Positions 1 to 64,000 of a stretch of DNA of 64,000 bases are shown here, piece after piece. The translations under genes and the position numbers were made by a program. Below the pieces are notes generated by a model that worked only from the letters and a program-made list of their open reading frames with translations, had not been told where the DNA came from and ran no database searches. Every line of letters begins with the position of its first letter. Position 1 is the stretch's first letter. The DNA lies in NCBI RefSeq assembly GCF_002215035.1, contig NZ_NKFP01000004.1:807726-871725 (forward strand). The letters are read 5' to 3'. Source of the stretch: Leptolyngbya ohadii IS1 (GTDB taxonomy: Bacteria > Cyanobacteriota > Cyanobacteriia > Elainellales > Elainellaceae).

Positions 1-279
1 GATGTTTTGGGCGTGCAGCAGCTTCCCCGCACCGTCGCCGTTCCCCAACCCGATGGCTCTGTGAGACCGCTGGAAGACCCGCGCCCTGAGCTAGACTACA
101 CGATCGACATGATGGTCACGCTGGGCGGCAATGCTCAAATCGTGGATAACGGTCCTATCCTGGGCAACACCAAAATTAAAGTTGGCACTCCCCTGGAATT
201 AGAGGGCTTAACCTACCGCTTCAATGCCCCCGTGATTGGTGTTCGCATTAAGGATCAGGCAGCGTCCGGACAGTCCTAA
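1..279 (+). CDS. DUF4330 family protein, C-terminal part
   Basis: The frame is open from the first base of the window, so this is the C-terminal ~92 residues of a longer gene. It reads through a QQLPRTVAVPQPDGS stretch and ends about 8 residues after VIGVRIKD. This matches my recollection of the C-terminal half of cyanobacterial DUF4330 proteins, which are membrane-anchored and of unknown function. The N-terminal membrane segment would lie upstream of the window. An internal TTG at base 7 is not taken as a start because the frame continues to the edge. No function is inferred. Confidence 0.75.
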   Translation, partial: DVLGVQQLPRTVAVPQPDGSVRPLEDPRPELDYTIDMMVTLGGNAQIVDNGPILGNTKIKVGTPLELEGLTYRFNAPVIGVRIKDQAASGQS

Positions 280-439
280 TTCTTGCTTTCTTGGATCACC
301 TTTTCTGTCATTTAGACTGGCGTTTGTTGATTTAATTTTGTTGACTTAATTTCGATCGCATTGACTCAAAATTTTGGGTGAGGCGATCGATTTTTGGTTG
401 TGCGGCGGCTTTACTCACCCCGCTGCTAGTTTCAGACGG

Positions 440-1099
440 TTAACGTTTGAGGGCAAGGGTCAGCCCATCGGCGATCGGCAATAAACTCAACATAATTCGA
501 TCGTCCTGATGGAGCTGTTCGTTAAAGCGACGAATCAAATTGGTGCGGTTGTCTTGCACTTGCGGATCTGCCACTCTGCCAGACCAGAGAACATTATCGA
601 TTGCAACCAGTCCGCCGGGACGAACGAGTTGGAGGGCACGATCGTAATAGGCAGGATAGGCACTCTTATCCGCATCGATAAAGGCGAAATCAAAGCTGTT
701 TGCCTGACCTTCTGCTAAAAGGCGATCGAGGGTTTCCAGGGCAGGGGCAAGGTGCAGGTCGATTTTGTGGCTAACTCCAGCGGCTCCCCAGTATTTGCGA
801 GCGATCGCAGTATATTCTTCGCTGACATCGCAGGCGATCAGTTTGCCGTCATCGGGGAGTGCCAGTGCCACAGAAAGCGAACTATATCCGGTGAAAACTC
901 CGATTTCTAAGGCTTTTTTTGCGCCCATCAGCTTGACGAGGAAGCCCATAAACTGCCCCTGCTCTGGGGAGATCTGCATCTGGCTCATGGGGTGGGTTGC
1001 CGTCTCCTCGCGGAGCTGTTGCAGCAGGTCGGGTTCGCGCAGGGAGTTGGCGAGGATGTAGTGGTAGAGGGGGTCGGTGAGGGAGAGGTATTTGGGCAT
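440..1099 (-). CDS. Class I SAM-dependent O-methyltransferase (caffeoyl-CoA type)
   Basis: A 219-residue protein, the usual length for the Mg-dependent caffeoyl-CoA O-methyltransferase-like family. Visible are SAM motif I (ALEIGVFTGYSS), the acidic metal-site segment FIDADK and a following IDNVLWSG with Asp-Asn ligands. It would move a methyl group from SAM to a small catechol-like substrate in the cytosol; the substrate cannot be told from sequence. The start is placed at ATG 1097-1099 (MPKYLSLTD). The frame is open for 40 more codons, but that part is Pro/Ser/His low complexity made by the adjacent G-rich heptamer repeat. No ribosome binding site is visible because the repeat lies directly upstream. 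Confidence 0.88.
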   Translation of the reverse strand: MPKYLSLTDPLYHYILANSLREPDLLQQLREETATHPMSQMQISPEQGQFMGFLVKLMGAKKALEIGVFTGYSSLSVALALPDDGKLIACDVSEEYTAIARKYWGAAGVSHKIDLHLAPALETLDRLLAEGQANSFDFAFIDADKSAYPAYYDRALQLVRPGGLVAIDNVLWSGRVADPQVQDNRTNLIRRFNEQLHQDDRIMLSLLPIADGLTLALKR

Positions 1100-1210
1100 T
1101 TGGGGGAGTGGGGAGTGGGGAGTGGGGAGTGGGGGGTAGGGTGGATGGGTGGACGAGTGGATGAGTGGATGGGTAAGAGGGGGAGCAGGGGGGCAGGGGA
1201 GATGAAGGAA
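1100..1210. repeat. G-rich tandem heptamer-like repeat
   Basis: Several head-to-tail copies of GGGGAGT followed by looser GGATGGGT/GGATGAGT units. This is the short tandem repeat style typical of cyanobacterial intergenic DNA. It abuts the methyltransferase start, so it may sit in its promoter or leader. Similar but shorter tracts occur at about 12267-12313 and 21690-21745. Confidence 0.85.
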
Positions 1211-1643
1211 ACCTGTCAACCTTCACTGAGATGGATCGGAAGTCCCCCATTTATGGGGGATTTAGAGGGCAATGCAGGATTTCTAGCACTTTTCCAAAAC
1301 GCTTCTATCCAGCCGCATCCGTGCTATTCGATCGCCTCAGTACCTCCCCCTCAAACCCATTCCTCTACCATCATCCGATCGCCTCACCCATCGCTGATCG
1401 ATCGCCGGATAAATTGCGTCGCGATTTTAACCTGTTTTAAGGAATTTTTGGTACGTTGGTACTAAGAACAGTTTTGTTGCTGAAATAGGGTCGCTGAAAG
1501 TACGGCGGCTCGATCGGGCTTGTTTTGTATGGGGTTGCTCTACTTGTAGCGTTTTGTACGAGGAAAATTGCTCCAAATTTCTATATGTAGTTGGCAGGAA
1601 TTCGGTTAACCTTATCTCAGCCCTGTGTGTGGTATGAGAGCTT
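1211..1643. other. Gene-free interval upstream of dnaE
   Basis: No convincing gene. It holds one copy of a dispersed palindromic element (GGATCGGAAGTCC, then a TCCCCCAT/ATGGGGGA stem at about 1243-1260, then GAGGGCAATGCAGGA). Related partial copies are near 23415 and 46830. The rest should carry the dnaE promoter, but I could not assign -35/-10 boxes with confidence. Confidence 0.5.
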
Positions 1644-4600
1644 ATGTCCTTCGTTGGTCTTCACATTCATAGCGACTATAGCCTGCTGGATGGCGCGAGT
1701 CAGTTGCCCGAACTCGTCGATCGCGTGCTGGAGCTGGGGATGCCTGCGGTTGCCATTACGGATCATGGCGTGATGTATGGGGCGATCGAGCTGCTGAAGG
1801 TGTGCAAGGGCAAGGGCGTAAAGCCGATTATCGGCAATGAGATGTATGTGATCAACGGCGACATTACCAAGCAGGAGCGTCGTCCAAAGTACCATCAGGT
1901 CGTGCTGGCGAAGAATAAGCAGGGCTACAAGAATCTGGTGAAGCTGACCACGATCTCGCACCTGAAGGGCTACCAGGGGAAGGGGATTTTTGCGCGTCCC
2001 TGCATCAATAAAGATTTGCTGGTGCAGTACCGGGAAGGGCTGATGGTGACAAGTGCCTGTCTGGGCGGAGAAGTGCCGCAGGCGATCCTTCAGGGCAGAC
2101 CAGAAATTGCGCGGGAGCGGGCGGGCTGGTACAAGGAAGTTTTTGGCGACGATTATTATCTGGAGCTTCAGGATCACGGATCGCAGGAAGACCGGATCGT
2201 GAATGTAGAACTGGTGCGGATTGCGCGAGAGCTGGATATTAAGCTGATTTGCACCAACGATTCCCACTATATTTCCTGCTTTGACGTAGAGGCACACGAT
2301 GCGCTGCTCTGCATTCAAACGGGCAAACTGATCACCGAAGAAAAACGACTGCGCTATAGCGGCACAGAATATCTGAAATCCGCAGACGAAATGCGGCGGC
2401 TGTTCCGCGATCACCTGACGGAAGACATCATCGAAGAGGCGATCGTCAACACGCTGGAAGTCGCTGAGAAGGTCGAGGAATACAACATTCTGGGCGAACC
2501 GCGAATCCCCGATTATCCCGTTCCTCCGGGCTACACAATGGCGGAATACTTCGAGGAAACGACCCGCAAGGGATTGGTCGATCGCTTTGGCTGTCAGTCC
2601 TATGCAGAAATTGCGCCAGAGTACCAGGAGCGGCTGGAATATGAGCTGCAAATGATGCACCAGATGGGCTTTGATGCCTACTTTTTAGTGGTGTGGGACT
2701 ACATTAAGTTCGCGCGGGATAACGGCATTCCCGTGGGTCCGGGGCGGGGTTCGGCGGCGGGGTCACTGGTGGCGTATGCGCTGGGCATCACCAATATCGA
2801 TCCGGTGCATCACGGGCTGCTGTTCGAGCGATTCTTGAATCCTGAACGGAAATCGATGCCGGATATTGATACGGACTTCTGTATCGATCGCCGGGGAGAA
2901 GTGATCCAGTACGTGACCGAGAAGTACGGGACAGAACGAGTCGCGCAAATTATCACCTACAACCGCATGGCTTCTAAGGCGGTACTAAAGGACGTGGCGC
3001 GGGTGCTGAATGTGCCCTACGGGGAAAGCGATCGCATGACGAAGATGATTCCTGTGTTTCGTGGCAAGCCGACCAAGCTGAAGGTAATGATTTCCGACGC
3101 GACGCCTGCTCCGGAATTCAAGGAGAAATACGACAAGGATATGGTCGTGCCGGGAACGGAACCCCCAGTGACCTACCGCCGCTGGATCGACATGGCAATG
3201 CGGATCGAGGGAACCAACAAAGCAACGGGGGTTCACGCGGCAGGAGTAGTGATCTCAGCAGAACCCTTGGATGAAATTGTGCCGTTAGAAATGAGCAAAG
3301 AAGGCGGCGCTGTCACCCAATATCCGATGGAAGACATTGAGGCTCTGGGACTCCTCAAAATGGACTTCCTGGGGCTGAAAAACCTGACCATGATCCAGAA
3401 AACCGTGGATCTGGTGAAGTCTAATCATGGCGTTGAAGTGGATCTCGATCGCCTCCCGTTAGACGATCCCAAATCCTATCAGCTATTGGCAAAAGGTGAA
3501 CTCGAAGGCATCTTCCAGCTTGAATCCTCGGGGATGCGGCAAATTGTGCGCGATCTCAAACCTTCGGGCTTAGAGGATATCTCATCAGTCCTTGCTCTCT
3601 ACCGTCCGGGACCGCTGGATGCAGGACTAATCCCCAAATTTATTAACCGCAAACACGGCATTGAAAAAATTGAATACGAACATGAATTGTTGAAAAGTAT
3701 TCTGAACGAAACCTACGGAATCATGGTCTATCAGGAACAGATCATGAAGATTGCTCAGGATATGGGCGGTTATTCTCTGGGACAAGCGGATTTGCTCCGA
3801 CGAGCAATGGGTAAGAAGAAAAAGGAGGAGATGGAAAAGCACCAGAGTATTTTTGTGGAAGGTGCAAAGAAAAATAAGGTAGAACCGAAGATTGCGGCAG
3901 GCTTGTTTGAGCAAATGGTCAAATTTGCCGAATACTGCTTCAACAAGTCTCACTCGACGGCTTATGGATACGTTACCTACCAAACGGCGTATCTCAAATC
4001 AAATTATCCCGTCGAATATATGGCGGCACTGCTGACGGCAAACAGCGGCGATCAGGACAAGGTACAGAAGTACATCGCCACCTGCTACAGCATGGGCATC
4101 ACCGTCGAACCGCCGGACATCAACCGATCGGGTTTTGACTTCACTCCCCTCACTGACACCATTCTCTTCGGCCTATCGGCGGTGCGAAACGTGGGAGAAG
4201 GGGCGATCGAGCATATTCTGAAGGCACGAGAAGAAGGTGGCAGATTTAAGTCTCTGGCGGAGTTATGCGATCGAATTGACCCCCGCACCGTAAACCGCAG
4301 GGCACTGGAAGCATTAATTCAGTGTGGGGCACTGGATGCGCTTGAGCCGAACCGAAAGCAGTTAGTCAGTGATCTGGAGTACGTGCTGGACTGGGCACAA
4401 TCCCGCGCCAAAGATCGGGAAGTCGGTCAGGGGAATTTGTTTGACCTGTTTGGTGGTATGGGCGGCACGGTCGATCATTCTGCCAGCAGCAGTTTTGAAA
4501 GTGCCCCCAAAGCACCCGCAACAGAGGACTATCCGCCGCAGGAAAAGCTGAAGCTGGAAAAGGAATTACTCGGTTTCTACATTTCCGATCACCCGCTGAA

Positions 4601-5177
4601 ATCCATCCACGAATCTGCCAAAGTTCTTGCCCCCATCAACCTCTCCGATCTGGCAGAAAAACCGGATAGCGTTACCCTGAGCGCGATCGTCATGATCAGC
4701 ACCCTCAAGCCCGTGACGACGAAGAAAGGCGATCGGATGGCAGTCCTGCAAATCGAAGACCTGACTGGACAGGCAGAGGCAGTTGTCTTCCCGAAGTCTT
4801 TTGAGCGAATTGGACATCTGCTACAGGTCGATGCTCGTTTAATGGTATGGGGTAAGGTCGATCGACGGGACGATCGCAGTCAGCTCATTATCGAAGACGC
4901 AGAGGCGATCGAGGCAGTCCGGATGGTGATGGTGGAACTGGAAGCAAGGCTGGCAGGCGATGTCGTCAAACAGCACGAACTGCGAACGATTCTGCTGGAC
5001 CAAAGAGGAACAGACGACCAGGGCAAAATTCCTGTGATTGCGATCGTCACTGGGCAAGAGCGGCGAGAACTCGTCCGATTAGGGGCACAGTTTCGCATCC
5101 CCGATCCCGATGCGGCGGTTAATGCCCTGATGCAGGCAGGTTTCCGGGCAAGGGCTTCCTCGCTGACGGGTAGGTAG
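1644..5177 (+). CDS. dnaE: DNA polymerase III alpha subunit, intact and intein-free
   Basis: A 1177-residue replicative polymerase that extends DNA chains within the Pol III holoenzyme. In order: an N-terminal PHP domain (HIHSDYS near residue 8), a family-C polymerase core with [10 protein letters not shown], catalytic Asp407 and Asp409 in PDIDTDF and Asp574 in KMDFLGLKN, then helix-hairpin-helix and an OB-fold around residues 1010-1090. In many cyanobacteria dnaE is split at a Tyr-Cys junction by the trans-splicing DnaE intein. Here that junction ([12 protein letters not shown]764|C765, bases 3935/3936) is present and uninterrupted. The start is ATG 1644, giving [13 protein letters not shown]. 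Length and motifs indicate a full working gene. Confidence 0.97.
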
Positions 5178-5221
5178 ACGGATTATCCGTACGTTCGCGA
5201 ACTGCTTGCCTCATCTCATCG

Positions 5222-5461
5222 CTAATTGGCATATTGAGCAGCAAGCATCGCGTTGATATGAGTAAAAATACGATCGAATTTCCCGATCGCCTCTAGTTCA
5301 GCCATTTCATCCGGCGTAATTTGGTCAGCTTTCTTCTTTTCTAGCAGTTCCTCCATACGAAGCTGAAGCGAGTTGCTGAATTTAAACAAATTCCAGTTCC
5401 CGAACTGCTCAAGCTGAATTTCGTGAATTAGTGAGGACGGCTTATTGAAGTCTATAACCAT
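5222..5461 (-). CDS. Small conserved hypothetical protein
   Basis: 79 residues. The C-terminal half (MEELLEKKKADQITPDEMAE, then LEAIGKFDRIFTHINAMLA) resembles small cyanobacterial proteins that often precede PIN or HNH genes; no such partner is adjacent here. A good ribosome binding site (CAGGAG, about 6 bases before the ATG) supports it. It is the first of four minus-strand frames in an AT-rich island downstream of dnaE. Function unknown. Confidence 0.65.
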   Translation of the reverse strand: MVIDFNKPSSLIHEIQLEQFGNWNLFKFSNSLQLRMEELLEKKKADQITPDEMAELEAIGKFDRIFTHINAMLAAQYAN

Positions 5462-5561
5462 CTCTACTCCTGTTAAAAAATGGGACGAATTTGTGATAGC
5501 TGTGATGTTAGTTTAACTTCAGTGGAAAAGTTAGCATCAATGAATTAAGAATAATCCGCAT

Positions 5562-5801
5562 TTACCAATTTCTTTCTGAAATAATGTCCTCTTCGGAGAG
5601 ATAGGAAAACTCAACTCCTATCAAGTCTAAGATTTTTAGCAGTTCTGTTGGTTCTAGCTGCAAAGTTTCTGCGGCTTTCTTCAAAGTAATGACTCTGGCA
5701 ATTAAAGCCCCTAATAGAAAGAGAAAGTTTTCCTTCTGCTCAATAGTTTGGAAGAGTTGAATTTCTGAGGCGATCGTTTTAGTAAGTTCCTTATTCATCA
5801 T
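5562..5801 (-). CDS. UPF0175-like small protein (orphan antitoxin-like)
   Basis: 79 residues. The segment ITLKKAAETLQLEPTELLKI followed by DLIGVEFSYLSEEDI has the helix-turn-helix-like pattern of UPF0175 proteins, which are commonly antitoxins of PIN-domain toxins. A clearer UPF0175 member with a toxin partner lies at 56873. No PIN gene is next to this copy, so it is an orphan or a regulator. The ribosome binding site is weak (GAG a few bases upstream). The family call is from pattern recall, not a search. Confidence 0.55.
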   Translation of the reverse strand: MMNKELTKTIASEIQLFQTIEQKENFLFLLGALIARVITLKKAAETLQLEPTELLKILDLIGVEFSYLSEEDIISERNW

Positions 5802-5855
5802 TCATCTCAACGTACTTTGGTGACAACTGACTTAACGCAGGATATAAGAAATACT

Positions 5856-6038
5856 TTATGATTGAAATTCTTGAAAGAAGTGAAGGTTAATATCATAGGT
5901 TGTTTTAGGAGTTAACCCAAGCTCTAAGTTTTCAAACATATCAAGTAACTTTTCACCATGTACTAGTTCAATTGGCGGTACACCGTCTCTCACCGCTTCT
6001 TTTTGAGCATCTAATGTAAACAAATGTTCCAGTTGCAT
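5856..6038 (-). pseudogene. C-terminal remnant of an Mrr-type restriction endonuclease
   Basis: The 60 residues read FTLDAQKEAVRDGVPPIELV, then HGEKLLDMFENLELGL. This is the pattern at the C-terminal end of Mrr-family restriction endonuclease domains, after the catalytic residues. The catalytic part is absent: 10 bases upstream the neighbouring gene ends in another frame, and nothing resembling the nuclease core is seen. The frame stays open slightly upstream of the ATG, which fits a fragment better than a small gene. It most likely cannot cut DNA. Confidence 0.6.
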
Positions 6039-6048
6039 CCTGTTATGC

Positions 6049-7092
6049 CTAAAACCTGATTTGTTGCCTTCTTAATAAAGCATTTATAGATTCATCTTTA
6101 ATTGCAAAATTATATAACTCCTGATTGTAGCTGTTTATTTCATCTGCAAATTTAATTGCGTCTTTAAAGTAATCTTGCATTATGTTTTGATTTGAAATAA
6201 GGTTGTCGAAATATATTTTTGAAATACCTAAAACATTATTCAAAATTTCTTGAGGGTCAATGTTTATGTCTGGAAAGTCATTTTTAATATTACTGTAAAA
6301 ATACTCAATCATATTACATATTCTCACCAACGGATGAGGATGTGAGTATTGCTTTGTATAAAAATCTTGCTTGTCGATAGTGTATTCTAAGCTAATTGGA
6401 TTCGTAACTCCAAAATAAAATAGATTTTTTGTGATAACTATGCTTGCTAGAGCAATGTAAAATATGCATTTCAGTTTTTCGTTGCCTTTATCCTTTAGAC
6501 TTCTATACACACTAAATGTGTACTTAAGCACTTCATAACATGCCATCCTATCTGCATCAAATTCCCATGCATGTTTTCTTAATGAAAAACCGCTTTTATC
6601 CAAATTTTCAGAGCACAAGGAGTTCTTAAGTAATCTAGAGCTATTAAACTGCAATATATGTTGAAATTCATGTCTAAAGGTGTACTGTATTGAGCAGTTT
6701 AGCATGAACTCATCAAACTTAAAGTTCTGGTCTTCATACAGGTCGCAATAAGCATCTGAAATGATTTTTTCGTTAATAAACCCAATACATACAATGTTCG
6801 AGAAGTATTTCTCGTCAAATCTATCCTTCATTAGAATAGGGTATCCATTCGTAATTCCTATAATGTTATGGTTTTGAACTATTCCTGCAAACGCATTACA
6901 TCTATAGTAATCCTCGCTTATGTAGAAAATGCAATTATCCAGGCAGAATATGCCAGCGTAAGATTGATATAAATTCTTGAATTTTTCTTCAAAATATTCA
7001 TAAACTTCTATCAAATTTGAATCTAGTTCTTGATAGTCAAACGCACTTTTGATTATTCCTTTCTTGATAGAAATTTCTCTAATGTCTTTCAT
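6049..7092 (-). CDS. Putative M48-like (gluzincin) zinc metalloprotease, AT-rich
   Basis: A 347-residue protein, markedly AT-rich and rich in Asn, Ile, Phe and Tyr compared with its neighbours, which suggests recent acquisition. Motifs follow the M48 order: NAFA (residues 66-69), HEFQH zinc motif (H141, E142, H145), EFDAD (E177, likely third zinc ligand) and HPHPLVRI (251-258). No signal peptide or strong membrane segments are evident, so it should be cytosolic. HExxH proteins of this sort include phage-exclusion proteases such as Lit (peptidase U49), so a defence role is possible but unproven. The start is ATG 7092; a TTG at 7158 would add 22 residues, and neither has a clear ribosome binding site. 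Confidence 0.55.
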   Translation of the reverse strand: MKDIREISIKKGIIKSAFDYQELDSNLIEVYEYFEEKFKNLYQSYAGIFCLDNCIFYISEDYYRCNAFAGIVQNHNIIGITNGYPILMKDRFDEKYFSNIVCIGFINEKIISDAYCDLYEDQNFKFDEFMLNCSIQYTFRHEFQHILQFNSSRLLKNSLCSENLDKSGFSLRKHAWEFDADRMACYEVLKYTFSVYRSLKDKGNEKLKCIFYIALASIVITKNLFYFGVTNPISLEYTIDKQDFYTKQYSHPHPLVRICNMIEYFYSNIKNDFPDINIDPQEILNNVLGISKIYFDNLISNQNIMQDYFKDAIKFADEINSYNQELYNFAIKDESINALLRRQQIRF

Positions 7093-7317
7093 GGTTCTTG
7101 TTTTTGGCTTTGTGGGACAATAATCACTTAGGTTGAATATTTCTGCACAAGCTCTCAAGTTGGCGATATGGGCAGAAGTATTTTTGTCTGAAATTCCTGT
7201 TTGGTTTGTCTAGGTAGAAATATTTCCGTCTAAAATCCGATCGCCACTATTCAGGCAGAAGATTCCAGCATCACCTTCCTCTTCCGCCTTAAACTCAACC
7301 TACAGTCATTAATTCAA
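7093..7317. other. AT-rich intergenic region
   Basis: About 225 bases between the HExxH gene and the M3 peptidase gene. No gene, clear promoter or terminator recognised. The AT-rich composition of the island fades out here. Confidence 0.4.
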
Positions 7318-9144
7318 CTACAGTGCTGCCTGAAGCCGATCGAGTAAACCCTCCACGTAGTTCAGCGCATTCTTAATCGTGTTGGGATCTTCGATGTCTA
7401 CATCCACAAACTGACGCAGAGCCGTGACCTGATCGAGGCTGCTGCCCGATGCCAGGAGTTCCAGATAGCCGGGGATAAAGTCTTTGCCGACTTCACGGTA
7501 TTTCTGGTAGCAGGCAAGGCTGACGATGTTGGAGGCGGTGTACTGGTAGCAGTAGAACGGTTTGAAGTAGATGTGTCCAATTCTCGCCCAGTCGTACTGA
7601 TGCTCCGGCAGAAGTTCCACCGCATCGCCGCAAAGCTTCTGATAGAGGCTCATCCACTGCTCATTCACAAACTTCTGATCGAAACTGCCTTGGGCGGCGC
7701 GATCGTGAATGGCTAGCTCCAATCGGCTAATCGTGCTTTGACGGAACAGCAAATTAAGCTGATCTTCAAGCTGGCGCGTAATCAGGGTTTTCGTGAGCGT
7801 TTTGTCATCTGCCGCCTGCTTCAGCAGGTAGTCTAGCAGCAGGAGTTCGTTAAATGTGGAGGCGATTTCTGCCAGCACCATCGGCGGATTGCTGTTGAAG
7901 TAGGACTGGCGATCGTCGATCCAGGCGAAGTGCAGTCCGTGACCCATTTCGTGTGCCAGGGTAAACAGCGAGCTATAGTCCTCCGTGTAGGACAGCAGCA
8001 GATAGCTGTGTTTGCCGTGGGTATAGGCGCAGAAGGCTCCCCCCCGCTTACCGGGACGCACCTTAGCATCGACCCAGTTCTTGACAAAGAATTCCTCGGC
8101 GCGACGGGCATAGTTCACGTCAAATTGCTCCAGTGCCGCCAGCAGGGTTTCTACGCCGCTCCTGTAGGAAATGGGCGCAATGGAATCTGTGTCAGTCGTC
8201 CAGGGAGCATAAATATCGCAGATGCGGATCGGCTGTCCCAGAGATTGCGCCTTCAGTTTGTAATAGCGCTGGAACAGTTCAAACCGATCGCCCGTTCCCT
8301 GCATAATGGCGCGAAAGACGGGTTCCGAGACTTCATCGGCGAGAAGCTGCTTGTGCAGCGTGGACGGATAGCCGCGCATCTGGCTTTCCATGCGGTGATC
8401 CTGCGCCACGGTATTCAGAATGTAGCCGTACAGCGAATTGTGCTGCTGCATCACCTTGCGAACCGATCGATAAGCGTCGTACCGCACATTGCGATCGGGG
8501 TGGAACAAGAGCGAACCCAGTTCGGCTTCCGTGCTGGCGGTTTTGCCGTCCGGGGTGGTGACTGGCTCGTATTCCTGTTCGCCCAGGTGAACCGATCGCA
8601 GTTGGATAAATGCCTGCCGTCCGGTGAGGCTGTCCTGGTTGCGGGTTTGCTCCACGGCTTCCGGGAGGGTGTGGGGACGGAACTGGGCAATGCGATCGAG
8701 GTAGTGTTGATAGTTTTGCAGTTCGGGGGCACTCCGCAGTTCGCCAAATTTTGCCTCATCGATGCCCTGAAGCTCCAGGTCGAAGAACAAAAGCTGATTT
8801 TCGATCTCCGTCAGCGCCTCCATTGCCTTGTCGAGAAACTGCTTTGCCTCCGTGTTGCGCGTATCCGCAGAGAAGACCAGGGATGGATAGGAGTACAGAC
8901 AGCCCGACTGAGCGGCGATCGATTCAAGCTGTTTGAGCGCATCGGCAATGTCGGCAGGCGAGAGCTGAGCCACCTGTTCCCGGTAGCGCGATCGAAACGT
9001 CTGAGCGGTTTGTCGCAGCGAGTCTAAGTCCTGCGTCAGGTTGGGATCGTCAAACCCTTGATACAAATCCCCCAGATCCCACTCCTGCGGTTCGTGCAGT
9101 TCAGAAACGGGAGTCGGTGCAGCGATAGAAGAATCAGGAGCCAT
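7318..9144 (-). CDS. M3 family oligoendopeptidase
   Basis: A 608-residue cytosolic zinc metallopeptidase of the M3 (PepF/oligopeptidase) family, expected to cleave short peptides during protein turnover. The zinc motif is HEMGH (H398, E399, H402) in LAHEMGHGLHFAW, with the family's downstream Glu-bearing helix (MVLAEIASTFNELLLL). The start is ATG 9144 (MAPDSSIAAPTPVSELHEP). The frame continues 57 codons upstream, but that part has no peptidase character and covers the psb34 promoter area. It is divergent from psb34. Confidence 0.92.
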   Translation of the reverse strand: MAPDSSIAAPTPVSELHEPQEWDLGDLYQGFDDPNLTQDLDSLRQTAQTFRSRYREQVAQLSPADIADALKQLESIAAQSGCLYSYPSLVFSADTRNTEAKQFLDKAMEALTEIENQLLFFDLELQGIDEAKFGELRSAPELQNYQHYLDRIAQFRPHTLPEAVEQTRNQDSLTGRQAFIQLRSVHLGEQEYEPVTTPDGKTASTEAELGSLLFHPDRNVRYDAYRSVRKVMQQHNSLYGYILNTVAQDHRMESQMRGYPSTLHKQLLADEVSEPVFRAIMQGTGDRFELFQRYYKLKAQSLGQPIRICDIYAPWTTDTDSIAPISYRSGVETLLAALEQFDVNYARRAEEFFVKNWVDAKVRPGKRGGAFCAYTHGKHSYLLLSYTEDYSSLFTLAHEMGHGLHFAWIDDRQSYFNSNPPMVLAEIASTFNELLLLDYLLKQAADDKTLTKTLITRQLEDQLNLLFRQSTISRLELAIHDRAAQGSFDQKFVNEQWMSLYQKLCGDAVELLPEHQYDWARIGHIYFKPFYCYQYTASNIVSLACYQKYREVGKDFIPGYLELLASGSSLDQVTALRQFVDVDIEDPNTIKNALNYVEGLLDRLQAAL

Positions 9145-9310
9145 AAAAATAATCGTTTGATCACAATAACAGCTTGTCCCCGGAGGGACTCTTCTCCTAC
9201 TGTAATCCAGCCTTCTCTCCCCGATCCTGAACAGCCGTTGACCTCCTCCAATCGACAGAGGGTTCGGCGATCGCCCCCTGGCAGAATGGGACAGGATTGT
9301 GGTTTCTTGA

Positions 9311-9316
9311 TACAAT
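9311..9316 (+). promoter_or_regulatory. Candidate -10 box of psb34
   Basis: TACAAT lies 28 bases before the psb34 ATG. No convincing -35 hexamer was found at 17 bases, so this is a weak prediction. The divergent M3 peptidase gene must be driven from the same 200-base gap. Confidence 0.35.
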
Positions 9317-9344
9317 CAGCTAAATTATTAAAGGATAAAAACCT

Positions 9345-9515
9345 ATGCCCTATACCGAGGAAGAAGGCGGTCGTCTGAATAACTTTGCGGTTGAACCCAA
9401 GGTTTATCAGGCGGAAGCTCCCACCCAAAAGCAAAAGGTTCAATATATTGTTCTGGGAGTCGGTGCGATCGTGCTAATTGGCGGTTTGCTGGCGATCGCG
9501 TTTGCTGTTTCGTAG
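9345..9515 (+). CDS. psb34: Photosystem II assembly-associated protein Psb34
   Basis: 56 residues, MPYTEEEGGRLNNFAVEPK followed by one membrane helix (about residues 34-55, VLGVGAIVLIGGLLAIAF). The conserved GGRLNNFAVEPKVYQAE segment and single helix match the small cyanobacterial Ssl1498/Psb34 family of thylakoid proteins. Psb34 binds photosystem II assembly intermediates, reportedly near CP47, during addition of antenna or Hlip modules. An AAGGA ribosome binding site sits about 9 bases before the ATG. It stands alone and is followed by a probable terminator at 9748. Confidence 0.9.
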   Translation: MPYTEEEGGRLNNFAVEPKVYQAEAPTQKQKVQYIVLGVGAIVLIGGLLAIAFAVS

Positions 9516-9747
9516 TAGACGAGTCTGCTGCAAGAGAACGGTATTCGTGTTCTAAAGCCAGTTCTAAACCCACTGGAAAGCGTTTTTTTCAAGGTGTTTG
9601 CCCGGACATTTGTTCCAGGTTTGTTGAACCATTTGTTAAAGCATTTGCCAAAACATCTGTCAAAACATTTTTTGTTAAAAGCGTTTGTCGAAGCAGTTAA
9701 TTAAACCCGATTAATCGAAAGCGGTTAATCAAAGCAATTTTTGCATC

Positions 9748-9785
9748 AAGCCGGGCTGTCTCTCAGAGGATACTCGGCTTTTTGA
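9748..9785 (+). terminator. Probable intrinsic terminator after psb34
   Basis: AAGCCG at 9748-9753 pairs with CGGCTT at 9775-9780, followed by a short T run. The loop is about 21 bases, longer than ideal. Between the psb34 stop and here lie loose repeats of the type AAAGCRNTTGYC. Confidence 0.5.
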
Positions 9786-9961
9786 TGTTAAGGGGCTGAC
9801 GCAGGGATTCTGAATCGCTTCGCCAATTAATTCCTCAAACCGAAATTCGATCGATTTTCACCCATTTTCCTGCCATTTCCTGCTGCGGCTATCCTGAGCA
9901 AAGCGCTAAAACTGTGAATAGGGAAGATAAACCAACGGCGGGTGCGATCGGAATTCCCTTT

Positions 9962-12262
9962 ATGACAGAAATTCCCTACCGGACAATTCTTGGACTCAAT
10001 CAGCAGACCTACCAGCGATTGAAAGTGGCATTAAGCCTGAAGCTGCGGCGGCAGGTCTTTATTGCGGTGTGCGATGATTTGCCTCTGCGCGATCGGTTGG
10101 CGGCTCAGTTGCAGGCAGACCTCAGCAAAACCAGCGGACAACTTGGGACTTCTTCCACGACGGCGGCAGAGCGTACCTATCCGCGTATTGTCAGTCTGCA
10201 TCTGGACTCAAACGATCCCAGCCCGATCGGTCAGGTTGCCCAGTGGCTACAGCAGTTTCCCCCACCCCGGCGAGGCAGTTGGCGTGCCCCCTTGCCAGTC
10301 TTCCAGATTTTAGGGACAGAGAAACTTACAAGACAGCCTGCCAGCGTTCAGCGAATCTTCCTCACCCACCTTCAGGGGATTGAGCGAAATCTGCGCTGGG
10401 TGGAGTCCGGGATTATTCTGTGGATGACGCACCCCTGGTATCAAACACTGCCGGAATCGGTGCCGGAGTTCTGGGAATGTCGGACGGGTATCTTTGAATT
10501 TACGGGCGATCCCACGCCGCTGAATGCCATCCTACCGGAGCGAATTTCCCTCGCCCAATCCTCTGCAATTTCCTTAACCAAACCCGTTCAGGAGAGCCTG
10601 CCTCAGGCAGATTCCGCCCCAACTACGGCAGACCCTCCCACCCGCGAATCTTCTGAAAGTCCGATCGACGACTCCGAAACTCCGCAGCCGAAAAACCAGA
10701 CGATCGCCAGCAGCATTACAGCAACTCCCAATCCCTGGCTCACCCTGGTGGAGGATCTGACCCAGATCTACGAAGCCGAGGAAAGCGCTGCCCTACCGTC
10801 TGAGGCACTGGAAACGGCTATCCTTCCTGCTGATTGGACCGTCACGCAAATCGTCTCTGAGAGTTCTGCCCCCGCTCCTACGATCGCCAACTTAACTGAT
10901 CATGCAGCCGATCAAGCCACCGAAACGAATGCTGTTCAAACTGCGTCCTCTGAAGTCACTGAAGTCACCGAAGAACAAGCCCTAATCGCCCAACTGCTCA
11001 ATCGTCCCTGGCAGGCAGAAACCTTGCTTCAGCAGATTGAAACCTATCAGGAGCAGTCCGTTTCGCCGGAGGTGCTGGCAACCGCCTACCGCATTCTGGG
11101 CAATTTGTACTGCGATCGGATCGAACAGGGCGAGGAAACGGCTCCTCTGTTTGAACAGGCGATCGACGCCTATCATCAGTGCCTCATCTGGCTCCCGGAA
11201 GTTTCGCCGCTCTGGGTGGATGTGCTAAACGACCAGGGCAACCTCTACTGGATGCTGGGACGGCTGATGCAGCGGCAGACAGGGGCGATCGATCTGACGA
11301 AGGACTATCTGGAACAGAGTGTACAAACCTATCATCACGCCCTCAGTCGGATTCGGTTGCCCCAGCAGGAAGCCATTTATGCAATGGTGCAAAGTAACCT
11401 GGGCACAGCTTACGGAGATCTGGCGCGATATGGCAATCCTGCCCAACTGCTGCAACAGTCAATCAACGCCTATCAGGAGGCACTGCGCTACCGTTCGGCG
11501 GAATCCGATCCGCTTCGCTATGCCTCTACGCAGAATAATCTGGGGACGACCTACTGGAATCTGGCGCAGCATCAGCAGCCCCTCGATAATCTCAAGCGAT
11601 CGATCTCTGCCTACACAGAGGCACTGTCCCACTACAACCCGGAGGATGACCCGCTGAACTTTGCCATGATCCAGAACAACCTGGGCACCGCATTCTGGAA
11701 TTTGGCGCAGTATGAGCGTCCGCGAGATTGGCTGCTGCTGGCAGTTTCGGCATACCAGATCGCCCTGAAGCACCGCACGCTGTCCACTGCTCCTGCTGCC
11801 TGTGCTGCTACGCAAAACAACCTGGGCACCGCATTCTGGCATCTGGCAAACCACACCGACCCCCCCGCCGATCGCATGGAATATTTGCAAAAGGCAATCG
11901 GTTCCTATCAAGCGGCACTGGAGGCGATCGACCAAATGCAACAAGCCGCGCAGCTGGGAGTTATCTCCTTCGATGTTGCCGCGACCCACAATAACCAGGG
12001 ACTTGCCTACTATCAGCTCGCCACCGACCTTCAGCTTGGTTTAGCCGCGATCGATCAGCTCTCCCACCTCGAACAGGCATTGCATCACCATCTGCAAGCG
12101 ATCCATCGCTGGAATCAGCAGCCTGAACTGCGCCAAACCGCCATGACCTGCATCGTGCAAACTGTACGTGCCTGCTATAGCCAGCTTGGACTGGAAGGAC
12201 AGAATCAGGCGCTTTCCAGGATTCCTGCGGCGTTGCTGCCGGAGATTTTGCCGAAGCTGTAG
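9962..12262 (+). CDS. TPR-repeat protein, cyanobacterial, unknown function
   Basis: 766 residues. The N-terminal ~200 residues (MTEIPYRTILGLNQQTYQRL) look like a folded domain of unknown type. A Pro/Ser/Thr/Glu-rich linker follows, then five or more TPR-like units marked by recurring NNLGTA[FY]W-LA at about 47-residue spacing. TPR arrays bind other proteins, so a scaffold role is likely. No signal peptide or membrane helix is seen. ATG 9962 is chosen because it opens the conserved-looking segment; an in-frame GTG at 9914 would add 16 residues of low-complexity sequence. Confidence 0.8.
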   Translation: MTEIPYRTILGLNQQTYQRLKVALSLKLRRQVFIAVCDDLPLRDRLAAQLQADLSKTSGQLGTSSTTAAERTYPRIVSLHLDSNDPSPIGQVAQWLQQFPPPRRGSWRAPLPVFQILGTEKLTRQPASVQRIFLTHLQGIERNLRWVESGIILWMTHPWYQTLPESVPEFWECRTGIFEFTGDPTPLNAILPERISLAQSSAISLTKPVQESLPQADSAPTTADPPTRESSESPIDDSETPQPKNQTIASSITATPNPWLTLVEDLTQIYEAEESAALPSEALETAILPADWTVTQIVSESSAPAPTIANLTDHAADQATETNAVQTASSEVTEVTEEQALIAQLLNRPWQAETLLQQIETYQEQSVSPEVLATAYRILGNLYCDRIEQGEETAPLFEQAIDAYHQCLIWLPEVSPLWVDVLNDQGNLYWMLGRLMQRQTGAIDLTKDYLEQSVQTYHHALSRIRLPQQEAIYAMVQSNLGTAYGDLARYGNPAQLLQQSINAYQEALRYRSAESDPLRYASTQNNLGTTYWNLAQHQQPLDNLKRSISAYTEALSHYNPEDDPLNFAMIQNNLGTAFWNLAQYERPRDWLLLAVSAYQIALKHRTLSTAPAACAATQNNLGTAFWHLANHTDPPADRMEYLQKAIGSYQAALEAIDQMQQAAQLGVISFDVAATHNNQGLAYYQLATDLQLGLAAIDQLSHLEQALHHHLQAIHRWNQQPELRQTAMTCIVQTVRACYSQLGLEGQNQALSRIPAALLPEILPKL

Positions 12263-12266
12263 CGGG

Positions 12267-12313
12267 TGAGGGGAGTGGGGAGCAGGTAGCAAGGGAGCAG
12301 GGGAGCAGGGAGA
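12267..12313. repeat. Short G-rich tandem tract
   Basis: Repeated GGGAGCAG/GGGGAGTG units in the gap between the convergent TPR and cobW genes, similar to the tract at 1100-1210. Confidence 0.65.
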
Positions 12314-12449
12314 TAGAAAAATTGCTTGTGTAGAAAAGTCTATGCAGCTCAAAGTCCCTCGCCCACCCAAAATGGTGACAAGTGGGAGAGGGATTTAGGG
12401 TGAGGGCGAAGCCTCGCGTCGAAAATTTCTTGAGCGGTCTACCTCCTCT

Positions 12450-13514
12450 CTAGACAGTCATCGGAGTAAGGGCTTCCTCAATCTGCCGCTGCTCGATCGC
12501 CCGACCAATAAACACTAATTTGGTTTGGCGGAGTTCTTCTGGCTGCCAGGGACGATCGTAGAAGGTGTCAAATCGATCGCCTACACCTTGCAGGACGAGA
12601 CGCATCGCTTTATTCGGGACAGCGACGAAGCCTTTAATTCGGTAGATTTCCTGCTGCTGCACGAGTTTTCTGAGCCGATCGATCAGCTGAGCGGGATCGA
12701 AGGCGCGATCGAGGATGACCTGAACGGAGGTAATGTCGTCGTCGTGGTCATGGTCTTCTTCGTGGTCGTGATGACTGGGGCGATTCTCCAGATCGGATTC
12801 CACTGCCGCATTAAAGCCGAGCAGCAGATTGGCACTCACCTGTCCCTGATGGCAGGGCACGATCTTAACACCGGGGGAAAGCTTCTGCTGAAGCCACGTC
12901 TGGACTTTTTCCTGGTTGGCAGCATCAACGCGATCGGCTTTTGTCAGAAGTACCAGGTCGGCACAGGCAAGCTGATCTTCAAACAGTTCTTCGATCGGCG
13001 TTTCGTGTTCCAGGGTGTCGTCTGCTTCTCGCTGTGCCAACAGTGCCTCCAGATCGCCCACCATTTGTCCCTTTGCCAGGGCTTCACAGTCTACCACCGT
13101 AATTACCCCGTCTACCGTTGCGCCAGTCCGAATTTCGGGCCAGCGGAATGCCTGCACCAGCGGTTTGGGCAGGGCTAAGCCGGAGGTTTCGATCAAAATA
13201 CAGTCGAGCTGATCGCGCCGCTTTAAAAGCTCCTGCATCGTAGGCAGAAATTCCTCCTGGACGGTGCAGCAGAGACAGCCGTTCGTGAGTTCCACAATAT
13301 TAGAAGTCTCGTTAGCAGTCTCGTTCGATGCTTCCTCATCCTCTGGACAAACCTGGCAGGAGCGCAGCAAATCGCCATCGATGCCCACCTCGCCAAATTC
13401 GTTGACCAGAACGGCAATCCGCCGCCCCTCGTTGTTTTGCAGTAAATGCCGGATCAGCGTGGTCTTGCCCGCGCCCAAAAATCCGGTGACGACGGTGACA
13501 GGAATTTTATGCAT
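12450..13514 (-). CDS. cobW: CobW-family metal-chaperone GTPase (B12 operon)
   Basis: 354 residues of the COG0523/CobW G3E GTPase family. Visible are the Walker A GFLGAGKTT, the NEFG and ETSG motifs, the metal-binding CLCC motif and the TKAD guanine-specificity motif. A His/Asp-rich stretch (HHDHEEDHDHDDD, about residues 243-256) precedes the C-terminal domain. These proteins deliver metal ions; with an upstream B12 riboswitch and cbtB, cobalt for cobalamin is the likely metal. A CAGGAG ribosome binding site lies before ATG 13514. It is third in the operon, 69 bases after the preceding gene. Confidence 0.88.
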   Translation of the reverse strand: MHKIPVTVVTGFLGAGKTTLIRHLLQNNEGRRIAVLVNEFGEVGIDGDLLRSCQVCPEDEEASNETANETSNIVELTNGCLCCTVQEEFLPTMQELLKRRDQLDCILIETSGLALPKPLVQAFRWPEIRTGATVDGVITVVDCEALAKGQMVGDLEALLAQREADDTLEHETPIEELFEDQLACADLVLLTKADRVDAANQEKVQTWLQQKLSPGVKIVPCHQGQVSANLLLGFNAAVESDLENRPSHHDHEEDHDHDDDITSVQVILDRAFDPAQLIDRLRKLVQQQEIYRIKGFVAVPNKAMRLVLQGVGDRFDTFYDRPWQPEELRQTKLVFIGRAIEQRQIEEALTPMTV

Positions 13515-13583
13515 CGTTGAATCTCCTGAATCTCTAAAGTGCTGAATTAAAGGGCGGAATTAGGGTGCTGAATGTCTAAGAAT

Positions 13584-14852
13584 TCAAAACCTGCCTGGAT
13601 TGGGCTTGAGAAAACCTTTGAAGCGCCGCGAACCCCGCTTCATTCTGCCTGCCCCAAAGCCGATCGCCATTCCGATCGCCACGATCGCCGTCATGTAGCC
13701 CAGCGTTTTGAGCCGGACGGACATTGGAGGGGCAATGCCTTCAACTTCGATCGCCTGCGTTAAGGTCACAGGTTTGGAACTGGTTGGGGAAAGAGCTTCA
13801 ATCTGAATTTGGTGGGGCGCACCGTCAAAAAACTGCTGCTGCCAGGTAAAGATGCCGCTGGCGTTAGGTTTGCCTGCGATCGCCAGAACCGTTGCTCCAT
13901 GCTCGGCGTCCTTTGCCTTCAGCTGAAAGGTGACATCCTGAATTGGCTGATTGGTGCGGGTGTCCATCAATCGTGCTGAAAGATCTGCCAGTTTGCCGAC
14001 GGTGGCGATCGTATCCCCCAGGTATTCCAGTTTGAGCGACCCGACCTCAGCCGTGGTGCGGCTCAAATTCTGGTTCAAAGAACGCTCTGCGTGGGATTGG
14101 GCTGCTTGCTCTGCGCTCAGGTTAACCGCCAGCAATGCCACGATCGCCGCCACTGCCGCCCCGGAAAGCAGCAGACGCACTGACTGGGCAAGTTCCTGGG
14201 AGTCCTCCCGTTTCTGAGGCTGTCTGGCAATCACCCAACCGCCCACCAGTCCCAGCAGCAGCAGAATTACCGCCAGGGTTGCCGCATTGCGATACTTCAC
14301 CGGGTTTTCCGGCACGTTCAGCACAAAGGTTTGGGTAACGGGGGCATCCATTCCTGGCGCGGTAGCGGTGGCTTGCAGGCGATAGGCTCCCCGAATCGGC
14401 AGAATCGTTTCCAGTTCCAGGGTATCTTCCGCAGACTTCAGCTCCGCATTTAGCAGCGTTGTCCCTTCCACGATCGGGAAATCTGTCGTTAGCCAGGGAT
14501 TAGTGGGCGGCGTGTTTAGCGTGATCTGCCACTGTGCCTGCTGTATGGGCGTTTTTTGACGATCGACTGCCTCTAGCTTCAGCCGGACGGGCTGCTGAGC
14601 CGGAATGATGCCGCTGAGGGGAGGCTGTGCGGCAAGCTGAAGCTGAACCTGACCCGCGATCGCCCCATTGGATGAGCGAGACGGATTGAACGGGTTAGGC
14701 TGCCCTCCCCCCGACTGGACTGCCTCCATCGGAGCATCGATCGGAATATCCTGATGCTCATGTCCCAGGTGAGCCTGCGCCGGAATGCTCAATGCCAAAA
14801 CGCTCACCAGGCTGAGTAAGCCCATGAGCCACTGTCGCGATGAAATTGCCAT
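13584..14852 (-). CDS. Membrane protein with Ig-like segments in B12-controlled operon
   Basis: 422 residues, family not recognised. A signal peptide (about 1-27) is followed at once by HLGHEH, a likely metal-binding patch. An extracytoplasmic beta-rich segment (about 65-180) follows, then two membrane helices (about 189-209 and 225-246), a second beta-rich segment (about 268-375, YRLQ/ITLN-style Ig-like strands) and a final helix (383-402) with a basic tail. It lies between cbtB and cobW behind a cobalamin riboswitch, where other bacteria have cbtA; it shows no likeness to the five-helix CbtA. A role in cobalt binding or uptake at the envelope is inferred from context. ATG 14852 is chosen because it opens the signal peptide. 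Confidence 0.7.
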   Translation of the reverse strand: MAISSRQWLMGLLSLVSVLALSIPAQAHLGHEHQDIPIDAPMEAVQSGGGQPNPFNPSRSSNGAIAGQVQLQLAAQPPLSGIIPAQQPVRLKLEAVDRQKTPIQQAQWQITLNTPPTNPWLTTDFPIVEGTTLLNAELKSAEDTLELETILPIRGAYRLQATATAPGMDAPVTQTFVLNVPENPVKYRNAATLAVILLLLGLVGGWVIARQPQKREDSQELAQSVRLLLSGAAVAAIVALLAVNLSAEQAAQSHAERSLNQNLSRTTAEVGSLKLEYLGDTIATVGKLADLSARLMDTRTNQPIQDVTFQLKAKDAEHGATVLAIAGKPNASGIFTWQQQFFDGAPHQIQIEALSPTSSKPVTLTQAIEVEGIAPPMSVRLKTLGYMTAIVAIGMAIGFGAGRMKRGSRRFKGFLKPNPGRF

Positions 14853-14904
14853 TGCTCTTAGGTTTTGCGTAATCTCAATCCTGACCCAATCCTGACCCCA
14901 ATCC

Positions 14905-15105
14905 CTAGTGACAGCCAACGCCTAGCGTGGAGTGGCGGGTTTCGTGCAGGGCATTGTGAGCGGGGGCATAGCTGCTGAAGTAGACCGTCCAGAGCGTCGT
15001 TGCCGTCAGCAGGAGAAAGAGCGTACACTGAACCGGAACTGAAAGGGTGAGCTTAGCCGTGCGTTGCAGGAGAGCTTGGGTTGAATTCTGAGTTGCAGTC
15101 GTCAT
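14905..15105 (-). CDS. cbtB: Cobalt transporter subunit CbtB-like protein
   Basis: 66 residues: one membrane helix (PVQCTLFLLLTATTLWTVYF) followed by a His-rich tail, HNALHETRHSTLGVGCH. This is the CbtB layout: single helix, then His ligands at the C-terminus. CbtB is a predicted subunit of a B12-repressed cobalt transporter whose large subunit is CbtA; no cbtA is seen here. A GAGG ribosome binding site is about 6 bases upstream, and the start lies just past the cobalamin riboswitch, making this the first gene of a three-gene operon. Confidence 0.85.
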   Translation of the reverse strand: MTTATQNSTQALLQRTAKLTLSVPVQCTLFLLLTATTLWTVYFSSYAPAHNALHETRHSTLGVGCH

Positions 15106-15137
15106 CTGTACCTCGCAGATTGCATGAGCGATTTCTG

Positions 15138-15296
15138 AGCGTCGGTGGGCATCCTGACTTAGAGCTTGGGGCAGAACGGACGAGACCGGCGGTTCATGTT
15201 TCCGCTCCTAATCTTCCTGATCTGCTCGTGACCTGCTCATTACAGTTGCGGGACAGTGCTGGACTTGCACCAGACTTTCCCCGGTTTCTAGACGCT
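15138..15296 (-). ncRNA. Cobalamin (adenosylcobalamin-type) riboswitch
   Basis: Read on the minus strand the region contains GGTGCAAGTCC, CACTGTCCCGCAACTGTAAT (the B12 box) and AAGTCAGGATGCC, all hallmarks of the cobalamin riboswitch in the correct order. A closing P1 helix is visible: AGCGTC at the 5' end pairs with GACGCT at the 3' end. It sits directly before cbtB, leaving about 30 bases for the expression platform around the ribosome binding site. B12 binding is expected to switch the operon off. Confidence 0.92.
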
Positions 15297-15528
15297 TTTA
15301 GTAATGTTGAAACTTAAGTTGAAATCCAAATTAGAATCCAGAACTCAAGCAAAGCGCCTGTCCACCTCCGACGGCTGCTCCCCGTCAGAACCAACGAATT
15401 GAATCGTCCCCCCACCCTACCACAGATGGCGTTCACTATCCGTTAAACTGTTGATTCAGAGAGTGCGGCTAGAGGCTAAGTCCTCCCCTGCCTCTAACTG
15501 TTACTGCACCTCAATTGCACCTCAATTC

Positions 15529-15960
15529 ATGTCCATGAAGCGCGATCGGATTTTATTGATTGAAGATAATCTTTACAATCGCGAGCTGATGCGAGACTAT
15601 CTGCAAACCTGCCTCAATCTCAATGTTTTGGCGGTTGCAGACGGTAGGGAGGCACTTGCCAACCTCTCCGACTTTCAGCCTGATCTGATCCTGCTTGACC
15701 TGAAGCTGCCACACCTGGACGGATTTGCAGTGCTAGAAGAGCTGAACCGCCGATCGCTTCAGATTCCCGTTTTTGTCATTACAGCCTGTACGCAATCAGC
15801 CGATAGGGAGCGGGCAATGAGCCTGGGGGCAGTACGCTACTTTGTAAAACCCACCTGTCTCAAGGAAATCTGTCAGGCGATCGAGATAATTCTGGAATAT
15901 CCCCTCGCCTGTGAAGCCCCTATTTCTGCCTACCCCTACCGTATTCCTAAGCTGCGTTAG
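15529..15960 (+). CDS. Single-domain response regulator (REC)
   Basis: 143 residues containing only a CheY-like receiver domain: acidic pocket in LIEDN, phospho-acceptor Asp in LLDLKLPHLDG, conserved Thr in ITA and Lys in VKP. There is no output domain, so it would act by protein contact within a phosphorelay; no histidine kinase is adjacent. ATG 15529 (MSMKRDRILLIEDN) is chosen because the longer frame adds 26 residues with no receiver character. It converges with the next gene and overlaps it by 4 bases at the stop codons. Confidence 0.88.
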   Translation: MSMKRDRILLIEDNLYNRELMRDYLQTCLNLNVLAVADGREALANLSDFQPDLILLDLKLPHLDGFAVLEELNRRSLQIPVFVITACTQSADRERAMSLGAVRYFVKPTCLKEICQAIEIILEYPLACEAPISAYPYRIPKLR

Positions 15961-16163
15961 CTGTTGTTGGATTGCCCATTTCGACGCTCGTTTTGAATGG
16001 AGGAGGATAGGGCTTCGAGCTGCTGGCTCAGAGCTTGCAGAGAGCGTCCCGTTTCGAGGATCTGCTGTTCTAGCTGGGAATTGAGCAGCGTTGCTGTTTG
16101 CAGTTGAGTGAGCGATTGTTGGAGAACTTCTCTAGCTTGCGTGACAAACTCTTCCGGAGTCAT
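15957..16163 (-). CDS. Small coiled-coil hypothetical protein
   Basis: 68 residues, nearly all predicted alpha-helical with heptad-like Leu/Ala spacing (LQQSLTQLQTATLLNSQLEQ) and an Asn/Ser tail. Family not recognised. The stop overlaps that of the response regulator. No strong ribosome binding site is visible, so the gene is plausible rather than certain. Confidence 0.5.
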   Translation of the reverse strand: MTPEEFVTQAREVLQQSLTQLQTATLLNSQLEQQILETGRSLQALSQQLEALSSSIQNERRNGQSNNS

Positions 16164-16324
16164 ATTGGAATGCGACGGTAACCTTCAGGAACAAACGAGT
16201 TGGCAGAATAGCAGAATCACAGACGCAGCTATTGCCAAGTTCTTGCAGTCTAGCCCGTAGGTCGATCGCAGGAAATCGCGAAAAACCCACAACTGCAAAT
16301 AAATTTTCTGTAAACACGCTTTCC

Positions 16325-16370
16325 TGTGAACACATTAATTTGTGAACACATTAATCTGAACACATTAATC
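16325..16370. repeat. Three tandem copies of a 16-base TGTGAACACA repeat
   Basis: TGTGAACACATTAATT, TGTGAACACATTAATC and a 14-base truncated third copy. Each holds the small palindrome TGTGAACACA. They lie between the DivIVA-like gene's stop and the 68-residue gene on the same strand. Confidence 0.85.
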
Positions 16371-16412
16371 ATTGACTCAGTTTGGACAGAAGGCAAGCTT
16401 TAGCCGCAGAAA

Positions 16413-17123
16413 CTAGTAGCGGGGAGCAGGAGGAAAGCGATTTGCCGAATAGCTATCGCCACTCAGGGTTGAGGTACCGCCCGTAAGCTGCTGCCGCCCG
16501 TTGCGAACGACGCGCATCATTTCGTTAAGCTGCTGCTCCATGTCCCGCAGGACGCGATCGGCGTAGTCGTCGGCTCCCCGCTGAATTTCTTCACACTCTG
16601 CCAGAGCCATCCGCTGAAGGTCTTCGAGTTCCTGCTGGGCACGGCGACGCATTTGCTCGATGTCAGCGATCGTCTGCTGCTGCATTGCCTCACATTCCTG
16701 CTGCACCTGCTGCCGGATGCGCTGTGCTTCCATTTCTGCCTGTCGAATAATGCCCAGCTCGTCGAGAATCTGGGCGGCTCGCTGCTGGGCGCCAACAACA
16801 ATATCGTCTGCGTCCTGCTCTGCTTCCTGGAGGAGGGCTTCTCGTTGCAGCAGTAGATTGGTTGCCTCCTGGAAGGCTCCCGGCAAACTGAGGCGGATTA
16901 GATCGAGCTGGTCGAGCAACTGTTCTTCATCCACCAGCGTTCTGCGCGTCAGCGGAATTCGCGGACTGTCGAGAATAATTTCCTCCAGTCGGTTCAGTTC
17001 TCGCTGAACGTCTACTCCGTTGAGTCGTGCCCCTTCCCGTGCGCTGGGCTGGGGGCTTCCAGGGTGGCTACCGTTCTGGGTTCTGCGGTCTGGGCTGGGG
17101 CGATCGGAGTTTTGGCGAAGCAT
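16413..17123 (-). CDS. DivIVA-like coiled-coil protein
   Basis: 236 residues. After a disordered ~38-residue head comes [19 protein letters not shown] and a long charged coiled coil rich in Gln/Glu (about residues 85-215). This is the pattern of the cyanobacterial DivIVA-domain protein often found next to coaD, which is linked to cell division or shape. The start at ATG 17123 lies inside the 3' end of coaD, giving a 112-base overlap in another frame. Homologues as I recall them also begin MLRQ or MLHQ, which supports this start. Confidence 0.78.
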
Positions 17124-17584
17124 TGGTACAGATCCAGGGCGACAGGTGGGGGAACAAGATGATCAATGGGACCACCGAAGCGAGCAATTTCCTTAACAAC
17201 GCTGCTGCTGAGAAAACTATAGTCCGGGTCAGTGGTCAGAAAGACAGTTTCGATCTCAGAGGACAGGGTTTTGTTGGTGTGTGCCATTTGCAGTTCCATC
17301 TCAAAATCGGAGACTGCCCGCAACCCTCTCAGCAAAACCTGTGCCTGACGCATTCGGGCGTAGGTGACAGCTAAACCCTCGAAGTGATCTACTTCCAGGT
17401 TGGGCAAGTGCTGGGTCGATCGCCGGATTTGCTCAGTACGCTGCTCGACTGGAAAAAGGGGCGTTTTGTTGGGATTGCGAAACACCACCACAATCACCTG
17501 TTCAAAGAGCCGACAGCCCCGCTCAATGATGTCTAGATGACCGCGCGTAATCGGATCAAAACTGCCGGGGTAGATTGCAATCAC
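17012..17584 (-). CDS. coaD: Phosphopantetheine adenylyltransferase
   Basis: 190 residues. It makes dephospho-CoA from 4'-phosphopantetheine and ATP, the penultimate step of coenzyme A synthesis. The nucleotidyltransferase motif [15 protein letters not shown] opens the protein, and the C-terminal signature [13 protein letters not shown] is present. The enzyme core ends near LYQCF (about residue 155). The last ~35 residues are Pro/Ala/Thr-rich and are encoded by bases shared with the downstream DivIVA-like gene. The start is GTG (17584), in keeping with the conserved [11 protein letters not shown] beginning. Confidence 0.95.
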
Positions 17585-17930
17585 AGGTCACACAGGTCTT
17601 AAAAAAAGGACTCTTAAGTTAAGGAGGACAGTGAAAGGGCGACAGTACGGGAAATGCAGCCGTTCTCGATGCAGACAGTCGGACAGGATACAAACCTCCA
17701 GCACGGACGATTTCTAGCAGCGATCGGCGAACTTTCCTCTAGGCGATTATATCGGAGAGTTCTGGGATCATCACGGTCAATTTTGAAGGGCAATTTCGAG
17801 AGGTAGGGTTAAACGGGAATTTGTGCCGGAGGCGGATGCCTGTCAGGTTCGGCAGATCCCCGTGCGAAACCGCTGATACGAAACCGCTATGCCAAACCTC
17901 ACTTATGCCGACTATACCGACTATGCCGAG
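17585..17930. other. Intergenic region, no gene seen
   Basis: About 346 bases between the coaD start and the end of the hydrolase gene on the same strand. Short open frames here lack ribosome binding sites and family resemblance. Promoter of coaD expected; no specific element assigned. Confidence 0.4.
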
Positions 17931-18791
17931 CTACAGGATCTTGCGCCGGAGGAACGGCAGCAATGCGTCGTTGACTTTCTCGTGCCAGTCTTCCTGGGGG
18001 TAGTGCCCCACCTCGTCTAGCTTGGCGACCTCCGCATCCGCCATTTGCTGCGCCAGGGATTCTGCCAAACTCACGGGCAACCAGGGGTCGCGCACTCCCC
18101 AGGCAAACAGGGTGGGCTGCTTCCAGTTGGCTAGCCCGGTTTCGATCTCTGCCATTGCCTCCGCCAGCCGCAAATTCTGCATCGTCACAAACAGCGATCG
18201 TCCTGCCGCCGAACTCTTGAGAAACGGACGACGATACACATCCAGATCGGCATCCTCGACGCGATAGCCCCCACCGCCTTCCAGCGTGCGATCGACCAGC
18301 AGCGGATCTTGAGTCATCATTTCGCCCATCAGGGGCAGTCCCAACTGGCGCATTTTCCAGGGCAGTTTTGCTGCTGTGCTGATTGGCGTATTGAGAATAG
18401 CCAGCCGCTCTATCCGATCGGGGTAACGGAGCGCATACTGAATTCCCGCTGACCCCACGAATCCCTGTACAACCAGCGAACAGCGATCGATTTCCAGCGC
18501 ATCCAGCAGTTCTCCCAGTGCCGTCACAAATGCATCGGGCGTATAGGCAAAATCGCGACGATCGGGTTGACCAGAAAAGCCAGCACCAATCCAATCGGGG
18601 GCGATCGCCCGAAATCCCTGTTCAGCGAGGGCAGGCATCACGTTCCGCCAGCTATAGCTTTGGGCAGGAATGCCATGTAGCAGTACGACAGGCGGTTTAT
18701 CTGTGGAATTGAGGGGATCGGACGATCGATAAAACCATTTCAGTTTGCCAACTTCAATCTGATTTTCCTGAGATCCTTTTGCTGTCACCAT
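17931..18791 (-). CDS. Alpha/beta-hydrolase-fold protein lacking the usual nucleophile
   Basis: 286 residues, aligning well with the haloalkane dehalogenase/epoxide hydrolase branch: oxyanion HGIPAQSYSW, APDWIGAGFS, an acid in GVRDPWLP and a catalytic-position His in EVGHYPQEDW. At the nucleophile elbow, where relatives have V-H-D-W-G-G, the sequence is VQGFVG, so the nucleophile position (residue 110) is Gly. Classical Asp or Ser chemistry should not be possible. Either another residue acts or the protein is a non-catalytic relative. It is intact otherwise, so it is not annotated as a pseudogene. Confidence 0.85.
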   Translation of the reverse strand: MVTAKGSQENQIEVGKLKWFYRSSDPLNSTDKPPVVLLHGIPAQSYSWRNVMPALAEQGFRAIAPDWIGAGFSGQPDRRDFAYTPDAFVTALGELLDALEIDRCSLVVQGFVGSAGIQYALRYPDRIERLAILNTPISTAAKLPWKMRQLGLPLMGEMMTQDPLLVDRTLEGGGGYRVEDADLDVYRRPFLKSSAAGRSLFVTMQNLRLAEAMAEIETGLANWKQPTLFAWGVRDPWLPVSLAESLAQQMADAEVAKLDEVGHYPQEDWHEKVNDALLPFLRRKIL

Positions 18792-19306
18792 GCTGTTTAA
18801 AGCGGATTTAATCGATTTTTTGATTGCCTGAGCCTATCGCGGAATGGGAGTGGGGATTTTTTTCAGGGCTTTATCTTTTAGCGATTAGCGTCATGAATGA
18901 GGGGCACCAGTTAGCCAAATTCTTGTGGGGTGAGCATCTTGTCTGCCCTTCGGGAGCCATTTCACTCATTATTTATGCCGTTCATATTCCTGGTTCTGTA
19001 GCCTTGCACAGTAGATTGCTCCGATCGCCTGTGGATCAAGAGTTTGGGCACTGTAGATCGATCGCTCGGATGGGATTAAATCTAAGAATTATGTTAAGTT
19101 TTGTACAGAGATTCAATTTTGTAGCACTGAATACAGAATGTTTGTTATATTCTTATCAGAGGCGGGACAAGAATGTTCTGTCTCCAGGAAATTCCCTCCT
19201 GAGAGCGTTATGAGATGTGAACGCTTCCCGAACGCTGTCCGCAGCGCCTCAGGGGTCTAAATTTAAGCCCATTAAAGTCAAACTTAGTAGAAACGGAGTG
19301 TTTGCT
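18792..19306. other. Long leader or intergenic region upstream of a 57-residue gene
   Basis: About 515 bases. It holds one copy of a 29-base dispersed repeat (18923-18951) and a stem-rich stretch at about 19175-19250. The stretch between them is AT-rich with TATATT near 19146, a possible -10 box. A 129-codon frame across it is judged spurious because part of it is the dispersed repeat. Confidence 0.45.
18923..18951. repeat. Dispersed intergenic repeat, copy 1
   Basis: TTGTGGGGTGAGCATCTT followed by GTCTGCCCTTC. Near-identical copies lie at 20357-20384 and 21838-21865. The core has short inverted arms (GGGCA and TGCCC in the other two copies). Confidence 0.8.
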
Positions 19307-19480
19307 ATGTCTACTCGCGATCAAGCTCGTGCCCTGATGATGCGTCACCACCACCAGGTGAAGAATCGACAGCAATCCATGCTGAGCCGTTCCGCTGAAG
19401 AAATCGGAATGGATGCTGAGTCCATCCAGAATCACAGCCATATTCAAGGTAAGCCGCTGGGTTCCCTGAGAAACGAATAG
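19307..19480 (+). CDS. Small conserved hypothetical protein (57 residues)
   Basis: MSTRDQARALMMRHHHQVKN, then RQQSMLSRSAEEIGMD and a short polar tail. It is basic, soluble, probably helical, with three adjacent His. I recall similar short proteins across cyanobacteria but no assigned function. CGGAG about 8 bases before the ATG is a good ribosome binding site, and a strong terminator follows at 19668. The frame extends 30 codons upstream without support. Confidence 0.7.
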   Translation: MSTRDQARALMMRHHHQVKNRQQSMLSRSAEEIGMDAESIQNHSHIQGKPLGSLRNE

Positions 19481-19667
19481 ATTCTTAGTTCCGTTCTACG
19501 GTTGATGGGTTGATTGGTTGTCTGAAATCATGGCAATCGATCGATAGTGCAGCGAATCGACAGTGCAGCAGATTGGTCGTGCGGCAGTGTAAATCGAGAT
19601 TGCGGCATCGATCGAAGCTCACATTTCATACCCAATATTCCACACTCAAATATCACAACTAACCTGA

Positions 19668-19699
19668 GGGCGTTTTCTACGGAAGAACGTCCTTTTTTT
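19668..19699 (+). terminator. Intrinsic terminator
   Basis: GGGCGTTTTCT, loop ACGGA, then AGAACGTCC followed by seven T. It lies about 190 bases downstream of the 57-residue gene and upstream of the cyclophilin gene, separating the two transcripts. Confidence 0.8.
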
Positions 19700-19853
19700 A
19701 ATTTTTTCTCTGCCCCCGTGCTAGAGATTGGCGTACACTAGGACTCTTATAGATTCATTGTGTTTATCGCGGATGAAGCGATCGGAGCAGACCTCAGGCA
19801 TTGCTGTCCTGGATTTTGCTGCATTCACTTCACCCTATTACCGAGGAGCAATC

Positions 19854-20273
19854 ATGACTCGCGCCATTATGGAAACGGACAAGGGAACGATTAACCTGGA
19901 ACTGTTTGACCAGGATGCTCCCAACACCGTTCAGAATTTTGTGGATCTTGCCGAGAAGGGCTTTTACGACGGGCTGAACTTCCACCGGGTCATTTCCAAC
20001 TTTATGATCCAGGGAGGCTGTCCTAATGGCACTGGAACGGGCGGTCCTGGTTATCGGATTAAGTGCGAAATTAACCCCAACAAGCATTTGGCAGGCAGCC
20101 TCTCGATGGCTCATGCCGGAAAGGATACGGGCGGCAGCCAGTTCTTCATCTGCCATTCGCCCCAGCCCCATCTGGACGGGGTGCATACGGTATTTGGCAA
20201 GACCGAAAATATGGACGTGGTGAATGCCATCCGGCAGGGCGACAAAATTCGATCCGTGAAAATCGAGAAGTAG
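19854..20273 (+). CDS. Cyclophilin-type peptidyl-prolyl cis-trans isomerase
   Basis: 139 residues, a single cyclophilin domain catalysing proline isomerisation during protein folding. Signature motifs include [18 protein letters not shown] and [23 protein letters not shown]. No signal peptide, so it should be cytosolic. ATG 19854 ([18 protein letters not shown]) has a GAGGAG ribosome binding site. The 42 residues upstream in frame have no family match. Confidence 0.93.
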
Positions 20274-20356
20274 CGATCTGACTAATCGCGTCTAAGAAGT
20301 CGCGATCGGTTCCCAGTTGACAAATCGATCGTCTCGGTCGGAATAATCTGTACTTT

Positions 20357-20384
20357 TTGTGGGGTGGGCATCTTGCCTGCCCTT
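20357..20384. repeat. Dispersed intergenic repeat, copy 2
   Basis: TTGTGGGGTGGGCATCTTGC followed by CTGCCCTT, nearly identical to copies at 18923 and 21838. It lies between the cyclophilin and argJ genes. Confidence 0.8.
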
Positions 20385-20446
20385 TTCAAGAAAATAGGCT
20401 GATCAGGAAAGTATCAGGATAAGTAAGGGTCAAGCGGAGGGCGAGT

Positions 20447-21688
20447 ATGACGGACTGGCAAGAGATTCCGGGGGGCGTGACCGCGCCAAAAGGATTCCGG
20501 GCAGCAGGAATTGTGGCAGGACTAAAGCCGTCGGGTGCGCCCGACCTGGCGCTGATTGTGTCGGAAGTGGATGCGATCGCCGCTGGCGTGTTTACCACCA
20601 GTCAGGTTCGTGCCGCTCCGGTGGATTTTTGTCGGCAGCAGCTTCAGGCAAAACCCGTGGCGCGGGCGATTCTCTGTAATGCAGGGCAAGCAAACGCGGC
20701 AACGGGAACCCAGGGATGGCTGGATGCCCAGGAAAGCGCGATGCTGCTGGCTCAGTCGCTCAACATTGCTTCCGATCTGGTGCTGGTTGCCTCGACGGGC
20801 GTAATCGGTCAGCGCATCAAAATGGATGCCCTCCGAGCCGGAATTCCCAAACTGGTAGAATCCGCCAGCGAAACAGGTTCAGATGCCGCATCACGGGCAA
20901 TTATCACCACCGATTTGGTGACGAAGTCGATCGCCCTGGAAACTATGCTAGATCACCGTCCAGTCAGGATTGGCGGCATCTGTAAGGGGTCGGGCATGAT
21001 CCACCCCAACATGGCGACGATGCTGGCGTTTGTCACCTGCGACGCAGCAATTTCTCCGCACCTGTGGCAGCAAATGGTCAGCCGTGCTGCCGATAAGAGC
21101 TTTAACCAAATTACGGTGGATGGCGACACTAGTACGAACGATTGTTTGATTGCCCTCGCCAACGGCGCATCCCGCACGCCTGCTATTACCGAACCGGGAG
21201 CGGAAGCTGATAAGCTAGAAGCCGCTCTAACAGAAGTTTGCATTCGCCTCGCCAAGTCGATCGCCCGTGATGGCGAAGGAGCCACCTGCTTACTCGAAGT
21301 GCGGGTGTCTGGCGCGTCAGACGATGAATCGGCAAGATTGATTGCTCGCACGATCGCCGGATCGTCCCTGTTCAAGTCCGCCGTTTTTGGACGCGATCCC
21401 AACTGGGGCAGAATTGCGGCAGCAGCAGGACGGGCAGGGGTTCCCTTTGAGCAAGGCAGTTTGCGCGTCCAGCTCGGCGATTTTGTTCTTATGGAACAGG
21501 GTCAGCCCTTACCGTTTGATCGTCCCGCTGCCAGTGCCTATATGAAACAGGCGGCGCAGGGAGAATACCTGAAAACGGATACGGTGTTAGTGTCGGTGAG
21601 CGTCGGCAACGGCTCTGGATCGGGTGTGGCTTGGGGCTGTGACCTGAGCTATGACTACGTGAAGATTAATGCGGAATATACGACGTAG
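20447..21688 (+). CDS. argJ: Bifunctional ornithine acetyltransferase / N-acetylglutamate synthase
   Basis: 413 residues. It moves the acetyl group from N-acetylornithine to glutamate, and may also make N-acetylglutamate from acetyl-CoA, in the cyclic arginine pathway. The self-cleavage site is visible in KGSGMIHPNMATMLAF: Thr191 becomes the N-terminus of the beta chain. GNDPNWGR-like signature appears as GRDPNWGRIAAAAGRAG. The start is ATG 20447 with a GGAGGG ribosome binding site. Single gene with no other arg gene nearby, as is usual in cyanobacteria. Confidence 0.96.
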   Translation: MTDWQEIPGGVTAPKGFRAAGIVAGLKPSGAPDLALIVSEVDAIAAGVFTTSQVRAAPVDFCRQQLQAKPVARAILCNAGQANAATGTQGWLDAQESAMLLAQSLNIASDLVLVASTGVIGQRIKMDALRAGIPKLVESASETGSDAASRAIITTDLVTKSIALETMLDHRPVRIGGICKGSGMIHPNMATMLAFVTCDAAISPHLWQQMVSRAADKSFNQITVDGDTSTNDCLIALANGASRTPAITEPGAEADKLEAALTEVCIRLAKSIARDGEGATCLLEVRVSGASDDESARLIARTIAGSSLFKSAVFGRDPNWGRIAAAAGRAGVPFEQGSLRVQLGDFVLMEQGQPLPFDRPAASAYMKQAAQGEYLKTDTVLVSVSVGNGSGSGVAWGCDLSYDYVKINAEYTT

Positions 21689-21689
21689 T

Positions 21690-21745
21690 GGGGGAGTAGG
21701 GAGAGAGGGAGTAGATGGGTGGATGGGTGGATGAGTGCATGAGGA
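21690..21745. repeat. Short G-rich tandem tract after argJ
   Basis: GGGAGTAG/GGATGGGT units in tandem, of the same kind as at 1100-1210. Confidence 0.65.
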
Positions 21746-21837
21746 GTAGGATGTGTCAGTAGAGAAATGTTTGTGTCGAGAGGGTTTTTCTGAAGTTTCG
21801 ATCGCCCAATAAACAGAAACTAAATCAGCAAAAACTC

Positions 21838-21865
21838 TTGTGGGGTGGGCATCTTGCCTGCCCTT
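21838..21865. repeat. Dispersed intergenic repeat, copy 3
   Basis: TTGTGGGGTGGGCATCTTGC followed by CTGCCCTT; identical to copy 2 over this span. Confidence 0.8.
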
Positions 21866-21984
21866 CTGCATCTGTAGCATTCACTAAGTAACTGAATTTC
21901 CAATCCTTAAAGCCAGTCCTGCCTACAGGTCTGTGGTGGTACTAGTGAAGTTGGGCACTCTAGCTCCAGGCACTATGACGGACT

Positions 21985-22236
21985 ATGAATGCTGGCTTAT
22001 TGGCTATTGGGCTTACGATCGTCCTTTACTTCCTCTGGCGAACCTCTAGGCAGAAAGGCAAACTTGTCGGAATCAAATCAATTAGACGCAATTCTAAGAT
22101 TGCCGTTTTAGGAAGACTGAGCCGTGGCAAGCTGCTGAGAAAACTGGCGGCACAAGCCAGAAGAGACTATCCAGGACAGTCTGAGGAGTGGTACTGGAAG
22201 AGAGCCAATGAGCAGTTAAAGCGGTATCGCGGGTAA
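21985..22236 (+). CDS. Small single-helix membrane protein, basic tail
   Basis: 83 residues: an N-terminal membrane helix (about 3-19) followed by a Lys/Arg-rich soluble part ending SEEWYWKRANEQLKRYRG. Family not recognised. The basic flank would place the C-terminal part in the cytoplasm. No strong ribosome binding site precedes the ATG, so the start is uncertain. Confidence 0.55.
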   Translation: MNAGLLAIGLTIVLYFLWRTSRQKGKLVGIKSIRRNSKIAVLGRLSRGKLLRKLAAQARRDYPGQSEEWYWKRANEQLKRYRG

Positions 22237-22258
22237 GCAGGGTCTTCGCTCGCCCTTC

Positions 22259-23059
22259 CTAAATGCCCCGATAAGCCAAAACCTCCTTTGCAGGAGTTCG
22301 ATCGCCCGTACAGGAAATCCGTCGTGGGGCATCGAGCAGCATAATTTCAAAGCCCAGAGCGGTATAGAGGTCGAGGATGCGATCGGTGGCTTGATTGGAG
22401 GCAACAACGGGACCTTTGTGGGCGGCAAGCCATTCGGCGAGTCTTACCTGATCCTCCCACTTAAAGTCCTGGGCGCTGTAGCGGGTAAACTTCACGTCGT
22501 AGGGCGGATCGGAATAGATAAAGTCGTCGGGCAGGAGGGGAATGGCAGCAAAATCGCTGCTGGTGAACTGCCAATTCTTTAGTGTGGCGGTGTAGGGTGT
22601 GAAGTCGCGAGTGTAGTTAATCGTTTTGTAGCGTCCAAACGGCACATTAAACTGATTCGTGCTGTTAAACCGACACAAGCCGTTATATCCCGTACGGTTC
22701 ATGAAGTAAAACAGCTTTGCCGATTCCAGGCTATCTACCTCCCCTGCACGGATCAAATAATTGAATCGATCGCGGCACTGATAGTAGTACGCTTCGCTAT
22801 TTTCCAGCGGAATATCAATCTGAAGTCCTTTTTGCAGACAGCGGTAGAAGTTAATCAGGTGCAAGTTGTGGTCATTCAAAACTGCCTGTCGAGGCTGCAA
22901 TCCCAGCGCTACTGCCATACCGCCCACAAAGGGTTCGACGAGTCGGACATCGGCATAGGGTTGCCAGAGATCAATCAAGAGCGGAACCAGCCATCGTTTG
23001 CCGCCAGCCCATTTTAAGGGAGGTTGTAGAGATGCTGGACTGACACTTGCAGTCTTCAC
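22259..23059 (-). CDS. Dam-type adenine-specific DNA methyltransferase (solitary)
   Basis: 266 residues of the D12/Dam class, which methylate adenine N6. Visible are PPLKWAGGKRW at the N-terminus, the SAM motif in EPFVGGMAVALGL and the catalytic DPPY (about residue 182, YSDPPYDVKF). Dam-like enzymes of this class typically recognise GATC, which lies inside the HIP1 octamer GCGATCGC that is common here; the target is inferred, not shown. No restriction gene is adjacent, so it is an orphan methyltransferase. The C-terminus (CTGDRTPAKEVLAYRGI) is normal for the family. Confidence 0.88.
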   Translation of the reverse strand: MKTASVSPASLQPPLKWAGGKRWLVPLLIDLWQPYADVRLVEPFVGGMAVALGLQPRQAVLNDHNLHLINFYRCLQKGLQIDIPLENSEAYYYQCRDRFNYLIRAGEVDSLESAKLFYFMNRTGYNGLCRFNSTNQFNVPFGRYKTINYTRDFTPYTATLKNWQFTSSDFAAIPLLPDDFIYSDPPYDVKFTRYSAQDFKWEDQVRLAEWLAAHKGPVVASNQATDRILDLYTALGFEIMLLDAPRRISCTGDRTPAKEVLAYRGI

Positions 23060-23584
23060 GAATGCTGCCGCTCCTTCGATCGATCTAGAGTTTCAACGGA
23101 ACTTTAATGGAACTTTAGTGAAACGATCTCAACGGAATGATCCCGATCAAATGATGCCCAAAATGAGTGGATCAGTACTACAGATCTACTCGAATTGTAT
23201 AGCAAACTTTCAAATTTCGTCATCTAAAAAAATCATTGATGCGGTCTGACGCGGCTGAAAAATCGGCTTTAGCAGATGTTTTGGTGCTGCGAATTGATGG
23301 CGATCGATCCACATTGTTGAGTTATGTCTGTGTCTGGTGTAAGCATTTTGCTCAAATTCAGATCAATTGTTTAAGTTCTCACTGGATCGGCTAACGCTTA
23401 ATCGGTCGAACCCTGTAAACGGATCGGAAGTCCTCTATTCGTGGAAATTTTGGGGGCTGTAAGACCTTGAACATCTAAAAACTGATTGATATATACACGG
23501 AAGCTCCCTGAACCGATCGGGCATTCTGCGATTTAAGATAAGTAGGAAGTCGATCGCTGATATCACCGCTTTTTTATTCGTCCT
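23060..23584. other. Gene-free interval between methyltransferase and DUF751 genes
   Basis: About 525 bases. It contains imperfect repeats around 23090-23140 (AACGGAAC/ATGGAAC type) and a partial copy of the GGATCGGAAGTCC element at about 23415-23450. It must hold divergent promoters; none assigned. Confidence 0.45.
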
Positions 23585-23788
23585 ATGCAAGACTTTTTTA
23601 GCAACGTTTCCCGCTATCCCCGCTATCTGATTTCCTTCTCGCTGGGTGTGTTGCTGACGATGTTCAGTCCGCTTCTGCCCCTGTTTAAGCGTCCGGTGAC
23701 AGCCGTTGCCACGGTGCTGTTCTTGCTGGCGGGCTTGACGTTTATTAGCTTGACGCTGCGTGCCATGCTGGGGTTTGGGGTTGCCTGA
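23585..23788 (+). CDS. DUF751 (ycf33-like) membrane protein
   Basis: 67 residues with two hydrophobic helices. The pattern FFSNVSRYPRYLISFSLGVL, then PLFKRPVTAVATV and TLRAMLGFG, matches the cyanobacterial and plastid DUF751/Ycf33 family. Function unknown; expected in a photosynthetic or plasma membrane. It sits 160 bases before rbfA on the same strand. Confidence 0.88.
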   Translation: MQDFFSNVSRYPRYLISFSLGVLLTMFSPLLPLFKRPVTAVATVLFLLAGLTFISLTLRAMLGFGVA

Positions 23789-23950
23789 GCGAACGGCGCA
23801 AAGCGGAATATTTCTAGAAATCAGACCAAATTTGTCCAAAGAAGCATCACGATCGCAGCAGGCATCCGGTAGTCTAAAGCAGATAGGCTGAAGCAAAGCT
23901 GCTGGGCGAAGGTTGCACAATATTCGCTGCACAATACTGGGAGGAGAACT

Positions 23951-24478
23951 ATGGCTACAGGTCGTCGGGTCGCCCGCGTATCGGAATTGATTAAGCGGGA
24001 GGTTAGCCAACTGCTCTTTAACGGCATTAAGGACGATCGGGTCGGGCGCGGGATGGTGAGCGTCACCGATGTCGATGTGTCGGGCGATTTGCAGCACGCC
24101 AAGATTTTTGTGAGCGTCTACGGGTCGGATGAGGCACGGGCGGCAGCGATGGCGGGATTGAAGTCGGCAACGGGCTATGTTCGCAGTGTGCTGGGACAGC
24201 GGCTCAGCCTCCGCCGTACCCCGGAAGTGCTGTTTGTGGAAGATCGATCGATCGAACGGGGAACCAAAGTGCTGTCCCTGCTGAATCAGTTGAGCCAGGA
24301 GCGCAAGCCCGACGGCGAGGAACCCATTGTCGCCGAGACAGCCGCTCTCGATGATGAGCTAAGCGCCGATGTGAACGCCGATGTGAACGCTGATCTGGCA
24401 GATGCCTTCGACAAAGCCGATTTTGAAGATGCGGCTCTGGCAGACGAAGACCTCGAAGAAAAGGATAGCCACCGTTGA
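23951..24478 (+). CDS. rbfA: Ribosome-binding factor A
   Basis: 175 residues. RbfA binds the 30S subunit and assists late 16S rRNA maturation and cold adaptation. The family core ([18 protein letters not shown] to about residue 118) contains the KH-like fold signature [18 protein letters not shown]. The tail of ~57 residues is highly acidic and carries a 12-base in-frame repeat (DVNA units); such tails vary between cyanobacteria. The stop codon overlaps the start of the next gene by 4 bases, suggesting translational coupling. Confidence 0.95.
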
Positions 24479-26178
24479 CAAGAATCGGTCTGCTCTCGGC
24501 ACTGCCGGACTGGAATACCCTATCGCTGCGGCAGCAGGTTGCCCAGATGATTGTGGTGCGGGCATCGGGTCATCTGTTCGACCATCAAATTGAGTATCCG
24601 CGCTGGGAAGCCTCTAATGCTGTTTTGCAGCGATCGATCCAGGAGTTGGGCGTGGGCGGCGTAATTTTGCTGGGCGGCAGTGCGGCAGAGATTGGCTTGC
24701 GAACCCGACAGCTTCAGGATTGGGCAGAAGTTCCGCTGCTTCTCTGTGCCGATATTGAAGAAGGGGTGGGACAGCGATTTGCTGGGGCAACAGGGTTTCC
24801 GCCGCCGATGGCGCTGGGTCACATTGCCCGCCATGATCCGTCGCTGGCAATCGATCTGGCATTCCAAATGGGCAAAATCACCGCTCAGGAAGCAAAGGCG
24901 ATCGGCTTAAACTGGGTGCTGGCTCCCGTGGTGGATGTGAATAACAATCCAGCGAATCCGGTGATCAGTGTGCGATCGTGGGGCGATACGCCAGAAATTG
25001 TGGGTCGGCTAGGGGCAGCGTTTATTCACGGAGCGCAGTCCTTCCCGGTACTCACCTCTGCCAAGCATTTTCCCGGACATGGGGATACGGCGATCGACTC
25101 CCACCTGGATTTGCCCGTGATCGACCACGAGTTTTTCCGCTTGCAGCAGACTGAATTGCCGCCCTTTCAGCAGGCGATCGCGGTGGGGGTGGATTCGGTG
25201 ATGACGGCTCATCTGCGGCTTCCTGCCCTGGATCGAACCTATCCGGCAACCCTGTCGCGCTCGATTCTCACCGACCTGCTGCGTCGGCAAATGCGCTTTG
25301 ATGGGCTGATTGTCACCGATGCCCTGATTATGGGCGCGATTCTCGATCGGTATGGAGTCAACGAAGCGCCCGTAATGGCAGTCGAGGCGGGGGCAGATGT
25401 GATCATGATGCCTGCCGATCCCGAAGGGGCGATCGATGCAATCTGTGAGGCAGTCGCAGCTGGACGCATTTCCCAGACGCAGATTGAGGCATCTCTGGAG
25501 CGAATCTGGCGGGCAAAACGAAAGGTCAGCCAAATCCCAATTACGGGCAGCAGCACCCACGACTGGGAACGACAGCCGCCGGACGCGATCGATCTCACCC
25601 AGCTTGCTTCACCAGAGGCGATCGAAACCGCAACCGCCATTTTGCAGCACTCCAGCCAAATTCATCGGGCTAAGGGCGATCGGCTGGAACAGTTTACCAG
25701 CAACCAGCTGCTTGAAATTGGGAATAGTGGCACTCCCCGCAATCTGATCGTGGTAGACGATGCCCTCAATAGCGGGTTCTTGGTGCGATCGGCTCCCGCA
25801 GTCGTCCTGCCGTCCGGATTAGGCTATGCCTTACAAGTCGTGGATCGCCAGACGATCGGCTTTGTCCTCGCTGAAACCAATCCGCCTCCGACCCTGCTCC
25901 AGGTCTTTCTGCGGGCAAACCCGTTCCGCGACACCGCCGGACTGACGCAGATGGTGCAAAGGCTGATTGATCGCCTCCTCCAGCCCAGTTCCGATTCGTC
26001 CGGCTTACTGGCACTCGTCCTCTACGGCAGTCCCTACGTTCTGGAATCCCTGGTTGCTCAACTCCCTCCCGACCTGCCCTACGGCTTCTCCTACGGACAA
26101 ATGCCAGCAGCACAGGCGATCGTCCTGAATCAGCTATTGGGCAATTCGCAGCAGGCAGCCCAACCTTTCACTGATTAG
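24475..26178 (+). CDS. Glycoside hydrolase family 3 beta-N-acetylhexosaminidase-like protein
   Basis: 567 residues. The first ~350 form a GH3 TIM barrel with the NagZ-type His loop [18 protein letters not shown] and the nucleophile Asp282 in [10 protein letters not shown]. NagZ removes N-acetylglucosamine from muropeptides in peptidoglycan recycling; that role is likely here. The C-terminal ~200 residues are not in short NagZ proteins but occur in cyanobacterial GH3 enzymes. The start is a TTG overlapping the rbfA stop (TTGA). Catalytic residues are intact. Confidence 0.88.
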
Positions 26179-26204
26179 GAATTGCAGTTAAGAATCGCAG
26201 CAAA

Positions 26205-26262
26205 ATCTCGTTCCTCTGGCTCAGCCTGGGAACGCCTGGAGGAGGCTCTGCCTCCAGAAAAG
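26205..26262. repeat. Dispersed palindromic repeat (GGAGGCAGAGCCTCC type)
   Basis: TCGTTCC followed by GGCTCAGCCTGGGAACGCC and GGCTCTGCCTCCAG. A related, longer copy with GGAGGCAGAGCCTCC and GGCATTCCAACGCGG lies at about 43645-43765. It sits between the convergent GH3 and DUF3086 genes. Confidence 0.65.
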
Positions 26263-27375
26263 CTAATACGCCACCGGATTCATCGGGTCGGGCGCGAACG
26301 CCAGCCACAGCGGAAATTGCAGCAGCGATAGGCTAATCATCTCCTCCGACTCATCCACCAGGATCAGCGGCAGCTGCTTTTGCTTCACCAGGCGATCGGC
26401 TCGCTGTACCAGAGGCTCCGGCGCTTCAAACAGAACGATTCCTTCCTCCGTGCCAAAATCGCCGCGCGAAATGCCTAGACAGTCCTGTAAGCCGCGCCGC
26501 CATTCGCCCAGCCGCTCCGGAGAGTTGCCCAGAATCAGCGGACGTAGCCGCTCTCCGTACAGCTCGTTCAAAATGGAAATCACCGCCGAGGCAATCAGAA
26601 TATTTTGCAGCCGTGAACCCATCGATCGAATGGCACCCCGTCCGCCCTGCGTAAAGAACCAGTTGGACACTCGCTCAGCGTGGATCGGCTCAAAGGTGCG
26701 TCTGAGTTGCCAGGGGGGACCGTAGTAGTCCGGCATGGTGCGGTACTGATCCAACAGTTTGCGAATAACCTTCGTCTCGTCCTGGAACTTCCTCTCCGCG
26801 AACTGAGGCGTTGCGGCTTCGGGCTGGGGAGCTTCTGCGGGAGCTGCCTTGCTGGGGGCGGGTTGACCTGCCGGACGCTGCCGGGTTTCTTCAACAACGG
26901 GAGGCGTGAGCTGAATTTGCTCCGCTGCCGCTGCCAGGTCTTGAAGACTGCCCACCAGATAATCCTTAAAGCCCTGAATCCGAATCGCGAGATCCTGAGA
27001 CGACCCAGCGAAGGTGGTTTTCATCTCGTTGCGAATCCGTTCCTGCCGCCGCTCTAGCTGCTCGATCGAAAGCTGAAGTGCCTGCTTGCGCTGTTCCAAA
27101 TCGCTCAGACTCTCCTTTACCAATCGCCCGATCGCCGTTTGTGCCTCGGTAACTTGCCGTTGCAGCATGGCATTGTAGGAAGTTTGCAGCGACTGAATTT
27201 CCTGCTGAAGCTTTTTCTCCTGCTGTCGGAGATCTGCGACCCGTCTTTCAAGATCGTTCACCTCTGCTGAGGATGCGGGAGAGGGTGTGCTGGGCGGAAT
27301 GCTACGATCGCCAAGATTGAGAGGAATCGGCGGTCTTCCAGTGGATTCAGAGGGAAAAGACGAATCAGAATTCAT
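26263..27375 (-). CDS. DUF3086 domain protein with coiled coil
   Basis: 370 residues. A disordered head is followed by a coiled coil (about 40-115, LRQQEKKLQQEIQSLQTSYN), then a Pro/Ala-rich linker and a conserved C-terminal domain (from about 190, FAERKFQDETKVIRKLLDQY and TMPDYYGPPWQLRRTFEP). This is the cyanobacterial DUF3086 architecture. Function unknown. It follows mlaE and DUF3119 on the same strand, an arrangement I recall from other cyanobacteria, which suggests a link to lipid transport. Confidence 0.85.
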   Translation of the reverse strand: MNSDSSFPSESTGRPPIPLNLGDRSIPPSTPSPASSAEVNDLERRVADLRQQEKKLQQEIQSLQTSYNAMLQRQVTEAQTAIGRLVKESLSDLEQRKQALQLSIEQLERRQERIRNEMKTTFAGSSQDLAIRIQGFKDYLVGSLQDLAAAAEQIQLTPPVVEETRQRPAGQPAPSKAAPAEAPQPEAATPQFAERKFQDETKVIRKLLDQYRTMPDYYGPPWQLRRTFEPIHAERVSNWFFTQGGRGAIRSMGSRLQNILIASAVISILNELYGERLRPLILGNSPERLGEWRRGLQDCLGISRGDFGTEEGIVLFEAPEPLVQRADRLVKQKQLPLILVDESEEMISLSLLQFPLWLAFAPDPMNPVAY

Positions 27376-27489
27376 AGGCTTAATTCTAAAGCTCAGTTCT
27401 AAAGTTCAGTTGAGTTCGCGATCGCGTTTGGTTGTGCCCAGAGTGGGGAAGAATTCCGCCAGAGGAATTTGCGATCTGAGTGCGGCGGA

Positions 27490-27888
27490 CTACTCAATCC
27501 GAGGACAGCGCTGCTCCAGGCAGACTCTCAGCAGCTTCGGATCAAACAGAATGGGCAGAAAGTGAATGCTTTTGACTTCCTTGAAGTACATCAGAATCGG
27601 GACGTTGAACCAGAAAATCCGCCAGTTCTGCCATTCCTGATAGGGGAAACAGCGAATCATCTTTTCTCCCCGATAGACCTCCAGCGCAACGGGCGTAAAC
27701 CGCAACCGCAGCGTCGCTGCCTGGATCAGGAGAAATAGCCCGAACAGGGCGATCGTCCCACTCAGCCAGACATTGACAAACCAGAGGGGAATGGCTGCCA
27801 ATACCAGCACAATCGGGATGGCAAAGCTGGGTTCAAGCTGAACAGTCTCAGTTGCGGCAGGTGTAGAAACACTGGGTGAGGTCGTCAT
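27490..27888 (-). CDS. DUF3119 family membrane protein
   Basis: 132 residues with two close membrane helices (about 22-60: AIPIVLVLAAIPLWFVNVWL and GTIALFGLFLLIQAATL), then a soluble PH-like part containing RCFPYQEWQNWRIFW. This matches cyanobacterial/plastid DUF3119. Function unknown; placed between mlaE and DUF3086. GAGGGAGA lies about 12 bases before the ATG. Confidence 0.85.
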   Translation of the reverse strand: MTTSPSVSTPAATETVQLEPSFAIPIVLVLAAIPLWFVNVWLSGTIALFGLFLLIQAATLRLRFTPVALEVYRGEKMIRCFPYQEWQNWRIFWFNVPILMYFKEVKSIHFLPILFDPKLLRVCLEQRCPRIE

Positions 27889-28042
27889 GGCGATCGCAGT
27901 CTCCCTCTTATATCAAACAGCATCAAACAGCGATTAAATTTAGAACACTGGTTGGCAAAGCCTTTTCTATTTTAAGGGACGATCCGCAACGCAGAATCCG
28001 GTTTTCCGGCGATCGGCTCAGCGCCAAACGCTAGAGGGTGAA

Positions 28043-28102
28043 GACCTACAGAGTGAAGCCCCACAGATTGAAACGCTATAGGTTAGAACGCTACAGGTTA
28101 AA
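28043..28102. repeat. Degenerate 15-base tandem repeat, four units, entering mlaE 3' end
   Basis: GACCTACAGAGTGAA, GCCCCACAGATTGAA, ACGCTATAGGTTAGA and ACGCTACAGGTTAAA in direct succession. The last unit covers the mlaE stop codon and final residues. Confidence 0.75.
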
Positions 28103-28885
28103 CAGCTCGCTGCCCGGACCCTGGAACATCAGCCAGGACAGGAAAAAGTTGGTAATGAAAATGGTGAGCAGTGCCGTCACCACAGCCGTTGTAGTCGATT
28201 GCCCAACGCCCTTTGCACCGCCTGAAGTCGTCAGTCCCCAACTTGATCCAATCACCGCAATCAGTGATCCAAACACGCCGCCCTTTATCATGCCGCTGAT
28301 GAGATCCCACGAGGTGAGAAACTGCCGCACTGAGTTCAGAAAAACCTCATTAGAGATGTTGTAGAGCAGATCGGAAATCAGCAATCCGCCTAGCAGCCCG
28401 GTCACAAACGACAGAATTGTGAGAATCGGCAGCATCAAACAGCAGGCAACTACCCTGGGAATCACCAGATAGTCGATCGGGTCTGTTTTGAGCATATAGA
28501 GAGCGTCGATCTGCTCTGTAACCTGCATTGCTCCCAGTTCTGCTGCAAAGGCAGAGCCAACCCGACCCGCCAGAACTACCGCTGTCAGCACCGGAGCCAG
28601 TTCCCGCGCCAGGGCGATCGCCAGTACCCCCCCGATCGCCGAACCTGCCCCAAAGCGAATGAACTCACGGGCAACCTGAATCGTAAATACCATGCCCACA
28701 AAAGCCGCCGTCAGGAGCGCCACCAGCAGCGAAGCCGGACCCACAGCCACCATCTGATCCAGCGTGTTCCGTCGATGGATTCTGCCGCCCAGCAGATGAA
28801 TCACCACCTGCCCCCCTAACAGCATTGCCGCCACCAGGCGTTGGAACCAGCGTCCTAAATCGGTTGTTTGTCCTGTTTGAGTCAA
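28091..28885 (-). CDS. mlaE: MlaE-family ABC transporter permease
   Basis: 264 residues with five or six membrane helices and the family signature around ELAPVLTAVVLAGRVGSAFAAELG, then MQVTEQIDAL. MlaE-type permeases move phospholipids or related lipids between membranes with an MlaF-type ATPase and MCE-domain MlaD; neither partner is in this window. The start is TTG 28885, preceded by a GGGGA ribosome binding site about 5 bases away; the next ATG would cut into the family's N-terminal helix. The gene heads a same-strand row with DUF3119 and DUF3086. Confidence 0.92.
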   Translation of the reverse strand: MTQTGQTTDLGRWFQRLVAAMLLGGQVVIHLLGGRIHRRNTLDQMVAVGPASLLVALLTAAFVGMVFTIQVAREFIRFGAGSAIGGVLAIALARELAPVLTAVVLAGRVGSAFAAELGAMQVTEQIDALYMLKTDPIDYLVIPRVVACCLMLPILTILSFVTGLLGGLLISDLLYNISNEVFLNSVRQFLTSWDLISGMIKGGVFGSLIAVIGSSWGLTTSGGAKGVGQSTTTAVVTALLTIFITNFFLSWLMFQGPGSELFNL

Positions 28886-29170
28886 TCCAGTCCCCTATGC
28901 TTGCGACTTGCCTATCAAATTTCTGAGTGCCGCATCTGCCTTACGCTGTCGATAGCAACGGGCGATACGAACCGCAGAAGACCGACTGTTAAAAACCATT
29001 ATGCCAACCATAACCCATGTCAGCGTTCACAGAGTTTCTTAATGGGTATTTAAGATTTCTCACAGGTCGTCGGAACTTCAGCGATCGGCGACTATCTTAG
29101 AACTTAAGAAACTGGCTGCGTCTCATATTTCCTGCTGTTTGCCACCTCTTTGCCGCTACCTTTTGTCGCT

Positions 29171-29464
29171 ATGAGCAATATCGCCCATTCCCTACGTTCC
29201 CTGGTTCTCACTGCGATTTTTAGCTTTATTGCCCCTGTCGTCCTGATAGGCTTTTTGTTTGCGATCGCGCGGGGTTGGGGATACCTCCCTCAGCAGGAGG
29301 GCTTCAGCCAGGCTGCAACGGCTCAGATGACCTATGTTCTCAGTATCTTCGGCAGCGGGAGTGAAATGCGAGGGGTCGTTCTCATCGGCACGGTCTGTAG
29401 TCTGGTGGGTGTCCTGTTTGATGCCTATACTCTGTATCGTTACCAAAACCTTCGTGACCATTAA
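29171..29464 (+). CDS. Two-helix membrane protein, conserved hypothetical
   Basis: 97 residues with hydrophobic helices at about 10-35 (LTAIFSFIAPVVLIGFLFAI) and 70-90 (GVVLIGTVCSLVGVLFDAYT), ending YRYQNLRDH. Family not identified, though this type of protein looks cyanobacterial. ATG 29171 (MSNIAHSLRSL) is preferred over the upstream in-frame start. Confidence 0.6.
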   Translation: MSNIAHSLRSLVLTAIFSFIAPVVLIGFLFAIARGWGYLPQQEGFSQAATAQMTYVLSIFGSGSEMRGVVLIGTVCSLVGVLFDAYTLYRYQNLRDH

Positions 29465-29573
29465 GCTGGATTGATAAGCCGAGCTTGAGACAAACCTAAG
29501 ATCGAGGCGACTGGGGAGCAGGTCGTATGAACAGGGCGGATAGAAACGATTGCTGGTAGTCCCTGGTGCTGTT

Positions 29574-29663
29574 TGTGGCTCGGATGGTTGCGACTCAGAT
29601 TACTGCGGTTCCGATGGTTGCAGCTCAGATTACTGTGGCTCGGATGGTTGTGATTCAGATAAT
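29574..29663. repeat. Three tandem 30-base units coding for a Cys/Asp-rich decapeptide
   Basis: Three exact-length units translate in one frame as CGSDGCDSDY, CGSDGCSSDY and CGSDGCDSDN. Most base differences between units are at third codon positions and silent. The frame opens at TTG 29550 after a stop at 29541 and runs to 29771 (73 residues), with no ATG and no good ribosome binding site. It may be a short gene or a repeat that was once coding. Confidence 0.75.
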
Positions 29664-29807
29664 TGCAGCTTGGCGCGATTAAACAGATCCGCTTTACTAT
29701 TCCTTGTTCAATCTAAATATTCTTTGAAAAAATTGTTCCGCTGTGTTGATAGAACCCTCATTTCAGCTTAGGTTCTATCTAGGTTAAGTTGCATCAGGGT
29801 AAAGAAT

Positions 29808-30908
29808 GTGCCAAAGGACTGGATCGGCTCGGTAGAAATGTTTACGGTCGGAATCTCTGCGGTTTGTTTGCTGACTGCTCTTTTCACCCAGTCCGTTATA
29901 CCCGCTGTGCTAGGTGTTGTTCCGCTGGCAGTGGCAGTCTTCCTGAATGGTCGATATCGTCGTCAGATAGAAGCCTCTAGAGTCCAGACCCAGCTCCGAA
30001 TTGAGCAGCTTGAGCAAATTTGTGCCGAGCAGACCGCTTTTGTGAATCGTTTGGCGAGTGCAGCACCAACTGCCCCAGGACAGGAAGCCATTTTGATGCG
30101 GATGCGGCGAGCAATGGCAGAGTCCTACGCGAAGACGCAAAATCGTTTGGTCGCTCTAGAAACGGGTGAGCTAAACAGTCTACGGCAGGATATGACTGTT
30201 CTCCAGGCGGACTACGAGACGATTCAGCAAAGGCTGACTGCCCTGCCCCAGCTTTTCGATCGAATGCAGAAGATCGAGCAGGATTTGTACCAGTTTCAGG
30301 CATATCTCAGCGCCTTTCCCCAGCAGTTTGCCTCGATCGCGATCGGGGATGAGCTTCAGTCCTTGAAGCATCGGCTGGAGCAAATGCCGCAGGGGATGAC
30401 CAATGGGCAAAGCACGGTTGATGAGCTAAACTCCCGTCTGATTCACATTGAAGCTGCCATCCAGGATCTCAACTGTCGCTTAATCCACAACCCCCAGCCA
30501 ATTCAACCCGCTGAGGGCGCTGCCTATATGCCGGAAGAAGTCTATGTGCTTCAGATGTTACGACAGAAGCTTCAGGAGCCAGAAACTGTTCTCTATCCCG
30601 ATCACGGCGTGGAGCTGCCGACGGGGATGGGGGTGCAGATGCGCTTTGTTCGCCTGATTCGCCGAGCGGATGCGACCTCAATCTGTGAGAGACTGGTACG
30701 AGACCCGGATTTACGAGTTCCCGCAGCAACGGTGTCCTGGGTTAAGAGCCGCTTTATCTCTGGGGTGCGTGAGCTAGAGACGGTGATCTATCGCAACCGC
30801 CACGGACAGTCGGATAAATACCTGTTTCTCTACGAGCTAATGAAGCTGATTGATGATCTGATTGCCGAGTTTGACGTTGTGCAAGCCAATCAGACCAGCG
30901 AGCTTTAA
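29808..30908 (+). CDS. Membrane-anchored coiled-coil protein, unknown
   Basis: 366 residues. Two N-terminal membrane helices (about 9-45), then a long helical and coiled-coil part (about 50-245, with repeated heptads such as QLRIEQLEQICAEQ), then a compact C-terminal domain of ~110 residues (from YMPEEVYVLQMLRQ). Family not recognised. The start is GTG 29808, preceded by GGGTAAAG; an ATG at 29838 is possible and would still keep the helices. It lies 32 bases before the next gene, so it may be co-transcribed. Confidence 0.7.
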   Translation: MPKDWIGSVEMFTVGISAVCLLTALFTQSVIPAVLGVVPLAVAVFLNGRYRRQIEASRVQTQLRIEQLEQICAEQTAFVNRLASAAPTAPGQEAILMRMRRAMAESYAKTQNRLVALETGELNSLRQDMTVLQADYETIQQRLTALPQLFDRMQKIEQDLYQFQAYLSAFPQQFASIAIGDELQSLKHRLEQMPQGMTNGQSTVDELNSRLIHIEAAIQDLNCRLIHNPQPIQPAEGAAYMPEEVYVLQMLRQKLQEPETVLYPDHGVELPTGMGVQMRFVRLIRRADATSICERLVRDPDLRVPAATVSWVKSRFISGVRELETVIYRNRHGQSDKYLFLYELMKLIDDLIAEFDVVQANQTSEL

Positions 30909-30940
30909 ACGCCCCGCTAGCAGTCTCCCTTTTTCTAGCC

Positions 30941-32167
30941 ATGCGCCTCCTCTGCCTGAGTAACGGACACGGTGAAGACACGATCGCTCTGCGAATTGTG
31001 CAGGCACTCCAGCAGCAGTCTCAGTCGATGTCCCAGCCACTCGAAATTGCTGCCCTGCCGGTCGTGGGGGAAGGACAGACATATCAGCAGCAGGGCATCC
31101 CGATCGTGGGAACGGTCAAGGCAATGCCGTCGGGTGGATTTGTGTACATGGACGGTAAACAGCTCGCGCGGGATATACGAGGCGGACTCTTGCAGCTGAC
31201 CCGGACTCAGATGCGAACGGTGCGAACCTGGGCACAGGAAGGAGGATTTGTGCTGGCGGTGGGGGATATTGTGCCGCTGCTGTTTGCCTGGTGGAGTCGT
31301 GTTCCCTATGCCTTCATAGCCACGGCAAAATCGGAATACTATCTGCGCGACGAGCATGGGCTGCTGCCTCGCCAGTCCTGGTTTGAACGGCTGGAAAGCT
31401 GGTCGGGGTCGGTCTTTCTGCCCTGGGAACGCTGGTTGATGAGCCGCCCTCACTGTCGGGCAGTTTTTCCGCGCGATCGCCTGACCACCCACTTTCTAAA
31501 ACGCTGGAAAATTCCCGCCTTCGATCTGGGGAATCCCATGATGGATGGATTGGAGCCAGCAGGTCAGATGTTTCGATCGCTTAATGAAGATTCGCTGCCG
31601 CTGACGATCGCCCTATTACCGGGTTCTCGCGCACCAGAGGCATACGAAAACTGGGGTCTGATCGTACAATCCGCCACGGCGCTGCAAAAGATGATGCCCG
31701 ATCGATCGCTGCTATTCGTCGCGGCAACGGTGCCCTGGCTCGATCGCGAGCAGCTTCAGCATACCCTGCGGGTGCAGGGCTGGCGACAGCAGACGGAGGA
31801 TTCCTTTGAGCAAACTAATGCGCGGCTCATCCTGACCCAGGCATTTAACGACTGCTTGCATCAGGCAGATCTGGGCATTGCGATGGCAGGAACGGCGACG
31901 GAACAGCTTGTGGGTTTGGGGAAGCCTGTGGTTTCGCTACCGGGTAAGGGTCCGCAGTTTACGTTTGCTTTTGCTGAAGCGCAGACTCGGCTACTGGGCT
32001 GCTCGGTGACAATGGTGCAGCGTCCGCAAATGGTTCCGCCTGCGGTAACGGCTCTGCTGCAAGACCCCGATCGCCTCTATCAAATTCAGCAAAACGGACA
32101 GCAGCGAATGGGAACAGGTGGGGCGGCAGCGAGAATTGCTACTCATCTTTTGCGGGAATTTCAGTAG
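30941..32167 (+). CDS. Lipid-A-disaccharide synthase-related protein
   Basis: 408 residues with the LpxB-like GT-B fold: N-terminal SNGHGEDTIALRIVQAL, central LALLPGSRAPEAYENW-type motif (IALLPGSRAPEAYENW) and late AMAGTATEQLVGLGKPVV. It corresponds to the cyanobacterial 'lipid-A-disaccharide synthase-related' family, which is distinct from true LpxB; many cyanobacteria lack conventional lipid A. A glycosyl transfer role in envelope lipid or glycan synthesis is inferred. Confidence 0.82.
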   Translation: MRLLCLSNGHGEDTIALRIVQALQQQSQSMSQPLEIAALPVVGEGQTYQQQGIPIVGTVKAMPSGGFVYMDGKQLARDIRGGLLQLTRTQMRTVRTWAQEGGFVLAVGDIVPLLFAWWSRVPYAFIATAKSEYYLRDEHGLLPRQSWFERLESWSGSVFLPWERWLMSRPHCRAVFPRDRLTTHFLKRWKIPAFDLGNPMMDGLEPAGQMFRSLNEDSLPLTIALLPGSRAPEAYENWGLIVQSATALQKMMPDRSLLFVAATVPWLDREQLQHTLRVQGWRQQTEDSFEQTNARLILTQAFNDCLHQADLGIAMAGTATEQLVGLGKPVVSLPGKGPQFTFAFAEAQTRLLGCSVTMVQRPQMVPPAVTALLQDPDRLYQIQQNGQQRMGTGGAAARIATHLLREFQ

Positions 32168-32346
32168 CCGCTTCAATCAGTTTGCAATAACGTATTGCTA
32201 GCGTCAGGGTTGCTATCACTGCCAGAGCATCGGAACCGATTAGTAATCAACACCGAATGATCAGCCAACGGAAAACAGTATGACCCGCCCGGATGTATCC
32301 AACGAAGGCAGGGGTCATGTAGGGGTGAGTGCAAGGGGAAAGCAAC

Positions 32347-33309
32347 ATGGTAGAAGCAAATGATATTGCTGTGGGGTACGAGCAGGGCAAACGGGATTTC
32401 TGCAAGCTGGATCTGCGGGGCTATGACTTCCAGCACTACGATTTCACAGGGTCAGATTTTAGTCAGGCGGATTTGCGCGGCTGCAATTTCCAACAGGCAA
32501 TTTTACGGAACGTTAACTTCACCGGAGCCAAGATCGGTTTACGTCCGCGTGCAGCAATTCTGCTAGGGCTGGGTTTACTGCTGCTGGTGGTTCTGCTGGG
32601 TATTACAGCTGGACTGATGGGAACGATCGTCAATCTCAACATTCGGGTGCATACTAATCGATTTGAGGAGGTGCTTGCCGGATGGACGATGGTGCTGCTC
32701 CTAGGGGGCTATGCGATCGTCTCCACCCAGCGCGGACTGAGAGCCGGATTCACAATTTTTGCGATCGCCTTTCTGCTGTCCATTTCGGTGGTGCTGGCGG
32801 CTCCTATCATTGCTCAGATCATGCATTCCTTTGCTTTCTCAGTGGCTTTTGCGATCGCCAATGCAATCACCATTACGGCAACGGTTTTAACCGCAACAGT
32901 TGTAGCAATCGTGTTAGCGACGGGTGCAGGGGTAGCACTGGGATGGCGAATATCGCTGCTCGTGGCTTTTGGGTTTGGGGCAGGTTTTTTTGCGATGGTG
33001 GCGGTTACTCAGATTGTGGCGGCGATCGCGGCTGTGGTGCCCAGTATTATGATGCTGACAGCCTATCAGTGTTGGCGTGCCTTAAAAGGGGATGGGCGGC
33101 ATCCTTTGATTCGCAGTGCGGTCATTTTTCTGGCAAGTCGCTGGGGAACCAGCTTTGAAGCTGCCGATCTAACGGATGCCAACTTTACCGGAACCCGGCT
33201 GCAAAGCGCCAATTTTGAGAATGCCATTCTCACCCGAACTCGCTGGTCAAACGGAGTGCCAACGGAGGTACTGCACCTGTTTGTCGATTCTTTTACCTCT
33301 CTGGGCTAG
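32347..33309 (+). CDS. Pentapeptide-repeat protein with six or seven membrane helices
   Basis: 320 residues. Pentapeptide repeats form both ends: N-terminal A(D/N)LXX-type units from about 20 to 62 (LDLRGYDFQHYDFTGSDFSQ, then ADLRGCNFQQAILRNVNFTG) and C-terminal units from about 280 to 312 (ADLTDANFTGTRLQSANFEN). Between them lie about six or seven hydrophobic helices. Such membrane-embedded forms occur in cyanobacteria; function unknown. ATG 32347 has an AAGGGGA ribosome binding site and is preferred over GTG 32329. Confidence 0.82.
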   Translation: MVEANDIAVGYEQGKRDFCKLDLRGYDFQHYDFTGSDFSQADLRGCNFQQAILRNVNFTGAKIGLRPRAAILLGLGLLLLVVLLGITAGLMGTIVNLNIRVHTNRFEEVLAGWTMVLLLGGYAIVSTQRGLRAGFTIFAIAFLLSISVVLAAPIIAQIMHSFAFSVAFAIANAITITATVLTATVVAIVLATGAGVALGWRISLLVAFGFGAGFFAMVAVTQIVAAIAAVVPSIMMLTAYQCWRALKGDGRHPLIRSAVIFLASRWGTSFEAADLTDANFTGTRLQSANFENAILTRTRWSNGVPTEVLHLFVDSFTSLG

Positions 33310-33397
33310 GACATCTCTGGGCTAAGAAAATCCCTGGGCTAGGACACTCCTGGGCTAGGACACTCCTGGGCTAAGAAAATTCTTAGGCTAAGGACAT
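33299..33397. repeat. Degenerate tandem repeat CTGGGCTAGGACAC
   Basis: Six units of 15-18 bases based on CTGGGCTAGGACA or CTGGGCTAAGAAAAT follow one another directly after (and just within) the end of the pentapeptide gene. Confidence 0.8.
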
Positions 33398-33539
33398 TTT
33401 TCTGGTAAGCCTGTCGCAGGGTGGAGGAAAACCTTACATATTTTTTATACAAATTTTGTATAAGGAATAAAGCTGATCTATTCTGGAGAAGTCTGGAACA
33501 GAATTTGCATCAGCCAAGCAGAACAAGGAGAAGCAAACA

Positions 33540-33764
33540 ATGGCGGATAGCGCAATCAGACCCAGGAAGCGTCTTAATCTCGACCTTACCCCGGAAGCCT
33601 ATGAGTTGCTGCAAAAGTTAGCGGCTGAGTCCGGCAAAAATATGGCGGAAGTGCTGCGGACTGGATTGGCACTCTATGGCATTGTCAACGATGAAAAAAA
33701 GAAAGGGCGCAGTTTGGCGGTCGTAGAAGATGATCAGGTCAAAAAAGAGATCGTAATTCCCTGA
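33540..33764 (+). CDS. Ribbon-helix-helix DNA-binding protein (CopG/Arc type)
   Basis: 74 residues. KRLNLDLTPEAYELLQKLAA followed by ESGKNMAEVLRTGLALYG is a clear ribbon-helix-helix: a short strand then two helices. Such proteins bind DNA as dimers and often act as antitoxins or local repressors. No toxin-like gene is adjacent. AAGGAG lies about 9 bases before the ATG, a strong ribosome binding site. Confidence 0.82.
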   Translation: MADSAIRPRKRLNLDLTPEAYELLQKLAAESGKNMAEVLRTGLALYGIVNDEKKKGRSLAVVEDDQVKKEIVIP

Positions 33765-33826
33765 TCGGGCATACTGAAGCTGAATAGTAAGATAGGTCAC
33801 TAAAAATCAATAGCATTAACCCGCCT

Positions 33827-34216
33827 ATGCCTCAATCTCCCGCCTCACCGGAGCAAAGTTCGCATCAGGCAGAGCATCCTCCTGTTCCGGTCGAGTCTAC
33901 AGATGACTATCTCAGAAGGCTGGGGATTAATCCTGCAAATATAAAGCTTGAGATCCAGACTGAAACGCCAGAGGAGCGGCGATCGCGCTTACGACGGGAG
34001 GAACGCAAGGCAAGGGCAGATCTGATCAAAGAGCTGATGCTCTACTTTGTTGGACTGCTTCTGGTGTCGGCACTGGTGATCATTAGCGTCGCGATTTTCC
34101 TGAATCAGGAAGCCTCAGAAGAGTGGCAGGATTGGGCACGATCGACTCTGACCGCTACCCTCACGGCAGTTGTAGGCTATATTTTCGGGAAAAACAGCGC
34201 CTCTGAGGGCGAGTAG
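33827..34216 (+). CDS. Membrane protein with cytosolic N-terminal tail, unknown
   Basis: 129 residues: a disordered, then charged N-terminal part (to about 68) with Arg/Glu-rich helix EERRSRLRREERKARADL, a membrane helix (about 70-93, LYFVGLLLVSALVIISVAIF) and a second hydrophobic stretch near the end (STLTATLTAVVGYIFG). Family not recognised. It lies 62 bases after the ribbon-helix-helix gene on the same strand. Confidence 0.6.
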   Translation: MPQSPASPEQSSHQAEHPPVPVESTDDYLRRLGINPANIKLEIQTETPEERRSRLRREERKARADLIKELMLYFVGLLLVSALVIISVAIFLNQEASEEWQDWARSTLTATLTAVVGYIFGKNSASEGE

Positions 34217-34269
34217 CCTCGTCTTTGAAGGAGTCGATCGGTTCTCAATCGGTCGGCTAATGGGACTCT

Positions 34270-35580
34270 TCAGCGATCGGTACGCACAATGTAACCCATG
34301 TCATCCAGCGTAATAGGCGTATTGGGGAAATCGCTCTTAATCAAATTCCGGACCAGAATCACGCTCTGAAAGTAATCGTCCAGATAGGGAATGCCGTAGC
34401 GATCGAGGGCAACGGGCAACACGCGACCCGCAACAAACTGCCCCTGGGAGTCCATCTGCACCTGCAACACCATCGAATCGCCCAGCGCACCATAGGTAGA
34501 AAGCGTGCCATACCCCATAAAGTTACCCAGCGAGTAGGCAATGAGCCGATCCTTGTAAAGCTCTAATGCTCTGGGAACGTGGGGACCGTGCCCCAGAATC
34601 AAATCTGCGCCCTGATCGATCATGAAGCGGGAGAACTGCACCATGTTGCCGCGATTCTCGCCACCGAGATACTCCGTGCGATCGCGGGTATAAATCTGAT
34701 CGCTGCCCTCGGCTCCGGCATGGACGGAAATCACGACGAGGTCGGCATTTTGATTGGCTTCCTGCATCAGCTTCGCCGCCGCTTCTAGATTATTCATGTC
34801 GTTGTGCTCAGGAAAATAGGTGTAGCCAATCCAGGCGATCGTCACGCCCTTCACTTTGGTATAGACAATCTTTTCCTTCTCCCCGACCGCTTTCATGCCG
34901 TTTTGCTCAATTGTGGCGATCGTTTCTGCAAGACCCTCATCGCCGAAGTCATAGGAATGGTTGTTGGCAATGCTGAGGACATCGAATCCCATCTCTTTGA
35001 GCATTTGCGCGTAGACGGGTGGCGTGCGAAAGGCAACCATCGCGCCTCCTAATCCAGCCTTCGTGCTGTAGGGATGGTTGGTTAGCGTACTTTCAAAGTT
35101 GCCAAAAGTGATATCGGCTTCTCCCAGGAAGGGTTTAATTCTGCCAAACAAAACCTGGGCTTCCTGTGCCAGTGCCTCCCCTGGTTCACTGGGAAGCGGA
35201 CTGCCGCTAGCATTGCTGCCTGGAATCAAATCGCCCACCGCACTGATATTAATCAGTTTGGCATTTGGATCGGTAGCCGTCTTGGAAGCAGGAGGCAGGG
35301 GAAAAGGCAGAATGGGAGAAGGCGCAACCGGGGAGGTTGAAACCGAAGGCGGAACTGAAGACGAAACTGGGGAAGAGGTCATAGCCGTCGCCTGATTCAT
35401 TGTCGGGCTAATCGAAGTCAGGGACGATCGATTCATCTGCATTCGACTGAGCAGCGTATAGGCTGCTGTACCCGCCACTAAGCCGATCGCCACTCCCACG
35501 GCAGCAAGAACCGAAGTCCGGTTGTTCCCTGTGTTGCGTTTGTGCCCCTGACGTTCTCCCGGCTTTCTCTTTCTACTCAT
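34270..35580 (-). CDS. CapA-family (PgsA-like) metallophosphatase-fold protein
   Basis: 436 residues. A basic start and one membrane helix (about 25-45, VLAAVGVAIGLVAGTAAYTL) are followed by a Ser/Thr/Pro-rich linker and a CapA domain (from about 115) with AVGDLIPGS, NNHSYDFGDEG, VISVHAGAEG and GHGPHVPRALE. CapA/PgsA proteins act outside the membrane in poly-gamma-glutamate or capsule synthesis; in cyanobacteria the product is unknown. ATG 35580 is chosen; the frame extends further upstream, where two more ATGs give an unlikely N-terminus. Confidence 0.85.
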   Translation of the reverse strand: MSRKRKPGERQGHKRNTGNNRTSVLAAVGVAIGLVAGTAAYTLLSRMQMNRSSLTSISPTMNQATAMTSSPVSSSVPPSVSTSPVAPSPILPFPLPPASKTATDPNAKLINISAVGDLIPGSNASGSPLPSEPGEALAQEAQVLFGRIKPFLGEADITFGNFESTLTNHPYSTKAGLGGAMVAFRTPPVYAQMLKEMGFDVLSIANNHSYDFGDEGLAETIATIEQNGMKAVGEKEKIVYTKVKGVTIAWIGYTYFPEHNDMNNLEAAAKLMQEANQNADLVVISVHAGAEGSDQIYTRDRTEYLGGENRGNMVQFSRFMIDQGADLILGHGPHVPRALELYKDRLIAYSLGNFMGYGTLSTYGALGDSMVLQVQMDSQGQFVAGRVLPVALDRYGIPYLDDYFQSVILVRNLIKSDFPNTPITLDDMGYIVRTDR

Positions 35581-35981
35581 ATCTTTTCTAGTCATAGGTC
35601 GCGATCGCGGATTGTCTATAAACCGTAAACCGTTAAATGCTTTCAATAGGATAATTGTTCTTTGCAGAAATAGCGTAGGAAGGTGCTTTTTCCAGGAAAA
35701 AACCTCTTTCTGTAGCAGCCTTGCTCTCACAGGGCATTCTCATAAGGCACTTTTATAGGGCACTCTCGTAGGGCGATCGCTCCGCAGGTTACATTCAACT
35801 TTCCTGCGGTTGCAGAACCCCCAATTGCTGGCTTGAAATTTTCTTGCCCATTGGAAGAGGAATTGAGGTGAGGGCGACACGGATTTTAACGAGCGACTCA
35901 AGCAAGCTGCGAATTGCAAACAGTCCGAAAAGGGGTAACACCCCCCGGCGCAAAACCTTTTCTCCGTGCTAGCCTCGCCCT
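35581..35981. other. Intergenic region between divergent genes
   Basis: About 400 bases containing short direct repeats (AGGGCA.TCTCATAAGG / AGGGCACTCTCGTAGGG near 35730-35775). No gene recognised. Divergent promoters of the CapA-like and CDF-like genes are expected here. Confidence 0.4.
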
Positions 35982-36881
35982 ATGGGTGATCAATTTAACT
36001 GTACGAAAGCAGCAAACCGTCTGCTGCTCATTATTTTTGGACTGACGCTGCTATTTTTTGGGCTTAAAGTTTGGGTAGCCTGGACGACGCGATCGCTCTG
36101 TTTATTTGCAGAATCGCTGCGTGCCATTCTGGACTGTTTCAGTACGCTGCTAAGTTTGCTAACGCTGTCCGCCTTTCCCCAACCTGTGCGGTGGACTATC
36201 TGGAGCCATCGTCGCCGAGAAACTTTGATGGTGCTGCTGCTGGTGGCGCTTATGGGCTTTGGCGGATTCAATCTGCTGGGACTTTCACTGCTTCAACTCT
36301 ATGCTCTGTGGCAGGAACCGACCTTAGAAACCGTTGCCCCTATCAGTCCGGCTTTTATCTTTTTACTATTTGCGCTACTGCTGGTGCAGTGGGGGATGCT
36401 TCTGTTTGAGCGCCACGAGGCTAATGTGTTGCAATCGGTTGTTCTGCGGGTTAATGCAAGACAAATGTTGCAGGACGTTGGAGTAACAGGCAGTGCGATC
36501 GCCGGAGTCGTTGGAGCGGCTTTAGGGCTGCGCTGGCTTGACCCTCTGCTAACCCTGGGACTGCTGCTGCTGGTCAGCATTAGTTTATGGCGGCTGTTGA
36601 GCTGGCAAATGCCTTCTCTGGTACGGCAAGTGATTATTGCACCGGAAACGCTGGCAAAACTGGTCGGACAAATAGAAGGGGTTGCTGCCTGTTCCCAAAT
36701 TCGGACGCAGGGCTTAGTCGGTAAACTCGTCTTTGTGCAAATGCGCCTTCGTCTTCGCCCCGAATTTCAGCGAATGGCGCAAACGATCGTTGCTCGGTTA
36801 GAACATATGCTGAGGGAGCGATACGGCGCAGTCGAAACAGAAATTTTGATTGATATTGATTTCCCCAGTAATTCTCCTTAA
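35982..36881 (+). CDS. CDF (cation diffusion facilitator) family protein with altered metal site
   Basis: 299 residues, six hydrophobic helices and a C-terminal ferredoxin-like domain (about 215-295), as in CDF efflux proteins. In classical members, helices 2 and 5 each carry HxxxD (or DxxxD) to hold the metal. Here helix 2 reads ESLRAILD (Arg47 in place of His, Asp51 kept) and helix 5 reads RQMLQD (Gln161 in place of His, Asp165 kept). Transport of zinc by the normal site looks impaired. It may carry another ion or have lost transport. The gene is otherwise complete. Confidence 0.75.
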   Translation: MGDQFNCTKAANRLLLIIFGLTLLFFGLKVWVAWTTRSLCLFAESLRAILDCFSTLLSLLTLSAFPQPVRWTIWSHRRRETLMVLLLVALMGFGGFNLLGLSLLQLYALWQEPTLETVAPISPAFIFLLFALLLVQWGMLLFERHEANVLQSVVLRVNARQMLQDVGVTGSAIAGVVGAALGLRWLDPLLTLGLLLLVSISLWRLLSWQMPSLVRQVIIAPETLAKLVGQIEGVAACSQIRTQGLVGKLVFVQMRLRLRPEFQRMAQTIVARLEHMLRERYGAVETEILIDIDFPSNSP

Positions 36882-37608
36882 TAGAAGACAGGGCGGCATT
36901 TCAATTAAGTAGTTATATACAGCAATCCTTTGCAGGATTTGAACGGCGTGCAGGGATTCCCCTGCCTGGGGGCGCAGCCCCCACCCCCCTTGTTCACAAC
37001 CTACTTGTGAACGCTGTAGGTACAAGGAGAACGAGGAACCTTTTATATAATCCATTCCGGCATTGCTGAAAGCAGATCTGAATCTCGGATAGGCAGCACG
37101 ATTGGAGGTGCGGTTCGCGAACCCCTCTTCCCGAAATTCATACCCCGAATTCATACAGCTAATCAGCAGTGCCTCTATTCCTTATTCCTAAGCGACTATA
37201 CCGATGCTTTAGAAAATCAGTTCATCACTTGTTTGCACTGATGATTTGCCTCAATTGCTTGCCTCAATTGTTTTCATTGATTGTTTGCATTGATATTTAT
37301 TGATGCTTATCTGTTCTAATAGCGGAGATTTTGAGTAAATCCACCGGAAGTATTGCTCGATTGAAGGTGGTACAGTGTTGTTACTCATCGCAACATTTGT
37401 CAAATTTCCGTTTTCATTCTCCTGTCTTCTTTGTTTGAGGCAGCGCTTCAGCTTTTTGCACCAGTTTTCTGCACCGCTTTCCTGCGTTACTCTTCTGCGG
37501 TAGTTTTCTGCATTGGTGAGGAACGCATTATTCGTTTATAGAATTTTCCCGATGTCTTCTAGAGATTGAGGCAAGGAAAACGCGCAGATTACGGGTTATT
37601 TCGGTAAT

Positions 37609-37618
37609 TTCACGTGAA
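37609..37618. promoter_or_regulatory. Palindrome TTCACGTGAA upstream of cmpA
   Basis: Perfect 10-base palindrome about 370 bases before the cmpA ATG. The binding factor is unknown; one of four palindromes in 120 bases. Confidence 0.45.
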
Positions 37619-37674
37619 GAGATAGAGCATTCTTGATGCTCACGATTACTTGATTGCCAGAAAATTGCGGGAAT

Positions 37675-37688
37675 TAAGCAATTGCTTA
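37675..37688. promoter_or_regulatory. Palindrome TAAGCAATTGCTTA upstream of cmpA
   Basis: Perfect 14-base palindrome, the size and symmetry of a LysR-type operator. cmp operons are activated by the LysR regulator CmpR in studied cyanobacteria; binding here is inferred. Confidence 0.5.
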
Positions 37689-37692
37689 TAGA

Positions 37693-37707
37693 GATTATTT
37701 GATAATC
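37693..37707. promoter_or_regulatory. Inverted repeat GATTAT-TTG-ATAATC upstream of cmpA
   Basis: Six-base arms with a 3-base gap. It contains ATTA-N5-TAAT, close to but not the same as the ATTA-N7-TAAT motif described for RbcR-type LysR regulators. Confidence 0.45.
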
Positions 37708-37716
37708 ATTTCAAAA

Positions 37717-37760
37717 GTTATCGACATAACTCAATACTTTTCACGGGAAAGCTGTAAACT
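37717..37760 (+). promoter_or_regulatory. Candidate NtcA-like promoter: GTTATCGACATAAC with TAAACT
   Basis: GTTATCGACATAAC (37717-37730) is a palindrome of GT-N10-AC form, close to the NtcA consensus GTA-N8-TAC. A TAN3T-type -10 box (TAAACT, 37755-37760) follows after 24 bases, near the spacing of NtcA-activated promoters. NtcA control of cmp is not certain, so another regulator could use the same site. Confidence 0.4.
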
Positions 37761-37988
37761 ACTTACAAGATTGATGAAATTCAGTCACAAACAAAAGGTT
37801 CGCAGGCTGCAATCGGAATCGTGCCGAGAAAGGTGTTTCGGTTTCCGGGGGCTGGCTTTGTGTCGAATAAATTTCGGCACTGTGCGTTGATCAAGTTGCG
37901 GTTCTCACAACTCGATAAAGCCTAGATTTTTTATCAGCATTATCGCGATTTGTAGGCAGCTACGGTTAGCACGCTGTTAGGAGGTTCT

Positions 37989-39344
37989 ATGTCTGTTTTT
38001 TCTAATTTGTCTCGTCGCAAGTTTTTAGTTACGGCGGGCGCATCGGCAGCAGGTGCAGTATTACTGAAGGGCTGTACATCCCCGTCCCCCACTGCATCTA
38101 GCAATTCACCGAGCGCAGCCGCTCCTAGTCCTGTCGCCGCAGGCGATGCCCCTGAAACCACAAAAGCAGTTTTAGGCTATATTCCAATCCTTGAAGCTGC
38201 GCCCCTAGTTGTTGCCAAAGAAAAAGGTTTCTTTGCTAAGTACGGCATGGCTGATGTGGAAGTGGTGAAGCAAGCAAACTGGGCAGGCGCACGCGATAAC
38301 GTGGTGATTGGCACTCAGGGTGGCGGCATTGATGGTGGTCAGTGGCAGATGCCGATGCCCCACCTGATCAGTGAAGGCGTGATTACCAATGGTAATAAAG
38401 TACCGATGGCGGTGCTGATGCAGCTCAATACCCAGGGTAACGGGATTGCGATCGCGGGGATGCACCAGGGTAAGCAGCTTGGTCTGAAGATCAATGACCC
38501 CGAATATATCAAAGGATTTCAGGCAGCCAACGGACGTCGCTTCAAGGCGGCTCATACCTTCCCCAATGTGAACCAGGACTTCTGGATTCGCTATTGGTTT
38601 GCCGCCGGTGGTGTTGATCCGGATAAAGATATCGAACTGCTAGCAGTGCCTTCGGCGGAAACCGTGCAGGGGATGCGGAACGGCACGATGGATGCCTTTA
38701 GTACGGGTGATCCCTGGCCCTACCGCATCATCAACGAGAAGATTGGCTTCATGTCTGCGCTAACGGCTGAGATTTGGCCCTATCACCCGGAAGAATACCT
38801 GGCGATGCGGGCAGATTGGGTTGAAGCCAATCCGAAGGCAACCAAGGCAATCATCAAGGCAATCATGGAAGCGCAGCAGTGGTGTGATAAGCCTGAGAAC
38901 CGGGAAGAGCTAGCAACGCTTGTGGCGCAGCGCCAGTATTTCAATGCACCCAAACCTGTGGTTTTGTCGCCGCTGAAGGGAACGTATGAGATGGGTGACG
39001 GCAAAGCCACGATCAGCGACGTCAATAAGAGCCCGCTTTACTGGAAAGATCCCAACGGTAACAGCATTTCCTACCCCTACAAGAGCCACGACCTCTGGTT
39101 CCTTACGGAGTCAATGCGCTGGGGCTTCCATAAGAACGCGCTGACTGACTTCGATGCTGCTAAGAAACTGGTCGATCGCGTTAACCGCGAAGATCTGTGG
39201 CGCGAAGCGGCGAAAGAAGCCGGATTTACCGCAGACATTCCGAAGGAAACAAGTCGCGGTGTGGAAACCTTCTTCGATGGCGTCAAGTTTGATCCCGAAA
39301 ACCCGCAGGCGTACCTGGATAGCCTCAAGATCAAGGCAGCTTAA
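37989..39344 (+). CDS. cmpA: Bicarbonate-binding lipoprotein of the BCT1 transporter
   Basis: 451 residues. It captures bicarbonate outside the plasma membrane for the CmpABCD ATP-driven importer. The start has a twin-Arg segment (SRRKFL) and a lipobox ending at Cys29 (LLKGC), so it is a lipid-anchored Tat-type precursor. The binding domain contains [18 protein letters not shown], then [20 protein letters not shown] and [11 protein letters not shown]. This matches CmpA rather than the nitrate-binding paralogue NrtA, in which the GGIDG region differs. AGGAGG lies 5 bases before the ATG. First gene of cmpABCD. Confidence 0.93.
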
Positions 39345-39368
39345 TCCGGCACAGGCGGTAACAGATAT

Positions 39369-39416
39369 GGGGAGAGCAAGTCTCTCCCAGCAAATATTCG
39401 GGAGTGCAAATCTCCC
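39369..39416 (+). promoter_or_regulatory. Two hairpins between cmpA and cmpB
   Basis: GGGAGAG-CAAGT-CTCTCCC (39370-39388) and GGGAG-TGCAAAT-CTCCC (39400-39416) follow the cmpA stop. There is no T run, so they are better read as RNA-stabilising or attenuating structures that leave more cmpA message than cmpBCD. This is inference. Confidence 0.5.
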
Positions 39417-39485
39417 TTCCCAATGGATCGCTAACCTCCCTTACGTTTGTCCAATTCGACATTTACCTCACCCTAAGGAGAGTTC

Positions 39486-40325
39486 ATGACTGCTACAGTT
39501 ACCAGTCGTCCGAAGTCCGCGTCCGGATTTGACCTGCAAAAGTTCGTCAAAAGCCCGGTGGGCAATATTATTCTGCCGATCATCGGCATTCTACTTTTCC
39601 TAACCATCTGGCAAATTTGCTCCCAAACTGGTCTGATTAAGCTGCCCGGACCGATCCAGGTTGTCACAGATGAGCGCAGCCGCTACCTGATTCTGAATCC
39701 GCTCTACTACAACAGTGAACTGGATCAGGGCTTGCTTCGCCAGACGATGGTCAGCTTAGGTCGGGTTGCTCAGGGTTACGGTGTAGCTGCGATCGTTGGT
39801 ATCGCGGGTGGAATCGTCGTGGGCAGCAGCCCGATCGCCGACAAAATGTTTGACCCGCTGTTTCAGTTCCTGCGAATGGTCGCTCCGCTGGCGTGGGTAC
39901 CCATCTCCCTGGCTGCCCTGCAACAAAACGAACCTGCGGCACTGTTCGTAATCTTCATCACCTCGATCTGGCCTATTCTGATTAATACAGCGGTGGGCGT
40001 GCGCGAAATTCCCCAGGACTACAAAAACGTAGCGCGAGTCCTGCAAATCTCTAAGACCAAGTATTTCTTCAAAGTTCTGATTCCTTCTGCACTGCCCTAC
40101 ATCTTTACGGGTCTGCGGATTGCGATCGGTCTGGCATGGCTGGCAATTATTGCGGCAGAAATCGTCATGTCTGGTGTGGCTGGAATTGGGTTCTTCATTT
40201 GGGATGCGTACCAGCAAAACTACGTGAGCGAGATCATCGTTGCGGTGGTTTACATCGGTGCGGTGGGTTTGATTCTCGACCGTCTGGTGGCTTACATCCA
40301 AAAGCTGATTGCGCCGATGCAGTAA
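39486..40325 (+). CDS. cmpB: Bicarbonate ABC transporter permease
   Basis: 279 residues with about six membrane helices and the ABC permease EAA-type loop (VARVLQISKTKYFFKVLIPS followed by ALPYIFTGLRIAIG). It forms the channel of the CmpABCD importer as a dimer. AAGGAG lies 5 bases before the ATG, 141 bases after cmpA. The sequence alone would also allow NrtB, but cmpA, cmpC and cmpD decide the identity. Confidence 0.9.
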   Translation: MTATVTSRPKSASGFDLQKFVKSPVGNIILPIIGILLFLTIWQICSQTGLIKLPGPIQVVTDERSRYLILNPLYYNSELDQGLLRQTMVSLGRVAQGYGVAAIVGIAGGIVVGSSPIADKMFDPLFQFLRMVAPLAWVPISLAALQQNEPAALFVIFITSIWPILINTAVGVREIPQDYKNVARVLQISKTKYFFKVLIPSALPYIFTGLRIAIGLAWLAIIAAEIVMSGVAGIGFFIWDAYQQNYVSEIIVAVVYIGAVGLILDRLVAYIQKLIAPMQ

Positions 40326-40336
40326 TTGCCTTGCTT

Positions 40337-40453
40337 CGTAGGATGTGTTGGTGCAGCGTAACGCATGACGACTTCGAGAAATATATCGTCAACGGTTTTT
40401 GAGATTAACGCCTCAAGGTCGATACACTACAGCATCACCTAACTCATCCTACG
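40337..40453. repeat. MITE-like palindromic element inside the cmp operon
   Basis: CGTAGGATG at 40337-40345 is matched by its inverse CATCCTACG at 40445-40453, with further internal inverted parts (GCGTAACGC). About 117 bases long and filling most of the cmpB-cmpC gap. Elements with GTAGGATG ends are frequent in cyanobacterial intergenic DNA. Confidence 0.7.
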
Positions 40454-40520
40454 GTTTGCAAATTAGCTCTAAACTGTTTCGTTTTCTCTTCATCCCTTAC
40501 CCTATCTACCCAATTTCACT

Positions 40521-42521
40521 ATGTCAGTCTTCGTTGCCGTTGATAACATCGAAAAGGTTTTTAACCTTTCGGGTGGCGGAAAGTACGTCGCTCTTAAGGG
40601 AATCGACCTCGAAATCAAAAAAGGTGAGTTTGTTTCGCTGATCGGTCACTCTGGCTGCGGCAAGTCCACGCTGCTGAACATGATTGCCGGACTGGATTTG
40701 CCATCCGATGGCGTGGTAACGCTGGAAGGCGACCAAATTAAGCGTCCCGGACCCGATCGCATGGTGGTGTTCCAGAACTACTCGCTGCTGCCCTGGATGA
40801 CCGTTCGCGAGAATATCGGTCTGGCAGTAGACGAGGTGCTGAGAGGCATTTCTAAAGAGGAGCGCAGTGCCATTATCGAACAGCACATCGACATGGTGGG
40901 TCTGCGTCATGCGGCGGATAAGCCCCCGGCACAGTTGTCGGGAGGTATGAAACAGCGGGTCGCGATCGCCCGTGCCCTGGCTATCCGTCCTAAGCTGCTG
41001 CTGTTGGATGAACCCTTCGGCGCACTGGATGCTCTGACTCGCGGTAATCTGCAAGAGCAGCTGATGAAGATCTGCGAAGAGAATGAAGTAACTGCCGTGA
41101 TGGTGACGCACGATGTGGACGAGGCGGTGCTGCTGTCCGATCGGATTGTGATGCTCACGAACGGTCCAGGTTCCAAGATCGGTGGCATTCTGGAGGTAGA
41201 CATTCCCCGTCCCCGTAAGCGGATGGATGTGGTAACGCACCCCAGCTACTACAGCCTGCGATCGGAAATCATCTACTTCCTGAACCAGCAGAAGCGAATC
41301 AAAAAGCTTCGTGCGAAGAAGACGGAACCGATCGCCCGTCACGGCTTAGAGAAGATCAACCTGGAATTGGGCTTTGTGCCGCTGACGGCTTGTGCGCCGC
41401 TGGTAGTAGCAAAGGAAAAGGGATTCTTCCAGAAGCATGGTCTGGATGAAGTAAGCCTGGTGCGGGAAACGAGCTGGCGCGGAATTGTGGACGGTATCGC
41501 GGGAGGCTACCTGGATGCAGCCCAAATGCCTGCGGGAATGCCTGCCTGGTTCACCGTGGGCGGACATCAGGATACGCCGCTGCCGGTGGTGAGTTCGCTG
41601 ACCATGACCCGCAACGGAAACGCCGTCACCCTCAGCAAGAAGTTTTACGAGCAGGGCGTTTACAACGCGGCTGACCTGAAGCGGATGCTGCTGGAATCGA
41701 CGGAGCAGGAACACACGCTGGGGATGGTTCACCCCTCTTCGATGCACAACCTGCTGCTGCGCTACTGGCTGGCGGCGGGCGGCATTGATCCCGATCGCGA
41801 TGTGCATCTGACCACGATTCCCCCGGCACAGATGATCGCAGACCTGAAGGCAGGCTCGATCGACGGCTACTGCGTGGGCGAACCCTGGAACCTGCGGGCA
41901 GCGATCGAGGAAGTGGGCTTTACCGTTGCGACTGACCTGGAAATCTGGTCGGGGCATCCGGGCAAGGTGCTGGGCGTGCGGGAAGATTGGGCGAATAAAT
42001 ATCCCAATACCCACATTGCGCTGGCAAAGGCACTGCTGGAAGCCTGCCGCTACTGTTCTGATCCGGCACACGAGGATGAGATTCGGGAAATGCTGTCGCG
42101 CCGGGAATACCTCAGCACCAGCATTGACTACATTCATCTGGGCGATCCGAACGGCTATGTGTGCAACCTGGAGCAGCCGATGCGCGAGTATGCTCACCAC
42201 CTGTTCTATGGCGATGGTGTAAACCGTCCGAGCCGGACTGAGCATTTGTGGATGATGACGCAAATGGCGCGCTGGGGTGATGTTCCTTTCCCGCGCAACT
42301 GGATGGAAATTTTGGAGCGAGTTTGCCGTGTGAGCGTTTTCAGTACTGCCGCGCGTGAACTTGGCATGTTGGACATCAAATATCGTCGGGGTCCGATCGA
42401 ACTTTTTGATGGCGTTGAATTTGACGCTGAAGAGCCGATCGCATACCTGAATAGCCTCGCCATTAAGCGCGACTTTAGTGTGGCAGAAGTGGCGATCGAT
42501 GTCCGCCAGGTAGCGGCATAG
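40521..42521 (+). CDS. cmpC: Bicarbonate ABC transporter ATPase with fused CmpA-like sensor domain
   Basis: 666 residues. ATPase domain 1-255: Walker [11 protein letters not shown]-loop [10 protein letters not shown], signature LSGGMKQR, Walker [10 protein letters not shown], His switch [10 protein letters not shown] linker ([18 protein letters not shown]) leads to a C-terminal domain of about 380 residues homologous to CmpA ([29 protein letters not shown]). This fused domain is typical of CmpC and NrtC and is thought to regulate transport. The text fits CmpC closely. There is no clear ribosome binding site, possibly because of the repeat inserted just upstream. Confidence 0.94.
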
Positions 42522-42713
42522 GAGGGGTGAGGGATAGGGATGGAGCTTCAGCAGAGATTGTGGATCACTTTACTTCTCCGTAAAATTTGATCAATTTGTC
42601 TCCGTTGTCTCCATCCTTTTACTAATTCATCTCCGTTTATTTGATCTGTTTGATCTGATCTACTGACCTAACTGCTCATTCTTCATCTGCCCCTTTTCCA
42701 TCAATCAAACATC
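42522..42713. other. cmpC-cmpD spacer
   Basis: 192 bases with loose repeats (TCTCCGTTGTCTCC, TTTGATCTGTTTGATCTGAT) and no gene. Transcription most likely runs through it into cmpD. Confidence 0.4.
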
Positions 42714-43556
42714 ATGCAAATCCTTAACAACACCGGACTCGCGACTGATTCTCAATCAACTGCTGGGTCACAGGAGTTTCTCAGCATTGAAGGCGTTTCC
42801 AAAATTTATCCGACTCCGAAGGGCGAGTATGTCGTTCTCAAGGATGTCAACCTTACCATCAACGAAGGCGAATTTATTTGCGTCATTGGTCACTCCGGCT
42901 GCGGGAAGTCCACTCTGCTGAACATGGTGTCGGGCTTTAGCCAACCCACGGACGGTTCCGTGCTGCTGCGCGGTAAGCCAATCACCAAACCCGGACCGGA
43001 TCGAATGGTGGTATTTCAGAACTATTCGCTGCTGCCCTGGCTGACCGCATTTGAGAACATTTACCTGGGCGTGGATTCCGTCTATACGGACAAATCGGAA
43101 GCCGAGAAAAAGCAAATCGTGCGCGATAATCTGGCGCTCGTGGGGCTGTCGGATGCGGCGGAGAAAAGACCGACTCAGCTCTCTGGTGGTATGAAGCAAC
43201 GGGTGGCGATCGCCCGTGCCCTGGCAACCCGTCCTGAAGTGCTGGTATTAGACGAACCCTTCGGCGCACTGGACGCAATCACGAAGGAAGAACTGCAAGA
43301 GGAACTGCTGAAGATCTGGAACGAGCATCGCTGTACCGTGCTGATGATCACCCACGATATCGACGAAGCCCTCTTCCTGGCAGACAAGCTGGTGATGATG
43401 ACCAACGGACCCGCCGCCAACATTGGGGAAGTGATGGAAATTCCGTTCTCCCGCCCCCGCGATCGTGAACGCATCATGGAAGATCCGGAGTACTACAAGC
43501 TGCGGAACCATGCGCTTGACTTCCTCTACAACCGCTTTGCTCACGATGATGAGTAG
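42714..43556 (+). CDS. cmpD: Bicarbonate ABC transporter ATPase
   Basis: 280 residues, second ATPase of the BCT1 importer. Walker [10 protein letters not shown], signature LSGGMKQR, Walker B VLVLDEPFG and His switch in MITHDIDEALFLADK. It has no sensor domain and pairs with CmpC. The ending NHALDFLYNRFAHDDE is characteristic of CmpD. Last gene of the operon, with a terminator 25 bases downstream. Confidence 0.95.
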   Translation: MQILNNTGLATDSQSTAGSQEFLSIEGVSKIYPTPKGEYVVLKDVNLTINEGEFICVIGHSGCGKSTLLNMVSGFSQPTDGSVLLRGKPITKPGPDRMVVFQNYSLLPWLTAFENIYLGVDSVYTDKSEAEKKQIVRDNLALVGLSDAAEKRPTQLSGGMKQRVAIARALATRPEVLVLDEPFGALDAITKEELQEELLKIWNEHRCTVLMITHDIDEALFLADKLVMMTNGPAANIGEVMEIPFSRPRDRERIMEDPEYYKLRNHALDFLYNRFAHDDE

Positions 43557-43578
43557 GGATGCTCAGTGAGTTAACTCC

Positions 43579-43635
43579 GCTCTAGATTCTGGCGATCGAT
43601 CGGATAATCCAATGCCAAGATCTAGAGCTTTTTTT
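43579..43635 (+). terminator. Intrinsic terminator of cmpABCD
   Basis: GCTCTAGA (43579-43586) pairs perfectly with TCTAGAGC (43621-43628) and seven T follow. The loop is 34 bases and carries HIP1-like CGATCGATCGG. Confidence 0.85.
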
Positions 43636-43644
43636 AGTCTGGTG

Positions 43645-43765
43645 TCTAGGCTCAGCCTGGATGCGGCTCGGATGCGGCTCTGCCGCTAATGAGGTCTGGA
43701 GGCAGAGCCTCCGATCAGGCATTCCAACGCGGAGCATTGGAACTAGGAAACGAGGGAAGACAAAA
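43645..43765. repeat. Dispersed palindromic repeat (GGAGGCAGAGCCTCC)
   Basis: GGCTCAGCCTGGATGCGGC, then GGAGGCAGAGCCTCC and CATTCCAACGCGGAGCATTG in succession. Related to the element at 26205-26262. Confidence 0.7.
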
Positions 43766-43786
43766 CTGACGCGATCGCTTCAATTC

Positions 43787-44053
43787 CTAACGTCTGTAGC
43801 GCTCCTCTAGCCAAATTCGCACTTCGGGTGCGCTCCAGAAGGTCAGCGATTGGTTCATAGTTGGATCGTAAACGACCCAGTAATGCTCACCCGATCGATC
43901 GCGCTTGAGGGTAATTCGCGGTTCGGGGTTGCCCAGGCAATACTGCATGAGCCGATCCCAGGCGCGTTTGAATCGTCCGTTCTGCCAAACTTGCGGGGAC
44001 GGTGAACTGACACTGGGGAACGATTGCCGGATCGGATTAAAGTCAGTTTTCAT
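43787..44053 (-). CDS. Small conserved hypothetical protein downstream of cmp
   Basis: 88 residues, soluble, with a Ser/Pro-rich head and a conserved-looking tail (GRFKRAWDRLMQYCLGN, then HYWVVYDPTMNQSLTFWSAP and EVRIWLEERY). I recall similar small proteins in cyanobacteria; function unknown. GGGAG about 8 bases before ATG 44053 supports this start rather than the one 7 codons upstream. Divergent from the LysR gene. Confidence 0.65.
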   Translation of the reverse strand: MKTDFNPIRQSFPSVSSPSPQVWQNGRFKRAWDRLMQYCLGNPEPRITLKRDRSGEHYWVVYDPTMNQSLTFWSAPEVRIWLEERYRR

Positions 44054-44274
44054 AGAAACACTCCCTGAGTGCAAGCGTGAAATCGAGCTAAATCAGATTC
44101 GTTTGCAACAAAACGTCTGCAACAAAACGTTATCCGATAGCCCCACTGTAGGCATCCTCAGCGGTAAGATCAAAAACTGACGTGCATTGCTTATATGAAA
44201 AGAATTCATATTCACCTCTGGAATCTCCCGGCGAATTAGGCGACAATCGGGGAAGCGTGGGTAGGGGAAATGGG

Positions 44275-45210
44275 ATGAATCTGGAAGCCGTTAAACTATC
44301 GCAACTGCGGGCACTGGCAGCGATCGCCCGATATGGCAATTTCAGTGAGGCGGCGTTGCAGCTTGGCGTATCCCAATCGGCAGTCAGCCATGCGATCGCG
44401 GCACTGGAGGCGGAGTTGGGAGTGGTGCTGCTGTCGCGGGGACGGTATGGAGCCTCGCTGACCCCTGTAGGTGAAAGAATTCTGGCTCACGCCCATGCCA
44501 TGCTGGATTCTCTGGAGGCGATCGGCAAGGAAGCTAATCTGGCAAAGGGACTCCAGGGTGGAAATTTGCGAATTGCCTCTTTCCGCAGTGCGGCGACCCA
44601 TGTTCTGCCTGGTGTAATTGCAGAATTTCAGAAGCGCTTTCCGGGCATCAGTATTACGATTCGCGAATGTCGCTTTGGGGTCTCAGTAGCTCAGGCGCTG
44701 CGTCAGGGACAGGCAGACCTGGGGATTACCATTTTGCCGACCAGCAGTGAATTTGAAACCTGGGAACTGCTGCGCGACGAATATCTGGTTCTATTTCCGC
44801 CGAACTGTACCGTAAAAGAGAGTCTCTCCTGGCAGGATCTTTACCAGTTTCCACTGATCCTTCCAGCTTCAGAAGACGAGTGCCGACTGCTGATCGATGC
44901 CCACTTCGATCGCTTCCAGCAGCCGCTAAAGCCCACCTATGAAGTGATGGAAGATTCCACTGCGGTTGGCATGGTGAGTCAGGGTTTGGGCATTACCATC
45001 ATGGGACGATTAGCCGCCGAGCCGCTGCCCGCCAATGTGCAGGTAAGAAGCCTACCCGTCAAGCTAGAGCGGATTATTGGTGCGGCGATCGTGGCAGAGG
45101 CGCTTCACTCTCCAGCAGTTTATGCGTTTTTGGATAGCTTAAAGGCGTCCGGTAGCGGTTCCGATGCAGCAATTCCCTTGAAAACCTCTTCGTTGAGCGG
45201 CGCAGCCTAG
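44275..45210 (+). CDS. LysR-family transcriptional regulator
   Basis: 311 residues. N-terminal winged helix (LRALAAIARYGNFSEAALQL, GVSQSAVSHAIAALEAELGV) and a two-lobe effector domain (from about 90, GNLRIASFRSAATHVLPGVI). Closest in feel to a generic LysR group, not to the CbbR-like N-terminus of known CmpR or CcmR. Its place after cmpABCD suggests it could control the operon or its own divergent neighbour. ATG 44275 is chosen because the residues upstream lack LysR character. Confidence 0.88.
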   Translation: MNLEAVKLSQLRALAAIARYGNFSEAALQLGVSQSAVSHAIAALEAELGVVLLSRGRYGASLTPVGERILAHAHAMLDSLEAIGKEANLAKGLQGGNLRIASFRSAATHVLPGVIAEFQKRFPGISITIRECRFGVSVAQALRQGQADLGITILPTSSEFETWELLRDEYLVLFPPNCTVKESLSWQDLYQFPLILPASEDECRLLIDAHFDRFQQPLKPTYEVMEDSTAVGMVSQGLGITIMGRLAAEPLPANVQVRSLPVKLERIIGAAIVAEALHSPAVYAFLDSLKASGSGSDAAIPLKTSSLSGAA

Positions 45211-45310
45211 GCAGACGGTTAACTTGAACTAACCAGAGAAGAATCGGTTGAGATCGGGATACCACAGCGCAAACGTATTGCCTGTACAGGGAAAGGCATC
45301 TAAAAATGCA

Positions 45311-45637
45311 TTATTCAGGCTGATCCTGTGCCAATCGCTCTAGAATTTGCTTGACCTGGGCGATCTCCTGGGTTACGTCTACATCCGCTAGACGCGAGGC
45401 TTGCAGCAGCCTCAGCCAATAGAGCGTTTCGCGGGCATTTTGTTGGGCGATCGCAATCTGGCTAGACTTTTGAGAAGCCGGAGCGACGATAACTTCTTCG
45501 ATTGCAAGTCCCATATGGGTGCCGCTTTTGAGCAACTGCGGAGAGATGATTAGCTCCTGTCTTGCCTGGAGTTTTTTGTAGAGCCGGACAATTGTGAGGG
45601 CAAACTCAAAGCTCTGCTGCTGGAGGCTATCATCCAT
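45311..45637 (-). CDS. Four-helix-bundle protein (23S rRNA intervening-sequence type)
   Basis: 108 residues, all alpha. The features FEFALTIVRLYKKLQ, KSGTHMGLAIEEVIVA and ETLYWLRLLQASRL match the small four-helix-bundle family first seen encoded in 23S rRNA intervening sequences and now known as stand-alone genes. Function unknown. It precedes ilvE in reading order from the right and lies 50 bases beyond its stop. Confidence 0.82.
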   Translation of the reverse strand: MDDSLQQQSFEFALTIVRLYKKLQARQELIISPQLLKSGTHMGLAIEEVIVAPASQKSSQIAIAQQNARETLYWLRLLQASRLADVDVTQEIAQVKQILERLAQDQPE

Positions 45638-45687
45638 TCACCGCAGTTCCATTCCAGTTAGGAGTTGCATCAAAAGGGGAGGGACGA

Positions 45688-46602
45688 TCAGGCGATCGAG
45701 ATGGGGAAGACCCAGTCTTTGTATTCGGGATCGCGATTTTCGGTGATGGCGGTCAGCTTCTCCCGGAGTTTGGTGGTGATGGGTCGCTCCGCAGGCAGAA
45801 CGTAGTTTTCAATGCGAGATACGGGCGCAATCTTGGCTGCCGTCCCGCTCAGGAAGACCTCATCGGCAATCAGCAGTTCGGTTTTATCGACGGGGCGTTC
45901 GACCACGGGAATTCCCAAATTGCGGGCGATCGTCAGTACGCTGTCGCGGGTAATGCCCTCCAGGATGTCCTGGTCGAAACCGGGGGAAATCACCGTACCG
46001 TTCCGCACGACGAAGATATTCATGCCGGAGGCTTCGCTAACTTTGCCCTGGGAGTTGAGCAGAATTGCCTCATCGAAGCCCGACTCTACAGCTTCCGTTT
46101 TTGCCAGGGAAGAGGTGATATAGGCACCGCTAATTTTGCCGCGCAGGGGCAGGCTGCGATCTTCCTGACGATGCCAGGAGCTAATCCGGCAGCTCACGCC
46201 ATCGGGGGAAAGGTAGTCGCCCAGCTCCAGACCGTAGACGAAGAAATCCTTTTCGATATTGTGCAGGCGAGGCGCAATGCCCAGGTCAGAGGTGTAAACA
46301 AACGGGCGAATATAAAACGAGGTGCGCGGCTGGTTCTTTTTAACAAAATCAGTAATAACGCTTTGAATTTTGTCTGCTGGCAGATCGTATTGCAGGAAGC
46401 GGGCGCTCTGGCTCAGGCGTTGACAGTGGCGATCGAGCCGGAACAGCAAAACTTGATCAGAATTTTGGGGATCGGGAATGCCCCGCAGTCCGCCGAACGC
46501 GCCTGTACCGTAATGGAGCGCATGGGTTGCGATCGAAATCTTGGCATCGCTAAACGGCACAAATTGATTTTGAAGATATGCGATCGGCAGAAAGTTGTGC
46601 AT
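45688..46602 (-). CDS. ilvE: Branched-chain amino acid aminotransferase
   Basis: 304 residues, PLP-dependent fold type IV. It makes valine, leucine and isoleucine from their keto acids with glutamate. Visible are the N-terminal SIATHALHYGTGAFGGLRG, the PLP Lys in RGKISGAYITSSLAKTEA and ASGMNIFVVRNG, then ILEGITRDSV. Length and motifs are normal. The start ATG 46602 leads MHNFLPIAYLQNQ. Confidence 0.92.
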   Translation of the reverse strand: MHNFLPIAYLQNQFVPFSDAKISIATHALHYGTGAFGGLRGIPDPQNSDQVLLFRLDRHCQRLSQSARFLQYDLPADKIQSVITDFVKKNQPRTSFYIRPFVYTSDLGIAPRLHNIEKDFFVYGLELGDYLSPDGVSCRISSWHRQEDRSLPLRGKISGAYITSSLAKTEAVESGFDEAILLNSQGKVSEASGMNIFVVRNGTVISPGFDQDILEGITRDSVLTIARNLGIPVVERPVDKTELLIADEVFLSGTAAKIAPVSRIENYVLPAERPITTKLREKLTAITENRDPEYKDWVFPISIA

Positions 46603-47118
46603 CGTCCTAGACCTTATACGACCAGATTGAATGGAACTAAATTCTATTCAAAAATAACGATCTCTAACCAGAATTAATCGAAGCAGTTGTTTTAGAAGTC
46701 CGGACAGTGACCCCAACCGCCCCCGCTTTTTCCCTTTTTGAACCTAATACTAATGGAAATTAAGCCTCCCATTAGTTCGGCAGTTTCCCCTCGCTCTGGC
46801 GGAGCGGCAGCTGTAAATGGGAAATTTGGGGAATTGAGAGGGCGATGCAGGACCTAGAACGCTCTTTAAAACAGCTTCTTAGAACAGAAGTGTCCCATCC
46901 TAAGACTGTCTAGCATTATCCCATATGGTTGCACGTAGACAAGGGAAGGATACAACCCTCCTGCTCACCAGGGATTAACAAAAAACAGACTGAGGAATGC
47001 ATTAACAGCCCGCCCTCCCGATCGTCCAAACGGGTCTAGCGATTGTTATGGCTGAGCAAATTTTGGGCACAATCGGAAGAGATTTTCGCTTTTTGTCCCG
47101 TTACGGTGTCCGCGATTC
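46603..47118. other. Gene-free interval with hairpin and dispersed repeat
   Basis: About 516 bases between divergent genes. A hairpin CTAATGG/CCATTAG is at about 46749-46774, and a copy of the GAGGGCGATGCAGGA element at about 46800-46880 (compare 1261 and 23415). No gene recognised. Confidence 0.5.
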
Positions 47119-48951
47119 ATGGCTCATTCTGTGTCTGGTAAGCTGCCCTTGATGATTGTGGATGATGAGTCCGATAATCTTGATTTGCTGGAACGTACTT
47201 TTCGGCGATCGTTTACGGTACATCGGGCAAATAGTGGACTGGAAGCCCTGCAACTGCTAGAGCAGGTTGGGGAAATGGCAGTCATTATCTCCGATCAGCG
47301 GATGCCAGAGATGAGCGGCACCGATTTCTTGAGTCGAACGGTCGATCGCTTCCCGGATACGGTGCGAATTCTGCTGACGGGCTATAGCGATGTGCAGGAT
47401 CTAGTTGGGGCAATCAATCGCGGCAAGGTGTTCAAGTACATTACTAAGCCCTGGAGTCCGGAGGAACTGAGCCAAGCCGTACAGCAGGCAGGCGAAATCT
47501 ACCAGGTGGTAAAACAAAGAACCGCTGAACTGCATCGGGCACTGCGCCAGGAATCTGCGATCAATGCCACGATGTCTGCCATCCGTGAGTCGCTGGATTA
47601 CTGCTCGATGCTGAAGGCGATCGTCCGCACGTTTCATGCCACCTTCGCGGTCGAGGTTTGCTCCCTGTACCCGATCGCCCTCCAGGAAGAACTACTCTCC
47701 GCTGCTGCTGCTAAGATGGCACCAGAGGTTTTGGACAATCTACCTGGTCATCTCTCGATCCATCTGTCCGGTGATCCAGCGAGAATTCCTTGTTCGTTCC
47801 CTCAGATCTTTCCCGAATTTGTTGCAGGGGAATTGTCAGAAGCGTTCTTCAGTGCGTTCATTGCACCATTGCCGCAAGGATTTTCCGAAGAGGTGGGCAA
47901 GCTTCACTGCGAAGCCATTCTGGACAGAGATCAAAAAATTCACCGGCTGATGGTTCCCTTATGCGATCCGCGCAATGTCCAGGAACAGCTAGCAATTGTG
48001 CTGCTGCTGCGCCAAAATCCCTGGAGTGAAGAGGATCTTCAGCTCATTCAAACCGTTGCAGCCCAGGTTGCCCTTGCCCTATCGCAGGCGAAACTATATC
48101 AGCAGCTCCAGGTGCAAACGGAACAGATGCGATCGCAGCTTGCAATTGCCCGCAACGTCCAGGCTAGTTTAATGCGGCAAACCCTTCCCCAACTGGAGCA
48201 GACCCTAATTCAGGCAGTTAGCATTCCCGCGCAGGAGATTGGCGGCGATTTTTTTGAGGTGTATGAGCATCCAGAGGGTCATGTATGGCTGGCAGTGGGT
48301 GATGTATCGGGTAAGGGAGTTCCAGCAGCTCTGCTTATGGCAAGCGTTATTTCGCTGCTGCGACGAGAACTGACCCAGGATCGGCAGCCCAACCCAAATG
48401 AAGTGCTGCAAAATCTGAATCACAGTCTATTTCAGGAACTTGTTGCCAGCAGTTGTCTGATTACGCTCGTTCTAGCACGCTATTTGCCCGCAACGGGCGA
48501 GTTTCTGTACGCGAATGCAGGTCACGTTTATCCGATCGTTTGGTCGCGATTGCACCAGGACGGCTTAGAACCAACCTATCTTCAGGTGCGGGGTATTCCG
48601 CTGGGGATTCTTCCCCTCTGGCAGGCGGATTTCGATAAACTGACGCTTACCTCTGGGGATGTTGTGCTGATGGTCAGCGATGGCATCACGGAGGCACAGC
48701 TTGGTGCAAAAGCCAGCAGTTCGCCTCAGGAATCCACCGTTCCCCCGCTGCTGCGATCGACTGGGCTATGGGAAATTTTGCGTCAGCGATTGCATTGCGC
48801 TACGACACTCGCACAGCAGGCAAGCCAACCCGCCTCTGCCGGCAACGTGAAACGATCGTCGTTTGATTTGAACGAGGTGCTATCCGAAGTCCGCAATCGG
48901 TGTCCGGTGCAGGATGATGACCAAACGCTACTGACCCTGGAGGTACTTTAG
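47119..48951 (+). CDS. REC-GAF-SpoIIE protein phosphatase (RsbU-like response regulator)
   Basis: 610 residues. Receiver domain 10-125 with phospho-acceptor Asp59 in IISDQRMPEMSG and Lys110 in YITKPW. A middle GAF-like part (about 160-330) follows, then a helical linker (QLAIARNVQASLMRQTLPQL) and a PP2C/SpoIIE phosphatase domain (about 370-600) with IGGDFFEVY, VGDVSGKGVPAALLM and MVSDGITEAQ. It likely dephosphorylates an anti-sigma antagonist when its receiver is phosphorylated. It is 3 bases before an RsbW-like kinase gene, forming an operon. No antagonist gene is present. Confidence 0.92.
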   Translation: MAHSVSGKLPLMIVDDESDNLDLLERTFRRSFTVHRANSGLEALQLLEQVGEMAVIISDQRMPEMSGTDFLSRTVDRFPDTVRILLTGYSDVQDLVGAINRGKVFKYITKPWSPEELSQAVQQAGEIYQVVKQRTAELHRALRQESAINATMSAIRESLDYCSMLKAIVRTFHATFAVEVCSLYPIALQEELLSAAAAKMAPEVLDNLPGHLSIHLSGDPARIPCSFPQIFPEFVAGELSEAFFSAFIAPLPQGFSEEVGKLHCEAILDRDQKIHRLMVPLCDPRNVQEQLAIVLLLRQNPWSEEDLQLIQTVAAQVALALSQAKLYQQLQVQTEQMRSQLAIARNVQASLMRQTLPQLEQTLIQAVSIPAQEIGGDFFEVYEHPEGHVWLAVGDVSGKGVPAALLMASVISLLRRELTQDRQPNPNEVLQNLNHSLFQELVASSCLITLVLARYLPATGEFLYANAGHVYPIVWSRLHQDGLEPTYLQVRGIPLGILPLWQADFDKLTLTSGDVVLMVSDGITEAQLGAKASSSPQESTVPPLLRSTGLWEILRQRLHCATTLAQQASQPASAGNVKRSSFDLNEVLSEVRNRCPVQDDDQTLLTLEVL

Positions 48952-48954
48952 GCT

Positions 48955-49374
48955 ATGAGAACCGAAATCCAAGTTCCCAGCGACTTGAGGTTTTTGACGA
49001 TTCTGGAGAACTGGCTGCTGGATTCCCTGGCACTGGAACTGGAGGAACAGGTGGACTGGCAGCATCAGTCCTGTCGGCTGCGGTTGGCGCTCGTGGAGGC
49101 TTACTCGAACGTGGTGCGCCATGCCCATCGCAATCAGCCAGAATTACCCGTTGAGGTGAGGGTTGAGCTAGATGCCAGAAAACTGCATCTTGAAATTTGG
49201 GATCGCGGGCAGGGATTTGACCTTTCGACCTACCTGCCGCCCTCGCCACAGGATCATCGGGAAGGGGGATACGGCTGGCTGATTTTGAATCGGCTAATGG
49301 ATCGGGTTGAGTATCGGCTGCGGGTGAATGGGAGGAACTGCCTGACTCTGGAGACAACCTTACCAGAACGATAA
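48955..49374 (+). CDS. RsbW-like anti-sigma factor kinase (HATPase)
   Basis: 139 residues. GHKL ATP-binding fold: N box ALVEAYSNVVRHAH, G1 box WDRGQGFD and G2 box EGGYGWLILNRLMDRV. RsbW proteins bind a sigma factor or phosphorylate an STAS-domain antagonist. Its partner phosphatase is the gene immediately upstream. The sigma factor and antagonist are elsewhere. Complete length for the family. Confidence 0.9.
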   Translation: MRTEIQVPSDLRFLTILENWLLDSLALELEEQVDWQHQSCRLRLALVEAYSNVVRHAHRNQPELPVEVRVELDARKLHLEIWDRGQGFDLSTYLPPSPQDHREGGYGWLILNRLMDRVEYRLRVNGRNCLTLETTLPER

Positions 49375-49529
49375 AGTTCAGAATCATAAAATTCAGAACG
49401 ATAATTAGAACGATAAAAATAACGCGAGAATTAGCACGATCGCCTGCAAGCTCCCTCTTCCAGCAGATACTCAAATCTGAAAGGCTCTGCCTATCTTAAA
49501 GGAAAATCTATTTTTCTTTGACAGAACGA

Positions 49530-50420
49530 ATGAAGCGGGCAATTCTTGTTTTGGGGGCGCAGCGCAGCGGTACGTCCGTGACCAGCCATGTGCTTTCAGA
49601 GTTGGGCGTTCAGTTTGGCGATCGCGATCGGTTTATCAAGTTTGATCACAATCCCATCTTTTTCGAGCTGAAGTGGGTAAACGATCTGAACAATCGAATG
49701 GTGAAGGCGATCGGTCAGCAGCAGTACATTGATTTTTTTCTGCCGCTAGAAGCGGACTTTCTGACTCCTGAAGTTTTGCCGCAAATCCAGGCAATCGAAT
49801 TGGAGATCGATCGGAAAATTGAACAGGAGTTTGAGCAAGAGTTTGGGCAAAAGCTTGAGCAAGAATTCGAGCAGGAATGGCGCGATCGAAACATCAATCC
49901 GACGAGTGTTCAGGAATTGATTATCGGCATTAAAGATCCCAGAATCTCGCTAACCTTTCCGGTTTGGGAACGGGTTTTGTTAGCGCGAGGATATTCCATT
50001 CAAATTATTCATGCCTTTCGCTCCCCTGCTGGCTTCCTGCGATCGAATCAAAAGCTGTTTTTTCAGTGGGAAGGCTGGACGATCGATCGGCATCTGCATT
50101 TCTGGCTTCAGCTCAACCTGTCTTCAATTTATTTCACCCGCCGTTATCCTGTCCATCTTCTAAACTATGATTTATTAATGCAATTTCCATTTAAGGAAAT
50201 TTCTCAGCTTGTCTCAGCTCTGTCACTTAATAGTTTCCTTGCTAACCAAGCTGCTGCGGTTGTAAAAACGGATCACCATCATCACGGCGATTCTCTAGAG
50301 AGTCTTGAGACTTCTATATCCTGGGTGAATGAGATTTATCTGAAACTATGCGATCGAACGGTATCACATAATGATTATCTGAATTACCGTCAGGAAATGC
50401 TTTCGGTATTAGCTGTTTGA
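49530..50420 (+). CDS. Sulfotransferase-like P-loop protein with Glu/Gln repeat insert
   Basis: 296 residues. The N-terminal P-loop VLGAQRSGTSVTS is the PAPS-binding 5' loop of sulfotransferases, and IHAFRSPAGFLRSN resembles the 3'-phosphate loop. Between them is a charged insert coded by five 12-base repeats (49821-49880): EQEF, EQEF, GQKL, EQEF and EQEW. The role and acceptor are unknown. ATG 49530 (MKRAILVLG) starts four codons after the longer TTG frame. Confidence 0.75.
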   Translation: MKRAILVLGAQRSGTSVTSHVLSELGVQFGDRDRFIKFDHNPIFFELKWVNDLNNRMVKAIGQQQYIDFFLPLEADFLTPEVLPQIQAIELEIDRKIEQEFEQEFGQKLEQEFEQEWRDRNINPTSVQELIIGIKDPRISLTFPVWERVLLARGYSIQIIHAFRSPAGFLRSNQKLFFQWEGWTIDRHLHFWLQLNLSSIYFTRRYPVHLLNYDLLMQFPFKEISQLVSALSLNSFLANQAAAVVKTDHHHHGDSLESLETSISWVNEIYLKLCDRTVSHNDYLNYRQEMLSVLAV

Positions 50421-50435
50421 GGTGAAGCTTGTTTG

Positions 50436-50587
50436 ATCCCCCTAACCCTTTTTTAGGGGGACTTTGAGTAAAGGGGACTTTGAGACGTTAATTGCTCTCC
50501 TTCTTCAGGAGAACTGCGAGACAGACGGTACCGCTGCTAACCGTTTGCAGTTTATTTCCCCCCTTTCTAAGAGAGCTAGGGGGGATC
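50436..50587. repeat. MITE-like element with GATCCCCCTA termini
   Basis: GATCCCCCTA at 50436 is inverted as TAGGGGG(G)ATC at 50577-50587. Internal hairpins include TCCCCCTAA/TTAGGGGGA (50437-50461). About 150 bases with no gene; located after the sulfotransferase gene and before nblB's end. Confidence 0.7.
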
Positions 50588-50597
50588 TCCAGGCAGA

Positions 50598-51260
50598 CTA
50601 CTTTGCCAGATATGTCTGCGCTTCCTGTGCGACTGCCTCCATCTCATCGTGAGACATCTGTTCCAGAGCAGATCGAACTTCAGGCGAATCAAAACGGCTC
50701 AGCGCCTTCGCAACCTGATAGCGCGTTTGCCAGTCCGGATCGGAAATATAAGGCAGAAGCAACTGCACAGCCCGATCGTCCCCCAGTTCTCCCAGAGAGC
50801 CGATCGCTGCCGTTCTGACCAGTTCCGTCTCCGATTGGAGGGCGGTTTCCAGCAGGGTAAACGATCGCGGATCGCCCAGTTCGCCCAGAGCGGCAATGAC
50901 GCTAAACTGCACTAGCCATTCAGACGTGCGGTTGTAAAGCTGCTCCAGATCCTCGTAAGCCTGCGTGAGTTTTAATGCGCCGATCGAATCGGCTGCGGCT
51001 GCCTGGACATCGGGTTCGGGGTCTTCCGTCAGGGCACGCTTGAGGATTTCCAGGGCTGCGGTTGGATTTTGCTGTCCCAGGCTGGATAGTTGGCTGACCG
51101 CCGCATATCTCACGCGCACGTTGCGATCGATCACCACAGGCTGAATGAGATCGAAGGCGATCGAGGGATCAAGTTGACGCAATTGATTGACACCGCTCAA
51201 CCGATGCCCAAAGTCTTCTGAACTTAAAAGCTCTTGAACGGATTCAGGGGTAACGCTCAT
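50598..51260 (-). CDS. nblB: HEAT-repeat protein, likely NblB (phycobilisome degradation)
   Basis: 220 residues composed of HEAT-like repeats (e.g. VRYAAVSQLSSLG, VQAAAADSIGALK, VQFSVIAALGELGD and VRTAAIGSLGELGDD). The beginning MSVTPESVQELLSSEDFGHR and length match cyanobacterial NblB, a lyase-like protein needed for phycobilisome and chlorophyll-protein turnover during nutrient stress. Related HEAT lyases are similar, so the name is likely but not certain. It is intact. Confidence 0.72.
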   Translation of the reverse strand: MSVTPESVQELLSSEDFGHRLSGVNQLRQLDPSIAFDLIQPVVIDRNVRVRYAAVSQLSSLGQQNPTAALEILKRALTEDPEPDVQAAAADSIGALKLTQAYEDLEQLYNRTSEWLVQFSVIAALGELGDPRSFTLLETALQSETELVRTAAIGSLGELGDDRAVQLLLPYISDPDWQTRYQVAKALSRFDSPEVRSALEQMSHDEMEAVAQEAQTYLAK

Positions 51261-51299
51261 TTGTTAATCGTGAGTTAATCGTGAGTTTTGAGTTTTTAG

Positions 51300-51776
51300 C
51301 TATTCTCCCATACCGTGATGCGCTGCCATAAAACGTACAATATCGCCGCGTGTGAGAATGCCGATCAGCTTGCCGTCTTCACCCAATACCGGCAAACGGT
51401 GGACGCTGCGCTCGTGCATGAGCTGTGCCGCTTCCCGCAGAGATTTATCGGGCTTGACGGTGGCAATGTCGCGATCGGTCATCACTTCCCCAACGGTTTG
51501 CCCCAGAGCCTTGTGTAGCTCACGCTCGTAGCGAGCCGGATTCTCCAGATAAATTACGCTATCCAGAATTTTGATATAGGCGGGTGGCGTGACTCCTGTT
51601 TCCTGCCACATCAGGTCTGTCTCAGAAATCACCCCCACCAGTTTGCCGTTCTCGTTGACCACGGGAAGACCGCTGATTCGCTTCTCTGCCAGAATTTGAA
51701 TTGCTTCGTTCAGGGGGGTTTCTGGCTTGACCACGATCGGGTCATGGGTCATGATGTCTGCAACGGTTGTAGCCAT
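51300..51776 (-). CDS. Two-CBS-domain protein
   Basis: 158 residues, two CBS motifs in tandem: IMTHDPIVVKPETPLNEAIQ with ISGLPVVNENGKLVG, and VMTDRDIATVKPDKSLREAA with VHRLPVLGEDGKLIG. CBS pairs bind adenine nucleotides and regulate partners. No enzyme domain is attached. Stand-alone CBS proteins are common in cyanobacteria; partner unknown. Confidence 0.9.
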   Translation of the reverse strand: MATTVADIMTHDPIVVKPETPLNEAIQILAEKRISGLPVVNENGKLVGVISETDLMWQETGVTPPAYIKILDSVIYLENPARYERELHKALGQTVGEVMTDRDIATVKPDKSLREAAQLMHERSVHRLPVLGEDGKLIGILTRGDIVRFMAAHHGMGE

Positions 51777-51925
51777 AAGCGATCGACTCTTAAAGGTAGT
51801 GGAGGTAACTTCTTTTATGCCTTCATTTTAGGAAATTGCAGCAGAGGCAGAAACCGCCGCCTGGGGGATTTCGCCTAACGATTTATTGACGATTGCTGCA
51901 AAAGATTCATAGTTGAGATTTACAG

Positions 51926-52993
51926 TCAGGATTCACAGAACGATCGCAGCACCGCAGCGCAGTTTTCGATCGCGCCTAGGTGGGCAATTTCGTAGCCGTG
52001 GGTATTTTGCGTTGGGAAGCTGAGGCAGGCGGCACTGGGAACATGACCAAATTTCATGGCGATCGAGCCATCGCTGCCAAATCCGCTCAGGACTGCGATT
52101 TGTAAAGGGATACTTTGACGATCGGCGGCTTGGAGCAACTGGGCGTTGAGGGATTCGTCATAAATTCCGTAGGCATCCTGGGACAGCAATACGGGAGCCG
52201 TCCCGTCTTCAATCGGGTATTCCGACGACAGGGGACAAATTTCCAGGGCAATCAAGCCATCTAGATGCTGTTTCTGCGTGAAGTACATGGCACCGATCGC
52301 CCCCACTTCTTCCTTCGCGGAGGCAACCAGATAGACATCCATTGCGGGCTGTTTGAGCGTGGCTGCGAGATCAAGGAGAATGGCGATCGAGGCTTTGTTA
52401 TCAAGGGTATAGCTGGCGATGTAGTCGTTCAGGCGAAAGGGCTGCTTGCGGTGTTTGCCAATCACGACTCGTGTTCCCGGACGAACTCCCGCTTCTGATA
52501 GGTCTTCGGCAGACATTTTGGTTTCGACCCAGGCGGCTTCCCAGGTCAGGACTTTATCCTCCTGGAGTGCTTTCTGCGGCGACTCATGGGAGACATGGCG
52601 TGACCCAAAGCTAAGAATGCCGCTTACGGTCGATCGATCGCCCAAAATATCGACTACGCCCTCCCCATAAACCCAGGGAAACGCGCCGCCCAATCTGCGA
52701 ACGTGCAGCCGTCCGTCTTCTTCGATCGACTTCACGATGCCGCCAATTTCATCTTTGTGGGCAGTAATAGCGATTGAGCGTTTTGCTTCCTCGAAATTAC
52801 CAGATGAATTCGCTGCAATTTTGGCGACTACATTATCTGCCGCATCGACCCAGGCTTCTAAACCCAATGCTTCAAACTGGCGCAGCAAATAGTCGTTGAT
52901 TTCCTGTTCTGCACCGCTGGGAGAGTGACAGAGAACAAGTTCGGTGATGGTGTCGAAGAGGCGATCGAAGGATGGGAACGAACGATTTTGCAT
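51926..52993 (-). CDS. M42-family metallo-aminopeptidase
   Basis: 355 residues. Cytosolic di-metal aminopeptidase of the M42 (glutamyl aminopeptidase/tetrahedral TET) family. Metal-site motifs: TAHKDEIGG, YTLDNKASI, SAKEEVGAIGA and late NTHGYEIAHLG. In the first motif most relatives have AHMDEIG or AHKDEIG, so it is normal. It would trim peptides. No neighbouring operon partner is clear. Confidence 0.9.
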   Translation of the reverse strand: MQNRSFPSFDRLFDTITELVLCHSPSGAEQEINDYLLRQFEALGLEAWVDAADNVVAKIAANSSGNFEEAKRSIAITAHKDEIGGIVKSIEEDGRLHVRRLGGAFPWVYGEGVVDILGDRSTVSGILSFGSRHVSHESPQKALQEDKVLTWEAAWVETKMSAEDLSEAGVRPGTRVVIGKHRKQPFRLNDYIASYTLDNKASIAILLDLAATLKQPAMDVYLVASAKEEVGAIGAMYFTQKQHLDGLIALEICPLSSEYPIEDGTAPVLLSQDAYGIYDESLNAQLLQAADRQSIPLQIAVLSGFGSDGSIAMKFGHVPSAACLSFPTQNTHGYEIAHLGAIENCAAVLRSFCES

Positions 52994-53253
52994 AAATGCG
53001 TTTGTATTAATGAGTGTGCGTCAACGAGCTGGCATCAAGGAGAAAACCTATTTATACACAGTTTATACACAGTAAAACAGATGACCGGGAATCGAACTCC
53101 TGAATTCAACACGCCTCGCAGGACGATCGATTCAGAAGGAAATTCTCAGCCATCTGTCTGGTATTGACTCAGTTGAGATTGGAGGTCAACCTATGAGCCA
53201 AATTACTAAGATTACGGATCAACAAGATTATGGAACAAAAGATTACGGCTCAA
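52994..53253. other. Intergenic region with two tandem DnaA-box-like sites
   Basis: No gene assigned. It contains two copies of TTATACACA, at 53052-53060 and 53063-53071, each fitting the DnaA box consensus TTATNCACA, in direct 11-base repeat. Directly after them is an 80-base stretch with tRNA-like ends that does not fold as a working tRNA. Confidence 0.45.
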
Positions 53254-53406
53254 CTATTTTTCTAGCCGCTTGGAGTCCGCTTTAGAATAGTAGTCCCCGC
53301 TATAGGGATGTACTCCGACTTCGGGGTAATCATTCTTATCAAAAAAACGTGCCACACCTTCAGCCAGATAGCGAACTGCGTTGCCGAATGACTGGAAGAG
53401 TTTCAT
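53254..53406 (-). CDS. Small conserved hypothetical protein (50 residues)
   Basis: MKLFQSFGNAVRYLAEGVAR then FFDKNDYPEVGVHPYSGDYY and a charged tail. An amphipathic N-terminal helix with aromatic tail. I recall similar short proteins with YPEVGVQPF-like motifs in cyanobacteria. GAGGT about 7 bases before ATG 53406 supports the start. The frame 17 codons longer lacks support. Confidence 0.65.
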   Translation of the reverse strand: MKLFQSFGNAVRYLAEGVARFFDKNDYPEVGVHPYSGDYYSKADSKRLEK

Positions 53407-53457
53407 AGTTTTGACCTCAATAGGTAGGGTGGACGGCAAACCGACCAGAGGACGCAA

Positions 53458-53772
53458 TAAAGATGAGTTTTGAGTGTCCTAACCGCCTGTAGCGAAATAC
53501 AGTAAATTCGCTAAACGAAAATTCAGTTCAACGACAAATTTACGATTATTCAATTAGTCGGACAATTAATCGAATAATCGATCGAAATCTGAAGCAATCT
53601 GAATAATCGTGAATGAATTCGGACTGGTGTTAAAAGATGAAGCGTTGAGGGATGTCCTCCTATATCCAAATCATAGAAGAGCAATCTCGTTTGTTGACTG
53701 CTCCTCTAATATTCTTTACATCCCTAATTTGTTATTCTTTACATCCCTAATTTGTTACATTGCAGCGATCGC
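53458..53772. other. Gene-free interval with a perfect 23-base tandem duplication
   Basis: No gene. Two identical adjacent 23-base copies beginning ATTCTTTACATCCC lie at 53711-53733 and 53734-53756, just beyond the tex stop. The left part is AT-rich with several ATTAATCGAATAATCGATCG-like runs. Confidence 0.6.
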
Positions 53773-56112
53773 TCACGCCTTGCGGTTAAACTTCGCCTTC
53801 AGATCGTCCAGGTTAGGGGGTTTGTCTGCCTTCGGTTCTGAAGAATTCCGCTGTCCTGCCTGCGATTTGTTCTGCGGCTTGGATTGCGGTTTTGCCTGCG
53901 GTTTTGCCGCCCCCGAATTCTGCGATCGTCCCTGTCCGCCACGGGGAGCTTCACCCGCTTCGCCTGACTTCATCGAAAGGCTGATGCGCTTCAGGGATTC
54001 ATTCACCTCCAGGACGCGCACCTTTACGACCTGCCCGACTTTCACGATTTGTTTGGGGTCACTGACAAAGCGATCGGCTAACTGCGAGACGTGAACCAGC
54101 CCATCCTGATGCACGCCGATATCGACAAATGCGCCAAAGTTGGCAACGTTCGTGACAATGCCCTCTAGCTCCATGCCCACCCGCAAATCGCTGATTTCCT
54201 TGATGCCTTCCTTGAAGGTGGCGTACTTAAACTCGGCACGGGGGTCGCGTCCCGGCTTTTCCAGTTCCGCCAGAATGTCCCGCAGCGTCGGTTCCCCGAT
54301 CTTGTCCGTCACGTATTTCTTCAGGTCGGTCTTCTTGATCTGATCAGAAACTTCCGTAATCCGATCGAGCGGAACCCCCATATCTGCCGCAATTCGTTCC
54401 ACTACCGCATAGCTTTCCGGGTGAACTGCCGTATTGTCCAGGGGATTTTTGCCGTCCCGAATCCGCAGAAAGCCCGCCGCCTGCTCGAATGCTTTGGGTC
54501 CCAGCTTGGCGACTTTCAGAAGCTGCTTGCGATCGCGAAATGCCCCATTCTCATTGCGATAGGCGACGATATTGTTTGCCACCGCAGCAGAAATGCCCGA
54601 AACGTAGCTTAGAAGCTGTTTGGAAGCCGTATTCAAATCGACTCCGACATAGTTCACGCAGCTTTCCACCGTTTCATCCAGTTTCTTTTTCAGCAGCTTT
54701 TGATCCACGTCATGCTGATACTGCCCCACGCCGATCGATTTCGGGTCAATTTTCACCAGTTCTGCCAGCGGGTCTTGCAGCCGTCGTCCAATGCTGATCG
54801 CGCCGCGCACCGTAATATCCTGGTCAGGGAATTCCTCGATCGCCACCGGACTTGCAGAATAGATCGACGCACCCGACTCGTTCACCATCACCTTAATCGG
54901 CTTGCGTTCTAACGTTTGCAGCACGTCCGCCACAAATTCATCCGTTTCCCGTCCCGCAGTGCCGTTACCGATCGCAATCAGTTCAATCTGATACTTCTCA
55001 ATCAGCTTCTTGAGAGCCTCGCCTGCCTGAAGCCGCTGCCCTGCTGCCTGATGCGGAAAAATCGTCTGATACTCCAGAAACTTTCCGGTCTGATCCAGCA
55101 CCGACACCTTACAACCTGTGCGGAATCCCGGATCGATCGCCAGTGTGGGCTTCATTCCTGCCGGAGCAGACAGCAGGAGTTCCCGCAGATTCGCCTCGAA
55201 GGTTTTAATTGACTCAACATCCGCTTCCAGCTTCTTCTCCGATCGCACTTCGCCAATCAGCGAGGTCTTCATCAGACGATCGAAGGCATCCTTCAGCATC
55301 TCCCGGTAGAACTGCCGAATTGGGGCTGCTTTCGTGTGAATCTCCTCTTCTTCCAGATAGCTCTGAACCGCCTCCATATCGAAGGCAAGCTCCACGCTTA
55401 ACACGCCCTCCGTTTCGCCCCGGTACAGTGCCAGCAGGTTGTGAGGCGCGATCGTCTTCACCTTCGACTGGTAGGCGCGATACATCTCAAACTTGGTTGT
55501 GCCTTCGGGAAAGTCGTCCTTGACCTGGGAGATAAACAGCCCCGTCTCCATCAGGAAGTCCCGCAGATACGATCGCAGATTTGCCTTGTCTGCCACTTCT
55601 TCCGCCAGGATATCCGACGCGCCCTTCAGAGCCTCTGTCGCCGACTTCACGCCCTTTTCCTCGGACACATACTTTGCCGCCTCCCCGTCCAGATCTGCCG
55701 TTTTGGTCTGGGGCTGATTCAGTGACTTAATCCACTCCGCCAAAGGCTCCAATCCCTTCTCACGGGCGATCGTAGCTCTGGTGCGTCGCTTCGGACGGTA
55801 GGGAAGATACAGGTCTTCCAGTTCCGTTTTAAGCAGCGTATTTTCGATCGCCTGCTGGAGTTCGTCCGTCAGTTTGCCCTGTTCGGCGATCGACTTGAGG
55901 ATGGCGGCTTTGCGGTCTTCCAGTTCCGTCAGGTAGGTATGGCGATCGAGCAGATCCCGCAACTGGGTTTCGTTAAGTTCTCCCGTGCGCTCCTTCCGAT
56001 AACGCGCAATAAACGGAATCGTAGCCCCCTCCGCAAACAGTTCCAGGGCACTTTCCACCTGAAACGGCTTGAGAGACAGTTCTTGCGCCAGCAGTTGAGG
56101 AATATTCAGCAT
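53773..56112 (-). CDS. tex: Tex-family S1 RNA-binding transcription accessory protein
   Basis: 779 residues. N-terminal Tex domain (LAQELSLKPFQVESALELF), YqgF-like RNase H fold (LAIDPGFRTGCKVSVLD), helix-hairpin-helix (YRNENGAFRDRKQLLKVAKL) and C-terminal S1 domain (GIVTNVANFGAFVDIGVHQD). The last ~70 residues are a Gln/Lys/Pro-rich tail (KPQAKPQSKPQNKSQAG) that is likely disordered and may add nucleic-acid binding. Tex associates with transcription; its exact task in cyanobacteria is not known. Confidence 0.94.
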   Translation of the reverse strand: MLNIPQLLAQELSLKPFQVESALELFAEGATIPFIARYRKERTGELNETQLRDLLDRHTYLTELEDRKAAILKSIAEQGKLTDELQQAIENTLLKTELEDLYLPYRPKRRTRATIAREKGLEPLAEWIKSLNQPQTKTADLDGEAAKYVSEEKGVKSATEALKGASDILAEEVADKANLRSYLRDFLMETGLFISQVKDDFPEGTTKFEMYRAYQSKVKTIAPHNLLALYRGETEGVLSVELAFDMEAVQSYLEEEEIHTKAAPIRQFYREMLKDAFDRLMKTSLIGEVRSEKKLEADVESIKTFEANLRELLLSAPAGMKPTLAIDPGFRTGCKVSVLDQTGKFLEYQTIFPHQAAGQRLQAGEALKKLIEKYQIELIAIGNGTAGRETDEFVADVLQTLERKPIKVMVNESGASIYSASPVAIEEFPDQDITVRGAISIGRRLQDPLAELVKIDPKSIGVGQYQHDVDQKLLKKKLDETVESCVNYVGVDLNTASKQLLSYVSGISAAVANNIVAYRNENGAFRDRKQLLKVAKLGPKAFEQAAGFLRIRDGKNPLDNTAVHPESYAVVERIAADMGVPLDRITEVSDQIKKTDLKKYVTDKIGEPTLRDILAELEKPGRDPRAEFKYATFKEGIKEISDLRVGMELEGIVTNVANFGAFVDIGVHQDGLVHVSQLADRFVSDPKQIVKVGQVVKVRVLEVNESLKRISLSMKSGEAGEAPRGGQGRSQNSGAAKPQAKPQSKPQNKSQAGQRNSSEPKADKPPNLDDLKAKFNRKA

Positions 56113-56175
56113 CGTTGCGATCGATCCATCCGACTATCAAGACTCTTCTAGAATAGTGCAGAGAATCCCCCACCA

Positions 56176-56760
56176 ATGCCTATGGATGCCCTGATCCTCC
56201 ACCTGCCGCCCACGCTGCGCCTGAGTCATGAGCAATACGAACAGCTTGCCGTCGCCAATCCCAATTTACGCATCGAAATGACTGCCAGCGGAGAAATTAT
56301 CGCCATGCCACCCACAGGGGGTACTTCCGGACAGCGCAACGCAGACCTCACCTTTCAGCTACAGCTCTGGAGCCGTCAGAATCCGATTGGTGTAGTATTC
56401 GACTCCTCTACAGAATTCAAACTGCCTAATGGCGCGTATCGCTCCCCCGATGCCTCCTGGATTTCACGCGATCGCTGGAATGCCCTCACCCCCGAAGAGC
56501 AGGAAACCTTTCCGCCGATTTGCCCTGATTTGGTGGTCGCATTGCGTTCTAAAACGGATCGACTCAAGACCTTGCAGGAAAAGATGCTGGAATACCAGGA
56601 AAACGGCTGTCGCCTGGGCTGGCTGATTAATCCGCAGGATCGGGAAGTGGAGGTTTATCGGGTGGGTCAGGAAAAGGAGGTTTTGCGAGAGGTGCGATCG
56701 GTTTCCGGTGAGGATGTGCTGCCGGGATTTGAGCTTGATTTGCAGGTGATTTTTGGGTAA
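56176..56760 (+). CDS. Uma2-family (DUF820) putative endonuclease
   Basis: 194 residues. Restriction-endonuclease-fold family very numerous in cyanobacteria. Pattern visible: EMTASGEIIAMPPTGG, FDSSTEFKLPNGAYRSPDASW and CPDLVVALRSKTDRL, then LQEKMLEYQENGCRLGWLIN, which hold the PD-(D/E)xK-like residues. Cellular role unknown. It lies directly before a toxin-antitoxin pair, typical accessory DNA. Confidence 0.88.
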   Translation: MPMDALILHLPPTLRLSHEQYEQLAVANPNLRIEMTASGEIIAMPPTGGTSGQRNADLTFQLQLWSRQNPIGVVFDSSTEFKLPNGAYRSPDASWISRDRWNALTPEEQETFPPICPDLVVALRSKTDRLKTLQEKMLEYQENGCRLGWLINPQDREVEVYRVGQEKEVLREVRSVSGEDVLPGFELDLQVIFG

Positions 56761-56872
56761 GGGCGATCTCCGTAGATTGGTCTATGAAGCGGTACGGCAC
56801 AGATAAAAATAGGAGAAGCGAGTTTAAGAGATTCAAAATTAGAATTTAGGAGTGAGTGCATGAGGAAAACCA

Positions 56873-57124
56873 ATGCAAATTACCCTGAATCTGCCTGATA
56901 GCCTCAGCCAAACCGATACTTTCAACCAGAGCGACTGGCTCCGGGAGATTGCCATTGCCCTCTTTCAGCAAGAGCGGGTTTCTCTCAGCCGAGCCAGCAA
57001 AATTGCCGGGATGGAAGCTATGGATTTTCAAAAACTGCTGTCCGATCGCGGCATCTGCGTTCACTACGATGTGGAGGACTTTGAGCAGGATGTTCAACAT
57101 CTGCGTGATAGAGGCTGGCTGTGA
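56873..57124 (+). CDS. UPF0175 antitoxin
   Basis: 83 residues. LSRASKIAGMEAMDFQKLLS followed by DRGICVHYDVEDFEQDVQHL is the UPF0175 signature. It overlaps the DUF3368 gene by 4 bases (GTGA), the common UPF0175-PIN toxin-antitoxin layout. It probably represses the pair and blocks the toxin. Confidence 0.88.
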   Translation: MQITLNLPDSLSQTDTFNQSDWLREIAIALFQQERVSLSRASKIAGMEAMDFQKLLSDRGICVHYDVEDFEQDVQHLRDRGWL

Positions 57125-57609
57125 TCATTGTCAGCGATACCTCTGCCCTTTCCAATCTTGCGATCGTGGATCACCTCTGGTTGCTGAAAGCGATCTACCA
57201 AACTGTGATTATTCCTGACGCTGTTACCAGTGAACTCGCCGCCGCAAGCAAACCCAAAATTTCAGCGATTCTTCAACTAGATTGGGTTCAAACCCAACCC
57301 CTCACCAACTCCCAACTTGCCGACCAATTGCAACAGGAACGCGGACTCGATGCTGGAGAGGCAAATGCGATCGCGTTGGCACTTGAGCTACAAGCCGATG
57401 ATTTGCTGATTGATGAACGATTGGGACGACGAGAGGCTATTCGGCTCGGTTTGCCTATTATCGGTGTATTGGGGATTCTGCTGGTTGCCAAACAAAAAAG
57501 CCTCATCCCTCAAGTTCAACCTGTCATGGATGCCTTAATTGACCAAGCTGGCTTTCGGATTAGCCCTCAGCTATATCAGCGTGTTTTAGCCCCCGCTCAA
57601 GAACCTTAG
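57121..57609 (+). CDS. DUF3368 PIN-like toxin
   Basis: 162 residues. PIN-fold acidic residues are visible in VSDTSALSNLA, DAGEANAIALALELQ and LLIDERLGRREA. DUF3368 proteins are ribonuclease toxins partnered by UPF0175. Start GTG 57121 overlaps the antitoxin stop, so they should be made together. All acidic positions appear intact. Confidence 0.88.
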   Translation: MIIVSDTSALSNLAIVDHLWLLKAIYQTVIIPDAVTSELAAASKPKISAILQLDWVQTQPLTNSQLADQLQQERGLDAGEANAIALALELQADDLLIDERLGRREAIRLGLPIIGVLGILLVAKQKSLIPQVQPVMDALIDQAGFRISPQLYQRVLAPAQEP

Positions 57610-57647
57610 TCGAGGCTTTGTGTCGCGCCCGTCAAAATGTAGACATT

Positions 57648-57672
57648 AAAAATCCCGGAGCTTTGTCCGGGA
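57648..57672 (-). terminator. Intrinsic terminator (minus strand)
   Basis: On the minus strand TCCCGGA, loop CAAAGC, TCCGGGA, then TTTTTAATG. It lies about 155 bases downstream of htpX, and ends that transcript; it may also serve the converging toxin-antitoxin transcript weakly. Confidence 0.8.
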
Positions 57673-57826
57673 CAGTTCTGTGGTGTGAGGAGTGTGTTTT
57701 TCGTGAACCTATCTTGATTCTTAAGATACAGTCCTCGTATGACAGCGATCGGGCAATGGTGTTTCAATGCTGTGAAATTTTGCCGTACTCCTTAAACCGC
57801 AGGAAAATTAAACGCAAAGCCAAAGA

Positions 57827-58708
57827 TTAGGCGATCGCAGGAGTTTCCTGCTGCTGTTGTGCCAGTTCCCGCAGGCGACGAATCCGGTCTTCTGTAGCGG
57901 GGTGGGTGCGGAACAGAGATTGCAGACCTTCCGCCGACAGAGGATTGATGATCAGCAGAGGAGACATTGCCGGGTTGCCGTGCATCGGAATCTGTTTGCC
58001 GAGTTCCTCTAGCTTTTGCAGGGCAGTCACCAGCGCCAGCGGATTTCCCGTAATTTCAGCCGAACCCTGATCTGCCGCATATTCGCGAGTCCGGGAGATT
58101 GCCAGCTGAATCAGCGTCGCCGACAGCGGAGCCAGAATAATCAGAAACAGCAAGCCAAAGGGATTCGTGCCGCGCCGACCGTTATAGGTGACAGGACCAT
58201 AGAGCGCTCCAAAGCTGAGAATGCGTCCCAGGAAGGTAATCGCGCCTGCCAGCGTTCCGGCAACTGCCTGAGTCAGGGTATCACGGTTTTTGACGTGGGT
58301 GAGTTCGTGCGCCAGCACCCCCGCCAGCTCCTCGCGGGACAGCAGCTTCATAATCCCTTCCGTTACGGCAACAGCGGCATGGTTCGGATCGCGTCCGGTG
58401 GCAAACGCATTCGGGGATTCCGTAGGGACAATAAACAGCTTCGGCATCGGGATTTCGGCACGATCGCTCAAACCCTGCACCAGATCGTACAGTTCGGGAG
58501 CCTGCTCACGGGCGATCGGTTGGGCACGGTAAGCAGCCAGCGCAGCCCGATCGGAATAGTACCAGGAGCTAATTGACGTAAATGCCGCGATCGCAAAGCC
58601 GATAATCAAACCCTGCTCATTGCCAATCAGCGCATAGCTGACGAGAACAATTAAGCCGCTCAGTAAGCCCAGCAGTGCCGTAGTTTTAAGCTGGTTTATC
58701 CCAATCAT
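57827..58708 (-). CDS. htpX: HtpX-type M48 membrane protease
   Basis: 293 residues. Two N-terminal and two further hydrophobic helices, and the zinc motif HELTH (H134-H138) in VLAHELTHVKNRDTL, with AADQGSAEI holding the third ligand region and THPATEDRIRRLREL near the end. HtpX degrades damaged membrane proteins. In the family it is usually heat or stress regulated. Complete gene with ATG 58708. Confidence 0.95.
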   Translation of the reverse strand: MIGINQLKTTALLGLLSGLIVLVSYALIGNEQGLIIGFAIAAFTSISSWYYSDRAALAAYRAQPIAREQAPELYDLVQGLSDRAEIPMPKLFIVPTESPNAFATGRDPNHAAVAVTEGIMKLLSREELAGVLAHELTHVKNRDTLTQAVAGTLAGAITFLGRILSFGALYGPVTYNGRRGTNPFGLLFLIILAPLSATLIQLAISRTREYAADQGSAEITGNPLALVTALQKLEELGKQIPMHGNPAMSPLLIINPLSAEGLQSLFRTHPATEDRIRRLRELAQQQQETPAIA

Positions 58709-58960
58709 AGGTTCCCCGTTGGTTGTTCACATGTAGAAACTTAAACTGTTTTTGACAGTAGCCGAGGGAGCGATCGCGCCAGATCTATCGGACGATCGAA
58801 GTGGGAGTATCGCCAGGGTAAGAAATTTGAATAGCAAGGCGAATAGAAAGAAACTTGCAAGGTCGAGCGAACGTTTTGGGCATCCTAAAGACGAAACTTG
58901 TTACGACTGGGATGGAACGACTCTTGCAATAGGCGATCGAATCATGGTGTGATCATCAAA

Positions 58961-60814
58961 ATGAATCAAGCTGCTGCATCTACGAGAATCAGACAACTGC
59001 TCAATCGGATTAAACATCGGATTCGGTGGAATGAACTCTCCAACGGTCATCTTGTTCTGTGGGTGACGACGATCGTGAGCGTTCTGGCGTATGGCGTGTT
59101 CTTCGTGCGATTGTTGGCAGCTCCCCTCTTTCCCGCAGGCGCAGGCTTACTGACCGATCCGTTTCTTCAGTTGCCCACAGCAGATTCGGTGCGGGTCGTC
59201 TGGTTTACCGAGTTTCCCGGCAGCGAACATTTTGTCCAGTACGGCAGTAATTTAAACCAAACCGCGATCGCCAATACTACTCAGCTTTCCCGGATGCGGG
59301 AAGACTCACAATCTCGCGTGGGCGAACAGACCGAAGACGGACAGATTTACAGCCAGCCCACCGATCGCCCTATCTGGCGACACGAAGCCGAAGTTAAAGG
59401 GCTTCCCCCCGGTCAGCGAATTTCCTATCGGGTAGGCAGTGTGAGGGACAGTGGACGGATTGAATACAGCGATCGCTACACGCTATCAGCCAGTCCTCCC
59501 GCCGGACAGCCGCTCAAAATTTTGCTGACCTCCGATCATCAGCTCATGCCCATGACTCCGGCAAACTTGCAGAAAGTTGTAGAAACTGTGGGTCAGGTGG
59601 ATGCGGTATTGCTGGCGGGGGATCTGGTGAATATTCCCGATCGGGCTTCCGAATGGTTTGACGATAATCGGGGCGGCGCATTCTTCCCCAGCTTGCAGGG
59701 ACGGGCAAATCGATCTTTGACGGGGAGCGAGACTTCTTTTCGGGGCGGCAAGATCATCCAATCGGCTCCCCTGTTTCCGGCGTTGGGCAATCATGAGGTG
59801 ATGGGACGCTTTTCGATGGAGCTGCCGCTAAATGAGCAGTATAACGATCCGGTGCCGATCGAAAATGCCGTTGCGCTCTACAGCAAGATTGCACCTCAGA
59901 TTAATCCCGCTAACGATCCGGCAGTCCAGCAGACCTGGATCAAAAACCATTCCTTCAACAGCGATTCCTACGAAGAGATTTTTACCCTGCCCAACATCAG
60001 TCCCGGCGGCGAAAAATACTATGCCGTTACACTGGGCGACGTGCGGCTGATTTCCCTGGAGGCGGGTAACATCTGGCGCGTTCCCAGCCTGGAACCCACT
60101 GCACGCGGACGCTATCGGGAACGGGATGGCGATTTGCCAGACACAAACAAATGGGGCTACGGACAGCACATCTTTGAGCCGATCGCCGCAGGCAGTCCCC
60201 AATACATCTGGCTTCAGGAGGAGCTAAACCGCCCCGAATTTCAGCAGGCGAAATATAAAATCGTCATGTTTCACCACCCGCCCCACTCCCTCGGCGATAA
60301 CATCGTTCCTCCCTACACCAATCCGGTACAGATTATTGACCGCCTTCCCGACGGGCAAATTAAATCCGTGCGCTACGAATACCCGATCGATCGGGATTAC
60401 CTGCTGCGCGATGTCGTGCCTTTGCTAGAGCAAGCAGGGGTTCAGCTGGTTCTCTACGGTCATTCCCACCTGTGGAATCGGTTCGATAGTCCGGGCGGAA
60501 TGCACTTTTTGGAAACGTCCAACGTTGGCAATACCTACGGTGCGTTTCTGGGGGAAAAACGTCGCCCGATTCCGATCGGCTTTCAGTCCAACTATGTGCC
60601 TGTGGGCGATCCGGGTGGATTAGCGGCGATCGTGCCTTCCATTAGTGCCCTGCTAGACGAGAGCGGTCAGCCTCAGCCCTTTATTGCCAGCAATGAGATC
60701 ACTGTCTTTAGCATCCTCGATACGGGAACGGGGACGGTGAGCAGCTATCGGTTTGATACGCGCCAGCCCAACGGTGAGGTCGTGCGGTTTGATGAGTTTC
60801 AGATTGTGCGATAG
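58961..60814 (+). CDS. Membrane-anchored metallophosphoesterase with purple-acid-phosphatase-like N domain
   Basis: 617 residues. A membrane helix at about 26-50 (LVLWVTTIVSVLAYGVFFVR) is followed by a fibronectin-like domain (about 65-185, VRVVWFTEFPGSEHFVQYGS) and a calcineurin-type phosphatase domain with VLLAGDLVNIP, ALGNHEVMG, MFHHPPHSLGD and YGHSHLWNR. It should face outside the cytoplasm and hydrolyse phosphate esters; phosphate scavenging is likely but unproved. ATG 58961 is chosen as it precedes the helix. Confidence 0.85.
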   Translation: MNQAAASTRIRQLLNRIKHRIRWNELSNGHLVLWVTTIVSVLAYGVFFVRLLAAPLFPAGAGLLTDPFLQLPTADSVRVVWFTEFPGSEHFVQYGSNLNQTAIANTTQLSRMREDSQSRVGEQTEDGQIYSQPTDRPIWRHEAEVKGLPPGQRISYRVGSVRDSGRIEYSDRYTLSASPPAGQPLKILLTSDHQLMPMTPANLQKVVETVGQVDAVLLAGDLVNIPDRASEWFDDNRGGAFFPSLQGRANRSLTGSETSFRGGKIIQSAPLFPALGNHEVMGRFSMELPLNEQYNDPVPIENAVALYSKIAPQINPANDPAVQQTWIKNHSFNSDSYEEIFTLPNISPGGEKYYAVTLGDVRLISLEAGNIWRVPSLEPTARGRYRERDGDLPDTNKWGYGQHIFEPIAAGSPQYIWLQEELNRPEFQQAKYKIVMFHHPPHSLGDNIVPPYTNPVQIIDRLPDGQIKSVRYEYPIDRDYLLRDVVPLLEQAGVQLVLYGHSHLWNRFDSPGGMHFLETSNVGNTYGAFLGEKRRPIPIGFQSNYVPVGDPGGLAAIVPSISALLDESGQPQPFIASNEITVFSILDTGTGTVSSYRFDTRQPNGEVVRFDEFQIVR

Positions 60815-60947
60815 CAAGTTGCTCCTTCCTCACCCAAAAAAATCGCCGCCTCGCGGGAAAACCCAGCATAAAGCGACGATTGATGTAAGGAGTGGAATTC
60901 AATGCACCCAAACTGAAAGCATGAAAATTTTTCGCAAAACCCTGGAG

Positions 60948-62081
60948 TTAACCGCCCATCCCTGGAATTAAGCCAGTGGTGAGTCGTTTGAGGGCGCGGT
61001 TTGCCACATCGCTATAGCGTAGCTTGCCGCAGAGGATTTGTCCCATACGCTCCGTTGCGGTAGGACGCTTGACGCCGACCTTATAGCCAAAGCTGGGAAT
61101 CCGGTAGAAGACGCCACCTAATCGCTGTGCCCAGACCATATCCTCGCCCCATTCCTGGTTCACGATTTCCGAGTAGCGAGCCAGGGCATTCATATCGCCG
61201 CCGATCGCCTGATCGATCGCTTCTGCTGCCTTAACTCCAGTCAGGATGGAGGGACGGATGCCTTCTGCTGTGAAGGGATCGACCACACAGGCGGCTTCTC
61301 CTGCCAGAAGGGCATTCTGGGTGTGCAGCTTTTGTTCGCCGTCCCACAGGCAGAGGGGATGTCCAAACTGCTTGCAGGTTTGCAGGTCAATCCCAAACAG
61401 CGTGGCATATTCGGTCAGGATGCTCTTGAAGTCCTGAGGTTCGCCGCCCCGGAAGGTTCCCACGCCGATCGAGTAGCCGTCTGCCTTCGGGAAGTTCCAG
61501 ATATAGCCGTTTTTAACCATACCGAATTCAAAGTGCGCGGTTTCGGGATTGGCAACGTTTGCCTGTGCCTCCGCCTCCAGTGCCCCAGCTAATCGACGCT
61601 TGCGCTCCTTAAAGCCCAGCCATTTTGCCATCTGCCCTTTTGCGCCATCGGCGGCGATCACATAGCGTCCTTCTACTGGACCCTGGGCAGTGTTCACCTG
61701 CCAGCGATCGCTTTTGAACTCAATGCCTTTGACTTCTGTGTTGTCGCGCAGCTCCGCGCCCTGTTTTTGCGCCTGCTCAATCAGGAAATGGTCAAATTTG
61801 TCGCGCCGCACCATCCAGATCGGCTCCAGGTCTTCGAGCTTGGCGTTGATCTCATCGCCCATCTTCCAGGTGTAGCGAATGGTATCTACTTTCAGGGAGA
61901 TAGCCGGCGAAAAGTCGAAGTCAAACCACTCGGCAATCTGGGGAGAGACGCCACCTCCACAGGGCTTGTAGCGCGGCAACGACTCTTTTTCTAGCACCAG
62001 AACCGATCGCCCTCGCTTTGCCAGGTGGTAGGCAGCCGATCCTCCTGCGGGACCTGCGCCGACGATGATGCAGTCATACAT
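60948..62081 (-). CDS. Geranylgeranyl-reductase-family FAD oxidoreductase
   Basis: 377 residues. FAD-binding GAGPAGGSAAYHLAKRGRSV at the N-terminus, the conserved KPCGGGVSP and the second FAD motif LAGEAACVVDPFTAEGI. It belongs to the broad geranylgeranyl reductase family that saturates prenyl chains or oxidises related substrates, but it differs from ChlP at its N-terminus (ChlP starts with longer, distinct residues), so I leave it unnamed. Complete. Confidence 0.85.
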   Translation of the reverse strand: MYDCIIVGAGPAGGSAAYHLAKRGRSVLVLEKESLPRYKPCGGGVSPQIAEWFDFDFSPAISLKVDTIRYTWKMGDEINAKLEDLEPIWMVRRDKFDHFLIEQAQKQGAELRDNTEVKGIEFKSDRWQVNTAQGPVEGRYVIAADGAKGQMAKWLGFKERKRRLAGALEAEAQANVANPETAHFEFGMVKNGYIWNFPKADGYSIGVGTFRGGEPQDFKSILTEYATLFGIDLQTCKQFGHPLCLWDGEQKLHTQNALLAGEAACVVDPFTAEGIRPSILTGVKAAEAIDQAIGGDMNALARYSEIVNQEWGEDMVWAQRLGGVFYRIPSFGYKVGVKRPTATERMGQILCGKLRYSDVANRALKRLTTGLIPGMGG

Positions 62082-62347
62082 AAAGCTTTAATCTCACTTC
62101 TAAGTACGCCAATTTGCTGTGGAACTGAAAAGGGATGCCCCTCCCAACGAATGACACTACAACCAGTGTCTCTGCTGAAGTCACTCATGGTCAATCCGCA
62201 TGGATAAACCCATCACTCCAGAGCAATCGACAATCCTCAGCATGAACTTATTCAGTCTTAGTTCAGACTTCTCCCCAGTGTAAAGTCCGCCTTTATGATT
62301 GCTTGTGTTTTTCTAAGTAAGATTGCCCGATCTTTTTTAAAGCTTGC

Positions 62348-62642
62348 TTAAATTGGAAATAGTAAATTTGCTGGGATCGCTTCTGGTTCCTGGGCTGCGG
62401 CTTTAAGCCATTCCTGCATCAGGGGAAATGCCCGCAGGGTTTCTGCGTAGGTTTGTGCGCTCATCATGAATCAGGACGGGGACTTTGCCGGAAGGGGAGT
62501 ATTGGAAAATGCGATCGTAGAATTCGGGTGTGTCCAGGGGCAGCTTAATTTCGGTGAAGGGCAGATCTGTCTGTTTGAGGGCTAACCAGGCACGAAGCGA
62601 CCAGGACAAGTAGCTTTTGTTGCCAATGACGAGGGTAAGCAT
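62348..62642 (-). pseudogene. Glutathione S-transferase, internally deleted and frameshifted
   Basis: The first part, from ATG 62642, reads LTLVIGNKSYLSWSLRAWL and continues to GKVPVLIHDE, the thioredoxin-like N-terminal domain of a GST. The frame then loses GST likeness. From about 62462 another frame reads AQTYAETLRAFPLMQEWLKA and AAQEPEAIPANLLFPI, the C-terminal end of a GST. About 130 residues in the middle are missing. It is therefore a deletion relic that cannot form a normal GST. Confidence 0.8.
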
Positions 62643-62691
62643 AGCTTGTTTATACCGATACGATAGAAGCGATCGAAGGAGGATAAATTCA

Positions 62692-63186
62692 ATGGGTGGG
62701 CAGGCAACACTCCATTTCTTTTGCGGCAAGATGGCGGCAGGTAAGTCTACGCTAGCGAAGGAACTGGCACTGCGAGAAAAAGCAATCTTGTTCAGCGAGG
62801 ATGAGCTGTTATCGAAGCTGTTTCCTGAGGAGATTCACGAGATTTCGGACTATATCAAATACTCGACTCGCTTGAAGGAAGCCTTAACCGATCCGATCTG
62901 CAATCTGCTCTCGTCTGGTATTTCAGTAGTGCTGGATTTTCCGGGAAACACAACAAGACAGCGTGCCTGGTTCCGCAAACTGTTTGAGCAGGCAAACGTT
63001 CAACACAAGATGCACTTTATCGACGCAACGGACGATCGCTGTAAGCAGCAACTTAAACAGCGCAGCAAAGACCTTCCCCCCGATTCGCCCTTCACCACCG
63101 ATGCCGAATTTGATGCAATTACCGCCTACTTTCAACCTCCCGCTGATGATGAAGGGTTTCACCTGATCAGATACGAGCGGAAATAG
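62692..63186 (+). CDS. P-loop kinase-like ATPase (zeta-toxin/AAA_33 type)
   Basis: 164 residues. Walker A GKMAAGKSTLAKELA at the start, then FSEDELLSKLFPEEI and SSGISVVLDFPGNTTRQRAW, the layout of small P-loop kinases of the AAA_33 family, which phosphorylate small molecules or nucleotides. Substrate unknown. AGGAGG lies about 9 bases before ATG 62692. The gene's upstream end overlaps the GST relic's promoter region on the other strand. Confidence 0.82.
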   Translation: MGGQATLHFFCGKMAAGKSTLAKELALREKAILFSEDELLSKLFPEEIHEISDYIKYSTRLKEALTDPICNLLSSGISVVLDFPGNTTRQRAWFRKLFEQANVQHKMHFIDATDDRCKQQLKQRSKDLPPDSPFTTDAEFDAITAYFQPPADDEGFHLIRYERK

Positions 63187-63210
63187 GAATATGGGCGATC
63201 GAGGCAGGTC

Positions 63211-63888
63211 TCATGATTCTGCCCAGGAATCGATCGCAAAATCGTCGTAATAGCTGTCGTAATAAATAATTGCTAGAAATCGAATTGGCAGGGTAATCAG
63301 CTTTTCGGGACCGTGGGGAATGTCGCCTCTAAAGGTGAGGGAATCGCCGGGTTTTAACAGGTAGGTCTGTCGTCCGTGGCGGTATTCCAGTTTGCCTTCC
63401 AGCAGATGAATAAACTCGATGCCGGGATGCTCGAAGGTCGGGAACACCTCGGAAGCGTCGTCCATTGTGATCAGAAACGGTTCAAATCGCTTTGTCGGAC
63501 CCTGATCGTAGGCGAGTAACTGGTAGGTATGTCCCCGCTTCGTGCCGCGCCGCACGACCTCCATGCCTTCCCCATTTTTCACTAACTGCGCTCCGCCTTC
63601 GGGAATGTCGTATTTGCGGAACAGGGTAGACAGGGAAACGCCTAGAGCATTTGCCAGCTTTTCCAGGGTTTCCAGGCTGGTCGAAGTTTGGGCATTCTCG
63701 ATTTTGGACAGCATTCCGCGGGAAATTCCGGCGCGATCGGCAACTTCGGCGATCGTCAGTCCATGCTGCTGGCGCAGTTCCCGAATCGTATTGCCCAGGT
63801 AATGTTCGAGTCCATGTTGCTCTGCTGCCTGGAGGGGAGGATTTGAGGAACCGTTGGAGGAAGCTGGTGAGGAATCGATCTCTGCCAT
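63211..63888 (-). CDS. XRE-family regulator with C-terminal cupin
   Basis: 226 residues. Helix-turn-helix (about 35-90: LTIAEVADRAGISRGMLSKI then ENAQTSTSLETLEKLANALG) and a cupin domain (about 145-210: FEHPGIEFIHLLEGKLEYRH, then LKPGDSLTFRGDIPHGPE). These proteins sense a small ligand in the cupin and regulate nearby or distant metabolic genes. ATG 63888 has an AGGAG ribosome binding site; an upstream ATG at 63936 would add 16 residues. Confidence 0.9.
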   Translation of the reverse strand: MAEIDSSPASSNGSSNPPLQAAEQHGLEHYLGNTIRELRQQHGLTIAEVADRAGISRGMLSKIENAQTSTSLETLEKLANALGVSLSTLFRKYDIPEGGAQLVKNGEGMEVVRRGTKRGHTYQLLAYDQGPTKRFEPFLITMDDASEVFPTFEHPGIEFIHLLEGKLEYRHGRQTYLLKPGDSLTFRGDIPHGPEKLITLPIRFLAIIYYDSYYDDFAIDSWAES

Positions 63889-64000
63889 GCGGCAAATCTC
63901 CTGCTTTAGGCTGCTATGCATAATAGCAGGAAACAATGTTGACAGTCAGGAAACAATACTGCATGATATTCAACGAAGTTTCCTACTGGGAATTTTGTCC

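Follow-up and report, generated by a model that had tools for sequence, protein, structure and literature searches.

Beside which partner does CbtB, a predicted cobalt protein in other bacteria, work in a cyanobacterium, and what would the two do together? This question is raised by a locus in the window, by which we mean the whole 64,000-nt stretch of DNA analysed here. On the minus strand lie, in order, a cobalamin riboswitch (RF00174), cbtB, a 422-aa membrane protein that we name CIP (CbtB-linked Ig protein) and a cobW of the TIGR02475 type. All four elements had been recognised in the initial annotation, and all four were confirmed where it had placed them.

15127..15332, minus strand: cobalamin riboswitch aptamer (RF00174); cmscan 37.8 bits, gathering score 31.5, model 1-189
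15104..15120, minus strand: leader-end hairpin ATCTG-CGAGGTA-CAGAT; present in the MFE fold
14905..15105, minus strand: cbtB, 66 aa; PF09489 30.9 bits, cut-off 27
13584..14852, minus strand: CIP, 422-aa membrane protein from ATG; unclassified, conserved family
14772..14852, minus strand: CIP signal peptide region, residues 1-27; the model has a helix at residues 5-21
14313..14645, minus strand: CIP first beta-sandwich domain, residues 70-180; AF2 model, likeness to the macroglobulin-type fold, conservation
14226..14303, minus strand: CIP TM helix 184-209; AF2 model
14079..14198, minus strand: CIP helix 219-258, TM then outward extension; AF2 model, E248
13740..14057, minus strand: CIP second beta-sandwich domain, residues 266-371; model, fold match, conservation
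13626..13724, minus strand: CIP TM helix 377-409, basic tail inside; AF2 model
12450..13514, minus strand: cobW, 354 aa; TIGR02475 502.6 bits, cut-off 332.1; PF02492, PF07683

The locus and its leader

The genes are closely spaced, with gaps of 52 nt between cbtB and CIP and 69 nt between CIP and cobW, and a scan of the minus strand for terminator-like sites found none. Judged by its score above the TIGR02475 equivalog cut-off, the cobW product is predicted to be the GTPase that serves cobalamin synthesis as a Co(II) metallochaperone; CobW is described as a GTP-dependent Co(II) chaperone in PMC7895991. The CbtB of the window passes PF09489 and fails TIGR02459 (24.3 bits against 64.4). We therefore consider it a divergent CbtB, far under the stricter of the two cut-offs. 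It has one TM helix, judged by eye, and its C-terminal residues H50, H54, R57, H58, C65 and H66 are invariant in an alignment of 17 sequences.

The aptamer, read from 15332 to 15127, matches the full length of the RF00174 model with an E-value of 5.3e-06 over the whole window and is the sole Rfam match above gathering score in it. Permissive matches below gathering, for example to miRNA families, were taken as chance. The aptamer is weak-scoring, and shuffled sequences reach an MFE at least as good as that of the leader (z 0.47), so that the case for a real aptamer is made by the family model and by relatives. In the hairpin at the leader end, the loop holds the ribosome-binding site GAGG and the final two bases run into the ATG of cbtB; this hairpin is likely the expression platform. 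Of the 35 leaders with a riboswitch, 29 have its core GCGAGGT 2-7 nt upstream of an in-frame start of cbtB, three with TGTG/CACA in place of the TCTG/CAGA arms, and the hairpin pattern appears in 2 of the 63 leaders without a riboswitch.

CbtB and its partner across cyanobacteria

The initial annotation held that the 422-aa protein occupies the position of CbtA, and the comparison of loci upholds this. In 95 of 97 loci, the gene directly upstream of CIP is cbtB; the two others (L062, L103) end 275-285 nt upstream of CIP. Counting the testable non-duplicate loci, the pairing is seen in 92 of 92. Left out here are the duplicates L063 (= L024), L073 (= L028) and L074 (= L021), the contig-edge loci L062, L103 and L104, and a 40-aa CIP fragment (L111); L058 and L059, which have identical CIP genes in different records, are both counted. 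A wider draw gave 10 full-length copies, five of them repeats (L179, L181, L189, L193, L202) and five new, besides one split copy and two fragments, and cbtB stands upstream in all five new full-length copies and in the new split copy. On plasmids, a search with CbtB returned cyanobacterial records only, and the pair is present in 14 of 15 records, the 15th being a fragment. An apparent CbtB-CIP fusion (L108) was rejected, an overlapping frame having hidden a separate cbtB.

The 15 PF09489 matches in 292 cyanobacterial genomes all adjoin CIP by coordinates. In the same genomes no CbtA (PF09490) scored above cut-off, the control giving matches in Haloferax only, and none of 17 CIP proteins matched PF09490 at E up to 0.5. 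An authentic cbtA elsewhere in the window's own genome, which the initial annotation had named as evidence to look for, was represented only by a PF09490 match of 21.5 bits (cut-off 30.7) over 111 residues of a 1113-aa frame, which we do not accept as CbtA. Taken together, the comparison shows a constant pairing, an absence of CbtA and predicted B12 riboswitches in many lineages.

B12 riboswitches proved common before the pair: 35 of 98 loci have one upstream of cbtB, and 33 of these loci do not belong to Nostocaceae. No riboswitch was detected in the other 63, 36 by covariance model and 27 by the B12-box pattern only, a pattern that recovers 24 of 29 non-plasmid riboswitch loci. The negative loci are mostly Nostocaceae and most Nostocaceae loci are negative; in one set of 10 loci, of which nine carry family code f6 and the other f18, 0 have a riboswitch. 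One positive locus (L114) has RF01482 before cbtB (50.5 bits, gathering 50); a scan of this locus showed no RF00174 there, an apparent coordinate match in a separate set of 48 loci being a coincidence with another contig, and with this match excluded 20 instead of 21 of the 48 count as positive. Two loci (L076, L101) fell outside one stricter-filter scan and were scanned separately. The findings that would have told against the initial annotation, a family widely free of cbtB or of B12 control or an authentic cbtA beside another cbtB, thus mostly did not arise: cbtB is constant, and the riboswitch is detected in a part of the loci.

The riboswitch-free Nostocaceae loci and the plasmid copies in metal-resistance islands speak against a uniform picture of the family.

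Architecture of CIP

CIP is a conserved cyanobacterial family, yet the window protein matches no Pfam or NCBIfam family above cut-off and the plasmid records examined annotate their CIP copies as hypothetical only. Against Pfam, 17 members gave only weak matches, among them Big_1, YtkA in 5 of 17 (best 0.0097) and BIg21 in 4 of 17 (best 0.0012). The 22 Pfam families listed for these members (E up to 0.5) include none of CbiN, PDGLE and DUF4198; we take the accessions for the NikK/NikL or CbiN/PDGLE accessory subunits to be PF10670, PF02553 and PF13190. Matches to PDB sequences were not used: those to a 5898-residue repeat protein include 0 stretches that pass alone, and those to transthyretins have E of 0.3-1. 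Whole-model Foldseek matches, with TM-scores near 0.2 over the query, were dropped, and domain-level structure matches were retained as fold evidence only.

The signal peptide, two beta-rich parts and three helices read from the letters agree with the AlphaFold model, in which three further helices and two beta domains come after an N-terminal helix. The signal region ends in AQA and is presumably cleaved. Domain 1 appears to have a macroglobulin-type fold, a common one (Z 11.4 to CD109 over 96 residues), and also resembles the periplasmic copper proteins CrdA (Z 10.4, rmsd 2.5, 98 aligned) and PmoD, its Z to CrdA being tied with that to complement domains; one of its loops carries the invariant D124 and E129. 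Domain 2 appears to have the same common type of fold (Z 8.7) and carries an FFDG-P-H motif with D343 in 101 of 101 sequences and H347 in 99 of 101. Between the two domains, the outward extension of helix 219-258 carries E248, present in 100 of 101 sequences, and H254. A His-rich linker follows this helix in many relatives and is absent from the CIP of the window. The GHEH patch noted earlier is indeed present in the window protein, but relatives, the nearest one included, do not conserve it, and the alignment does not support it as a functional motif. Beyond scattered D, E and H, conservation keeps no metal-binding cluster.

Proposed role and comparison with known systems

On balance, we think that the CbtB-CIP-CobW locus is a B12-repressed cobalt-acquisition operon. 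The partnership and the regulation rest on comparative evidence, while we infer the physical complex, cobalt as the metal, the inward direction and the mechanism. When cobalamin is scarce, the riboswitch would leave cbtB's ribosome-binding site accessible; when it is plentiful, the anatomy of the leader suggests that the bound aptamer probably docks on the hairpin and blocks translation. CbtB, with one helix and its His/Cys tail outside, would assemble in the inner membrane with CIP, which stands in the usual place of CbtA and whose three helices bear two Ig-type domains outside the cytoplasm. The pair may capture Co(II) in the periplasm and load a resident importer of the CbiMQO, HupE or NicO type, as CbiN or NikK/NikL serve ECF permeases, and in the window CobW would carry the ion towards corrin synthesis. 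To the loading of another permease we give slightly less than an even chance. CobW is not the fixed part of the unit that it had seemed, since it is found downstream of the pair in 4 of 97 loci only; DUF1636 is found there in 10 of 97.

It is conceivable, if rather doubtful, that CbtB and CIP are a self-sufficient cobalt permease in which CIP does the channel work usually ascribed to CbtA. CIP does substitute for CbtA one for one beside CbtB, and 4 of 35 CIP genomes examined (G197, G309, G314, G328) are without CbiM and HupE. In the window genome, HupE and NicO were not found, and the scoring of 150 among 514 candidates gave two B12 riboswitches, one at the CIP locus and one upstream of a CbiX-like gene, none at the CbiM operon. 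However, after signal cleavage the pair has four helices only, in which few polar residues are conserved (K186, E219, R226, S230, N244, E248, R380), most of them close to a helix end. All four genomes without CbiM and HupE carry NicO-family proteins, and several different importers occur near the pair. For the main reading speak the links to cobalt: CbiM lies on the same strand within 6 kb in 8 of 97 loci and is the next gene in 5, both counts including the duplicate L063, which leaves 7 non-duplicate loci with CbiM downstream; in G014 a HupE frame follows the pair directly. B12 riboswitches also precede HupE (G310, G319, G321, G326) and CbiM (G293, G306, G329) in genomes with the pair. CbiM occurs in 25 of the 35 CIP genomes (broken in G125), HupE in 21, and CbiM, HupE or NicO in all 35, which may be ordinary; the 35 are 17 genomes plus 18 added, the latter chosen mostly for a riboswitch-bearing pair.

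The plasmid copies examined sit in heavy-metal resistance islands with P-type ATPase, CDF, RND, ArsR/MerR and RppAB genes, and such company among efflux pumps and metal regulators also fits metal resistance. The pair would in that case be a periplasmic unit that sequesters heavy metals (copper, nickel, cobalt, zinc) or assists their efflux, the riboswitch only tuning it where B12 supply matters. Of 97 loci, 36 have a divergent multicopper oxidase no more than 2.5 kb away, often in Nostocaceae, and this points the same way, as does the likeness of CIP domain 1 to copper proteins. We nevertheless hold this explanation to be unlikely: that fold is common, a strong B12 riboswitch (53-66 bits) stands directly before cbtB in 6 of the 7 plasmid copies examined, and a unit under B12 repression should be in demand at low cobalamin, the wrong sign for detoxification. 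CobW, CbiM and HupE are, moreover, among the neighbours. That the pair takes up a corrinoid or cobalt complex instead of free cobalt appears very improbable. B12 riboswitches are described as also controlling corrinoid uptake genes generally (PMC3766115), but no Btu gene is annotated in seven plasmid regions and the CobW that follows in some loci handles Co(II). What is predicted for CbtB elsewhere is likewise a role with cobalt.

Returning to cobalt acquisition, a cyanobacterial CbtB with an undescribed membrane partner would point to an unrecognised route of securing cobalt for B12. A literature search, with subscription journals mostly outside its scope, found no description of a cyanobacterial CbtB partner, and table 2 of a 2009 survey of 16 cyanobacteria has CbiMNQO-type systems and HupE and no Cbt-type transporter (PMC2667541). 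CbtB-CIP may thus be a third B12-controlled cobalt candidate across the phylum, one that would link cobalt supply to mobile metal-resistance islands. We offer only tentatively the wider idea that CbtB and CIP form a cyanobacterial class of their own among cobalt importers or loaders, with CbtA swapped for a double-Ig membrane protein, and that the pair travels on metal-resistance plasmids and resupplies B12 synthesis with cobalt otherwise lost to the efflux pumps of the island. The CIP family can now be named and tracked in databases that currently miss it.

Among known systems, the macroglobulin-type and CrdA/PmoD-type beta sandwiches resemble the CIP domains in fold only, with a sequence identity at or below about 20 percent. 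CbiN and NikK/NikL of the CbiMQO/NikMQO ECF systems would be alike in assisting a cobalt or nickel permease from within the membrane, and CbiM does stand close to some pairs; unlike them, the CbtB-CIP pair lies mostly away from ECF genes. Cyanobacteria are described as possessing Cbi/NikM systems (PMC2667541), and HupE as their B12-riboswitch-controlled cobalt transporter (PMC4284471, PMC7689651). HupE shares with the pair its riboswitch regulation in the same phylum but works as one permease and belongs to a different Pfam family, PF04955. A further close system is the predicted cobalt transporter CbtAB (PF09490 + PF09489); of the genes that PMC8123684 names, CbtBA showed the strongest repression by B12, and transport by CbtA itself is called unproven in PMC4771312. 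Both have CbtB beside a larger membrane partner, a B12 riboswitch and, in some loci, CobW. Here, in contrast, no CbtA scored above cut-off in the cyanobacterial genomes sampled, the partner is a protein outside Pfam with two Ig-type domains and three helices, and the CbtB of the window stays under the TIGR02459 cut-off. With CbtB decoupled from CbtA its role becomes testable, since whatever the two pairings share must belong to CbtB itself.

The cbtB-CIP operon and its family

The operon that contains CIP, the CbtB-linked Ig protein, runs on the minus strand of the window in the following order:

15127..15332, minus strand: cobalamin riboswitch (RF00174, 37.8 bits against a gathering score of 31.5)
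14905..15105, minus strand: cbtB, 66 aa (PF09489, above cut-off)
13584..14852, minus strand: CIP, a 422-aa membrane protein claimed by no Pfam or NCBIfam model
12450..13514, minus strand: CobW (TIGR02475 equivalog)

The matches to RF00174, PF09489 and TIGR02475 confirm the four-member arrangement proposed in the initial annotation. The intergenic gaps are 52 nt and 69 nt, and no terminator-like site was found on the minus strand of the operon. The genome comprises 8 contigs (7.9 Mb).

Of 292 genomes sampled from the phylum, 17 gave CIP in a single-sequence search; a 17-row profile found it in 29 of 386, a count that includes two genomes with fragments only (G149 and G399) and one copy split over two frames (G381). 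A scan of bacteria and archaea with one genome per species returned 145 relatives; the best 80 of these are all from Cyanobacteria, as are the named relatives. CIP is a real protein family.

We examined 97 loci, consisting of the window's, 16 from the phylum genomes and those best 80 relatives. An automatic table places cbtB directly upstream of CIP in 94 of them. In L108 cbtB is also present, masked in the table by an overlapping frame, while the contigs of L062 and L103 end 275 and 285 nt upstream, too near to show it. With 3 duplicates dropped, cbtB precedes CIP in 92/92 testable loci. In the other direction, PF09489 matches in 15 of 292 genomes and every match adjoins CIP by coordinates; two CIP genomes missed by PF09489 (G060 and G167) have CbtB by pairwise search. 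Of 15 plasmid records with CIP, 14 also have CbtB; the remaining one holds a 15 percent fragment. A wider draw gave 10 full-length copies, of which 5 repeat earlier loci and the 5 new ones all have CbtB, as does a split copy; two fragments are without it. The co-occurrence with cbtB and the lack of cbtA raised by the initial annotation are both supported, CbtA scoring above cut-off in 0 of 292 genomes in a search whose control was positive in Haloferax only.

An AlphaFold model of CIP (17 sequences, pLDDT 78) contains:

first helix: signal peptide
residues 70-180: first beta sandwich
residues 184-209: helix
residues 219-258: long helix
residues 266-371: second sandwich
residues 377-409: helix

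By eye, both sandwiches are placed outside because basic segments follow the first and third membrane helices. Modelled alone (46 sequences chosen at less than 82 percent identity), the first sandwich reaches pLDDT 89. Its structural matches are macroglobulin domains at Z 11.4 (rmsd 2.3 over 96 residues) and, with a Z no more than 1 lower, the copper resistance determinant CrdA in its silver-bound form at Z 10.4 (rmsd 2.5 over 98 residues); Foldseek places PmoD third (E 3.9e-4). For the second sandwich the likeness is again to macroglobulin domains (Z 8.7, with 100 residues aligned at rmsd 2.0). The fold is a widespread one, and these likenesses are no indication of function.

Across 101 aligned CIP sequences P84, D124, E129, R154, E182, K186, W337, D343 and others are invariant, E248 changes once and H347 twice. 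The GHEH patch emphasized in the initial annotation does not hold up as a family feature, being absent even from the 71 percent identical protein of L042. A His-rich linker behind the long helix has at least 3 His in 48/101 sequences and at most one in 17/101, the window's CIP included. In CbtB, H50, H54, R57, H58, C65 and H66 are kept in 17/17 sequences.

Riboswitch and leader upstream of cbtB

The proposed B12 control would apply to part of the family. Upstream sequence was usable at 98 loci, and at 35 of them a cobalamin riboswitch precedes cbtB, including 6/7 annotated plasmid loci (53-66 bits); none was detected in the other 63, among them most Nostocaceae loci, 36 being tested by covariance models and 27 only by a B12-box pattern that recovers 24/29 known cases. 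Apart from the plasmid loci, 6 of the 35 come from the first 17 loci, 20 from the 48 with searchable genomes, and three are L076, L101 and L114 (as RF01482). A coordinate match suggesting L114 as a 21st RF00174-bearing locus of the 48 lies on another contig and was rejected.

Of 101 CIP proteins placed on a tree, 34 were labelled as riboswitch-bearing; the label needs 6 changes of state there and 8 in the group table, where shuffled labels average 28.8. Only 2 of the 35 riboswitch loci (L035 and L105) belong to Nostocaceae or f6, the family code shared by loci named Desmonostoc, Dolichospermum and Richelia. Ten loci scanned whole have no riboswitch (nine f6, and L031 of f18, outside that family). 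Among the five new copies of the wider draw it occurs in L197 (f3) and not in the four of f6.

Nostoc-clade loci without the riboswitch (e.g. L024, L026, L046, L047) carry a conserved block TTGTCAAA...AAAGTTTATNGTATATCTTTTTGCAATCAAGTG about 100-150 nt before cbtB, perhaps another promoter or operator. An oppositely oriented cobalamin riboswitch (L112:4125-4274, minus strand) precedes a 704-aa frame divergent from cbtB. Inverted CIP fragments lie shortly upstream of cbtB in G125 (C1:3199485-3199613, CIP 3' end) and L111 (near -971 of CIP), which would fit the loss of a second, inverted copy.

The sequence GCGAGGT stands 2-7 nt ahead of an in-frame cbtB start in 29 of the 35 leaders with a riboswitch, usually inside TCTGCGAGGTACAGA, a possible hairpin with the ribosome-binding site in its loop. 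L023, L090 and L110 have TGTG/CACA instead of TCTG/CAGA, a two-sided change that keeps the stem; base pairs at the hairpin foot are broken in L035 and L044, among others. The pattern occurs in 2 of 63 leaders without riboswitch (L111 and L112), which, keeping the motif with no aptamer detected before cbtB, are perhaps decayed riboswitches. In L102 the motif precedes not cbtB but a 103-aa frame between riboswitch and cbtB (5235-5546, plus strand), which has a signal-like start followed by AHHGGSH. Because cobalamin riboswitches are known to control translation by aptamer docking on a hairpin, we infer that docking on the TCTGCGAGGTACAGA hairpin may control cbtB translation; what counts against this is that the full leader in the window has a fold no more stable than those of shuffled sequence.

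Neighboring genes and plasmid settings

Downstream on the same strand, 4/97 loci have CobW, recognized by its likeness to the CobW of the window, and 10/97 have DUF1636 (Pfam-confirmed in L033). CbiM lies within 6 kb on the same strand in 8/97 and is the next gene in 5, both counts including L063, a duplicate of L024; in L022, L066 and L116 opposite-strand genes intervene. In L034 (genome G014) CIP is followed after about 100 nt by a HupE-family frame interrupted by a single in-frame stop, possibly a decaying operon member.

Each of 35 CIP genomes, 18 of them chosen largely for the riboswitch and all carrying CIP, has at least one of CbiM (25), HupE (21) and NicO (16). Within this set B12 riboswitches also precede HupE (G310, G319, G321, G326) and CbiM (G293, G306, G329), which puts the pair under the same kind of control as known cobalt importers. 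In the window's genome CbiM is followed by PDGLE-, CbiQ- and CbiO-like frames (by eye); HupE and NicO were not found there. Scoring 150 of its 514 candidates gave 2 B12 riboswitches, the window's and a second one (L037, G000:C6:1258287-1258434) before a CbiX-like frame (by eye) of 433 aa with a long His-rich tail.

All 7 plasmid copies viewed lie in metal islands or next to metal genes, with heavy-metal P-type ATPases, CDF and RND efflux, ArsR or MerR regulators and RppAB in sets that vary by record. On plasmids of Chroococcidiopsis, Leptolyngbya, Stanieria and Pseudanabaena (L137, L140, L141, L143), a multicopper oxidase gene is coupled with one for a metal transporter (annotated ZupT in L140) near cbtB-CIP within the heavy-metal islands, and a divergent multicopper oxidase lies within 2.5 kb in 36/97 loci. 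This setting fits a role in metal resistance, but retention of the riboswitch in 6/7 plasmid copies argues against it. We conjecture that both are reconciled if an efflux island has to safeguard the cobalt on which the cell's B12 depends.

Function and comparison with known cobalt systems

The expected sign of control (off with plentiful cobalamin) points to a role of the pair in cobalt acquisition, as do its ties to CobW, DUF1636, CbiM and HupE and the repression of cbtBA by B12 reported in other bacteria (PMC8123684). In a methanotroph, cbtB knock-down is reported to better growth, as did less cobalt (PMC13108547), consistent with an inward-working CbtB. Tentatively, we favor a capture-and-loading unit, in which the pair would capture cobalt and load a resident importer. 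That it is a cobalt permease of its own appears less likely, because there are only four helices with few conserved polar residues within.

Known kinds of cobalt system are CbtAB, CbiMNQO and HupE. Our literature searches turned up no report of a partner protein for CbtB in cyanobacteria, and table 2 of a 2009 survey of 16 cyanobacteria lists a Cbt-type transporter in none (PMC2667541). CbtA itself is described as unproven (PMC4771312). Having no CbtA when tested for it, the cbtB-CIP pair is not CbtAB, although it is alike in position and regulation.
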